From positions 1 to 42,270 of the forward strand of contig JAUNNN010000016.1 of NCBI GenBank assembly GCA_030531435.1: a stretch of DNA of 42,270 bases. Reading direction: 5' to 3'. Of this stretch, positions 1 to 42,270 are shown piece after piece. The position numbers were made by a program, and so were the translations under genes. Numbering within the stretch: position 1 is the stretch's first letter; every line of letters starts with the position of its first letter. The notes beneath the pieces were generated by a model, which was given only the letters and a program-made list of their open reading frames with translations, was not told the DNA's origin and ran no database searches. The DNA comes from Lachnospiraceae bacterium (lineage in GTDB: Bacteria > Bacillota > Clostridia > Lachnospirales > Lachnospiraceae).

Positions 1-51
1 CCTGTGACAGGCAACTAGATTAGTTGTAAGTCAGGCTGAGAGGGGCGCAAC
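1..51. other. Sequence of unknown origin replacing the continuation of clpB
   Basis: Up to about position 52 the minus strand reads as good clpB. From there to position 1 it matches nothing expected of clpB in any frame. It contains the palindrome CAACTA-GAT-TAGTTG at 12-26. This could be the end of an inserted element, a rearrangement point or a chimeric contig end. I do not recognise it. Confidence 0.45.
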
Positions 52-984
52 ACCAATACAGTGAAGTTCGCCTCTTGCAAGCATAGGCTTAAGCATATTT
101 CCTGCATCAAGTGCACCATCTGTTTTTCCAGCACCTACAATTGTATGAAGCTCATCTATAAAGAGAATAATCTGACCATCTGAATTTTTTACATCTTCAA
201 GAACTGCCTTTAATCTCTCTTCAAATTCACCTCTATATTTTGCACCAGCTACAAGGGCGCCCATATCAAGAGCAAATATAGATTTATCTTTAAGGTTTTC
301 TGGAACGTCTCCCGCAACAATTCGCTGGGCCAGGCCTTCTACTACCGCTGTTTTACCAACACCAGGCTCACCAATTAATACAGGATTATTCTTTGATTTT
401 CTTGAAAGAATACGAATAATATTTCTTATTTCTGAATCTCTTCCAATAACTGGATCAAGCTTTTGATTTCTGGCTCTTTCAACAAGGTCCTGACCATACT
501 TTTCAAGCGTATCATAAGTTGCCTCTGGGTTATCAGACGTAACTCTCTGATTTCCTCTAACAGTTGAAAGTGCCTGTAAAAAACGCTCCCTTGTTATTCC
601 ATACTCATTAAGAATTGCCTTTACCCCTTTATTAGGATACTTTATTAGGGCAAGAAATAGATGCTCTACACTAACATATTCATCGCCCATTGGTTTAAGC
701 TCATCTTCAGCATTTACTAATACTTTATTAAGGTCATTTCCAATATGCAACTGTCCGCCCTGAACTTTAACTCTGGCAGAAAGCGCTCTTTTGACATTAT
801 CAGTAAAATGGGTAAGATCAATATCCATCTTTTCAATTAATCTTGAAATCAGGCTATCTTCCTGACTTAATAATGCAAATAAAAGATGTTCCTGTTCTAT
901 TTCCTGATTGCCATATTCGTATGCTATCTTTTCACAGTTCTGGACTGCTTCTACGGATTTTTGTGTAAACTTATTTATATTCAT
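31..984 (-). CDS. clpB: ATP-dependent disaggregase ClpB, N-terminal part only (frame breaks near the window edge)
   Basis: ClpB is a cytoplasmic hexameric AAA+ chaperone that works with DnaK to pull apart protein aggregates after heat stress. Residues 1-145 are the Clp N-domain (two repeats). The first ATPase domain follows, with Walker A GEPGVGKT near residue 207 and Walker [14 protein letters not shown]. The sequence matches the family up to RGELHCIG and then reads VAPLSA and a stop, where the family has an ATTLDEYRKYIEKD-like continuation. Full-length ClpB is about 860 residues, so only about 310 authentic residues are here. The ATG is preceded by a strong CCTCCT (minus-strand AGGAGG) at 993-998. 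The start, the CIRCE operator and the promoter are intact, so the loss is at the 3' side. Either the gene is really interrupted or the last 50 bases are an assembly artefact; the window cannot decide. Confidence 0.9.
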
Positions 985-1089
985 AATATTATCCTCCTAT
1001 ATCTAATATAGTTTTAATAGCCCATTATCCTCTTAAATTCCAGACATTTTCAGGGCAAGTCTCATATGGACTTTTATGATTACATGTAC

Positions 1090-1118
1090 AATATAATCCT
1101 TTTGTTAGCACTCGTCAA
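1090..1118 (-). promoter_or_regulatory. clpB promoter (sigma-A type)
   Basis: On the minus strand TTGACG (1113-1118) is followed after exactly 17 bases by TATATT (1090-1095). This is a good housekeeping promoter placed about 105 bases before the clpB start. Its -35 box lies within the CIRCE element, so a repressor bound there would block polymerase directly. Confidence 0.75.
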
Positions 1119-1131
1119 TAGTGAGTGCTAA
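1105..1131. promoter_or_regulatory. CIRCE operator (HrcA binding site)
   Basis: A perfect inverted repeat TTAGCACTC - 9 bases - GAGTGCTAA, identical to the CIRCE consensus. CIRCE is bound by the heat-shock repressor HrcA and usually controls groESL and hrcA-grpE-dnaK. Its position over the -35 of the clpB promoter puts clpB in the HrcA regulon of this organism. Confidence 0.95.
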
Positions 1132-1140
1132 TCTAATTTG

Positions 1141-1171
1141 TGAAAAAAGTGTGAATATAACATTCACACTT
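1141..1171 (-). terminator. Intrinsic terminator after sigH
   Basis: Perfect 10-bp stem AAGTGTGAAT / ATTCACACTT (1147-1156 and 1162-1171) with a 5-base loop. On the minus strand it is followed by a run of six T. It lies 30 bases past the sigH stop and ends the long leftward transcript before the clpB promoter region. Confidence 0.85.
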
Positions 1172-1200
1172 AATCTGCGTAATTAATACCTTCCCTACGA

Positions 1201-1794
1201 CTACTCAGTAATTTTTCTAATCTTAGATCTAATTCTTTGAAGCGCATTATCTGTAGATTTTTCATCTCTTCCAAGAACTTTCGCAATTTCCACATAGCCC
1301 ATTCCAGTAATATGAAGACCTAAAACCTGCTTTTCAAAATCGCTTAAAACTTCATCTATCTTTTTTTCAAGATGATTTATATTTTCCTTATCTATAAGAA
1401 GCTCCTCTGGGGAGGAAAAAAGTGCCTGTATCTCATCCATTTCCTTATCTGAATCCTGGGAATCCGAATACAGGGAAATATATGAATTAAGTGGGCTGTG
1501 CTTCATACGACCTGATGCCTGAACAGCAGTGTACATTTGTCTTGATACACATAAATCAGCAAAAGTAGCAAAGCTGGCATCACGGCCCAAATCATAATCA
1601 CGAAGAGCCTTAAAAAGACCAACCATACCTTCCTGTATGAGATCTTCTGTATCCCCTCCTAAAATAAACATAGACCTTGCCTTTTTTTTGACAAGATCTT
1701 TGTATTTATTCATTATATAATCTGCAATTTCTTTTTCACCATCTCTAAGCCTTAAAATAAGCTCATCGTCTGTGAATTCATCGTAATTTTTCAC
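1201..1794 (-). CDS. sigH: RNA polymerase sigma factor SigH-like (sigma-70 family)
   Basis: This small sigma-70 family factor of 197 residues resembles SigH (Spo0H), which in Bacillus and Clostridia directs transition-state and early sporulation genes. Region 2 is seen as DLIQEGMVGLFKALRDYD (about residues 51-68). Region 4 at the C-terminus carries GYVEIAKVLGRDEKSTDNAL and a basic tail, close to the SigH pattern. Order also supports the call: ispF, cysS, mrnC, rlmB and sigH are neighbours in many Clostridia. The start is GTG and overlaps the rlmB stop (GTGA), so translation is probably coupled; no strong ribosome site is seen. The gene is last in its transcript, followed by a terminator. Whether the host sporulates cannot be told from the window. 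Confidence 0.88.
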   Translation of the reverse strand: MKNYDEFTDDELILRLRDGEKEIADYIMNKYKDLVKKKARSMFILGGDTEDLIQEGMVGLFKALRDYDLGRDASFATFADLCVSRQMYTAVQASGRMKHSPLNSYISLYSDSQDSDKEMDEIQALFSSPEELLIDKENINHLEKKIDEVLSDFEKQVLGLHITGMGYVEIAKVLGRDEKSTDNALQRIRSKIRKITE

Positions 1795-2531
1795 GACATT
1801 CTCTGCCTCAAAATTTCGTATGCCAAAACTCCTGCTGCCACAGAAGCATTTAAGGATTCTATTTCACCCTTCATAGGAATAGAAGTAATATAGTCACACT
1901 TTTCTTTCACAAGTCTGCTTACTCCTTCGCCCTCATTTCCAATAACAAGGCCAATTGGGCCTGTAAGATTCTGCTTATACATTACTTCGCCAGACATATC
2001 AGCGCACACAAACCAAAGTCCTTCTTTTTTAAGGTCTTCAATTGTTTTTGAAATATTTGTAACTTTAGCAACCTTTGTGAAGCTAAGCGCTCCAGCTGAT
2101 GCACGGTTAACAGTAGCTGTGAGTCCAACTGCTCTGTTCTTTGGAATAATTACTCCATGTGCTCCAACAATATTTGCTGTACGAATTATTGCACCAAGAT
2201 TATGTGGGTCTTCAATTCCATCAAGAATAAACACAAATGGCGCCTCATCTTTTTCCTTTGCTACAGCTAATATATCATCTACTTCAGCATACTCATATGC
2301 TGCTGCCTGGGCTATTACACCCTGGTGATGGCCTGTAGTACTCATCTGGTCAAGACGCTCTTTTGTAACATATTTGATTACTGCATCTGCCTTTTTTGCT
2401 TCTCTTTTAATTGTAGAAATTGGTCCATCCTGGCATCCATCAAGCACATAAAGCTTATCAATTGGCTTGCCTGATCTAATTGCTTCTATTACGGCATTTC
2501 TACCTTCTATTGTGTATTCTTCGTATGACAT
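1791..2531 (-). CDS. rlmB: 23S rRNA (guanosine-2'-O-)-methyltransferase RlmB (SpoU family)
   Basis: SpoU/TrmH-class SAM-dependent methyltransferase that methylates the ribose of G2251 (E. coli numbering) in the 23S rRNA peptidyl-transferase centre. Length 246 is normal. The N-terminal substrate-binding domain begins with YTIEGRNAVIEAI. The C-terminal knotted domain has all three SpoU motifs: DGIEDPHNLGAIIRTA (motif 1, about residue 104), GLVIGNEGEGVSR (motif 2) and IPMKGEIESLNASVAAGV (motif 3). The start overlaps the end of mrnC by 25 bases; a GGAG inside mrnC lies about 8 bases before the ATG, which supports this start. A paralogous tRNA methyltransferase cannot be fully excluded, but the operon position favours RlmB. 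Confidence 0.92.
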   Translation of the reverse strand: MSYEEYTIEGRNAVIEAIRSGKPIDKLYVLDGCQDGPISTIKREAKKADAVIKYVTKERLDQMSTTGHHQGVIAQAAAYEYAEVDDILAVAKEKDEAPFVFILDGIEDPHNLGAIIRTANIVGAHGVIIPKNRAVGLTATVNRASAGALSFTKVAKVTNISKTIEDLKKEGLWFVCADMSGEVMYKQNLTGPIGLVIGNEGEGVSRLVKEKCDYITSIPMKGEIESLNASVAAGVLAYEILRQRMS

Positions 2532-2950
2532 TCCAAATGCTCCATCGACATTTTTATTAATTCAACTAATCTTGCAGTATCACCCTTTAAATACAAATAC
2601 CCAACAAGTGCCTCAAGTCCAGTGGCTTTACAATACTCAGAAAAAGATGCATTTTTCGCCTTAGTGTATGGCTTTGCATTTCTTCCTCGCCTAAGTATGT
2701 TTGCTTCTTCCTCTGTAAGCTTATCTTTAAGGAAATCAACCATTATAGCCTGAGATGTAGCTTTAACAATTTCACTAGTCCTTTTGTGAAGCTTATTAAC
2801 TGGACAGTTTCCTTTTTCAACCATTACTGTTTTGACAACAACATCAAAAACGCTGTCTCCAATGTATGCAAGGTTTAGGGGAGAATAACTGTTAGGATTT
2901 ACTTTTTCTAAAGAAAACTGGTTATTGATTTCAGTTATGATCTGCTCCAT
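2507..2950 (-). CDS. mrnC: Mini-ribonuclease III
   Basis: Mini-III is a dimeric RNase III-like endonuclease without the double-stranded RNA-binding domain; in Bacillus it matures 23S rRNA ends. The protein has 147 residues, the normal size. The catalytic signature lies at NLAYIGDSVFDVVVKTVMV (about residues 26-44), where the acidic residues of the RNase III motif stand. A second conserved block is LRRGRNAKPYTKAKNASFSEYCKATGLE-like, with the glutamate near the end serving metal binding. It overlaps cysS upstream by 16 bases and rlmB downstream by 25, so the three are translated as a block. The order cysS-mrnC-rlmB is conserved across Firmicutes. Confidence 0.93.
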   Translation of the reverse strand: MEQIITEINNQFSLEKVNPNSYSPLNLAYIGDSVFDVVVKTVMVEKGNCPVNKLHKRTSEIVKATSQAIMVDFLKDKLTEEEANILRRGRNAKPYTKAKNASFSEYCKATGLEALVGYLYLKGDTARLVELIKMSMEHLECHTKNTQ

Positions 2951-4356
2951 TTAACACCTTCCCTGGTATCTTTAAGAACAATTCCCTTAGCTAGAAGCTC
3001 ATCTCTTATTTCATCAGCTCTTGCAAAGTTCTTATCTTTTCTTGCCTGCTGTCTTTCTTCAATAAGAGCTTCAATATCAGCATCAAGCATTTCCTCTTCC
3101 TTATTTACGATAAGTCCAAGTATATCTGAAAGCTCAATAATTTCATCAAGTACAGCCTTAAGGCATGCCTTTGAATTCTCACCTGAGAGCTTTGTATTGG
3201 CGAATTTTACAAGTTCAAAAATTGTTGAAATAGCATCAGCTGTGTTAAAGTCATCATCCATTGCCTCATCAAACTTTGTAACAAATGCCTTTGCTTCGCT
3301 AATTACAGCATCTTCTCCAGCAAGAAGTCCTTCCTCTTTTGCATTTGACACAAGGAACTTTAAGTTATCAACTGCTGTAATAATTCTATCAAGTGAATTC
3401 TTTGCTGCTTCCATTAAATCAGCTGAGAAGTTAAGCTGGCTTCTATAATGTGCTGAAAGCATAAAGAATCTTAGTACCTGAAGATCATAATGTTCAGAAA
3501 TGCCTCTTACTGTTTTAAAGTTACCAAGAGACTTTGACATCTTTCTTCCGTCTATATTTAAGAAAGCGTTATGCATCCAGTACTTTGAAAATTCCTGGCC
3601 ATTTGCTGCTTCAGACTGAGCAATTTCATTCTCATGATGTGGGAATACTAAATCTTCACCACCTGCATGAATATCTATTGAATCGCCAAGATATTTCTTA
3701 CTCATTACTGAACATTCAATATGCCATCCTGGACGTCCCTCACACCATGGTGATACCCAGTATGGTTCGCCATCCTTTTTAGGCTTCCATAAAACGAAAT
3801 CAAGAGGATCTTCCTTCTGATCTTCACCTGTAACTAAAAGTGCATGAGCCTCAGCTCTATGTCCACCCTCTAAATCGTCAATATTTTTATGAGAAAGCTT
3901 TCCATATGGTTTAAAGCTTCTTGTTCTAAAATAAACTGTACCATCGGCTGCCTTATACGCATGACCCTTTTCAATAAGTGTCTCAATCATGGCAATCATA
4001 CCATCGATTTCTTCAGTAGCCTTTGGATGTGTTGTTGCTGGCTTAACATTCATAGCAGCCATATCCTTCTTACATTCTTCAATGTATCTTTCAGAAATAA
4101 CTGATGAATCTACGCCTTCCTCAATTGCAGCCTTGATGATTTTGTCATCTACATCTGTAAAGTTTGAAACATAATTTACTTCAAGTCCCTTATGTTCCAT
4201 ATATCTTCTTACTGTATCAAATACGATCATTGGACGAGCATTACCAATATGAATAAGGTTATATACTGTAGGTCCGCAGACATACATCTTAACCTTTCCT
4301 TCTTCTATTGGAACAAACTCCTCTTTTCTACCACTAAGAGTGTTATATACTTTCAT
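2935..4356 (-). CDS. cysS: Cysteinyl-tRNA synthetase
   Basis: Class I aminoacyl-tRNA synthetase that charges tRNA-Cys in the cytoplasm; 473 residues, typical length. The HIGH motif is HIGN in CGPTVYNLIHIGNARP (near residue 28). KMSKS is intact in GRKMSKSLGNF (near residue 270). The active-site zinc ligands are visible as C28, the cysteine of GWHIECSVMS, and the histidines of FPHHENEIAQSE. The C-terminal anticodon-binding region ends in the usual ARADEIRDELLAKGIVLKDT. The gene lies 14 bases after ispF and overlaps mrnC. No T-box leader is seen before it; transcription must come from upstream in the operon. Confidence 0.97.
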   Translation of the reverse strand: MKVYNTLSGRKEEFVPIEEGKVKMYVCGPTVYNLIHIGNARPMIVFDTVRRYMEHKGLEVNYVSNFTDVDDKIIKAAIEEGVDSSVISERYIEECKKDMAAMNVKPATTHPKATEEIDGMIAMIETLIEKGHAYKAADGTVYFRTRSFKPYGKLSHKNIDDLEGGHRAEAHALLVTGEDQKEDPLDFVLWKPKKDGEPYWVSPWCEGRPGWHIECSVMSKKYLGDSIDIHAGGEDLVFPHHENEIAQSEAANGQEFSKYWMHNAFLNIDGRKMSKSLGNFKTVRGISEHYDLQVLRFFMLSAHYRSQLNFSADLMEAAKNSLDRIITAVDNLKFLVSNAKEEGLLAGEDAVISEAKAFVTKFDEAMDDDFNTADAISTIFELVKFANTKLSGENSKACLKAVLDEIIELSDILGLIVNKEEEMLDADIEALIEERQQARKDKNFARADEIRDELLAKGIVLKDTREGVKWSRS

Positions 4357-4370
4357 AATATTTCTCCAAT

Positions 4371-4922
4371 CTATTTATTTTTACATCCAGGACAACCTTC
4401 ACAGGCCCTCTCAGGATTCATTAAATAACTTTTTCCTTCTATTAAATCATCAGCTGTATTAATAATACAAATTGCCTGAGCTGAGATTCCTTCCTTTGCA
4501 CCAGTAAAACCAAGTCCCTCCTCAGTAGTAGCCTTGATATTAACCTGACCTATTTCTATATTAAGAGCCTCAGCCACATTTTTATTCATCTCATCAATGT
4601 ATGGCCTAAGCTTTGGTGCCTGAGCTATTATTGTAGCATCTATATTACCTATAAAACAGTTATTTTCATCAAGCAATTCACCAACTCTTTTTAAAAGCTC
4701 AATGCTTGAAATACCCTTGTAACGCATATCTGTATCTGGAAAATGCTTACCAATATCTCCAAGAGCAGCTGCCCCTAGTAGCGCATCCATTATAGCATGA
4801 ATTATTACATCTGCATCTGAGTGTCCAAGGAGGCCCTTCTCATGTTCTATTTTAACACCACCAAGAATAAGGTCCCTTCCTTCTACAAGTTTATGGACAT
4901 CATATCCCATTCCTATTCTCAT
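4371..4922 (-). CDS. ispF: 2-C-methyl-D-erythritol 2,4-cyclodiphosphate synthase with a cysteine-rich tail
   Basis: Fifth enzyme of the MEP isoprenoid pathway, a trimeric zinc enzyme converting CDP-ME 2-phosphate to the cyclodiphosphate with release of [12 protein letters not shown] (residues 4-12) holds the zinc ligands D and [20 protein letters not shown] follows with the next metal histidine. The [16 protein letters not shown] block near the C-terminus is the cytidine-binding signature. The family is usually about 155-160 residues; this one is 183 because of a tail ending in [10 protein letters not shown]. The tail could bind a metal or cluster, which is inference. The start overlaps the stop of the upstream gene (ATGA), so the two are coupled. 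Confidence 0.95.
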
Positions 4923-6244
4923 TTTTTAACTCCTCTGAACTCAATACCTCCAAGATAATCAACTATATCGAGGTGTACAAGACTCATTTCATCTATTTCA
5001 GGATTTCCTGTGGATACATCAATGTAGCCCTGTCCATTTATTTCTTCTTTTAAAATATTTCTTAATACATCTGGGGATGAAACTATGTTGTTATTTCCCT
5101 GAACATAAATTCTATCACCACTTATAATAAGACCTTCAACATTGACGCCTTCTTCAATAATTACACTTCTTGGCGTCATGATAATTCCATAAACATCAGA
5201 CTTTACTGTAACATCTGTTAATGAAAGAATTTTTCTGTACTTTCCAACATATGCCTTATCATTATTTGAGTCGTAGTAATATGATATCTCATCAAACATT
5301 TCTGTTGCTTTATCAATCATATCACGCTCATCAGGCTCATCAGGCACCTCATTAAAGTCACCTACAAGGCTGTAAACATTTCTACTGGCAACATTATCTG
5401 TTTCTGTGATTTCTTTTGCAAATATATCAACTGGCTTCTGCTCATTTCCAAATAGTACAAATGAACCACGAAGATTTATATCTCCCTCAGAAATAATTTT
5501 ATCGCTTTCAAATGCAACCTGGGTTGACATAACATTTAATCCGCCATATCTGTTTTTTTCACCATACAGTGCTTCAGCAGATCTCATTTCTGATGGGCCA
5601 TGACAGCCAGCATAAATATTTCCAAATATAGTTGAAGTCTTTCCAGTAATGTATATACCCTTCTTTGCAATCATTGAATATGAGAAAAGTTCATCATTTC
5701 CATCATACAAAATCATTTCAGGTATTGTTATTTCAACATCAAAGGAATCGCTTCTCTTATAAATGCCCTTATAATCATACTCAACTGGAACATCCCTTAA
5801 AACCACCTTATTTCCATCAAGTATAAACATTGGAATGTCATCACCTATAGAAAGCTTGCCAGCTGAAATCTCTGGAACCTTTGATGAAAGATATTCCTTT
5901 AATTTTTCATCTCCACTTCCACATTTATCTTTTAAATTATTATAAAAGCCCTTTTTATAAATAATAGACGCTTCTTCTTCTGTAATAGATATCCCCTGAG
6001 AATAAATAATATACGTAAGCTTCTCAAATGATTCATCTGCACATAAATCAGCTTCTTCTTTAAGTGCGGCTTTTACACTTTTCTCAGTTTCATATATACC
6101 AGAAGTTCCCCTGGATACAGCAATACCCGCTTCCCTATTTATGAGAAAAGCGGTCATTTTCGCTGAACATGTTAGCGCGCACATCATCAGGCCAATAATT
6201 AATATTGATACAAAAAGAGTTAGACTCGTTACAAAATGTCGCAT
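4919..6244 (-). CDS. Exported or membrane-anchored protein of unknown function
   Basis: I do not recognise this 441-residue protein. The N-terminus has a hydrophobic segment (about residues 7-28, [20 protein letters not shown]) after a short basic start, so it is a signal peptide or membrane anchor and the rest probably faces outward. The middle and C-terminal parts are rich in short beta-type segments: [36 protein letters not shown] and [17 protein letters not shown]. These resemble the stacked turns of polymer-forming or beta-helix proteins (bactofilin-like), a loose impression only. It overlaps ispF by 4 bases and follows the DUF4364 gene by 8, so it belongs to the same transcript. The ribosome site AAGGA is only about 3 bases from the ATG, closer than normal. 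Confidence 0.6.
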
Positions 6245-6252
6245 ATTCCTTA

Positions 6253-6765
6253 TTACAGCAAGTTATCAATCAGAAGATTATAAATGTCCTCATTTCTCTC
6301 TTCAAAATTTTTGCACATTGCTGAAACAGCCTCTTCAGTAGGCATGTTTATTTTCAGATTAATAAGTTCCGTATTTTTTTCCTTTGCAATGAGCTCTGCC
6401 ACATAGCCGCCTCTTCCTGCTCTGTAGTAGTTTGTCTCAATCGTAAGTGGAGACTTTGTCTCCACAAGATTATCCTTGAAATAATTAGCGATATCCTCCT
6501 TTATTCCAACAGATATTCTGTCCGCAAAGGAATTAAGTGTCCCTCTTCCCTCATCAGTTATATTAAAATATGTGCTGTTCTTTGATGATTTAAGCTTAAC
6601 AAAGCCAGCTTCTGAAAGCTCAGTACTAGCCTGCATCAGCGTAAAATAATTCGTATATTCATTATCAATAATAAAAGAAAATATCTGTGATTTTGATAAT
6701 GAATGATTCGCAGAATCCAGCATATATAAAATAATTAATTTTGTTAATGTAAGAATTTCCGTCAT
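6253..6765 (-). CDS. DUF4364 family winged-helix protein
   Basis: 170-residue cytoplasmic protein matching the DUF4364 pattern common in Clostridia. The N-terminal 75 residues look like a winged helix: TKLIILYMLDSANHSLSKSQ (first helices), then YFTLMQASTELSEAGFV (recognition region) and a beta wing ending in YFNITDEGRGTL. This resembles PadR/MarR-type DNA-binding modules. The C-terminal half is an alpha/beta ligand-like domain ending in AMCKNFEERNEDIYNLLIDNLL. Function is not established; regulator is an inference from the fold. It overlaps the end of rarA by 4 bases (ATGA) and precedes the exported protein gene by 8. Confidence 0.8.
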   Translation of the reverse strand: MTEILTLTKLIILYMLDSANHSLSKSQIFSFIIDNEYTNYFTLMQASTELSEAGFVKLKSSKNSTYFNITDEGRGTLNSFADRISVGIKEDIANYFKDNLVETKSPLTIETNYYRAGRGGYVAELIAKEKNTELINLKINMPTEEAVSAMCKNFEERNEDIYNLLIDNLL

Positions 6766-8099
6766 TCTTCTGCTTCTTCTTTAATCTTCTTCATATGCTC
6801 ACGTATTTTTGACTCATATCCGTTAAAGCTTGGATGATAAAATTCCTGACCGCTCAACTCATATGGTAAATACTGCTGTTTAACGTAATTGTTTTTGTAA
6901 TTGTGGGCATATTTATAACCTTCACCATGTCCTAGCTTGGCTGCCCCTTTATAATGAGCATCCTGAAGGTGTGTTGGTATTGTAACGTTTTTAGTATTTT
7001 CGACTGCTTTCATTGCTTCCTCTATAGCAACACATGATGCATTACTTTTTGGCGCTGTTGCAATATATGCTGCTGCCTGAGATAAAATAATCTGAGCCTC
7101 TGGCATTCCAACTCTTTCTACTGCAAGGGCTGCAGATGTTGCAACCGTAAGTGCCATAGGATCTGCATTTCCTACATCCTCAGATGCACAAATCATCATA
7201 CGTCTTGCAATAAAAGTAACGCTTTCTCCGGCATAAAGCATTTTTGCAAGATAAAATACCGCTGCATCAGGATCTGATCCTCTCATACTTTTAATAAAAG
7301 CTGAAATAGTATCGTAATGATTATCACCATTCTTGTCATAATAAGTACGTCTTTTCTGTATGCACTCACTTGCAACATCAAGAGTGATTCTAATCTTTCC
7401 ATCATCAGATTTTTCTGTAGTAAGAACACCAAGCTCAATCGCATTTAATGCTGATCTTGCATCACCATTTGATATATCAGATAAAAATTCAAGCGCATCC
7501 TCATCTATCTCGGCATTATAAACACCCATGCCTTTTTCTTTATCATAAACAGCACGCTTTAAAATTTCTCTGATGTCATCCTTTGTAAGAGGCTTTAACT
7601 CAAAAATAATTGACCTTGAAATTAAAGCTCCGTTTACTTCAAAATAAGGATTTTCTGTTGTAGCTCCAATAAGAATAATTGTTCCATCTTCAACAAATGG
7701 AAGTAAATAGTCCTGCTGCCCCTTATTGAAACGATGTATTTCGTCGATGAAAAGAATTGTTTTCTTCCCATACATCGAAATAAGGTCCTTTGCCTTTGCT
7801 ACAACCTCCTCCATATCCTTTTTACCAGCCACTGTTGCATTTAGCTGCGTGAATTCAGCACTTGTTGTATTGGCTATTACTTTTGCAAGTGTCGTTTTTC
7901 CTGTTCCAGGAGGTCCATAGAAAATAATAGAACTTAATTTGTCTGCTTTTATTGCACGATATAACAGCTTATCTTTTCCGATAATGTGCTGCTGACCAAC
8001 AACCTCATCAAGAGTAGTAGGTCTTAGTCTTGCAGCAAGGGGGCATTCCCCTTTAGCTGTGTTTTCTCTCATGAAATCAAATAAATTACCCTGTTCCAT
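6762..8099 (-). CDS. rarA: Replication-associated recombination protein A (RarA/MgsA AAA+ ATPase)
   Basis: RarA is a tetrameric clamp-loader-like ATPase acting at stalled replication forks and single-strand gaps. Length 445 is standard. The N-terminus is RarA-like (LFDFMRENT, then PLAARLRPTTLDEVVGQQHI). Walker A is GPPGTGKTTLAKVIAN near residue 61 and Walker B is ILFIDEIHRFNKGQQD. IGATTENPYFEVNGALISR is the sensor/arginine-finger block, and the C-terminal half holds the family's AHYKGAAKLGHGEGYKYAH signature. The start is 7 bases past the small DUF4250 gene with no clear Shine-Dalgarno sequence, so coupling is likely. It lies in the long leftward transcript, not beside the repair genes of the SOS island. 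Confidence 0.95.
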   Translation of the reverse strand: MEQGNLFDFMRENTAKGECPLAARLRPTTLDEVVGQQHIIGKDKLLYRAIKADKLSSIIFYGPPGTGKTTLAKVIANTTSAEFTQLNATVAGKKDMEEVVAKAKDLISMYGKKTILFIDEIHRFNKGQQDYLLPFVEDGTIILIGATTENPYFEVNGALISRSIIFELKPLTKDDIREILKRAVYDKEKGMGVYNAEIDEDALEFLSDISNGDARSALNAIELGVLTTEKSDDGKIRITLDVASECIQKRRTYYDKNGDNHYDTISAFIKSMRGSDPDAAVFYLAKMLYAGESVTFIARRMMICASEDVGNADPMALTVATSAALAVERVGMPEAQIILSQAAAYIATAPKSNASCVAIEEAMKAVENTKNVTIPTHLQDAHYKGAAKLGHGEGYKYAHNYKNNYVKQQYLPYELSGQEFYHPSFNGYESKIREHMKKIKEEAEE

Positions 8100-8105
8100 T
8101 TTTAA

Positions 8106-8279
8106 CTACACAAACTGATTTGTATTTTCATCATATTCATAATCAATACTTTTAAGCTTTTCAATTATTTCAGCCATATCTACATCTAAATCGTCGCACA
8201 TAGTTGCAAAGCTGTCATAATTATCTCTTAATTTTAAGTTTACATAACTCAAAAGCATTGCTGGATCTTTTGGTATCAT
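8106..8279 (-). CDS. DUF4250 small protein
   Basis: A 57-residue ORF beginning MIPKDPAMLLSYVNLKLRDN and ending DYEYDENTNQFV. This is the pattern of DUF4250, a short protein found in many Firmicutes and some Proteobacteria with no assigned role. It looks like a compact helical unit; the DDLDVDMAEIIEKLKSI part resembles a small helix-turn-helix, but DNA binding is not established. It begins just 2 bases after the beta-mannosidase stop and ends 7 bases before rarA. An AAGGG sequence overlapping the end of the mannosidase gene lies about 12 bases before the ATG. The tight spacing indicates co-transcription. Confidence 0.85.
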   Translation of the reverse strand: MIPKDPAMLLSYVNLKLRDNYDSFATMCDDLDVDMAEIIEKLKSIDYEYDENTNQFV

Positions 8280-8280
8280 A

Positions 8281-10776
8281 TTAATAGGTATCCCTTAATG
8301 TTCTAATTACAAGCTGCTGCTCAAGCTCGTATCCATTCTGTATTTCAGGTGTACCTGCTGTAAGGTAACGAATGTCTGATTTCTTAAGAGTAACTGCCTT
8401 TTCACGCTTTGATGTTAAGTGGAAATAGTTCTCTGAGAACACAGCATCTGCCTGACGAAGATCAAGCTCAACGAAAGCAGCAAATCCGCCTGACATCATT
8501 CGTATTACATATTCATCTGGTAATTCAATAACTGAGTATGAAATTGAAGATGTATCAAGATCAAGTCTCTTGTATGGTACAAATACTTCGATTTCACTTG
8601 ATGTAACCTTATCTTCTTCATCGTAGAATACAGCTTCTAAGAACACTTTGTTCTCATTTCCAGCTATATATTCTGTGAAATCAACGCTACATACAAGTTC
8701 ACACTGACCTGGCATAATTTCTACATTGTATTCTGATTCAAATAATAATCTAAAATCAAATGTCTGAAGAGAAAGCTTAACTCTTCTTGGTTCAATATCT
8801 CTAGTTTCATTCTGAACATATATTGAAGCAACATTTCCATTCATTTCAATTGAACCAGCAACAGGTGCAAAGAAATTCTTTGCCATATACTGTAATGCTT
8901 TCCATCTTCCGAAGTAATCAATACTTGCCCAGCTTGCTACAGGCCAACTGTCATTAAGCTGCCAGTAAAGCGCACCCATACAACGGCCTCTATTTCTTCT
9001 CCAGTGCTCAACACCATATTTTATAGCGATACCCTGAAGGAGCTGTGTTAAATATAAAAGGCTCTCAAAGTCTTTTGGGAATAAGAAGTTTCTTGCCAAA
9101 TAGTTAATTAAAAGGCTATTTGCATCATTATTCTTCTGATGAGATTCCATTACTTCTGAGAAAATATTTCTGTCTTCTTCTTTCGTAAATGTCTTTACTG
9201 TCTTAATTGATGGGAAAGACTGGAATCCAAATTCAGAACAAAATCTCATATAGTGATTTCTATATTCGGTAAATGGCTGCTGTCCATGCCATACATCCCA
9301 ATAATGACAGTCTCCAATATTTTCATCATCTGGACTACTAAACTTACCACCTGATGATGGTGAAGATGGCCAGTAGAATGTCTGTGGTGCATGTTCTGCA
9401 ACAAGCTCTGGAATAATCTGCTCAAACATTCTAAGATAATCTGCTTTAAGCGCATCTGAATGATATCTGACTTCATCCCAACCTACCCATGCGCTTTCCA
9501 TTTCATTATTTCCACAGAAAAGTCCAAGGCTGGCGTGGTGTCTTAATCTCTGAATATTGTCATATACTTCTGCTGTAATAGATGCTCTGAAGTTTTCTGA
9601 GAGCTCATAAACATTGCATGCAAACATCATATCCTGCCATACAACAAGACCATATTCATCGCAGAGATCATAGAATGTATCTGATGGATAATAACCACCA
9701 CCCCAAACTCTTATTGTGTTGAAATTACTCTTTATAGCTGCTCTTAATAAATAATCAATTTTTTCTTTTGTAATGAATGAATAAATACTGTCTTCTGGAA
9801 TGTAGTTGGCACCCATTGCAAAGAACTTAACACCATTTACCTTAAAGCAGAACTCATGACCAAACTCATCTCTTTCCTGGCTTACAGTCATAGTACGAAG
9901 ACCAATACGATATGACTTTGAATCCCACTCATTACCATTCATATCAAGGGCATATACGCTTACTGTGTAAAGAGGATGCTCACCAAATCCATTTGGCCAC
10001 CAAAGCTTAGGCTCTTCTATTTCCATAGTAAGCACTGCTTCATTGCCTTCCATTGTTTCAGTAATGGCACTTACTCGACCTTCTGGAGTAACAATTTCAC
10101 CCTGAATGATATATAAGCCCTGCTGGATTATTTCTGCTTTTACTCTTATCTCAAGAGTAACTTTTTTCTTTTCGTGATGCTGAATAATTAAAACATCATC
10201 TAACTTAATTAGACTGTATCCAATTAAATCGATGCTTCTCCAGATTCCCATATCAGGAAGCTGAGCACCCCAGTCCCAACCAAACATACAATGAGCTTTT
10301 CTAATAAACTCATCACCTCTCATACATCCCTGTGGAACATATGAAATCTCTTTCCCTGTAGCTGGTCTGTAGTTTTCGATATAGTTAATAGGCGAATCAA
10401 CCTCAATAGTAATTGTATTTATGCCATAAGTAAGGTAATTCTTAATATCGAAATTGTATGTACGATGCATGTTATCTGTCGTACCAACAGGAACATTGTT
10501 TATATAAATCTTTGAAAGAGTATCAATTCCCTTACAACATAAAACAACCTTATCCTGTTCTAAAAGTTCAGGCATTACCTCGAACTCTCTTGTGAAATAA
10601 TAGTCTTTTCTGAATATTTCTCTAACTTCATATTCATTCGTTCCAAAAAATGGATCTTGAATTCTATGCTGTACAAGTAAAGCAGACAGAACTGAACCAG
10701 GAACCTTAGCCTCAATGTAGGCTTCTGATCCCTTTTCATTCAAAATCCAATTTCCATTTAACGTCTGAAAAATCAT
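8281..10776 (-). CDS. Beta-mannosidase, glycoside hydrolase family 2
   Basis: Retaining exo-beta-mannosidase that releases mannose from the non-reducing end of manno-oligosaccharides. No signal peptide is seen, so it works on imported oligosaccharides in the cytoplasm. 831 residues, typical for this GH2 subgroup. Residues 1-190 are the jelly-roll sugar-binding domain with FGWDWGAQLPDMGIWR (165-180), an immunoglobulin-like domain follows, and the TIM barrel starts near 300. The acid/base is E425 in CGNNEMES; the nucleophile is E515 in RFCSEFGFQSFPS. The rest is the C-terminal beta-sandwich region. The ribosome site AAGGGG lies a short way before the ATG, 22 bases after the esterase-like lipoprotein gene, suggesting a shared role in mannan or glycan use. 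Confidence 0.93.
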   Translation of the reverse strand: MIFQTLNGNWILNEKGSEAYIEAKVPGSVLSALLVQHRIQDPFFGTNEYEVREIFRKDYYFTREFEVMPELLEQDKVVLCCKGIDTLSKIYINNVPVGTTDNMHRTYNFDIKNYLTYGINTITIEVDSPINYIENYRPATGKEISYVPQGCMRGDEFIRKAHCMFGWDWGAQLPDMGIWRSIDLIGYSLIKLDDVLIIQHHEKKKVTLEIRVKAEIIQQGLYIIQGEIVTPEGRVSAITETMEGNEAVLTMEIEEPKLWWPNGFGEHPLYTVSVYALDMNGNEWDSKSYRIGLRTMTVSQERDEFGHEFCFKVNGVKFFAMGANYIPEDSIYSFITKEKIDYLLRAAIKSNFNTIRVWGGGYYPSDTFYDLCDEYGLVVWQDMMFACNVYELSENFRASITAEVYDNIQRLRHHASLGLFCGNNEMESAWVGWDEVRYHSDALKADYLRMFEQIIPELVAEHAPQTFYWPSSPSSGGKFSSPDDENIGDCHYWDVWHGQQPFTEYRNHYMRFCSEFGFQSFPSIKTVKTFTKEEDRNIFSEVMESHQKNNDANSLLINYLARNFLFPKDFESLLYLTQLLQGIAIKYGVEHWRRNRGRCMGALYWQLNDSWPVASWASIDYFGRWKALQYMAKNFFAPVAGSIEMNGNVASIYVQNETRDIEPRRVKLSLQTFDFRLLFESEYNVEIMPGQCELVCSVDFTEYIAGNENKVFLEAVFYDEEDKVTSSEIEVFVPYKRLDLDTSSISYSVIELPDEYVIRMMSGGFAAFVELDLRQADAVFSENYFHLTSKREKAVTLKKSDIRYLTAGTPEIQNGYELEQQLVIRTLRDTY

Positions 10777-10798
10777 TTTCTCATCCCCTTAGTTTAAG

Positions 10799-11794
10799 TT
10801 ACATCAAATAACCAAGCTCCTTGAGCTTTTCATATATTTTAACTCCAGTGAGTCTATAAAATTCATCATTTCCATGCACCTCATCTGATCTAAGTGATGA
10901 TGGCACATTACCCTCGCTAATGTCATTTATATCCTCTTCAGTTGGAGTAATTCCCGCATCATTAAGCATGTCTGAAAGAACATAGCTTCTTAAGTCAAAA
11001 TAATGTTCTCCATATTCTTCCTTAAACATGTCATTTATTAAATCTATTTCATTAAGCATATGTTTGCTTGTAAGAGATACCACGATATATTCTGTAACGC
11101 CTGCATCTTCAAGCATTTTTCTCTGCCATGATATTGTATCTCTAACAGCATCTTCTGTTTCTGGCTGTTCGTTATTTCCTGTCCATAAAATCCAGATATC
11201 ATCTGATCTCTTATCTTCCATTGCAAATGTAACAAGTGGAGAATCCGATGGAAGAACAACCTCTTCACCAGGAGTTTCCCTGACAAATACCCTTCCTAGG
11301 TCATCATCTCTATACCATTTGCCTTTTATCCCACCAAGAGTACATGGATTAATTCCTGCATCTCCAAAGTCAATCAGCTCCATCCATTCACCATCTGAAG
11401 AACTAACTGTAACCTCAACAGGTGTACAATCTGCAGGTATAGTAAATTCTGATGTTGTAGACTGTGGATTTGCGCCTTCTCTTGCGGCAATGCATTTTGT
11501 AGTCTCGCCAAAGACTCCATAGTTAATGACTTCTGCACCACTAACCTCTTCAAGTGATATAGGGAACGTGTAGACATCTCCACCTGTTCCCTCTGTCATA
11601 GAATCGCCCCAGCAAATAATTCTTTTATCGCTGTTATCTACGGTTTCTGCTGCTGCTTCTACAGTTTCTACCGTAATTTCTGTATTTTCTTGTTTTACAT
11701 TCTGACTACTGGTTTCATTTGCTGGTGTCGATTTTTTTCCACATCCTGCTAAACATATAGCCAGAATACTAACTAGTAATAATTTCTTCTTCAT
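10799..11794 (-). CDS. SGNH/GDSL-type hydrolase lipoprotein
   Basis: Surface lipoprotein with a signal peptide and lipobox ending at C18 (LAGC), then a low-complexity Thr/Glu linker to about residue 55. The catalytic domain has the SGNH blocks: GDSMTEG with nucleophile S65, a block-II glycine in GVFGETT, WTGNNE as a variant of the GxND block, and DEVHGND near the C-terminus with the Asp-x-x-His pair. These enzymes are esterases, often deacetylating polysaccharides. Position before a beta-mannosidase suggests a glycan ester as substrate, which is inference. The ATG has no visible Shine-Dalgarno sequence and stands 9 bases after a strong hairpin, so expression may be low or conditional. Confidence 0.85.
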   Translation of the reverse strand: MKKKLLLVSILAICLAGCGKKSTPANETSSQNVKQENTEITVETVEAAAETVDNSDKRIICWGDSMTEGTGGDVYTFPISLEEVSGAEVINYGVFGETTKCIAAREGANPQSTTSEFTIPADCTPVEVTVSSSDGEWMELIDFGDAGINPCTLGGIKGKWYRDDDLGRVFVRETPGEEVVLPSDSPLVTFAMEDKRSDDIWILWTGNNEQPETEDAVRDTISWQRKMLEDAGVTEYIVVSLTSKHMLNEIDLINDMFKEEYGEHYFDLRSYVLSDMLNDAGITPTEEDINDISEGNVPSSLRSDEVHGNDEFYRLTGVKIYEKLKELGYLM

Positions 11795-11800
11795 TCGGTC

Positions 11801-11832
11801 AAAAAGGCTGCAAAACGAAGTTTTGCAGCCTT
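11801..11832 (-). terminator. Terminator of the chemotaxis receptor gene, abutting the lipoprotein start
   Basis: Perfect 13-bp stem AAGGCTGCAAAAC / GTTTTGCAGCCTT (11804-11816 and 11820-11832) with a 3-base loop, followed on the minus strand by TTTTT counting the stem end. It is 17 bases after the receptor stop and only 9 bases before the SGNH lipoprotein ATG, so it also forms that gene's 5' leader. It may limit read-through into the downstream operon. Confidence 0.85.
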
Positions 11833-11849
11833 AAAAAATACTCTAAAAC

Positions 11850-13565
11850 TTATTCCATCGTAAATTCATTAACAATATTCTTAAGTTCCTCAACTCTTGA
11901 AAGTGATTCAATAACAAGATCATTTGTCTCGCTTGTTCTTGTAACCATATCTGTTGTCTTACCAGCGATATCTGTTACACCAAGTGTTGACTCACCAACT
12001 GTTGCATTGATTCCAGATAAAGCATCAGAAATCTTAGCAATTGAATCTGTAAGGTTGTTAATTGATTCATGAACATCATTCATGCTCTCTTTGAACTTAG
12101 ATGCATCATCGTTATACTGCTCTGAAACTTCAGCAAATCCTTCGTAATCAACAAGTACTGTGTTCTCAAGGAAGTCTGTTGTCTGCTCAAGACATCCTGT
12201 CATGTTAGCAACTGCTGCATTAACTTCACCAACAATACCATTGATATCACCAACAGCCTTTGATGTCTGATCTGCAAGGTTACCAATTTCTGTAGCAACT
12301 ACTGCGAATCCCTTACCAGCCTCACCAGCTCTTGCAGCTTCGATTGAAGCATTGAGTGCAAGTAATGATGTCTGTGAAGAAATGCTCATAATTGTATCTG
12401 TAAGTTCATTGATCTTTGATACAGCCTTTGATTCTTCAATAGCTGCCTCTGAACGAAGCTTAACTGAATCGTATGTTTCCTGAGTACGTCTTGTAGCTTC
12501 CATTGTCTTAGTCTTAAGATCATTTGCTCTAACCATAACTTCGTCTGAAAGAACATCTCCATTTTCTGATAACTGAAGAATATCCTTTGCGCCAGTCTGC
12601 ATATATCCGATGTTTGCATAAATGCTTTCTGTTGTTGCTGCTGTTTCCTGCATACCTGCTGCAAGCTCCTGTGTAGTAGCTGAGTTATCAGTACACATAT
12701 TGTTTACGATATTTGTAACATCCTGAAGCTGGTTAACGTTATTTGAAATACTTGAACTAGCAGTATCAATGCTACCAACCATGTCACGAAGAACTTTTCT
12801 CATCTGGCCAACAGCACGTGCCATCATACCAGTTTCATCTTTTCTAGTAACAAGCTTATCACTATTGTTATTATGTCTAAAGTCAAGCTTAGCTGTATCT
12901 GCAATAATATCTGTAATCATAAGGATTGGCTTTGCAATCATCTTGCTCACAACGAAAGCGACTACTATACAGATTGCAAGAATAAGTATTGCTATTAATA
13001 CTGCATCTCTTGCGACTTTATTAATTCCTGCAAGTGCTTCATCCTCATCTGCTGTAACAACAAGAATTGCTCTGCTTCCTGTTATAGCATATCCTGCGTA
13101 TTTCCACGCACCCTTGTAATAATATCTAACTACTGCATCCTGTGGTGTCGCTCCGGTTGCAAGCTGTGCTACAAGACCTTTTACAACTTCATTTTCAACA
13201 GGTGATCCAACCTTATCCTGCGTTGGATGATACATCATTGTGCCATCTTCAGAAACAAGATATGCATATGAACCACTCATACCTTCAAGCTTAACAGAAC
13301 CAAGATACTGATTAAGTGTGTCATAGTCTGTAACGTTATCTGAACCAGCTGCGCCCATAATATCTCTCTGTAATGATGCAACTGAACCCATGTGGTTAAG
13401 TACGTTTTCTGTAATAATACTTCTTGATTCCTTAACAATTACAACTGCTGTTATTGCTACTGAAATGATAAGAGCTATTGTAACCATAAGAATCATTTTA
13501 AAACTTATGGAATGAATAAAACTTACTTTCCCGTTGTCAACAGCCTGCTTTTTTTCTTTAGCCAT
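11850..13565 (-). CDS. Methyl-accepting chemotaxis protein with an extracellular Cache-type sensor
   Basis: Transmembrane chemoreceptor signalling through CheA/CheW. Two membrane segments (about residues 20-42 and 190-210) flank an extracellular domain containing [21 protein letters not shown], typical of Cache sensors for small molecules. A HAMP domain follows, then the methylation helices and the signalling tip [20 protein letters not shown]. The start used is the ATG giving MAKEKKQ (571 residues), because AAGGAG lies about 8 bases before it; the longer frame adds 12 residues with no ribosome site. It stands alone with its own promoter and terminator, and the ligand is unknown. Its presence implies a chemotaxis system elsewhere in the genome. 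Confidence 0.93.
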
Positions 13566-13609
13566 TTTAATACTTCTCCTTACCCATATAATGTTTACCA
13601 TTTATACTC

Positions 13610-13627
13610 TTTACACATACGTGTAAA
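13610..13627. promoter_or_regulatory. Operator-like palindrome at the receptor transcription start
   Basis: TTTACAC-ATAC-GTGTAAA, perfect 7-bp arms. It lies about 4 to 21 bases downstream of the predicted start of transcription (near 13631), where a bound repressor would block the chemoreceptor gene. No binding protein can be named. Confidence 0.5.
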
Positions 13628-13637
13628 TAACACAAAT

Positions 13638-13666
13638 ATTATAGTATAAAAAGCACCCTAAATCAA
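13638..13666 (-). promoter_or_regulatory. Promoter of the chemotaxis receptor gene
   Basis: Minus strand TTGATT (13661-13666), 17-base spacer, TATAAT (13638-13643): a near-ideal sigma-A promoter. The -35 lies inside one arm of the upstream amylase terminator hairpin, so the two signals overlap. Confidence 0.8.
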
Positions 13667-13705
13667 CGTATTTTTTCAGTAACCACGCTGATTTCAGGCG
13701 CTTTT
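13649..13705 (-). terminator. Long imperfect hairpin after the amylase gene
   Basis: Arms 13649-13669 and 13685-13705 (each 21 bases) pair along almost their whole length, with a G-A mismatch and a few G-T pairs. The minus-strand 3' end reads GCTTTTT. It follows the amylase stop by 27 bases and probably ends the helicase-nfo-amylase transcript. Confidence 0.7.
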
Positions 13706-13732
13706 GTATTTACTCAAAAATGCATATCAATC

Positions 13733-15043
13733 TTAATATTCACATTTTACAAACATGGCTGAATATGGTTCAAGATATGTACCACCACCAAAGTCAATTT
13801 CCTTACCAGAAATAAGGTCAACTCCTCTTCCGCATCCTGCATCATAATGGGCTGTATATCCCTCTCCATCCATATTTATACAAACAAAAACTCTCTCTTC
13901 AGCAGTCTTTCTTTCAAAGATACACTGTTTGTTTGTAAGAACAACAGATCTCATACCGCCATAATTAAGTGCATTACTATTCTTCTTTGCCTCTGAAAGC
14001 TTAGCTATAAAGTCACAAAGAGAATTCCATTCAGGAGCATCATAGCTTAATCTCAAGGCTGGGTCACCCTGACTCTTATCACCTTTTGCTCCCCATTCAC
14101 TGCCGTAGTATACAATTGGAATACCTGGCATTCCAAATACCATTGCATAGACTAGTGGTAAATGGTTTTCATTCTGAAGAATACTTGCAATTCTTGATAC
14201 ATCGTGGTTATCGCAAAAGCTCAAAAGGTGTCTGTCTCTTGCAACAGTCCAGTCTTCTGGTCCAAATAATCTTAAGAGTGAATGAATAATCTCAAACATA
14301 TTATAGCTATTGAATGCGCTATGAATTCCTTTATAGCACTGATAGTTTGTAACAGAATGAATATTCATTTCATTAAGCATTCTGCCATATTCGCCATGAA
14401 GTACCTCACCCACTAAGAAAAAGTCTGATTTTTTAGAATCAGTAAAATCTCTAAGCCTTCTGAGGAAACCATAATCGAGGCAATATGCTACATCAAGTCT
14501 TATTCCATCAATATCAAACTCATTAATCCAGCCTTCCACTGCATGGAAGATATGCTGAACTACATCTTCATTGTGAAGATTAAGCTTTACAAGGTCGTAA
14601 TTACCCTCCCAGCCTTCATACCAAAGGCCATCATTATAGTTTGAATTGCCATCAAAATTAATATTAAACCAGTCTTTATAAGGACTATCCCATCTCTTTT
14701 CAAGCACATCCTTAAATGCGAAAAATCCTCTTCCAACATGGTTAAATACACCATCCACTATGACCTTAATTCCTTCTTTATGGAGGTTATCAACAACCTG
14801 CTTAAAATCTTCGTTTGTACCAAGTCTTACATCGATTTTTGTATAGTCTCTTGTGTTATATCCATGAGTATCAGATTCAAATATTGGTGAGAAATATATT
14901 GCATTGACTCCTAATTTCTTGATATGAGGAATCCAGTCATTAACCTTTAAAATTCTGTGTTCCAAAACCCCATCATTTTCAAAAGGAGCTCCACAAAATC
15001 CTAAAGGATAAATCTGATAAAATACACTTTCATAAGCCCACAT
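13733..15043 (-). CDS. Alpha-amylase family protein (GH13), cytoplasmic
   Basis: A 436-residue GH13 TIM-barrel enzyme acting on alpha-glucans or maltodextrins, without a signal peptide. Conserved regions are in order: VDGVFNHVG (region I, about 96-104), GIRLDVAYCLD with nucleophile D184, VGEVLHG with acid/base E213, and SFCDNHDVSR with D278 stabilising the transition state. A small C-terminal beta domain follows at about 360-436. The N-terminal FYQIYPLGFCGAP resembles cyclomaltodextrinase/neopullulanase-like enzymes, but it lacks their extra N-terminal domain, so exact specificity is open. It lies 21 bases after nfo, making it the odd third member of a DNA-repair transcript. Confidence 0.9.
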   Translation of the reverse strand: MWAYESVFYQIYPLGFCGAPFENDGVLEHRILKVNDWIPHIKKLGVNAIYFSPIFESDTHGYNTRDYTKIDVRLGTNEDFKQVVDNLHKEGIKVIVDGVFNHVGRGFFAFKDVLEKRWDSPYKDWFNINFDGNSNYNDGLWYEGWEGNYDLVKLNLHNEDVVQHIFHAVEGWINEFDIDGIRLDVAYCLDYGFLRRLRDFTDSKKSDFFLVGEVLHGEYGRMLNEMNIHSVTNYQCYKGIHSAFNSYNMFEIIHSLLRLFGPEDWTVARDRHLLSFCDNHDVSRIASILQNENHLPLVYAMVFGMPGIPIVYYGSEWGAKGDKSQGDPALRLSYDAPEWNSLCDFIAKLSEAKKNSNALNYGGMRSVVLTNKQCIFERKTAEERVFVCINMDGEGYTAHYDAGCGRGVDLISGKEIDFGGGTYLEPYSAMFVKCEY

Positions 15044-15064
15044 AAATAATACTCTCCTTATCTT

Positions 15065-15922
15065 TTACTGTAATAAACGTGCTATTTCTTCCTTGTATGG
15101 TGGAAGCTTAACCTTTGGATTAGCTGGATCTTCTATGTATGGTGTCTCTAATATTTTCATAACACCTTCAAAATCCTTATGATGAACTATGTAATGTAGT
15201 GCCTCAAAGCCAATAGTTCCATCCCCAAGATTAGCATGTCTATCCTTATGAGCACCTAGCTCATTTTTACTATCATTAATGTGAAAACAAACTATCTGAT
15301 CTTTTCCAATTAGTCTGTCAAATTCACCTATAACGCCATCAAAATCATTCTTAATATCGTATCCTGCGTCATTTGTATGGCATGTATCAAAACATACACG
15401 AAGTTTATCGTTATATTTTACCCCGTCGTATATTCTTGCCAGTTCTTCAAAAGTACGACCAACTTCAGAGCCTTTTCCCGCCATTGTTTCAAGAGCAACC
15501 ATACATTCAGTATCTTTTGTTAAAACTTCATTAAGTCCTTTGACAATTGACTCTATTCCGGCGTCTACTCCAGCATCCACATGGGAACCAGGATGTAACA
15601 CCATTGCATTTGCATGCATTGCTGTACTTCTTTCAAGCTCTGTAGCAAGGAAATCAACTGCGAGATTATATGTTTCTTTTTTGACAGTATTTGCAAGATT
15701 AATAATATATGGCGCATGGATAATTATTTCATCAATACCATTTGCTCTCATATAATCCCATCCTGCTTCAATATTCAATTCTGAAATGTCTCTTCTTTTA
15801 GTGTTTTGTGGAGCTCCAGTATAGACCATAAAACAGTTAGCTCCATAGGAAGCTGCTTCCTTTGCTGATGCAAGAAACATCTCTTTTCCGCTCATTCCAA
15901 CATGAGATCCAAGTTTTATCAT
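15065..15922 (-). CDS. nfo: Endonuclease IV (AP endonuclease)
   Basis: Zinc-dependent enzyme that cuts 5' to abasic sites and cleans blocked 3' ends in base-excision repair. Seen are the N-terminal [22 protein letters not shown] with a metal-binding glutamate, [14 protein letters not shown] with Asp/His ligands, and [22 protein letters not shown]-type blocks carrying further ligands: the full set for the trinuclear zinc site. The chosen ATG gives MIKLGSHVG (285 residues), because GAGAGG lies about 9 bases before it; an in-frame ATG nine bases earlier has no room for a ribosome site. It lies 23 bases after the SOS-boxed helicase gene, so it is probably induced with it. Confidence 0.95.
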
Positions 15923-15945
15923 AAAATTCATCCTCTCTTAGGCAA

Positions 15946-18408
15946 TTATACTGTCCCTAAAGGTAATTTATCAACTCCGTGTTTTATCCAAAAATCTTCT
16001 ATTTCTTTTCCAATATTTTTCAAAGAAACCTCTTTATACCCGCTCCACTCTCTTGGGAAAAGTCTCCTGTTATATCCCTGCAGAAATCGTTCATCAAGCA
16101 GAACTATTACACCTTTATCCTCTTCTGTCCTTATAACTCTTCCAGCTGCCTGAAGCACTTTATTCATACCAGGAAATCTATAGGCATAATCAAAACCATT
16201 TGCATCGTCCTCGTCATATTTATTTTTAAGTATATCTCTTTCAGGATTAACCATTGGAAGCCCCGTTCCCACAATAATTGTGCCAATAAGGCTGTCTCCC
16301 CTTAAATCAATCCCTTCGCTGAATATTCCACCCATTACGCAGAAACCAACAACATTTTTATTTGACTCAAAATTTGATAAAAACTCTTCTCGGTCAGCTT
16401 CACTCATGTGAGAATTCTGTACAAGACACTTAATACTGTCATCCATAAAAAAGTCTTCATAAACACTATATACATTTCCAAGAAATGAATATGACGGGAA
16501 AAATACCAAGTAATTACCCTGCATTTTTTTAACTACTGTGTTAATGTATGATGCAATATTGTAATACTCCGTTTCATTACGTCTTGTGTACTTACTCGAT
16601 ACATCTGATGCTACAAAGATACCTCTGTTTGCTGGATCAAACACTGAATGGGCATATACTGCAGTGTCTTCAGAATCTGCAAGCATATCCTTAAAATACT
16701 GTATAGGCAGTAATGTAGCAGAGAAAAATGTAGTACTAATTCCTTTATCAAGACAAGTTCTTATACTTCTTGATGGATTAGTGCATAAAAGCTTAAGCAT
16801 AAAATCGCCATCATCATCTATTCTGTCATAAATAAGATAGTCCTCATCTGTCATATTTTCATACATGTTTAAGAAGTGTCTTACTTCAAAATACAAATCA
16901 AGAACATCTTCTCTGTCAGGACATTTCTCATCTTCATCAAGGAATCTCTCAAGCTGACCATTACACTTAATAAGAGCAATTACAAAGCTTGAAATCTCAT
17001 CAAGAACATTACACGATTCACATTCCTTTTTCAGAATAAGTAACTGTTTATTACATGCATCAAGCGCCTTTTCAAGTCTCTTATCATAAGGTTTAACTTT
17101 TCTTTTAGTTTCAAGAAATGTCTCTTTCTTTAGTACAGCGCTATACATTTCCATTGCCCTGTCAACAAGGTTATGTGCCTCATCAACAAGAAATGTATAA
17201 TCAGATGAATTACCCTCTGCAAAAAAACGTCTCAAATAAACATTCGGATCAAAGACATAATTATAATCGCATATTATACTGTCCGAAAAAAGGGACATAT
17301 CTAATCCCATTTCAAAAGGACATACCTCGTACTTTTTTGCATACTCTTCTATTGTCTCTCTTGAAAAAGAATCCTCATTAATCAGCAAATCATAAATTGC
17401 ATCATTCACTCTGTCAAAATGACCTTTTGCGTATGGACATGCATCAGGATTACAGTCAGATTTATCAAGAAAACATACCTTATCTCTTGCTGTAATAATT
17501 ACTGTTTTCATCCTAAGATTCATATCTCTTAAATGATTAAAGCATTCAAGTGCTGCCGTTCTTGTAATTGTTTTTGCAGTAAGATAAAAAATCTTTGAAG
17601 TCCTGCCTTCTCCCATTGCTCTAACAGCAGGATATATTGTCGAAACAGTCTTTCCTGTTCCTGTTGGTGCCTCAATAAATAATCTCTTATTATTTATTAT
17701 GTTTTTATAAACAGAAGCAACAAGCTCCTTCTGGCCTTCTCTATACTCAAAAGGGAATGAAAGAGTGTTTATAGACTGATTTCTAATATCTCTCCACTCT
17801 ATTTCAAACTCTGCCCATTTTCTGTATTCATTTGTAATGTGTAAAAACCAATCTGATATTTCTTTAAATGTGTAGTTTTCGTGGAAATGCTTCACATCAA
17901 GCGTTTCAACATTACAGTATGTCATTCTCACTGAAATAGCATCCGTAACAACTTCAGGTCCATATGGACGTATGGCATCCACCTGATCTTCTATAAAGTT
18001 TTCAGGATTAAGAAGTGTGGCTAGAACGATATATGCATAACATTTTGCCTGAGCAAGATGCACTGGATCTGGCTCCTTTAGATGGTCAAGATCTTTATGA
18101 GTGCTCTTTATTTCATCAATAATAACGGGATTTCCTTCAATGATTCCATCTGCTCTTCCCTCTATCATAAGGTCAAACTTTTCAAACGTAACCTTCGTTT
18201 TAAGAAAAACTTCAGGGTGGTAAGAAGTCCCCATTCTTTTCTGGATCATTCTGTGGATTCTTGCACCCTCCTGCATAGTCTCCACATCAGAAGCTTTGCT
18301 CTTTCTTCTATTGTCGATATCGCCACTACGAAGTATAAATTCAACAAGATTCCTAACAGAAACCCTGACTACTGGGCGAAATTCCATATTATTAATCATT
18401 TCACTCAT
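15946..18408 (-). CDS. XPD/DinG-type DNA helicase fused to an N-terminal RecB/Cas4-like nuclease domain
   Basis: An 820-residue SF2 5'-3' helicase of the XPD/DinG kind. Residues 1-200 look like a PD-(D/E)XK nuclease: H52, D87 in GRADGI, D98-E99-K101 in IIDEIKS, and Q120 with the following tyrosine (QAKCYAY), the pattern of RecB/Cas4 nucleases. Helicase motifs are Walker A EAPTGTGKT (246-254), DEAH (409-412), FFSATLLP and AAGRVIRTEED. Four cysteines (312, 319, 324, 363) match the XPD iron-sulfur cluster. The start giving MSEMINN was preferred over an ATG 45 bases earlier that falls inside the LexA-box region. A LexA-type box lies just before it, and nfo and the amylase gene follow. Role inferred: processing of branched or damaged DNA. 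Confidence 0.9.
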   Translation of the reverse strand: MSEMINNMEFRPVVRVSVRNLVEFILRSGDIDNRRKSKASDVETMQEGARIHRMIQKRMGTSYHPEVFLKTKVTFEKFDLMIEGRADGIIEGNPVIIDEIKSTHKDLDHLKEPDPVHLAQAKCYAYIVLATLLNPENFIEDQVDAIRPYGPEVVTDAISVRMTYCNVETLDVKHFHENYTFKEISDWFLHITNEYRKWAEFEIEWRDIRNQSINTLSFPFEYREGQKELVASVYKNIINNKRLFIEAPTGTGKTVSTIYPAVRAMGEGRTSKIFYLTAKTITRTAALECFNHLRDMNLRMKTVIITARDKVCFLDKSDCNPDACPYAKGHFDRVNDAIYDLLINEDSFSRETIEEYAKKYEVCPFEMGLDMSLFSDSIICDYNYVFDPNVYLRRFFAEGNSSDYTFLVDEAHNLVDRAMEMYSAVLKKETFLETKRKVKPYDKRLEKALDACNKQLLILKKECESCNVLDEISSFVIALIKCNGQLERFLDEDEKCPDREDVLDLYFEVRHFLNMYENMTDEDYLIYDRIDDDGDFMLKLLCTNPSRSIRTCLDKGISTTFFSATLLPIQYFKDMLADSEDTAVYAHSVFDPANRGIFVASDVSSKYTRRNETEYYNIASYINTVVKKMQGNYLVFFPSYSFLGNVYSVYEDFFMDDSIKCLVQNSHMSEADREEFLSNFESNKNVVGFCVMGGIFSEGIDLRGDSLIGTIIVGTGLPMVNPERDILKNKYDEDDANGFDYAYRFPGMNKVLQAAGRVIRTEEDKGVIVLLDERFLQGYNRRLFPREWSGYKEVSLKNIGKEIEDFWIKHGVDKLPLGTV

Positions 18409-18416
18409 AATTATCC

Positions 18417-18430
18417 CGTACAAATGTTCG
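18417..18430. promoter_or_regulatory. LexA (SOS) box 1, helicase side
   Basis: Minus strand CGAACATTTGTACG against the Gram-positive LexA consensus CGAAC-N4-GTTCG: one mismatch. It covers the likely transcription start of the helicase gene, 9 bases before its ATG. Confidence 0.75.
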
Positions 18431-18438
18431 ATTTTATA

Positions 18439-18467
18439 TTGAATAACGAACATTTGTTTGCTATACT
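18439..18467 (+). promoter_or_regulatory. SOS-type promoter of the radical SAM gene
   Basis: TTGAAT (18439-18444), 17-base spacer, TATACT (18462-18467). LexA box 2 fills the spacer, so LexA binding would exclude polymerase. The start of transcription would be near 18474, giving a leader of about 50 bases. Confidence 0.75.
18447..18460. promoter_or_regulatory. LexA (SOS) box 2, radical SAM side
   Basis: CGAACATTTGTTTG, one mismatch from CGAAC-N4-GTTCG. Its centre is exactly 30 bp from that of box 1 and the two boxes face in opposite directions (their CGAACATTTGT halves are inverted). This places two LexA dimers about three helical turns apart over a divergent promoter. Confidence 0.78.
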
Positions 18468-18522
18468 ATAACACATATCAAACAAAATTTGAATACATTT
18501 TATACAATATGGAGTTTTATTT

Positions 18523-19893
18523 ATGGAATTAAGACTTACCGAAGAAATGTCCATTATGGATAAATTACATATACTTACTGACGCAGCTAAATACGACGTT
18601 GCATGTACATCAAGCGGTTCATCAAGACAGGGCGATGGCACAGGTATAGGAAACGCTGTCTCATGTGGACTTTGTCACAGCTTTGCCGCTGATGGAAGAT
18701 GTATTTCTTTGTTAAAAATACTATTTACTAATGAGTGCATTTATGACTGTAAATACTGCATTAACAGGAAATCAAATGATGTAAAAAGGGCCAGCTTTAC
18801 CCCTTCTGAAATATGCGATCTGACCATTGAATTCTACAGAAGAAATCTTATTGAAGGATTATTTCTTAGTTCAGGAATACTAAAAAGTCCTGACTATACA
18901 ATGGAGCTTATTTATCAAGCAATCTATAAGCTCAGGTATGAATATGGTTTTCAGGGATATATTCATGTGAAAGCAATTCCAGGAGCATCATCTGATTTAA
19001 TTCATAAGCTTGGATTAATCGTAGACAGAATGAGTATAAATCTTGAGCTTCCAACAGCTGACGGCTTAAAAGAGCTTTGTCCCAATAAGACAAGAACTAC
19101 AATACTAAAGCCAATGCGAATGATTCAAAACGGAATTACACAGAGTAAAAACGAGCTTACTCTATATAGACATGCCCCAAAGTTTGTCCCAGCAGGTCAG
19201 AGTACACAAATGGTTATAGGTGCTACAGGAGAATCTGACTATGAAATTATTAACGTAGCATCTTCTCTTTACAATAACTTTAATCTAAAAAGAGTTTTCT
19301 ATTCTGCCTTTGTTAATGTTAATAATGACGCCTCTCTTCCAGGAGCTATTCCTGATGGATATGATTTACCTGCTATCGCTGAAAATGTTAAGCCACCACT
19401 ACTTAGAGAGCACAGATTATATCAGGCCGATTTTTTGATGCGATTCTACCAGTTTGAAGCATCAGAGCTTCTTAGTGAAGATAAGCCAAACTTTAATACA
19501 CTATTTGATCCAAAAGCAGACTGGGCTTTAAAGCATCTTGAATTCTTCCCTATGGAAATCAATAAGGTGAGCTACCATGAGCTCCTTAGAATTCCTGGGG
19601 TTGGAGTTAATTCTGCAAAGCGAATAATTAAGGCAAGACGACTAGCTCCATTGACCTTTTCCGACCTAAAAAAGATTGGTGTTGTATTAAAACGAGCCCT
19701 TTATTTTATCACCTGCAATGGTAAAATGATGTTCCCAACAAAAATTGATGAGGATTACATTGCTAGGAATCTATTGAATGTTTCGGAACGACTTCCAGAA
19801 GGAATTACTGCTTCAGGCAATACCTACAAGCAAATGTCACTTTTTGACTATGATGAGTTTAATAGAATGAATAGCCAGATTATTACCGCATAG
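18523..19893 (+). CDS. Putative DNA modification/repair radical SAM protein (TIGR03916-like)
   Basis: A 456-residue radical SAM enzyme of a family often found next to, or functionally linked with, a uracil-DNA-glycosylase-like protein; its reaction is unknown. The cluster motif is CIYDCKYC (C72, C76, C79). Additional cysteines precede it at 48, 51 and 60 (CGLC and GRC), possibly a second metal or cluster site. A helix-hairpin-helix motif LLRIPGVGVNSAKRII (354-369) near the C-terminus suggests DNA binding. AAKYDVACTSSGSSR is the family's N-terminal signature. GGAG lies 8 bases before the ATG. It is transcribed from the LexA-boxed promoter, with its partner gene 54 bases downstream. A repair role is inference from regulation, HhH motif and family linkage. 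Confidence 0.88.
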   Translation: MELRLTEEMSIMDKLHILTDAAKYDVACTSSGSSRQGDGTGIGNAVSCGLCHSFAADGRCISLLKILFTNECIYDCKYCINRKSNDVKRASFTPSEICDLTIEFYRRNLIEGLFLSSGILKSPDYTMELIYQAIYKLRYEYGFQGYIHVKAIPGASSDLIHKLGLIVDRMSINLELPTADGLKELCPNKTRTTILKPMRMIQNGITQSKNELTLYRHAPKFVPAGQSTQMVIGATGESDYEIINVASSLYNNFNLKRVFYSAFVNVNNDASLPGAIPDGYDLPAIAENVKPPLLREHRLYQADFLMRFYQFEASELLSEDKPNFNTLFDPKADWALKHLEFFPMEINKVSYHELLRIPGVGVNSAKRIIKARRLAPLTFSDLKKIGVVLKRALYFITCNGKMMFPTKIDEDYIARNLLNVSERLPEGITASGNTYKQMSLFDYDEFNRMNSQIITA

Positions 19894-19947
19894 TAACTCT
19901 TTATCGTAAACATAGAGAGCCTATGCCACTACAGTGGAGATTATTAT

Positions 19948-20730
19948 ATGGATAAAAAAGTATTTATATGTGAAGACTCGATTGAAGGAATTTTCACTTC
20001 TGTATATGATGCATACTCAGCTGTATTAAGACACGAAATGGAACATACAGATGTTGAAATCATTACCGGAGATATTGAAAACTACAGCATGTTCTGTGAT
20101 TATATTGAGGTTCCTTCTTCAAAAGAAAAATCATTAAAAGTATCTAAATCGATATGTGAAAAAATGGGATATAGAACATATGAGTCTATATTCTACGCAG
20201 CTACCTGTGATGATAAGGACAAGGCAACTGATATTTATATGACAATTGTTAAAGCTTTTCGTTTAAATGATAGCTATAAAATAATGGATTTATGGACTGA
20301 CAAAAATGTCCTTCATATTTTAGAGCTTTATAGAAAAGCTAAAAATGAATTTGGTAGATGGAGAGAATTTTTACAGTTTAGAGAATTGGAAAACGGAATA
20401 CTATACTCTCGTATTGGGCCAGAGTGTGATATTCTGCCACTCCTTGCTCCACACTTTGAAAACAGACTCCCAAATGAAGATTTCATGATTCATGACGATA
20501 TAAGGGATTATTTTCTTGTGCATGAAAAAGGTCGAAAAAGCGTCATTGTATCTGGAGAGGCCTTAGGAGATAACCGTGAAATGCTTAATAAGTTCTCTGA
20601 TAATGACATTCAGATATGTGCTTTATTTAAAGAATTCACTAAAACCATTGCTATTAAAGAGAGAACAAACCTAAAGCTTCAGCAGCAGCTTATGCCTCTT
20701 AGAATCCAGAATTACAAGATAGAATTTTAA
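19948..20730 (+). CDS. DUF4130/TIGR03915 family putative DNA metabolism protein
   Basis: A 260-residue protein that looks like the obligate partner of the preceding radical SAM family. In other bacteria the two genes occur together, and some versions of this partner are fused to a uracil-DNA-glycosylase-like domain; no such fusion is here. Visible family features are FICEDSIEGIFTSVYDAY at the N-terminus, KNEFGRWREFLQFRELENGI and SRIGPECDILPLLAPHFENR in the middle, and FKEFTKTIAIKERTNLKLQ near the C-terminus. No catalytic motif can be named. GGAG lies about 8 bases before the ATG. It is the last gene of the rightward transcript and is followed by a hairpin shared with the convergent cobalamin operon. 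Confidence 0.85.
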   Translation: MDKKVFICEDSIEGIFTSVYDAYSAVLRHEMEHTDVEIITGDIENYSMFCDYIEVPSSKEKSLKVSKSICEKMGYRTYESIFYAATCDDKDKATDIYMTIVKAFRLNDSYKIMDLWTDKNVLHILELYRKAKNEFGRWREFLQFRELENGILYSRIGPECDILPLLAPHFENRLPNEDFMIHDDIRDYFLVHEKGRKSVIVSGEALGDNREMLNKFSDNDIQICALFKEFTKTIAIKERTNLKLQQQLMPLRIQNYKIEF

Positions 20731-20756
20731 ATGGGTTTATTATGGTTTTAATATAT

Positions 20757-20786
20757 TATGGGCGTCTATAAAAATAGACGCCCATA
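20757..20786. terminator. Shared hairpin between convergent transcripts
   Basis: Perfect 13-bp stem built on ATGGGCGTCTAT / ATAGACGCCCAT with an AAAA loop, centred between the stops of the DUF4130-type gene (plus) and cbiL (minus). Flanks are only moderately T-rich on either strand (ATCTTTATA rightward, AATATATTAAAA leftward). It probably works in both directions. Confidence 0.75.
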
Positions 20787-20789
20787 TCT

Positions 20790-21494
20790 TTATACATCCT
20801 TTACAATTATAACCGTCATATATCCTTGTAGTTTACATAACTCATCGTATCCATGAGCTACTATTTCCTTATCTGTCCCTAGATTTGAAACACCATAAGC
20901 AGCTGCATGCGGATTAGTTTTGCAATAATCCACTATTTTTTCGGTAAAATCAGAAAGGCTTCCCTTTGGTTTCATAAATACTTTTGTACCATTCAAAGAC
21001 AGCTTTTCATTTAAGTTTTCTGCATCAGGGAACACGTGAACTTCCTCATCACCCTGTGCAATTGACATTGAAAAAGTCCTTACCGTTTCCTGTATGGAAG
21101 ATACACCACTTATAAGCTCACAAGTATATCCATCCCTAACAAGTCTTTCATGAACATACATAAATGTAGAATATAAAGCCACCGCACCAAGAGCCGGAAA
21201 GGCAACTGAATATCCATCATCAAGATATTCTTCCACACATTTTGAAAGCCTGTCGTATCTTTCTCCTGCCATAGATGGATTTGTCATTTTTGACCCCATA
21301 TCACACACTATGTTTTTCTCATCAATTTCAGGAAATGCGCCTTTAATTATCTGATATACTCTGCAGTCTTCCTTTGGTGCATTTGGAAGAAATATATAGT
21401 CAGCATTTTTTATTGTATTAAATGCTTTTATTGTAATAAGCTCTGGGGCTCCTGGACCAACAGATACTCCGTAGCAAATACCTTTTTTACTCAT
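20790..21494 (-). CDS. cbiL: Precorrin-2/cobalt-factor II C20-methyltransferase
   Basis: SAM-dependent methyltransferase adding the C20 methyl group at the start of corrin ring building. The tetrapyrrole methylase fold is seen: GVSVGPGAPELITIKA at the N-terminus, ALGAVALYSTFMYVHERL in the second block (where relatives carry a GDP-x-x-YST pattern) and ELISGVSSIQ. Length 234 is typical. It overlaps cbiA by 8 bases and is the last gene of the cobalamin operon. The anaerobic, cobalt-early route implied by cbiD, cbiG and cbiK suggests cobalt-factor II as substrate; CobI-type use of precorrin-2 is the alternative. Confidence 0.93.
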   Translation of the reverse strand: MSKKGICYGVSVGPGAPELITIKAFNTIKNADYIFLPNAPKEDCRVYQIIKGAFPEIDEKNIVCDMGSKMTNPSMAGERYDRLSKCVEEYLDDGYSVAFPALGAVALYSTFMYVHERLVRDGYTCELISGVSSIQETVRTFSMSIAQGDEEVHVFPDAENLNEKLSLNGTKVFMKPKGSLSDFTEKIVDYCKTNPHAAAYGVSNLGTDKEIVAHGYDELCKLQGYMTVIIVKDV

Positions 21495-22827
21495 TTTTAA
21501 TAAACTCTTTTACAAATTCTTTATAGCTTAAATAGTACAAATGCGGGAAACCAGCAATTAAATTTTCTCTAGTAATAAAACCTTTATAATTTTCATCATT
21601 CGATGCACTGGATATTGTTATATTTTCATCAAATGGTTCATTAGTGTCTACTTCAAAATGATGAAATTCATGACCCTTTATTATATTCCCCTTTACATTT
21701 ATATCTACATATCCAAACCTTACAAGTCCATTTGTTCTGTAGGCTCTACCTTTTATGACGGATGCTAATTTATATACATTTCCTTCATGCTCTATTTCAT
21801 CTAAAAGATACATATATCCACCACACTCAGCAAGTGTTTTAACACCCCCACTAATAGCATCACGAATGCTTTTAAGCATTGATTCATTTGATGATAACTT
21901 AGGAAGATAATTTTCTGGATATCCACCATATAAAATCAACGCATCACACTGTGGAACTTCCTTATCATGAATAGGAGAAAAATTAATAATTTCTGCTCCA
22001 AGTTCCTTTAAGACATCAATATTTTCTTCATAGATAAACGAAAAAGCTTCATCCTTTGCAACTGCGATTCTAATACTATTGGCTGACTCTTTTGCGGCAT
22101 TTTCATCACCACAAGTCAATGTAGAATCCGAAGAATCATTTAAGTTATCTAATGTGAATAAATCTGAAGATAGTATGCTATTGTATACTCCTTTAACAGA
22201 GTCTCTATATATTTTAAGCTTATCCTGAAGTGAGTTTTCCTCAGGACTCATAAGGCCAAGGTGTCTACTCTTTAAACTGACATCCTTCATTTTATTTACA
22301 AATCCAAGTATTTTGCATCTATCTTGAAGCTTTTCTGATAGTACTGGAGAAATCTTATTATAAAATTTCTCAGATATTCGATTTAAAATAATACCCTTTA
22401 TAAGTTCATTTTCATCAAGAGATAAAAAGCCAAGAATTTCAGCTAATATGCTATAGCCCATGCCATATGCATCTATTACAAGAATGATTGGTATATTCAG
22501 AGTTGATGCAATTTCATAAGCAGAATTATCTCCACTAGCACCTTTACCATCGTATAGTCCCATTGCTGACTCTATAATATTTACAGCGCCTCTCTTCTTT
22601 CTATACAGAGCATTAAGACTACTGTCATCAAGAAAGAAACTGTCAAGATTCGTAGATGGTATTTTCAGCACATCCCTATGAAACATAGGATCTATGTAAT
22701 CAGGCCCACATTTAAAAGCACGGACGTCGTATCCATTCTCCTTAAATAAGGACAATAGGCTGACCGTTATTGTAGTTTTTCCTCGTCCACTTCCTGTGGA
22801 TGCAATCATAAAATCAAATGTATCCAT
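21487..22827 (-). CDS. cbiA: Cobyrinic acid a,c-diamide synthase
   Basis: ATP- and glutamine-dependent enzyme that amidates the a and c carboxylates of cobyrinic acid. The N-terminal dethiobiotin-synthetase-like ATPase domain has STGSGRGKTTITVSLL and KCGPDYIDPMFH. The C-terminal class I glutamine amidotransferase domain (from about residue 255) has the nucleophilic cysteine in LAECGGYMYL and the histidine block GHEFHHFEV. 446 residues, normal length. The ATG overlaps the cbiJ-cbiE stop by one base (TAATG). This enzyme is cytoplasmic and acts after ring contraction is complete. Confidence 0.95.
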   Translation of the reverse strand: MDTFDFMIASTGSGRGKTTITVSLLSLFKENGYDVRAFKCGPDYIDPMFHRDVLKIPSTNLDSFFLDDSSLNALYRKKRGAVNIIESAMGLYDGKGASGDNSAYEIASTLNIPIILVIDAYGMGYSILAEILGFLSLDENELIKGIILNRISEKFYNKISPVLSEKLQDRCKILGFVNKMKDVSLKSRHLGLMSPEENSLQDKLKIYRDSVKGVYNSILSSDLFTLDNLNDSSDSTLTCGDENAAKESANSIRIAVAKDEAFSFIYEENIDVLKELGAEIINFSPIHDKEVPQCDALILYGGYPENYLPKLSSNESMLKSIRDAISGGVKTLAECGGYMYLLDEIEHEGNVYKLASVIKGRAYRTNGLVRFGYVDINVKGNIIKGHEFHHFEVDTNEPFDENITISSASNDENYKGFITRENLIAGFPHLYYLSYKEFVKEFIKNE

Positions 22828-24227
22828 TATTTATCCTTAAAAATTGCAAATACATAAAGACCATCTAATAAATCATCTGGATAATTCTTGTTTTCACAAA
22901 TGATTATTTCTTCATCCTTGCTACCAAGATCCTTGCCAATGTATAAACTTACGTCATATGACAGGGTTTTGACATCACTAATTACGCTCTTAACATCTTC
23001 CTTACCACTACAAATTCCGAAAAGAGCTCCCTTATTTTCAAACTCGCTAATATAATCACAGGTCTTTCCATGAAGTGACACAATTGCTGCCTCACTATAT
23101 GGCCTAACAATTTTTGATGCAAAATACGATATTGAAGAAACACCTGGATGAATTTCAATAATAGGTGGCTCCTCTAAAGAAATAAGCGCCTCACTAACAC
23201 CTTTTGCCCCACTAAAGAAGCCTGTATCCCCCGAAAACAAAACTGCAATTTGGTCATGTTTTGTATCTTCAATGATCTTTGCAACTTTCATAGACTTATA
23301 TTCATAAACCCACTCTGCATTTGGATTAATACTTCTTCCGAAATCACAAAGACGTTTAGCTCCAATAATCAAATCTGAATTTTTTACTGAAAGATATGCA
23401 TTTTTTGTAAGTAGTGCCTCATTACAAACTCCAACACCAACAATATTTATTGACTTATGTGGTCTATTTTCGATGATTTTTACTGCTTCATCTACAGAAA
23501 TACCATTCTTTTCGCTATTCATATCTACTACTATAGTATGAATGCCTATATTTTCTGCTGCCTCAAGCTTCTCAAGGAACCCCCCTCTATTACCACTGTT
23601 TTTTGTAACAAGCACACTTATGTCATACTGCTTAATAAGGGCTTCATTCATTTCTTTTAAGAATGGTCCCTCCATTGCAACAATCTGCCTTGGTTTTATA
23701 TCATACTCAAGAGCCGCTGTAATACTCTCCATTCCAGGCAAAATTCTAGCAATAATGCGTTCCTTAAGGTTATCTCTTGAAGCAAAAACTCCTAGTTCTT
23801 TGACTCCTGTAGTCAAAAGTATGTTTCCATCAATATTGTCTAGATAATCCGCTGCTTCCTCATAAGAATTAACTACAGTTACATTTTTATAGTTCTCCTG
23901 ATTAAAGGAAACAACATCTCGACATACACGGATATATTTTTTTATTGCGTTCAAATTTTCACATGCTGCTTTTATATTTTCAGAAATTATCTTTGCATGT
24001 GGATGAGTAGCATCAACTACATAGAGAGGATTTCTTTCTAGTATCATCGCTTCAATTTCTGACTCATCCAGTCGACCAACATGGATATCAATGTATGGAT
24101 TTTCCTCCATAACCTGCTCGCCATATTCTGTAGCCACAAAAACATCGCATAAAACCGCATACTTTGAGAGCTTTTCTGCTAATTCTCTTCCTTCACTTGT
24201 CCCTGAGAAAATAAAAACGGAACTCAA
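22827..24227 (-). CDS. cbiJ-cbiE: Fusion of precorrin-6A reductase (CbiJ) and precorrin-6Y C5-methyltransferase (CbiE)
   Basis: Two enzymes in one 466-residue chain. Residues 1-250 match CbiJ, the NAD(P)H-dependent reductase: IFSGTSEGRELAEKL at the start, YVVDATHPHAKIISENI, LLTTGVKEL, and VTKNSGNRGGFLEKLEAA. From about 257 the CbiE methyltransferase begins with INIVGVGVCNEALLT and continues through VLFSGDTGFFSGAKGV and IHPGVSSISYFASK. The third usual partner, CbiT (C15 methylation and decarboxylation), is not attached and not found elsewhere in the window. The start codon is TTG, overlapping the cbiH stop by 4 bases, with AGAGGA about 9 bases before it. Confidence 0.92.
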   Translation of the reverse strand: MSSVFIFSGTSEGRELAEKLSKYAVLCDVFVATEYGEQVMEENPYIDIHVGRLDESEIEAMILERNPLYVVDATHPHAKIISENIKAACENLNAIKKYIRVCRDVVSFNQENYKNVTVVNSYEEAADYLDNIDGNILLTTGVKELGVFASRDNLKERIIARILPGMESITAALEYDIKPRQIVAMEGPFLKEMNEALIKQYDISVLVTKNSGNRGGFLEKLEAAENIGIHTIVVDMNSEKNGISVDEAVKIIENRPHKSINIVGVGVCNEALLTKNAYLSVKNSDLIIGAKRLCDFGRSINPNAEWVYEYKSMKVAKIIEDTKHDQIAVLFSGDTGFFSGAKGVSEALISLEEPPIIEIHPGVSSISYFASKIVRPYSEAAIVSLHGKTCDYISEFENKGALFGICSGKEDVKSVISDVKTLSYDVSLYIGKDLGSKDEEIIICENKNYPDDLLDGLYVFAIFKDK

Positions 24228-24952
24228 ATCTTATATCCTCTTCTTGTAATCATTTTTCCATTTACTACAGCTGACATTGAATTACCAATGAAAACAGTTG
24301 AAAACATGTCTGCTTCTGTTTCCTTAAGCCCTATTAGTGTCGTTACTGTATAACTTTCTTCTTCTCTTCCAATGTTTCTTGCAACTGCACATGGTGTATC
24401 TTTATCTATGATTTCTAGTAGTGCGTCTACAGCTTCAATTAAACTGTCTTTTCTTGTCTTACTAACAGGATTATATAAAGCAATGACCATATCGCTTTTG
24501 GCTGCAGCAACTAATCTTTTAAATATTGTTTCTTTAGGCGTAAGGTAATCACTTAGGCTTATTACCGCAAAATCATTTCCAATACCTGCCCCAATTAATG
24601 CTGAGCCTGAGATAGCTGCACTAACTCCTGGGATAACTTTTATTTCCACATCACTGTAATCTTCTGATAATTCATATATTAGCCCTGCCATTCCATAAAC
24701 AACGGAATCTCCAGAACATACAAGAGCTACCTTTTTGCCACTATTTGCTTCACGTAAGGCTATTTCACATCGCTCTTTTTCGGCCCTCATACCAGTACTT
24801 AATATTTCTTTATTTTTAAATTCTTCAGGCAAAAGCTTCACATATGCCGTGTATCCTATTATTACATCAGCTTCTTTTATTGCATCATATGCTGCAAATG
24901 TCATATTTTCTTTATTGCCAGGGCCAATACCCACTACATTAAGAATTCCCAT
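24224..24952 (-). CDS. cbiH: Precorrin-3B/cobalt-factor III C17-methyltransferase
   Basis: Tetrapyrrole methylase that methylates C17 and drives ring contraction. It has VVGIGPGNKENMTFAA at the N-terminus, ALVCSGDSVVYGMAGLIYEL, IPGVSAAISGSALIGA and MVIALYNPVSKTRKD, a close match to the CbiH/CobJ pattern. Length 242 is typical for the single-domain form. It overlaps cbiG upstream by 14 bases and cbiJ-cbiE downstream by 4. Together with cbiG, which opens the delta-lactone, it performs the anaerobic ring-contraction steps. Confidence 0.95.
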   Translation of the reverse strand: MGILNVVGIGPGNKENMTFAAYDAIKEADVIIGYTAYVKLLPEEFKNKEILSTGMRAEKERCEIALREANSGKKVALVCSGDSVVYGMAGLIYELSEDYSDVEIKVIPGVSAAISGSALIGAGIGNDFAVISLSDYLTPKETIFKRLVAAAKSDMVIALYNPVSKTRKDSLIEAVDALLEIIDKDTPCAVARNIGREEESYTVTTLIGLKETEADMFSTVFIGNSMSAVVNGKMITRRGYKI

Positions 24953-25961
24953 TTAAGTCAACTTTCCTTATCATATTAAATACAGATACTGTTACACCCT
25001 CTGTAGCAAATCTTTTTACAAGAAATTCTCCGTCAAAAGAGCCTATTTTCGCTGCTCTTTCAGAGACATTTGATACACCTGTGGTTTTATATACAAACTC
25101 GGACTCATCAAATTCTCCCTTAACTTCACCAAGTTCACTAGCAGAATATGTATAAAACTTAAGCCCATATTTATTCGCAAAATCATTAATTGCTTTCTCA
25201 TCCCTTTTAATATCGATTGAAGCTATATGAGAAACCTGATTAATGCTTATGTTATTTTCAAACAGTACATACTGAACTACATTTTCAAATATGGATGAGA
25301 GTGTATCCTTTCTGCATCCAACGCCAAGAGCATATGGTTTATTGTATAGATGCAAAATACAGCTATCCTTATCTCTTTCATCAGATGAAATAATTACATC
25401 AGCCTTCTTTCTATCTGATAGTGTAAACTCATTTGAAAGACCACTAATTTTTATACTTTCATCTGCATATACTTTTACGGATTCATTGTTTAAAAGCTTG
25501 GAATTTATTACTTTTATTCCATCTTTTCTACTTATTTCAAGTCCATTTTTTACAGCAATTTCATCAATTGATAAAACTCCATTAACGTCTGTAGCTGTTG
25601 TAATAACAGCATTTGCCAGAAACTTATCTGCAACTATTCTTGCAAAATCGTTGGCTCCACCTATATGGCCTGACAGAACTGGAATTACGTTTTTAAATGT
25701 TTCATCAATTACAATAACAGCTGGATCACTCATTTTACTTTTAATAAATGGGGCAATCTTTCTAACTGCAATTCCTAGAGCCCCAATAAAGATAAGAGCA
25801 TCATTATTTTCAAAGTCATCCTGAATGTTATCTGTACTACTCATGATTTCAGGCTCTACATCTAAATTACGAAAGACAACATCAGAAATAGCCTCCTGTA
25901 AAACAGAAGCTTTTTCTTTTCCTTTATTTGAAAAATAATAAATTGCTACTTTAAATGTCAT
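24939..25961 (-). CDS. cbiG: Cobalt-precorrin-5A hydrolase
   Basis: CbiG opens the lactone ring of cobalt-precorrin-5A and releases acetaldehyde, a hallmark of the oxygen-independent pathway. Family blocks are ALIFIGALGIAVRKIAPFI, PVLSGHIGGANDFARIVA and the C-terminal-domain start YALGVGCRKDT. I use the ATG giving MTFKVAIYYF (340 residues), which overlaps the cbiF end by 11 bases; a longer frame adding 20 residues starts well inside cbiF and lacks family similarity. The end overlaps cbiH by 14 bases. Confidence 0.93.
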   Translation of the reverse strand: MTFKVAIYYFSNKGKEKASVLQEAISDVVFRNLDVEPEIMSSTDNIQDDFENNDALIFIGALGIAVRKIAPFIKSKMSDPAVIVIDETFKNVIPVLSGHIGGANDFARIVADKFLANAVITTATDVNGVLSIDEIAVKNGLEISRKDGIKVINSKLLNNESVKVYADESIKISGLSNEFTLSDRKKADVIISSDERDKDSCILHLYNKPYALGVGCRKDTLSSIFENVVQYVLFENNISINQVSHIASIDIKRDEKAINDFANKYGLKFYTYSASELGEVKGEFDESEFVYKTTGVSNVSERAAKIGSFDGEFLVKRFATEGVTVSVFNMIRKVDLNGNS

Positions 25962-26718
25962 CCACTTTTCCCTGTCTGTATTCTGTTGAAAAATCGCTGT
26001 CGTAAAGACAACTTTTCTCAAACTCTTTTGGGTCTATAGAGTCACCAATGATATAAATACAAGTCTTTGTTATATTTTTACTTCTTGATGTTTCAGCAAG
26101 TGTACCTACTGTACATCTAAATATTTCTTCATCTTCCCAGGATACCTTTTTACAAATTGCAACAGGCGTATCCTTACTATAGCCGCCTTCTAATAATTCT
26201 TTTTGCAATTCCTCCACTAAGGATGCTGATAAATAAACAGCCATCGTTGCTTTATGTGATGCAAGACTCTTTATGGATTCTCTTTCCGGCACCTTAGTTT
26301 TCCCTGACATTCTTGTTAATATAAGTGTTTGAGAAATTGATGGAAGCGTATATTCTGCCTTAAGGGAAGCCGCTGCTCCAAAGGCTGCACTTACACCAGG
26401 TGTCACATCGTATGTAATATTGTTTTCATCAAGTACATCCATCTGCTCCTTAATGGCACCATATAAAGCAGGATCGCCTGTATGAAGTCTTACTACATAC
26501 TTCCCACTATTCTCTGCATCTATCAAAATATCCGTTATCTCATTTAAATCAAGATATGCAGAGTCATAGCATTTTGCGCCTTTAGTATTATAATCAAGCA
26601 GTTCCTTATTCACTAAAGAACCTGCATAAACTATTACATCAGCCTTCTCAATATGCTCTTTCCCTCGTATTGTAATTAAGTCCTTCGCGCCACATCCAGC
26701 GCCCACAAAATGAATCAT
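25951..26718 (-). CDS. cbiF: Cobalt-precorrin-4 C11-methyltransferase
   Basis: SAM-dependent methyltransferase for C11. Features are HFVGAGCGAKDLITIRG at the N-terminus, RLHTGDPALYGAIKEQM in the GDP-x-x-Y block, TPGVSAAFGAAASLKAEY, and LILTRMSGKTKVPERE, which is characteristic of CbiF/CobM. 255 residues, normal size. It starts 23 bases after cbiD and shares 11 bases with cbiG. An AAAGGC sequence about 8 bases before the ATG probably serves as the ribosome site. Confidence 0.95.
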   Translation of the reverse strand: MIHFVGAGCGAKDLITIRGKEHIEKADVIVYAGSLVNKELLDYNTKGAKCYDSAYLDLNEITDILIDAENSGKYVVRLHTGDPALYGAIKEQMDVLDENNITYDVTPGVSAAFGAAASLKAEYTLPSISQTLILTRMSGKTKVPERESIKSLASHKATMAVYLSASLVEELQKELLEGGYSKDTPVAICKKVSWEDEEIFRCTVGTLAETSRSKNITKTCIYIIGDSIDPKEFEKSCLYDSDFSTEYRQGKVDDI

Positions 26719-26741
26719 TTTCTTGCCTTTTAATTATTATT

Positions 26742-27851
26742 CTAAATAATATCCTTTAAATATGTATAAGCGTCGACTGTTCTTGAAAGCTCACCGTAAT
26801 TATTTTCATATAAAATACATTCTACATTGCCTGAAACTGCTATTTTATTAAGATGCATCCCTGCATTTGAGACGATTACATCTGATGTTTCTTTTACAAA
26901 ATCAATCTCATTTAATATATCGAGTGCCGCAGTGGTTGATACTTGTTCAAGAATAGACTTTATTATTTTCTCATCAACCTCACAGCCAGATTTCAAGCAC
27001 GCTTCCTTATATGACGCTGCCATTATTTCCATTCGATGATCCCCATACTGGGAATGGGTATTCATTATTCCACCGCTAACTTTAATAAGCTTTCCAATAT
27101 GGGATACAAATAATATCTTTTTAAATCCCTGATCGATGGCATATTTTACGCTATCTCCAGCATAGTTACTGCATGTCACTATGTCTTCAGACTTTACTCC
27201 ATATTTATTATTTAAAAACATCACGCCATAATTACCTGGGCAAATAATGCAGACCTTTTTACCTTCAGAATACTGCATAGAAATATCAAGCTTTATAGTA
27301 TCAAGAATTGCCTTTGTACTCATTGGTTCAACAATTCCTGTAGTACCAATTATCGAGATACCGCCTTCAATCCCCATATGTGGATTAAAGGTTTTCTTTG
27401 CTATTTCTTCACCATCTCTTACTGAAACAATAACTTTCAGTCCACCTTTATAATCAAGTGTGTCCATTACTTCGGACACTTCTTTTTCAATCATTCTTCT
27501 TGGTGTTGAGTTTATAGCATATTCTCCAACCTTTTGATCAAGTCCAGGTCTTGTAACTACACCAACACCTTTCCCACCAGTTATTATTATTCCGTCATCA
27601 CACTTTTCTACAGTAACTTCTATTGCAGCACCAGCAGTGATATCTGGGTCATCCGATGCTTCTTTATGGATAACACAGGAGGCTCTATTAAGCTCAATAT
27701 GTGCCTCTTCCACCAATGCAACATACTCTTTCTTAGATGGCGTTATAATGCAAATATTCTCTTTTTTCTTTCCAGAAAGTAACATCCATGTTGCTGCCTT
27801 AGCAGCTGCTGTTGCTACACTTCCAGTTGTGAAACCTGATTTTAATTCCAT
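26742..27851 (-). CDS. cbiD: Cobalt-precorrin-5B C1-methyltransferase
   Basis: CbiD methylates C1 in the anaerobic pathway and is unrelated to the other tetrapyrrole methylases. It opens with the family signature LKSGFTTGSVATAAAKAA; further blocks are GGKGVGVVTRPGLDQKVGE, GTTGIVEPMST and FVSHIGKLIKVSGGIMNTHS. I start at the ATG giving MELKSGF (369 residues), since the frame can be extended only by a GTG three codons upstream. The gene begins 24 bases after cbiC and ends 23 bases before cbiF. Confidence 0.95.
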   Translation of the reverse strand: MELKSGFTTGSVATAAAKAATWMLLSGKKKENICIITPSKKEYVALVEEAHIELNRASCVIHKEASDDPDITAGAAIEVTVEKCDDGIIITGGKGVGVVTRPGLDQKVGEYAINSTPRRMIEKEVSEVMDTLDYKGGLKVIVSVRDGEEIAKKTFNPHMGIEGGISIIGTTGIVEPMSTKAILDTIKLDISMQYSEGKKVCIICPGNYGVMFLNNKYGVKSEDIVTCSNYAGDSVKYAIDQGFKKILFVSHIGKLIKVSGGIMNTHSQYGDHRMEIMAASYKEACLKSGCEVDEKIIKSILEQVSTTAALDILNEIDFVKETSDVIVSNAGMHLNKIAVSGNVECILYENNYGELSRTVDAYTYLKDII

Positions 27852-27875
27852 AAATAACACCGTTATTTAATCTTT

Positions 27876-28514
27876 TTACTCAATTCCTAAAACTATTGCA
27901 TTAATAATAGCTGCTGCTACATTACTTCCACCTTTTCTGCCATAGTTTATGATGTGTGGAATTTTACTATTTCTGAATAGTTCTTTTGAATACTCAACAT
28001 TTACAAAACCAACTGGAACTCCAATAATAAAAGCAGGTTCAAATTCTCCCCTTAGATACAAATCATTAAGTTCCATAAGTGCAGTAGGCGCATTTCCTAC
28101 AGAATAAATAACTGGTCCACCAATTAAAGCCGCTCTTTCAACACTTATTGCTGCCCTTGTAATATCTCTTTTTTTAGCTTCTCTTGCCACGTCTTCATCA
28201 GCCATAAAGCATTTGATTTTTACACCAAATCTCTCAAGCCTTTTCTTATTGATTCCTGCAAGAGTCATATTAGTATCAGTAACAATAGTCGCAGCATTCT
28301 GAATGAGCTCCTGACATATTCTGACTGCATCTAATGAAAATTCCATCGTCTCTGCAAAAGAAAAATCAGCCGTTGTATGAATGACTCTTTTTATGACGCT
28401 GGCATTTTCTTCAGGAAGAACAATGCCCATCTCGTTCAAATTTTCAGTAATTATTCTAAAGCTCTCTCGCTCAATTTCTGATGGCTCTATTTTTAATAAT
28501 CCGCTGGTTTCCAT
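27876..28514 (-). CDS. cbiC: Cobalt-precorrin-8 methylmutase
   Basis: CbiC/CobH moves a methyl group from C11 to C12, giving the stable cobyrinic acid or hydrogenobyrinic acid chromophore. The catalytic histidine lies in RVIHTTADFSFAE (about residue 47). Other family blocks are IVTDTNMTLAGINK and IIGVPVGFVNVEYSKELF. 212 residues, typical length. AAGGA lies 7 bases before the ATG. It overlaps the end of cobD by 22 bases, so the genes are translated together. Confidence 0.95.
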   Translation of the reverse strand: METSGLLKIEPSEIERESFRIITENLNEMGIVLPEENASVIKRVIHTTADFSFAETMEFSLDAVRICQELIQNAATIVTDTNMTLAGINKKRLERFGVKIKCFMADEDVAREAKKRDITRAAISVERAALIGGPVIYSVGNAPTALMELNDLYLRGEFEPAFIIGVPVGFVNVEYSKELFRNSKIPHIINYGRKGGSNVAAAIINAIVLGIE

Positions 28515-29518
28515 ATTATTTCCTTTATTGCATCAAGTAATATTTCATTATCTTCTTTTTTCTTAACTGCGATTCTAAAATAACCTCTGCCAAGACCTCT
28601 GTAATCTTCACAATTTCTAATAAGAATTCCTTTATCTAAAAGGAGGTTGTATAAGTCATAGTCTGTTTTTATTACAATATAAATACTTTCTGATTTAATA
28701 ACTTCTATTCCGATTTTCTCAAGAGAAGCTGTAAGCCTATCCCTTTCAGAAGCGATTTTTTCATAATCATCTGGAATTCTATTAACCTCATCAAGACACG
28801 CTAATCCTGCATTTATAGCAAATAATGAAACATTCCATTCAGGTAATATATCTCTAATACTATTTATAAGCTTTTTATTTGTACAAATAATATAGCCAAG
28901 CCTTACTCCTGGAATCGCAAAGGTTTTAGTGAAACTCCTAAGTATTATTAAATGCTCATAAAAGTCTGGATCTTTCTTAATTTCCTCTATCATTGAATCT
29001 TTATACCCATCTGACAAAGGCAAGAAGCATTCATCTAATATCAAAAATGAATTACTATTTTTAATAGTTTCATATATAGCCTTAATTTTATCTATAGAAA
29101 TAAGCTTTCCAGTTGGGTTTGATGGTGATGCTATAAAATAAACGCTATCTTCTTCAGATACATCTATTTGAACGTCATCCCTATCAAAAAACAGACATTC
29201 AATGTTTCTTGATTTAAGCGTTCTCTCATATCCATAAAATGCGGGCATCTCTACATACCCTCTTCTTGGATTAATAGCAGAAATCACTGCGCAAATTGCT
29301 TCTGATGCACCATTTGTAATAATGATATTCTCATGATTTATTCCATGAACATCTGAAAGCTTTCTTCGAAGAGAATCCACATTATATTCAGGATATGCTA
29401 CTACTTGTGATACCGTATCCTTTATGGCTGTAAGCACGCTTTCATATGGTCCATAAGGATTCACATTTACAGAGAAGTCATATGTAATTTTATTATTATA
29501 AATATCACCGCCGTGCAT
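28493..29518 (-). CDS. cobD: Threonine-phosphate decarboxylase, PLP-dependent
   Basis: A fold type I PLP enzyme that decarboxylates L-threonine-phosphate to (R)-1-amino-2-propanol phosphate, which links the corrin ring to the nucleotide loop. It has FSVNVNPYGPYESV near the start, ITNGASEAI, ASPSNPTGKLIS, ILDECFLPLS with the PLP aspartate, and the PLP lysine in SFTKTFAIPGVRLGY. The family grades into histidinol-phosphate aminotransferases; the MHGGDIY start and the position between cbiB and cbiC decide the call. 341 residues. GAGG precedes the ATG; it overlaps the end of cbiB by 52 bases, an unusually long overlap. Confidence 0.9.
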   Translation of the reverse strand: MHGGDIYNNKITYDFSVNVNPYGPYESVLTAIKDTVSQVVAYPEYNVDSLRRKLSDVHGINHENIIITNGASEAICAVISAINPRRGYVEMPAFYGYERTLKSRNIECLFFDRDDVQIDVSEEDSVYFIASPSNPTGKLISIDKIKAIYETIKNSNSFLILDECFLPLSDGYKDSMIEEIKKDPDFYEHLIILRSFTKTFAIPGVRLGYIICTNKKLINSIRDILPEWNVSLFAINAGLACLDEVNRIPDDYEKIASERDRLTASLEKIGIEVIKSESIYIVIKTDYDLYNLLLDKGILIRNCEDYRGLGRGYFRIAVKKKEDNEILLDAIKEIIWKPADY

Positions 29519-30441
29519 AATACCTCACACAGAATTGACGTCCCATATAACAGAATATGGCTTCTTTTTACATCCTTTATTTCTATCTTTTTAATGTCAT
29601 CTCCAATATATGGTTTCTTGACTATTTTTCCAAAATAGCTGGCATCCCCTGCTAGTCTAATAGACATAGCTCCTGCATATGCAGACTCTGATTGGGCACT
29701 ATTTTTACTCTTATGATTGAATCTGTCTCTACGCCACATTTTATAAGCATTTTTCCCGTCAAATGAAGATAAAATACATGAAACAATGATTGTTAAAATC
29801 GCACATAATCTACTAGGAATAAAGTTTAGTACATCATCCGTTTTAGCAGCAAAAAATCCAAAGTTTTCATATCTGTCATTATGATATCCCACCATGGAAT
29901 CCATTGTATTACATGCCTTATATATTATTCCTAAGACTGGACCGCCAATAGCCATATAAATGAGTGGTGCAATTACGCCATCTGAACTATTTTCTGCCAC
30001 AGTTTCTACAGTTGCCTTTAATATTCCTTCTTCAGATAAATCTTCTGTATCTCTCCCAACTATCATTGAAAGACTTTTTCTTGCAGCAACTATTCCATCA
30101 TTATTAAGCGCATCTACTACGGCCTTACTCTCAACCATAAGGCTTTTTGTAGCTAAGAAATAACACGTTAAAACTGCCTCTACTATTACACCCAAATATG
30201 CATTTATCTTATATGCAAAAACGATTAATAACAGTGTTATTAATGCTGATGGAATTACCACTAACACTACTAGTAATAATCCTCTTAATCTTGAATCTGC
30301 ATAAATTTTCTTTTCAAGATAAGAGATCCAGCTGCCAACAGCTCTTATAGGATGTGGCATAAAATGCGGATCACCAACTATTAAATCAAGGACATATCCT
30401 ATTATTAACGCTAAAACGTGATATATTAACATTTCCTTCAT
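29467..30441 (-). CDS. cbiB: Adenosylcobinamide-phosphate synthase, membrane protein
   Basis: CbiB attaches aminopropanol phosphate to adenosylcobyric acid at the inner face of the membrane. The signature DLIVGDPHFMPHPIRAVG lies near the N-terminus. Hydrophobic segments are seen around residues 60-105 and at both ends, and AENSSDGVIAPLIYMAIGG and RLAGDASYFGKIVKKP are conserved. Start choice is uncertain: an ATG at 30441 (MKEMLIY, used here) or at 30432 (MLIYHVL), both inside cobC; a TTG at 30459 is less likely. About 321-324 residues, normal. Confidence 0.93.
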   Translation of the reverse strand: MKEMLIYHVLALIIGYVLDLIVGDPHFMPHPIRAVGSWISYLEKKIYADSRLRGLLLVVLVVIPSALITLLLIVFAYKINAYLGVIVEAVLTCYFLATKSLMVESKAVVDALNNDGIVAARKSLSMIVGRDTEDLSEEGILKATVETVAENSSDGVIAPLIYMAIGGPVLGIIYKACNTMDSMVGYHNDRYENFGFFAAKTDDVLNFIPSRLCAILTIIVSCILSSFDGKNAYKMWRRDRFNHKSKNSAQSESAYAGAMSIRLAGDASYFGKIVKKPYIGDDIKKIEIKDVKRSHILLYGTSILCEVLCTAVIFIIIKLHMTSL

Positions 30442-31051
30442 TTCCAACACTATAATCAACAGCTACACTAATACCATCGCCACATGCAAGCATAAAGCTG
30501 TAATAATCTTCTTTTGTGAGGCTTGATAGAATTGCCATAATTATTCCACCATGGGCTACAATAGAAACCTCATTTACATCAGTACTTTGTAGTAAAACTT
30601 CATCAAATCCCTTTAATACTCTTTCATAAAATACTGGCATTTCTTCAGGCATGATAGTCCCATCATCTACACTATCATCTTTTCCGTAGAAACTTTCTAT
30701 TTCTTCAATGGATGCACCTCTACTCTTATCTATCCATCTACGATATTTCGTATTATCTTTTAAATCATCGTAGTTTTTTCCCTCAAAGCTTCCAAAGTCC
30801 ATTTCCCTAAAGTTCTCAATGGCATTCTGCTCTAAATCGTCAAACATAATAGCAGCGGATTCCCTTGCTCTTTTCATAGGAGAAACAAAAAGCTTATCAG
30901 GGCATTTATATATATTTTTGCTTTTTTTATCCTGTATTTCTTTTACACCATTTTCTGAAAGAGATTCATCAGTCCTGCCAACGTAGCATCTTCTTTCGTT
31001 TAATGACGTTTTTCCATGTCTAATTATATTAACTGTAAGCGTCTTATTCAC
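30386..31051 (-). CDS. cobC: Histidine phosphatase, probable alpha-ribazole/cobalamin-5'-phosphate phosphatase
   Basis: Phosphoglycerate-mutase-type phosphatase that removes the 5' phosphate in nucleotide-loop assembly. The phosphohistidine motif is NIIRHGKTSLNERR; the second basic pocket is SPMKRARESA; REMDFGSFEGKNYDDL and the catalytic VAHGGIIMAIL follow. I place the start at a GTG (31051, MNKTLTVNIIRHG, 221 residues) because GGAG lies 6 bases before it and because it falls 17 bases after the restored end of the upstream CobU-like frame. A longer frame starting at an ATG at 31096 has no good ribosome site. The assignment to cobalamin rests on context. Confidence 0.9.
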   Translation of the reverse strand: MNKTLTVNIIRHGKTSLNERRCYVGRTDESLSENGVKEIQDKKSKNIYKCPDKLFVSPMKRARESAAIMFDDLEQNAIENFREMDFGSFEGKNYDDLKDNTKYRRWIDKSRGASIEEIESFYGKDDSVDDGTIMPEEMPVFYERVLKGFDEVLLQSTDVNEVSIVAHGGIIMAILSSLTKEDYYSFMLACGDGISVAVDYSVGNEGNVNISRFSVNNRICP

Positions 31052-31068
31052 AAAAACTCCGTGCTCTT

Positions 31069-31473
31069 CTATTTTATCCTTGTCTTTATGCCACATACGA
31101 CTCTATATACTTCCTCTGCATGCTTTGCAAAGTATGTCGTCACTTCCCCGGTCGCTTATCTGAATCTTCTTTCAGATTTTTTAATAGGAATAACCCCACA
31201 TCCCACTTCAGTAACAATAATATATATAGGATTTATTGTTTTATGTAAACCAATCACTTTATTTACGATCTCATCTTTTTCAAGATTTTCTTCTGAAAGC
31301 TTACGTATATATTCCTCTACATATGCAATAGCCTTATAGGATGACAAATGGTCACTTGTTTCAGACTTAATTTCCGTAGTTTCAAGGTTTAAAACCTCGT
31401 CATCATTAAGCACAATCTCAGATAGCAAGATATTAAGTTTTCCCTGATATTTTCCACCTGTATATAAAATCAT
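31069..31473 (-). pseudogene. Second CobU-like gene with an in-frame stop near its C-terminus
   Basis: A short CobU-related protein. The start ATG overlaps the cobS stop (ATGA) and gives MILYTGGKYQGKL, a GGxxQGK variant of the CobU P-loop; VTEVGCGVIPIKKSERRFR matches the CobU EVG-G-VP block. A TAA follows at 31156-31158. Translation in the same frame past it gives ATGEVTTYFAKHAEEVYR and then VVCGIKTRIK, ending at a TAG at 31069-31071. That is the conserved CobU C-terminus, whose relatives read FR(D/E)xxGxVNxxxAxxADEVxxxVxGI. A single G-to-T change (GAA to TAA) explains the break. The truncated product would have 105 residues; it may be partly active, or the stop may be a sequencing error. Cobinamide kinase activity could come from the intact cobU. 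Confidence 0.8.
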
Positions 31474-32228
31474 ATTACACTCACAATCGCTGCAATAAAC
31501 GCCATTACTAGTTCCATCATGCAAAGATAATATCCCGCTGTATCACCAGTTGTTCCATCAAGTGCTTTGTAGCACTTTCTTTTATAAATAAAGAACATAG
31601 AAATAAGCGTTAGTCCTGTAACAATACCTGGAACAAGGTTAAGGGTGCACAAATAAACTATAGCCAGAATAAACATTAAAACTAAGACAAAGAATACCTG
31701 ATCTTTTGCACTGTTTTCAGATACGCTATGTAACATTCCATCACTTTTAGCATTTTTAAGAGTACACACAGCTATACCACTTAGTATTCTTGATAAAATA
31801 AAGCTCATTGAAAAAAGGATTATTCCTTTATCAGACATCATATAAATACATGCAACATAAAGCATTTCATATACTAAGAGATAAATAACAGCAAACGCTC
31901 CTGCATGAGGATCCTTCATTATTTGAAGCTTTTTCTCTTTATTTCCAAATGAACTAAAAGCATCCATTGTATCCATGTATCCATCAATATGAATACCTCC
32001 AGTAATAAGTATTGGAACTACAGCTGAGACTATTGCCAGAATGAATCTTGGTAAAGAGAATTCATACGCCAAAACATATAGTAAATACTGTATAATTCCT
32101 ATTACTGCGCCAATAAAAGGGAAAAATACAAAAGAGTATTTCATATCATTTGAATCAAGATCTACTCTTGGCATAGGTATTCTTGAATATGTAGAAAAAC
32201 ATGCTAAAAAAGCTTTAATTATACTCAA
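31470..32228 (-). CDS. cobS: Adenosylcobinamide-GDP ribazoletransferase (cobalamin synthase)
   Basis: Integral membrane enzyme that joins adenosylcobinamide-GDP and alpha-ribazole(-phosphate) in the last steps of cobalamin synthesis. The family motif is GGIHIDGYMDTMDAFSSFG (about residues 62-80), followed by KDPHAGAFAVIYLLVYEML. About six hydrophobic segments are visible across 252 residues. The start codon is TTG at 32226-32228, decided by a strong AAGGAG (32235-32240) 6 to 8 bases before it. It overlaps cobU by 14 bases and the second CobU-like gene by 4. Confidence 0.95.
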   Translation of the reverse strand: MSIIKAFLACFSTYSRIPMPRVDLDSNDMKYSFVFFPFIGAVIGIIQYLLYVLAYEFSLPRFILAIVSAVVPILITGGIHIDGYMDTMDAFSSFGNKEKKLQIMKDPHAGAFAVIYLLVYEMLYVACIYMMSDKGIILFSMSFILSRILSGIAVCTLKNAKSDGMLHSVSENSAKDQVFFVLVLMFILAIVYLCTLNLVPGIVTGLTLISMFFIYKRKCYKALDGTTGDTAGYYLCMMELVMAFIAAIVSVI

Positions 32229-32778
32229 ATTTATCTCCTTTTATTATATCTAAACATCCATTTACTACCTGGATTACATTTGAAGATTTCTCTGCAAGCT
32301 TAATATTTACTGAGGCTAAAAGCTTAAGATACCCCACAGTCCAGTTATCATACTTTATACCATCAGAAAAAACATCATTGCTGACAATAACAGTCTCTGC
32401 TGCCATATCGCTAACTAATGTGATTTCATCAACAATTTTCTTACTAAGTAGCTTAATCTGCGCATCATCTATAGGGTTATCGCCAAACTCTTTGAATAAA
32501 ACATTACCTACAAGATTTGACATACATTCAATAAGAACTATCCTATCTTTTATAGTATCAACATGCTCTGCAGGATTATACATTTCCTCAATGAGACTAA
32601 AGCCTTTACCTTCACGCATTTTACTATGATGTTCTATTCGAAGTTTTGCTTCATCTGAACTGTTTTCCATTGTAGCCATGTATATAAGCTCTGCTTTTAA
32701 CCTTTTACCAGCATCCACAGCAACTTTTTCTGCTACAAGTGACTTTCCAGATGATGCACTTCCATATATAAGTATCAT
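32215..32778 (-). CDS. cobU: Adenosylcobinamide kinase / adenosylcobinamide-phosphate guanylyltransferase
   Basis: Bifunctional enzyme that phosphorylates adenosylcobinamide and adds GMP to give adenosylcobinamide-GDP. The P-loop is GSASSGKS (residues 6-13), and the guanylyl-accepting histidine lies in IEHHSKMREGKG. VLIECMSNLVGN and TVIVSNDVFSDGI take the place of the usual Walker B and EVG-G-VP blocks, so the latter block is weak here. 187 residues, normal. The ATG overlaps the cobT stop by one base (TGATG). The divergent EVG block is of interest because the neighbouring CobU-like gene keeps that block but has a stop. Confidence 0.85.
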   Translation of the reverse strand: MILIYGSASSGKSLVAEKVAVDAGKRLKAELIYMATMENSSDEAKLRIEHHSKMREGKGFSLIEEMYNPAEHVDTIKDRIVLIECMSNLVGNVLFKEFGDNPIDDAQIKLLSKKIVDEITLVSDMAAETVIVSNDVFSDGIKYDNWTVGYLKLLASVNIKLAEKSSNVIQVVNGCLDIIKGDKFEYN

Positions 32779-33830
32779 CAGTTAAACCTTTTATAACTGT
32801 CTATATTTATATCATCAAACCTTGTATTTCCGCTGTATACAGACAGCGCTGTTTTTGCAGCTGATAAAAATACACAGGCTCCTGTTCCTTCTCCAAGTGC
32901 CATATCTGCGTCAATAACAGGCTTTGCCCCAAATTCATTTAGTATAGGTGCAATGCCCTTTTCTCTTCCATTGTGAGAAAAAATCACATAATCTTTTATT
33001 TCTGGCTTTAGTCTTGACGCAATTAGTGCTGCTGTAGCAGTAATAAAACCATCTGAAATAATCGCAATATTATGTAAACAAGCAGATATAATTGCACCTG
33101 TTAATGCAGCAATATCTAATCCGCCAACTTTCCTGAGTATTTCAAGGGCATCCCCGTCACACTCATGACATCTGTCAATACCTTTATCTACAACATATAC
33201 TTTCTTATGTAAACCATCATCTGATAGACCTGCACCTCTTGAACACACTTTCTCTGCAGGTAATGAAAGTATCGATGCCAAAACAGCAGCTGAAGTAGTA
33301 GTATTGCCTATTCCCATCTCACCAAGCAACAGGACTTTATATCCTTTATCTGAAAGATCTTCTACAACTCTAAAACCCGCTTCAATTGCAGAAATCATTT
33401 CGTCATAAGTCATTGCATCTTCTTTAACAAAGTTTTTTGTCCCATATGAAACACTATAATTAGTCACACCTAAAACATCTGCTGTACGTTTCATTCCAAC
33501 ATTCACAGGAAAAACATCTGCGCCTGCTGCCTTTGCCATATGACAAACTGTTGATGTACCTTTCCCAAGAGCACAGGCCACCTGATAAGTTACTTCTTCA
33601 TCAGACTGTGATACGCCTTCTTCTATTACACCGTTATCACTTATAAATACTGTTAATGCTGCATGTTCAAGATCAATATTTTCACTTCCCTGAACTGCAC
33701 CAATTCTGCTTAAAACCTTCTCAAACTCTCCAAGTCCATCAATTGGTTTTGCCAAAGCATCCCAGTTTCTAAGGATTTTCTCATATAAATCGTTATTAAA
33801 TTTAGGAACAACTATCTTATTTAAATCCAC
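32778..33830 (-). CDS. cobT: Nicotinate-nucleotide-dimethylbenzimidazole phosphoribosyltransferase
   Basis: CobT activates the lower-ligand base by forming alpha-ribazole-5'-phosphate from nicotinate mononucleotide. The catalytic glutamate is in ALGEGTGACVFLSA near the C-terminus. GEMGIGNTTTSAAVLASIL, VFISDNGVIEEGVSQ and SDGFITATAALIASRL are the other family blocks. 350 residues, typical. The start is GTG, overlapping the HAD stop by one base (TAGTG), with GAGG about 8 bases before it. Genes for making dimethylbenzimidazole are not in the window, so the true lower base is unknown. Confidence 0.95.
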   Translation of the reverse strand: MDLNKIVVPKFNNDLYEKILRNWDALAKPIDGLGEFEKVLSRIGAVQGSENIDLEHAALTVFISDNGVIEEGVSQSDEEVTYQVACALGKGTSTVCHMAKAAGADVFPVNVGMKRTADVLGVTNYSVSYGTKNFVKEDAMTYDEMISAIEAGFRVVEDLSDKGYKVLLLGEMGIGNTTTSAAVLASILSLPAEKVCSRGAGLSDDGLHKKVYVVDKGIDRCHECDGDALEILRKVGGLDIAALTGAIISACLHNIAIISDGFITATAALIASRLKPEIKDYVIFSHNGREKGIAPILNEFGAKPVIDADMALGEGTGACVFLSAAKTALSVYSGNTRFDDINIDSYKRFN

Positions 33831-34609
33831 TAAAATTTCCTCAATATAGTCATTACTCCATCCTCATCATTAGATGGTGCCATATGCTTTGCTAACTTTT
33901 TGATATCATCATGTGCATTTGCCATTGCATAGCTTTCTTCGCATGCCTGCAATAATTCAATGTCATTAAGGTAATCACCAAATGCCATGCATTCTTCTCT
34001 TTTTATATTAAGTTTCTCCTGAATTACAGATACTGCAGAGCCCTTATTAACTGAATGATTTGCTATATCAATCCAGCTAACACCAGACACTACTGCTGTT
34101 AAATGCTCTGGAATAGCATCGAATATATGAAAATTCTCTTCAGCCGAGTAATTTCTAAAATAAACCGCCAGTTTAACTATTCTGTCCTTCTTTGCAGCTT
34201 CTTTTAAATTATCAACGACCTTAAGTCGTTCATAATACATACCTGCATTACGGTTTTCTTCTTCATCAGGAGCTGTCATGTATGCTGACTCTACACCACA
34301 TACAATAACTTTAGTGCCTTTTATTTTTTCTACTAAATCAAGGCAGAACTCAACATCCTCATATTTCATTTCATCGATGAACATTACTTCATCGTTTTCA
34401 TATACAAGTGCACCGTTATCTGCAATGTATACCATATCATCATGAACAGGTAAAAAATCCTTCTTTAAAGTGTAGTACTGTCTTCCACTTGCAATAACAA
34501 ACTTTATGTCTTTATGGTCTTCTATCCATTCAAATAGTCCGCCTGGCATCTTCTTATTACTATCAAGAAGTGTACCATCCATATCTGTTGCAATAAGCTT
34601 AATGCTCAT
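33830..34609 (-). CDS. HAD-superfamily phosphatase of the Cof type, embedded in the cobalamin operon
   Basis: A 259-residue haloacid-dehalogenase-type hydrolase with the class IIB cap. Motif I is ATDMDGTLLDSNKKMP (nucleophilic and acid aspartates), motif II is the serine/threonine of FVIASGRQY, and motif IV is FGDYLNDIELL. Cof-type HADs dephosphorylate sugar phosphates, flavin mononucleotide, pyridoxal phosphate and similar compounds; the substrate cannot be told from sequence. It lies between cbiP and cobT, overlapping each by one base, so it is part of the operon by design and a nucleotide-loop or corrinoid phosphate substrate is possible (inference). Confidence 0.88.
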   Translation of the reverse strand: MSIKLIATDMDGTLLDSNKKMPGGLFEWIEDHKDIKFVIASGRQYYTLKKDFLPVHDDMVYIADNGALVYENDEVMFIDEMKYEDVEFCLDLVEKIKGTKVIVCGVESAYMTAPDEEENRNAGMYYERLKVVDNLKEAAKKDRIVKLAVYFRNYSAEENFHIFDAIPEHLTAVVSGVSWIDIANHSVNKGSAVSVIQEKLNIKREECMAFGDYLNDIELLQACEESYAMANAHDDIKKLAKHMAPSNDEDGVMTILRKF

Positions 34610-36114
34610 TATTTTTCCTCTTTTTCTTTATTAATTCCCATTATTTCAAATAAGTAATCTAAATCTATATTCTCTCTTATAGCTTTAGCAGCCTTATCGT
34701 ATTCTCTGTTTTTTATGTCAGAATAATCCATAATATCTTTGGGAGCTTTATCGTATGAATGCTTATTATTCCCTCTGGCTCCCCTTGTGTTATGTAAACC
34801 ATCTATCAAAGAAGCAACTATTTCTCCTTTATCAAAAAAACCGTGCACATACGTACCAAATACATTCTCTTTATTATATGTAACACCCTCTGTCTGACCG
34901 CTATGTATTTCATAGCCAGAAAAAGATGTTCCATTAAGACATTCAAAAAATCCTGAAAGCCCTGATATCTTTCCTTCTGTTCTTTTTAATGTTTTCTCAT
35001 TCACAAGAACAGTTTTTGTATCAATAAATGCAAAGCCTTCTTCTAAATCCTCACCTTCAATATGCTCTGGATCTAATACCATTTTTCCAAGCATCTGGTA
35101 TCCACCACATATACCCATAACTGGTATATTTCCGGCCAATTCATTTATCCTATTAAATAGCCCATTTTCCTTAAGCCACTTTAAATCGCTTATTGTGCTT
35201 TTTGTACCAGGAACAATAATAATATCCATTCCAGAAAGCTCAGATACTGAAGATACGTATTTAAGCAAAACTCCATCTATCATTTCAAGTGGGGCAAAGT
35301 CAGTAAAGTTAGACATATGTGGTAACTTAATAACTGCTATTACGATATCATCTCTATTCAGGCTTTCATTACCACTAACCGCTCCATTTTCAAGTTCTCT
35401 AGTAACACTATCTTCTTCATCTATTTTTGCGTCAGAATATGGAATAACACCAATAACTTTCTTTCCACATCTATCTTCAAGCATATCTATTCCAGGCTTT
35501 AATAGATTCACGTCGCCTCTGAATTTATTAATAATAAGCCCCTTTATTCTGTCCTTTTCTGATTCAGTCAGCCACTCAATAGTGCCAAGTAACTGTGCAA
35601 ATACACCGCCCAAATTTATATCACCAGCAAGTAAAACTGGTATATCAAGCATCTCAGCAAGGCCCATATTTACAATATCATTATCTCTTAAATTGATTTC
35701 AGCTGGACTTCCTGCACCTTCAACAATAATTATATCGTATTCTTCTTCAAGCTCAGAAAAAGCTTTCTTTATTACAGGAATAAGACTCTTTTTATATTCA
35801 TAATATTCGGCTGCCTTCATATTTCCTACAGGCTTTCCCATAACAATAACCTGACTTCCAACATCAGTGGTAGGTTTTAGTAAAATAGGATTCATTCTGA
35901 CATCAGACTCAACCCCTGCTGCCTCAGCCTGAGCCACCTGTGCACGCCCCATCTCATACCCATCTTTTGTAACATAAGAATTAAGTGCCATATTCTGTGA
36001 CTTAAATGGACATACCTTATATCCAAGATCACTAAAAATACGACACAGACCTGTCACTATAAAGCTTTTTCCAGCACTAGACATAGTGCCCTGAATCATT
36101 ATTTTTCCTGCCAT
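34609..36114 (-). CDS. cbiP: Cobyric acid synthase
   Basis: Glutamine- and ATP-dependent amidase for the b, d, e and g carboxylates of adenosylcobyrinic acid a,c-diamide. The N-terminal ATPase part has IQGTMSSAGKSFIVTGLCR and CPFKSQNMALNSYVT. The glutamine amidotransferase part has the cysteine in MGICGGYQMLG (about residue 333) and the histidines of SGYEIHSGQT and VHGFFD. 501 residues, normal. It overlaps btuD by 16 bases and the HAD gene by one. Confidence 0.97.
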   Translation of the reverse strand: MAGKIMIQGTMSSAGKSFIVTGLCRIFSDLGYKVCPFKSQNMALNSYVTKDGYEMGRAQVAQAEAAGVESDVRMNPILLKPTTDVGSQVIVMGKPVGNMKAAEYYEYKKSLIPVIKKAFSELEEEYDIIIVEGAGSPAEINLRDNDIVNMGLAEMLDIPVLLAGDINLGGVFAQLLGTIEWLTESEKDRIKGLIINKFRGDVNLLKPGIDMLEDRCGKKVIGVIPYSDAKIDEEDSVTRELENGAVSGNESLNRDDIVIAVIKLPHMSNFTDFAPLEMIDGVLLKYVSSVSELSGMDIIIVPGTKSTISDLKWLKENGLFNRINELAGNIPVMGICGGYQMLGKMVLDPEHIEGEDLEEGFAFIDTKTVLVNEKTLKRTEGKISGLSGFFECLNGTSFSGYEIHSGQTEGVTYNKENVFGTYVHGFFDKGEIVASLIDGLHNTRGARGNNKHSYDKAPKDIMDYSDIKNREYDKAAKAIRENIDLDYLFEIMGINKEKEEK

Positions 36115-36872
36115 AGTTTTGATAATCCTGTTGTCTCGTCAAAATCACCTGATGTAATATCAAAAAGACTCTTTATATACCCACCAGAAAAAATTTCAGA
36201 AGGTGTACCAATTCTGTCGACCTTATCATCTTTAAAGCAAATAATCTTATCAGAAATCTGCTTTGCCATATCAAGCTCATGTAGCGATACTATTACTGCA
36301 AATCCCATATCGCTTGAAAGTTTTCTTAATAACTGTAAAAACTCAATTTTGTATTTAACATCTAAGAATGATGTAGGTTCATCAAGTAAAAGAAGCTTTG
36401 GCTCCTGACAAATAGCTCTTGCAAGTAAAACTCTCTGTCTCTGTCCATCAGAAATCTTTGTAAAATCCTTTTCAGATATTGATACAGTATCTGTTAACTC
36501 CATGCATTTTAATACAATATCTTCATCGCTCTTACTTAGCTTTCCAAGGCGTCCAGTAAATGGATATCTACCCATAGAAACCATTTCTCTACAGGAAATA
36601 ATATCCGCAAAAGATTTCTCTGTTAATACAGATGCTATATATTTAGCCCTGTCATTTAGATTAATATTTTCTAAATCATTCCCATCAAGAAATACCTTGC
36701 CAGAGATAGGTTTGATAATACCGCTTACTGTCTTAATAAATGTTGTTTTACCTACACCATTAGGTCCAATTAGTGATGCTATTTCACCAGCTTTAACCTC
36801 TATATTTATGTCTTTAATTACTGCCTTGTCATAACCTACAGCAAGGCTTTTTGTCATAATTACATCACTCAT
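36099..36872 (-). CDS. btuD: ABC transporter ATPase of the iron-chelate/cobalamin class
   Basis: The nucleotide-binding subunit of a type II importer. Walker A is GPNGVGKTTFIKTVSG (about residues 36-51), the signature is ISDGQRQRVLLARA, Walker B is LLLLDEPTSFLD, and the H-loop is VSLHELDMA. 257 residues. The class imports corrinoids, heme or ferric siderophores; the cobalamin riboswitch and the operon indicate a corrinoid, cobalt chelate or related tetrapyrrole. The start overlaps the btuC-like stop by 4 bases (ATGA). The symbol is given by function and context, not by close identity. Confidence 0.85.
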   Translation of the reverse strand: MSDVIMTKSLAVGYDKAVIKDINIEVKAGEIASLIGPNGVGKTTFIKTVSGIIKPISGKVFLDGNDLENINLNDRAKYIASVLTEKSFADIISCREMVSMGRYPFTGRLGKLSKSDEDIVLKCMELTDTVSISEKDFTKISDGQRQRVLLARAICQEPKLLLLDEPTSFLDVKYKIEFLQLLRKLSSDMGFAVIVSLHELDMAKQISDKIICFKDDKVDRIGTPSEIFSGGYIKSLFDITSGDFDETTGLSKLWQEK

Positions 36873-37855
36873 ACCCTGCTCCTTTTTATTAACATTGCAA
36901 CAACTACAGGTGCTCCAAATATAGCTGTCACTGTACTAATGCTAAGCTCTGTTGGTGAAAAAACTGTTCTTGCTATAAGATCACATATACATGTAAATAC
37001 TGCACCGCCTAAGAAGCACGCTGGAATAAGTACAACAGGTTTATTTGTTTTCAAAAATACCTTAAGCAAATGAGGGACAGCAATTCCAACAAATGAAACA
37101 GGGCCTGCAAATGCAGTTACTGTTGCAGCAAGTAAGCTTGAAAGTAATACTAATAGCACTTTAAACAATGACAAATTTACTCCAACACTTTTTGCATAGC
37201 TTTCAGAAATCATAAATGCTGACATTGGCTTTGATAAAAAGAACACTAATAATGATGTAACTAATATTACGCCACCCATTATAAGAGCCTGCTCCATTCT
37301 GATTCCAGAAAGACTTCCTCTTGACCAGTTATGAAGATTTACAATATCTGAATCATCTGCGAATGTTACTACAAGGTCACATATAGCTGTACAAATATAG
37401 CCAATCATTACACCACACACAAGTAGCATTGACATATTACCTACATATCTTGACACTAATAATACAAATCCCATTGCTATCATTGCTCCAGCAAATGAAA
37501 CAATAATCATAGCAAAGCTTCCAAATGAGCTGACACTTCCGGCAAGATATACAAGCATTAGGGCAACTGTAAGCTTTGCGCCAGATGATATGCCAAGTAA
37601 ATAAGGCCCAGCTACTGGGTTATGGAAAAACGTCTGTAAACAGTATCCTGCTATAGCAAGTGCACCGCCAGTAAAAATAGCAGCGAGCATTCTTGGAAAT
37701 CTGATTCCAAAAACAATACTATTACTTACGCTGCCTTTAACCAGTATTTCATCAAGTGAAATACTTACAGACCCTAAAAATACACATAATATCCCTGAAG
37801 CAATAAGTAAAATCAAAAGACAAATATATGCAGTTATTACATTACTTTTCTTCAT
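36869..37855 (-). CDS. btuC: ABC transporter permease, FecCD/BtuC family
   Basis: Integral membrane permease with about ten hydrophobic segments in 328 residues. It has the FecCD-family blocks RFPRMLAAIFTGGALAIAGY, FHNPVAGPYLLGISSGAKL, and near the C-terminus AGPVSFVGIAVPHL, the loop that docks the ATPase, followed by ARTVFSPTELSISTVTAIFG. It lies 4 bases after the substrate-binding lipoprotein gene and overlaps btuD by 4, so the three form a complete importer. Corrinoid specificity is inferred from the operon. Confidence 0.88.
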   Translation of the reverse strand: MKKSNVITAYICLLILLIASGILCVFLGSVSISLDEILVKGSVSNSIVFGIRFPRMLAAIFTGGALAIAGYCLQTFFHNPVAGPYLLGISSGAKLTVALMLVYLAGSVSSFGSFAMIIVSFAGAMIAMGFVLLVSRYVGNMSMLLVCGVMIGYICTAICDLVVTFADDSDIVNLHNWSRGSLSGIRMEQALIMGGVILVTSLLVFFLSKPMSAFMISESYAKSVGVNLSLFKVLLVLLSSLLAATVTAFAGPVSFVGIAVPHLLKVFLKTNKPVVLIPACFLGGAVFTCICDLIARTVFSPTELSISTVTAIFGAPVVVAMLIKRSRV

Positions 37856-37859
37856 AAAA

Positions 37860-39425
37860 TCACTCTAATCTATATAAGTATTTTGATACATCTTTTCCAT
37901 TAAATGCATCATTAAAATCCTTGGCTATTTCAGGAAGCTCCATAACAGATAAATATATATTGTCGTATGTACAATAGATATTATTATTCTTATATGCCTT
38001 TATATCCTTTAATACTTCACACTTATTAATAAGTGCTTCCTTATTTTTTAAATCCCCGGAAATTGTAGTATTATATATTAGTATATCGCAGTCAGATACT
38101 GCCCCAAAGAATGCCTCTTTTTGGATAGTTTCTGTTCCACTTCCTTTATACGCATCGTCTGATGCAAAAATATACTTTCCACCAGCAATTTCTATAAGCT
38201 TTGCAATATAGTCCTGATTCTTTCTGACAACGACTCCACCTGCATCAGTAATATAAAAATATGCAACTGTCTTACCCGTATCATTAAATGAATCCTTCAT
38301 CAGAGCCTCTTTACTATCAAAGACTTCAACTGCTATATCTTCATTATCTGTAAGAAGACCATATAGCTTAATCCACTCCATCCTTCCATAAGGTGTTGCC
38401 TCATGGCTTGAATAATCTACAAGTGTATTAATAGAAAGCTTTTTAAACTGCTCTAAAACATCAGGGGAATGATTTATCATTGTATTCTCAACAACAAGAT
38501 CGCATCCGCCAGAAATAATCATCTCGTAATCAGGAGCTGAATATTTACCAGCATATTTAATATTCCCTGAATCCATTAGTGAAATAAGCTTTTCACTTTT
38601 TGCATCTTCCTTTTTAAATGAAGTATAAGCCATCTTATCAAGAGCATTTAAATGCTCAAAATAGTTAACTGATGCGCTACTTACTACATAAATATTATTA
38701 AGAGGCTTTTTAAGTACCGTAATACTATCTGGAAGATCTGTTGGTATCTCGCCATTTTCATCTACTACTAAATAATAATCTGTACCATTTATTTCTAATA
38801 GGCAGTACTTATCATCATAATATGTAACATGAAAGTTCTCTGCGTATTTAAGTTCCATTTTAGAAGTCAATGTGTGTGATGAACGCCATTCTTTTATAGA
38901 TGCATCCTCTTCGCTTTCTGACTGTTCATTACTGTCTTCACTCAAGAAATCATTTAAAGAAAAAGTAATATTATATTCAATTTCATGAGGTGTGCTCATT
39001 GCGACTGTATCTGCTATTACAGATATCTGTTTATCAAATTCCTCTACTGGAATAGTAAAAGTCGAATTGCCTGACTCATTAATAGGAAAATACTTTTCCC
39101 CATTAACAATCATGTAGTCATAGTTTGAACTGCTCCATGTGATAGTAGCCGTGATTTCGCCATTATCTACATTACAGATACATGGTGAATTAATATGTGC
39201 CTTACCGCTTCCGCCTTGTAATAGAGTATATACTTCATACTGTCCATCATCTAGGACATCTGATGTGGTATTATCAATATTCTGGGTCGTATTTGCTTCT
39301 AATTCCTTGCTAAAATCGCTATTTGCACCTGTATTACACCCGCTTAAAACGAATGAAAGCACCACCATATAAAATATGATGATGCTCTCACTAATATGCA
39401 ATTTATAACCGCATAATTTCTTCAT
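37860..39425 (-). CDS. btuF: Substrate-binding lipoprotein of the BtuF/FhuD type with an extra N-terminal beta domain
   Basis: Surface lipoprotein (lipobox VLSGC, C30) that delivers substrate to the adjacent permease. The class III binding-protein lobes occupy about residues 230-521; YVVSSASVNYFEHLNALDKM, EMIISGGCDLVVENT and IEIAGGKYIFASDD are recognisable. Residues about 60-160 form an extra beta-rich module: DGQYEVYTLLQGGSGKAH, TWSSSNYDYMIVNG and NSTFTIPVEEFD, ending near HEIEYNITF. Usual BtuF is about 260-300 residues, so 521 is long. The ATG is 6 bases after cbiK with no clear Shine-Dalgarno, so it may rely on coupling. Confidence 0.82.
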   Translation of the reverse strand: MKKLCGYKLHISESIIIFYMVVLSFVLSGCNTGANSDFSKELEANTTQNIDNTTSDVLDDGQYEVYTLLQGGSGKAHINSPCICNVDNGEITATITWSSSNYDYMIVNGEKYFPINESGNSTFTIPVEEFDKQISVIADTVAMSTPHEIEYNITFSLNDFLSEDSNEQSESEEDASIKEWRSSHTLTSKMELKYAENFHVTYYDDKYCLLEINGTDYYLVVDENGEIPTDLPDSITVLKKPLNNIYVVSSASVNYFEHLNALDKMAYTSFKKEDAKSEKLISLMDSGNIKYAGKYSAPDYEMIISGGCDLVVENTMINHSPDVLEQFKKLSINTLVDYSSHEATPYGRMEWIKLYGLLTDNEDIAVEVFDSKEALMKDSFNDTGKTVAYFYITDAGGVVVRKNQDYIAKLIEIAGGKYIFASDDAYKGSGTETIQKEAFFGAVSDCDILIYNTTISGDLKNKEALINKCEVLKDIKAYKNNNIYCTYDNIYLSVMELPEIAKDFNDAFNGKDVSKYLYRLE

Positions 39426-39431
39426 AAAATA

Positions 39432-41051
39432 TTATTCAATACTAGTAACGTCTGAAACGCTAACTTTATGGTCATACCACTTGCCCTTTTTACCAACAAG
39501 TGCAACGTCAAATTCTTCTCCAATTGCTGGAACAGGAATATCAAATCCAAATACTGTCTCTTCTGTTCCATCTTTGTACTTCACATTATCTTTTGTTGGC
39601 TGAAGTAATTCTGCACCATCTTTCTCAGCATCTTCTGCAAGACCTGGATAGAGGTTTAAAATTCCATCACCAGCAAGTGATACATGAATTGTCATCTTAC
39701 CATCTTTTACTGTAAGAACTCCCTTGCCATCAAGGGCTTCATTTACATGAAACATTCCGCTGTCTGTATCAAACTTTGCAGAATACTCACCATCTTCAAG
39801 TTCGGCTACTGCTGCATCAGAACTTGCAACAACTGGAGCAACATTTGAAAGATGATTAACGTAAATATTCTGAATCTCTTCAATTGAGCCAAGGCCAGCA
39901 ATCTGGCAGCTCACAGTTGCAAAGTTGCCTGATGCTTCAAACATTGATTTCCATGAGTCATCATCATCACCAGCCATATCATTGTTAGCATGGTCACCAG
40001 CAACAACCATAAGTGGGCGAAGGATTACGTTCTTGTAGCCAGCTTCCTTAACAGCCTCAATAACAGCCTCAACTTCTGTCTCTTCAGGTTCACCTTCAAC
40101 AGTACCTACAAACACGTTATTATAGCCATGATTGTTCATTGTAGTTTGCATTTGTGAGTAAGATACCTTTGCTGTATGTGATGTACCATGTCCCATTACT
40201 ACAAGTGCTGTATCGGCATCTGCCATAGCCTTTGAATCTTCAAAACCAGCTGCTTCACATGCTGATTTTACTACAGCATCAGCTACTAATTCCTTATCCT
40301 CATTTATAACAGTTGCATCACTACCTACTTCACCAAGAAGTGGCTCAGAAACTGTAATGTTATCAATCTTATCTGTGTACTTCTCAAGGGCTTCACAAAG
40401 TTCATCATATTCAGCACCATGCATAAGGTGTGTTGGCTGAACTACAAGATTCTTAACACCATTATTTACTGCTCTTTCAAGAGCCTGATCCATGTTATCA
40501 ATGAACTCTTCATCTCTAGCCTGAACATGGTTGATAATAATCTGAGCTGTAAATGCTCTTCTTACGCTGTAATCAGGATAAGCCTTTGCAATTGCCTTTT
40601 CAATTCCACCTATATCATTTGCTCTGCTATCATTAAATGAAGTACCAAAGCTTACTACAAGGATTTCATTCTCGCCAATGTTATCCTGGTTAAGTGGATC
40701 GTCCTTAGATGCATCACCTGTATCTAAGCCAAAATATTCTGGGCTTGCTTCCTCGCCCTCAACAAGCTCTTTCTGTGCATCTGTTAATGCATCCCAAGCT
40801 TCCTTTGCCGCCTTACACTGTGCATCTGTTTCATCAGTTCTTTCCTGCACATAAATTGCATCAATTAACTCTGCAACTTTTGCTGCGGCTTCTTCGTCTG
40901 AAATAACTTCTTCTGTTACTTCTTCTACGTTTTCAGTTGTCTCTTCCTTTGGAGATTCAGCTGGAGCATCTGCTGGCTTATTTGCACATGCAGACACAAA
41001 AAGTGTTCCTGCTACCATGAGTGATAGCAAATAGATGTGATTTTTTTTCAT
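39432..41051 (-). CDS. cbiK: Exported sirohydrochlorin cobaltochelatase lipoprotein
   Basis: CbiK inserts cobalt into sirohydrochlorin, the first committed anaerobic step. This copy has a signal peptide with lipobox VSAC (C22), so it is on the cell surface, unlike cytoplasmic enterobacterial CbiK. An acidic linker and helical segment extend to about residue 128. The chelatase core follows: EILVVSFGTSFNDSR, PTHLMHGAEYDEL, VMGHGTSHTAKVSYSQM with a likely metal histidine, and LRPLMVVAGDHANNDMAGDD with a second. Residues about 425-539 are an added beta domain, starting LEDGEYSAKF and containing FGFDIPVPAIGEEFDV and WYDHKVSVSDV. The ATG follows CCTCC (minus-strand GGAGG) at 41057-41061. It is first in the operon, directly behind the riboswitch. 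Confidence 0.9.
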   Translation of the reverse strand: MKKNHIYLLSLMVAGTLFVSACANKPADAPAESPKEETTENVEEVTEEVISDEEAAAKVAELIDAIYVQERTDETDAQCKAAKEAWDALTDAQKELVEGEEASPEYFGLDTGDASKDDPLNQDNIGENEILVVSFGTSFNDSRANDIGGIEKAIAKAYPDYSVRRAFTAQIIINHVQARDEEFIDNMDQALERAVNNGVKNLVVQPTHLMHGAEYDELCEALEKYTDKIDNITVSEPLLGEVGSDATVINEDKELVADAVVKSACEAAGFEDSKAMADADTALVVMGHGTSHTAKVSYSQMQTTMNNHGYNNVFVGTVEGEPEETEVEAVIEAVKEAGYKNVILRPLMVVAGDHANNDMAGDDDDSWKSMFEASGNFATVSCQIAGLGSIEEIQNIYVNHLSNVAPVVASSDAAVAELEDGEYSAKFDTDSGMFHVNEALDGKGVLTVKDGKMTIHVSLAGDGILNLYPGLAEDAEKDGAELLQPTKDNVKYKDGTEETVFGFDIPVPAIGEEFDVALVGKKGKWYDHKVSVSDVTSIE

Positions 41052-41115
41052 TTTTTCCTCCGTAAGGCCAGATCACGTGGCCCGGGATTACTCCCTGCTA
41101 AGTATTTTTACTCGC

Positions 41116-41271
41116 GATAGGCAGGTCTCCTGACTTAGGATCATCACACTAAAATTACCTTCCCAGATATCCAGTGGCTATCAATTTAGTGTTCCCCATA
41201 CACAGTGACGGTCTCGCTCAGGATTCTCACCTGATTCCCTTTTAACTGATTCGAATCAATCAGCACCCATC
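41116..41271 (-). ncRNA. Cobalamin riboswitch
   Basis: On the minus strand the B12 box AGTCAGGAGACCTGCC lies at 41120-41135. GGGAATCAGGTGAGAATCC and the following GAGACCGTCACTGT are the conserved core, and GATGGG (41266-41271) can pair with CCTATC (41116-41121) as P1. Binding of adenosylcobalamin or a related form normally lowers expression. Between it and cbiK are hairpins GGGA-GTAA-TCCC and GGCCA-N7-TGGCC but no T-run, so control of translation start is more likely than termination. Confidence 0.95.
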
Positions 41272-41286
41272 AAGCTACAGTTACCT

Positions 41287-41315
41287 ATTTTAGCAGAAAT
41301 AGGCTTCTAATACAA
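41287..41315 (-). promoter_or_regulatory. Promoter of the cobalamin operon
   Basis: Minus strand TTGTAT (41310-41315), 17-base spacer, TAAAAT (41287-41292), with TGC directly before the -10 as in extended -10 promoters. Transcription would begin near 41280, a few bases before the riboswitch P1 stem. Confidence 0.65.
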
Positions 41316-41330
41316 CATGGATCGTTAGTA

Positions 41331-42086
41331 TTACCTATGCTCTAAAAGAAATGTTTTAACTGCCAGTATCAATTCATCCAAGTGATAGTCAAAACAATGA
41401 CTATCTCCTTCAATAAGCTTAAGTGTAGCGTTTTGATATTTATCTGCTACTTCTATTCCATATGATACAGGAACAGATTCATCATTAGTTCCATGAACTA
41501 TTAGCACCGGTCCATCATATGCACTAATGGCCTCATCCACGTTAAGAGTCTTTGCGACTCTGAAGTAATTAGCCTTAATATCGAATTCATCCCAAAAGTG
41601 TACTGTTTCAGGAAGGTTATCCTTATCAAACTGTGTTCCAAAAAACTCACCCTTTTTACTATCAGATACAATATTAATAGCTGGTGATATAGGTATAAGC
41701 GCTTTAATCTGGTCAGACTTCATGCCTGCAGCTAAAATTACAGCAAGACCTCCCTGGGAATGACCTGCTAAATAGATATCAGTAACAAATTCCTGATTTC
41801 TTGCATGATCTATGATATATAGAATTTCACATAGCCATTCCATGACATTGTGATTTGAAAAGTCACCATCGCTTTTTCCATGACCGTACATATCAACTCT
41901 AAGGCATGCACACCCTGCATCCAGTGCTGCATCTCTAACCCCATATAGCTGTGCCTCATCCATCTGACCTGTAAGTCCGTGAATCAGGATAAGTATTGGA
42001 AGCTTACTTTCAGCGTCAGTCGGGAAATCAAGCTTTGCATGTAGCTTAAATCCATCCTTATCAATATAATATTCTCTGTTGTTCAT
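41331..42086 (-). CDS. Alpha/beta-hydrolase, esterase-like
   Basis: A 251-residue cytoplasmic alpha/beta-fold hydrolase. It has the oxyanion block LILIHGLTGQMDE, MYGHGKSDGD, the nucleophile elbow GHSQGG (serine near residue 116), an aspartate in HGTNDESVPV and the catalytic histidine in EGDSHCFDYH. This pattern is common in cinnamoyl/feruloyl esterases and general carboxylesterases; the substrate is unknown. The ATG giving MNNREYY is chosen because GGAGGG lies 7 bases before it. It ends 16 bases before the cobalamin promoter and has no obvious terminator, so some read-through into the operon is possible. Confidence 0.87.
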   Translation of the reverse strand: MNNREYYIDKDGFKLHAKLDFPTDAESKLPILILIHGLTGQMDEAQLYGVRDAALDAGCACLRVDMYGHGKSDGDFSNHNVMEWLCEILYIIDHARNQEFVTDIYLAGHSQGGLAVILAAGMKSDQIKALIPISPAINIVSDSKKGEFFGTQFDKDNLPETVHFWDEFDIKANYFRVAKTLNVDEAISAYDGPVLIVHGTNDESVPVSYGIEVADKYQNATLKLIEGDSHCFDYHLDELILAVKTFLLEHR

Positions 42087-42121
42087 GCTGACTCCCTCCA
42101 ATTTAACCTTTCTTTAAGGAA

Positions 42122-42127
42122 AGTATA
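42122..42127 (-). promoter_or_regulatory. Possible -10 of the alpha/beta-hydrolase gene
   Basis: Minus strand TATACT about 36 bases before the ATG. No convincing -35 box stands 17 bases upstream (TTTCTA at best). A short palindrome TAACA-TATGTG-TGTTA overlaps the spacer region. Confidence 0.35.
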
Positions 42128-42158
42128 ACACACATATGTTACATTAGAAAAAGCAGAA

Positions 42159-42189
42159 AGATCCATCAGTCGCAAAGTACTGTGGATCT
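42159..42189 (-). terminator. Terminator of a gene beyond the right edge
   Basis: AGATCCA-CAGT pairs with ACTG-(bulged A)-TGGATCT around an 8-base loop. The minus strand then reads TTCTGCTTTTTC. It separates the hydrolase gene from whatever is transcribed leftward from outside the window; bases 42190-42270 show no coding pattern. Confidence 0.7.
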
Positions 42190-42270
42190 CCCTACAAACA
42201 AAACTTTATATAATGACACTTAAGATATCTTGTAACCTATTTATCTATGTTGTCGTTATTTATTTAGTTT

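Follow-up and report, generated by a model that had tools for sequence, protein, structure and literature searches.

The window analysed here, i.e., the whole stretch of 42,270 nucleotides from a Lachnospiraceae bacterium, contains two sets of genes that diverge from a short intergenic region. The earlier note on this DNA had read that region as a single DNA-damage switch for both arms. The genes and features concerned are the following.

13733-15043, minus strand: alpha-amylase family protein, adjoining nfo
15065-15931, minus strand: deoxyribonuclease IV (nfo), adjoining the helicase gene
15946-18408, minus strand: DinG/XPD-type helicase with a Cas4-like N-terminal region (putative EndoDinG architecture)
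18417-18430, no strand: putative LexA box 1, CGTACAAATGTTCG, one base off CGAAC-N4-GTTCG
18433-18460, minus strand: alternative leftward promoter, CAAACA-16-TATAAA, 8/12, weak; its start would be inside box 1
18439-18467, plus strand: putative rightward promoter, -35 TTGAAT, 17 bp, -10 TATACT, with a TG extension, 9/12; in a congener the corresponding position reads TTGACG-17-TATATT
18447-18460, no strand: putative LexA box 2, CGAACATTTGTTTG, one base off CGAAC-N4-GTTCG, in slot -8
18465-18493, minus strand: candidate leftward promoter, TTCAAA-17-TATAGT, 9/12; its start would be inside box 2; not kept in the congener
18523-19893, plus strand: radical SAM protein, TIGR03916 (rSAM_link_UDG), 664 bits against a curated cut-off of 343.5
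19948-20730, plus strand: TIGR03915 / DUF4130 protein, partner of the radical SAM protein, 186.8 bits against a cut-off of 112.25
20757-20786, plus strand: terminator-like hairpin behind the two rightward genes, with 13 pairs and a T-rich tail

The rightward genes are thus an adjacent TIGR03916 and TIGR03915 pair, each above its curated cut-off. The radical SAM protein has a CX3CX2C motif at C72, C76 and C79, and C28, C51, C60 and C398 are also invariant. Against solved structures, its profile gave two weak local matches and that of the DUF4130 protein none. Terminator-like sites such as the one that follows the pair number five, against 3.1 expected in shuffles. TIGR03916 and DUF4130 form a widespread pair for which we know of no substrate; TIGR03916 is presumably the same family as COG4277. 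Our tentative suggestion is that the radical SAM protein probably alters a damaged or odd base, which the DUF4130 protein helps to process.

On the leftward arm, the helicase part of the first protein is clear from DEAD_2, Helicase_C_2 and typeIV_DinG matches, and a nuclease part is suggested by a weak Cas4 match (residues 36-130, E 0.00044) together with motif residues read by eye. The start of this gene at 18408 was assigned by reading, the frame being open up to 18453, and inspection by eye revealed no clear ribosome-binding site ahead of it.

The two boxes between the arms are, as claimed, inverted and near-consensus, with one mismatch each and a centre-to-centre distance of 30 bp, and box 2 does fill the 17-bp spacer of the rightward promoter. 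The centre of box 1 is 38 bp upstream of the first base of the rightward -10, and 8 bases separate this box from the assigned start codon of the helicase. The further claim that one box covers the start of the leftward transcript hinges on which of the two modest candidate leftward promoters operates; promoter-like matches are not commoner in the region than in shuffles (33 vs 32.2).

Within the window, no other site comes within one mismatch of the consensus (0.12 expected; 0 of 100 shuffles reach two), and only box 1 and box 2 score at least 12 (18.5 and 14.8) with a matrix built from 74 boxes in 25 lexA upstream regions of relatives from other genera. The training sites of this matrix were initially chosen with the CGAAC-N4-GTTCG seed, and three of the 28 lexA loci, at contig ends, were left out (L073, L082, L092). 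The same boxes occur at the host's own SOS genes. Its lexA (C18, 6266-6862) has three, none with more than one mismatch, located 125-199 bp upstream of the matched start; its recA (577 bits) has two, 30 bp apart, with a box within the -35/-10 spacer, and the reverse complement of box 2 is identical to a recA box. The earlier note had proposed a search upstream of lexA, recA and the uvr genes; uvrB, the uvr gene examined, has no box upstream. Because they recur at host lexA and recA, the boxes point strongly, at the level of sequence, to recognition by the host LexA and to LexA boxes of the host's own type. The radical SAM pair would then join lexA and recA in the short list of clear targets returned by box searches of this genome.

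Could the boxes be chance palindromes, with another regulator or none acting here? Genome-wide counts would allow it, as they fall below or about equal reversed-pattern controls: 11 sites vs 49 for the box pattern, 9 vs 8 for a looser form and 494 vs 929 for the core alone. The number of boxes in the genome was accordingly dropped as evidence, and the case for them is made by position and conservation. Two sites on C33 (9734 and 9780) were also set aside as probable non-operators; by eye, they are located in a hairpin next to tRNA-like sequence. Against chance stands the recurrence of boxes at the same gene in 80/80 relatives of the family and 77/86 loci beyond it, found with a matrix that was never trained on those promoters, and we regard a chance origin as extremely improbable.

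These counts were obtained as follows. The radical SAM protein was found in 89 genomes including its own, and 80 of the 88 relatives were examined for boxes; the other eight (G021, G025, G031, G047, G063, G088, G100 and G142) were fragmentary or not among the loci fetched. All 80 have at least one box upstream of the gene, and 61 have at least two. In a set of 80 named loci, whose organisms overlap partly with these relatives, a box is present in 76 and absent in four. A first test, at score 12, gave 7.7 boxes/kb upstream against 0.048/kb elsewhere in the loci; L025, L036 and L049, where contig ends shift the start, were excluded from it, while their genomes are part of the 80. Beyond the family, the 86 loci come from 34 other families of the class; 77 have a box, nine have none at threshold, and the coding control yielded two sites in 139,323 bp. 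This survey began with 103 matches, of which 87 were used; G208, with too short a sequence upstream, was not counted, which leaves 86. The window's own genome was set aside, as were two matches from the same family, an additional copy in G388 and the final 12 matches, among which four exceed the family's cut-off.

The boxes also keep to fixed places. A promoter could be recognised in 74 family loci, and 112 of their 137 boxes fall in three slots, at -38, -8 and +19 from the -10, where about 18 would be expected at random. Outside the family these slots are much fainter (24 of 82 boxes), and the pairing of -38 with -8 is rare, occurring in 3/74 family loci. From one box to the next the distance is mostly 23-38 or 47-63 bp; helical phasing was considered for these spacings, and promoter slots account for them better. 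Sequence comparison thus gives good support to LexA control of the rightward pair. Boxes at this gene occur in nearly all related bacteria examined, so that the pair very probably belongs to their regular response to DNA damage. The boxes in 80/80 and 77/86 link the pair firmly to that response and offer a handle on the pair itself, through its induction by DNA damage, its deletion and a search for the lesion that it handles.

What, then, of the leftward arm? The helicase is divergent from the pair only in the window genome and in one congener (L211), which keeps this layout and both boxes at the same 30-bp distance, with 39 of 52 promoter bases retained. A congener box carries the same T mismatch as box 1 (L209, L211). 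The locus is sporadic in the genus, being present in 2/37 genomes and in 2/17 of the more complete ones. A leftward promoter at a common place in the window and the congener was looked for and not found.

It may be that LexA governs the rightward operon only and that the helicase promoter escapes it. At least two boxes occur in 61/80 relatives and a divergent helicase in 0/80 of the stretches fetched, which means that two boxes alone do not imply two regulated arms; in these relatives slots -38 and -8 serve the rightward promoter alone. No leftward promoter is common to the window and the congener, and the helicases of relatives mostly lack a box of their own: 0/34 near the pair, and 1/15 at other loci, effectively 1/11, with L103, L104 and L105 duplicating genes already counted in the first group and L122 offering just 72 bp of upstream sequence. 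Yet 8 bases are all that separate box 1 from the assigned start codon, so that a leftward transcript must begin in the boxes or cross them, and bound LexA should hinder it; for this reason the helicase promoter is probably repressed by the same LexA dimers. The congener retains the layout, and in 33/80 relatives (within 750 bp in 29) the helicase follows the pair on the same strand, so that the two may long have been expressed together in the SOS response. On balance, we lean towards a helicase that shares both operators with the radical SAM pair, as predicted from the sequence, and regard control of the rightward operon alone as a serious but less probable reading.

The broader proposal, in which helicase, nfo, amylase and the radical SAM pair are all co-induced by DNA damage, draws on the tight packing of the leftward genes, which lie on one strand with gaps of 14 bp (helicase to nfo) and 21 bp (nfo to amylase), and on a gene order kept in L211. 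Several observations weigh against it: a promoter-like match (11/12) stands directly ahead of nfo, no box lies upstream of nfo or amylase in the window, and nfo is on the strand opposite the helicase in five of the six named loci with both, the sixth being the congener. The amylase shares the strand of the helicase in all 17 named loci with both, so that read-through into it stays conceivable. Full co-induction is therefore unlikely, and for nfo and amylase the likeliest status is that of bystanders, or of genes transcribed by read-through only. The single switch of the earlier note is thus well supported by comparison for the rightward pair, is plausible for the helicase and finds no support for nfo and amylase.

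Overall, the intergenic region very likely holds a promoter that LexA represses and that drives a DNA-repair operon of two genes, with the helicase probably on the same operators and nfo and amylase likely bystanders, as judged from sequence comparison. In the absence of damage, LexA dimers on box 2, between -35 and -10, and on box 1, just upstream of -35, would exclude RNA polymerase. Damage would, as in established SOS biology, lead to RecA filaments and LexA self-cleavage, upon which the boxes would be vacated and the pair expressed. In the small lineage of the window, the helicase, found downstream of the pair in many relatives, is divergent, and its promoter is probably repressed by the same two dimers. 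A bolder idea, which we consider rather unlikely as it stands, is that the radical SAM protein, the DUF4130 protein and EndoDinG make up one SOS-induced lesion-processing pathway in the class, and that the window lineage reordered the genes and kept all three on the same operator pair. If true, radical chemistry on a base would be followed by DUF4130 processing and then by unwinding and cutting by EndoDinG.

SOS control of this radical SAM family is already published for other bacteria; the near-universal box pattern in the class and the fixed operator slots have no earlier report in the literature searched. In C. acetobutylicum, CAC3343-CAC3344 is a predicted LexA target operon, by footprinting and expression (PMC3828012), and CAC3344 is, we infer, a DUF4130 protein. 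It is a single predicted case, described in the accessible text without a divergent helicase or operator slots (PMC3828012). A uracil-DNA glycosylase and radical SAM operon, COG1573-COG4277, belongs to SOS networks described for Bacteroidetes, and reports on Verrucomicrobia and Alphaproteobacteria are cited in the same paper (PMC8565304). There, as proposed for the window, LexA-type control extends to a DNA-repair pair that includes a COG4277 protein; the LexA motifs, however, are different, and the partner is a uracil-DNA glycosylase instead of DUF4130 (PMC8565304). Radical SAM proteins also appear in the Gram-positive SOS core and in Balneolaeota regulons (PMC7739468), and vnz_31145 of Streptomyces venezuelae is a radical SAM member of the SOS regulon (PMC9380542); these genes are LexA-controlled, as proposed here, but may be of the SplB family.

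As for the helicase, members of the EndoDinG subgroup carry a PD-(D/E)XK-type nuclease at the N-terminus of an FeS DinG-like helicase, an arrangement that the window protein may share; their description (section 3.7) gives neither SOS control nor a radical SAM neighbourhood (PMC11981726). E. coli DinG and YoaA are LexA-controlled, whereas the ExoDinG proteins from S. aureus and B. subtilis are not (PMC11981726). Finally, the rightward promoter differs from those of the Gram-positive SOS core, i.e., lexA and recA, in that it drives a repair pair, and it resembles that core in the type of box, in having several boxes per promoter and in the box set within the -35/-10 spacer.

The two boxes ahead of the radical SAM gene are present as the earlier note described them, inverted, 30 bp apart and each one mismatch from CGAAC-N4-GTTCG. 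They are listed here with the gene on their left.

18417-18430: box 1, CGTACAAATGTTCG, one mismatch to CGAAC-N4-GTTCG
18447-18460: box 2, CGAACATTTGTTTG, one mismatch to CGAAC-N4-GTTCG
15946-18408, minus strand: helicase; start assigned by reading, the frame being open to 18453

At up to one mismatch, nothing else in the window matches; 0.12 sites are expected, and two were reached in none of 100 shuffles. Over the whole genome of this organism the pattern is not in excess (11 sites vs 49 for the reversed control), and neither are looser forms (9 vs 8 and 494 vs 929). Because the pattern is this infrequent genome-wide, the weight of the evidence lies in position and conservation. For the latter, a matrix of 16 positions was trained on lexA promoters of other genera (74 boxes in 25 upstream regions); its sites were first chosen with the CGAAC-N4-GTTCG seed at up to two mismatches, and no radical SAM promoter was included. 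In the window, it scores 12 or more at the two boxes only (18.5 and 14.8).

Does the host use the same box for its own SOS genes? The genome (2.19 Mb, 95 contigs, the window being C72), probably of the family Lachnospiraceae in the class Clostridia, has a single lexA match, C18:6266-6862, whose product has a LexA DNA-binding domain and an S24 peptidase domain. Of the 11 genome sites, three stand 125 to 199 bp upstream of the matched lexA start. As for recA (577 bits vs a cut-off of 325), it carries two boxes of this type, again 30 bp apart, one of them inside the -35/-10 spacer. Upstream of uvrB, no site scoring at least 8 was found within 1500 bp.

The lexA upstream region holds six matrix sites scoring at least 11. 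Across this promoter region (L012:2649-3240, same contig), lexA has a divergent neighbor encoding a 128-aa protein that seems to have a single membrane segment and matches nothing in Pfam. Its placement resembles that of the Bacillus lexA-yneA pair. Elsewhere in the genome (L013:4165-4178, contig C59), a LexA box, read by eye, forms the spacer of a TTGAAT-17-TATTAT promoter before an ORF of 28 codons whose small, hydrophobic product could be an SOS-induced membrane peptide; the contig also carries a tyrosine-recombinase-like gene.

Conservation in relatives, counted throughout at matrix score 12, is extensive. Each of the first 26 relatives has a box no more than 250 bp from the start of the radical SAM gene, and 22 have two or more; elsewhere in these loci the density is 0.048 sites per kb. 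With 80 relatives, one per genus, a box stands at most 300 bp from the gene in all 80, and 61 have at least two; for 80 named loci, from organisms partly the same, the figures are 76 and 62, the loci without a box at this score being L222, L253, L255 and L257. The pattern extends to other families of the class Clostridia: of 86 loci from 34 families, 77 have a box and 15 two or more, against 2 sites in a coding control of 139,323 bp. The nine loci lacking one belong to five families (f33, 4/5; f51, 2/2; f68, f7 and f24, one each). Across the class, 101 of 245 genomes have TIGR03916 at the threshold used; within the family, the radical SAM protein was found in 89 of 150 genomes. In a second group of family members (L173-L203) the radical SAM protein is longer (about 468-544 aa) and aligns with that of the window in two pieces split near residues 210-220; there too the boxes are kept.

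A promoter is recognizable in 74 of the 80 family loci. Of the 137 boxes in these, 112 occupy three slots centered at about -38, -8 and +19, counted from where the -10 hexamer begins (random placement, ~18). Slots -38 and +19 are the combination seen most often (20 loci), followed by -8 and +19 (18 loci); that of the window, -38 and -8, is found in 3 of the 74. Beyond the family this arrangement stands out far less, with 24 of 82 boxes in the slots. A simple reading is that a repressor at these positions would block RNA polymerase sterically.

What would the boxes control? Both proteins of the TIGR03916/DUF4130 pair score well over the cut-offs of their models, TIGR03916 and TIGR03915. In the radical SAM protein, the CX3CX2C motif (C72, C76, C79) is invariant in 46 of 46 aligned sequences; since C28, C51, C60 and C398 are kept as well, a second iron-sulfur cluster is possible. 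A helix-hairpin-helix match falls under Pfam's cut-off. In DUF4130, residues including E134, H169, R173, D183, H192, R239 and E259 are kept in 58 of 58, and a passage in PMC3765255 predicts this family to be a mutagenesis-related enzyme, linking it to SplB-like radical SAM proteins and to uracil glycosylases.

The leftward arm is another matter. Its first gene encodes an XPD/DinG-type helicase, its N-terminal part weakly Cas4-like, and a solved relative, 9kqh (named DNA 5'-3' helicase), covers nearly its whole length; the architecture is probably the one called EndoDinG in PMC11981726. In the family, 131 of 150 genomes have the helicase, a wider spread than that of the radical SAM protein. Of 80 radical SAM loci, 33 have it downstream of the pair on the same strand within the fetched stretch; its distance from DUF4130 is at most 750 bp in 29 of these and at most 118 bp in 10. 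One further locus has it downstream on the opposite strand. Several relatives have a short HPr-like gene between DUF4130 and the helicase (e.g., L212:8302-8526; Pfam match just below cut-off). A divergent helicase was found in none of 80 relatives in the 0.7-1.6 kb upstream. In loci near the pair, the helicase's own upstream 300 bp holds a box in 0 of 34, regions that double as a control for intergenic DNA. Other helicase loci gave 1 of 15, effectively 1 of 11, as three repeat first-group genes and one has only 72 bp upstream.

The divergent layout is shared with one congener, L211 (containing L209 of genome G178), the sole case among the 80 named loci. Its boxes, CGTACATTTGTTCG and AGAACGTATGTTTG, are likewise 30 bp apart, and its helicase, nfo and amylase follow the window order (62, 80 and 84% identity). 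Over the 52-bp promoter block the two agree at 39 positions. The rightward promoter occupies corresponding positions in window and congener, and no leftward promoter was found at a common place. In the genus the pair is sporadic (2 of 37 genomes; 2 of the 17 more complete ones).

The earlier note had placed nfo and the amylase under the same DNA-damage switch. The gaps on this side are short (14 and 21 bp), and read-through from the helicase into the amylase is possible, because the two share a strand in 17 of 17 named loci having both. We do not count nfo and the amylase as members: neither has a box before it in the window, nfo opposes the helicase in 5 of 6 named loci having both, and an 11-of-12 promoter-like match directly precedes nfo, although such matches are equally common in shuffles (32.2 vs 33 found). 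On the other side, past the putative terminator that follows the radical SAM operon, mostly leftward ORFs come in a long row (20790-42101), the nearest (20790-21494) being a cobI/cbiL-like cobalamin-pathway methyltransferase.

SOS control of the TIGR03916 family, which we take to be COG4277, is already in print and is not new. In the open-access literature searched, seen mostly as titles and opening lines of abstracts, no prior account was recognized of the class-wide box pattern, of the operator slots or of an association with EndoDinG. The term "radical SAM" does not occur in the main text of a C. difficile LexA study (PMC4234289). In the portions consulted, the Streptomyces venezuelae regulon lists a radical SAM gene (PMC9380542) and PMC7739468 counts "a radical SAM protein" in a Gram-positive SOS core, the family not being specified in either. 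Closer parallels, from sources likewise seen in part, are the COG1573-COG4277 operon of Bacteroidetes, reported with reference to Verrucomicrobia and Alphaproteobacteria (PMC8565304), and CAC3343-CAC3344 of C. acetobutylicum, for which a LexA site has been predicted (PMC3828012).
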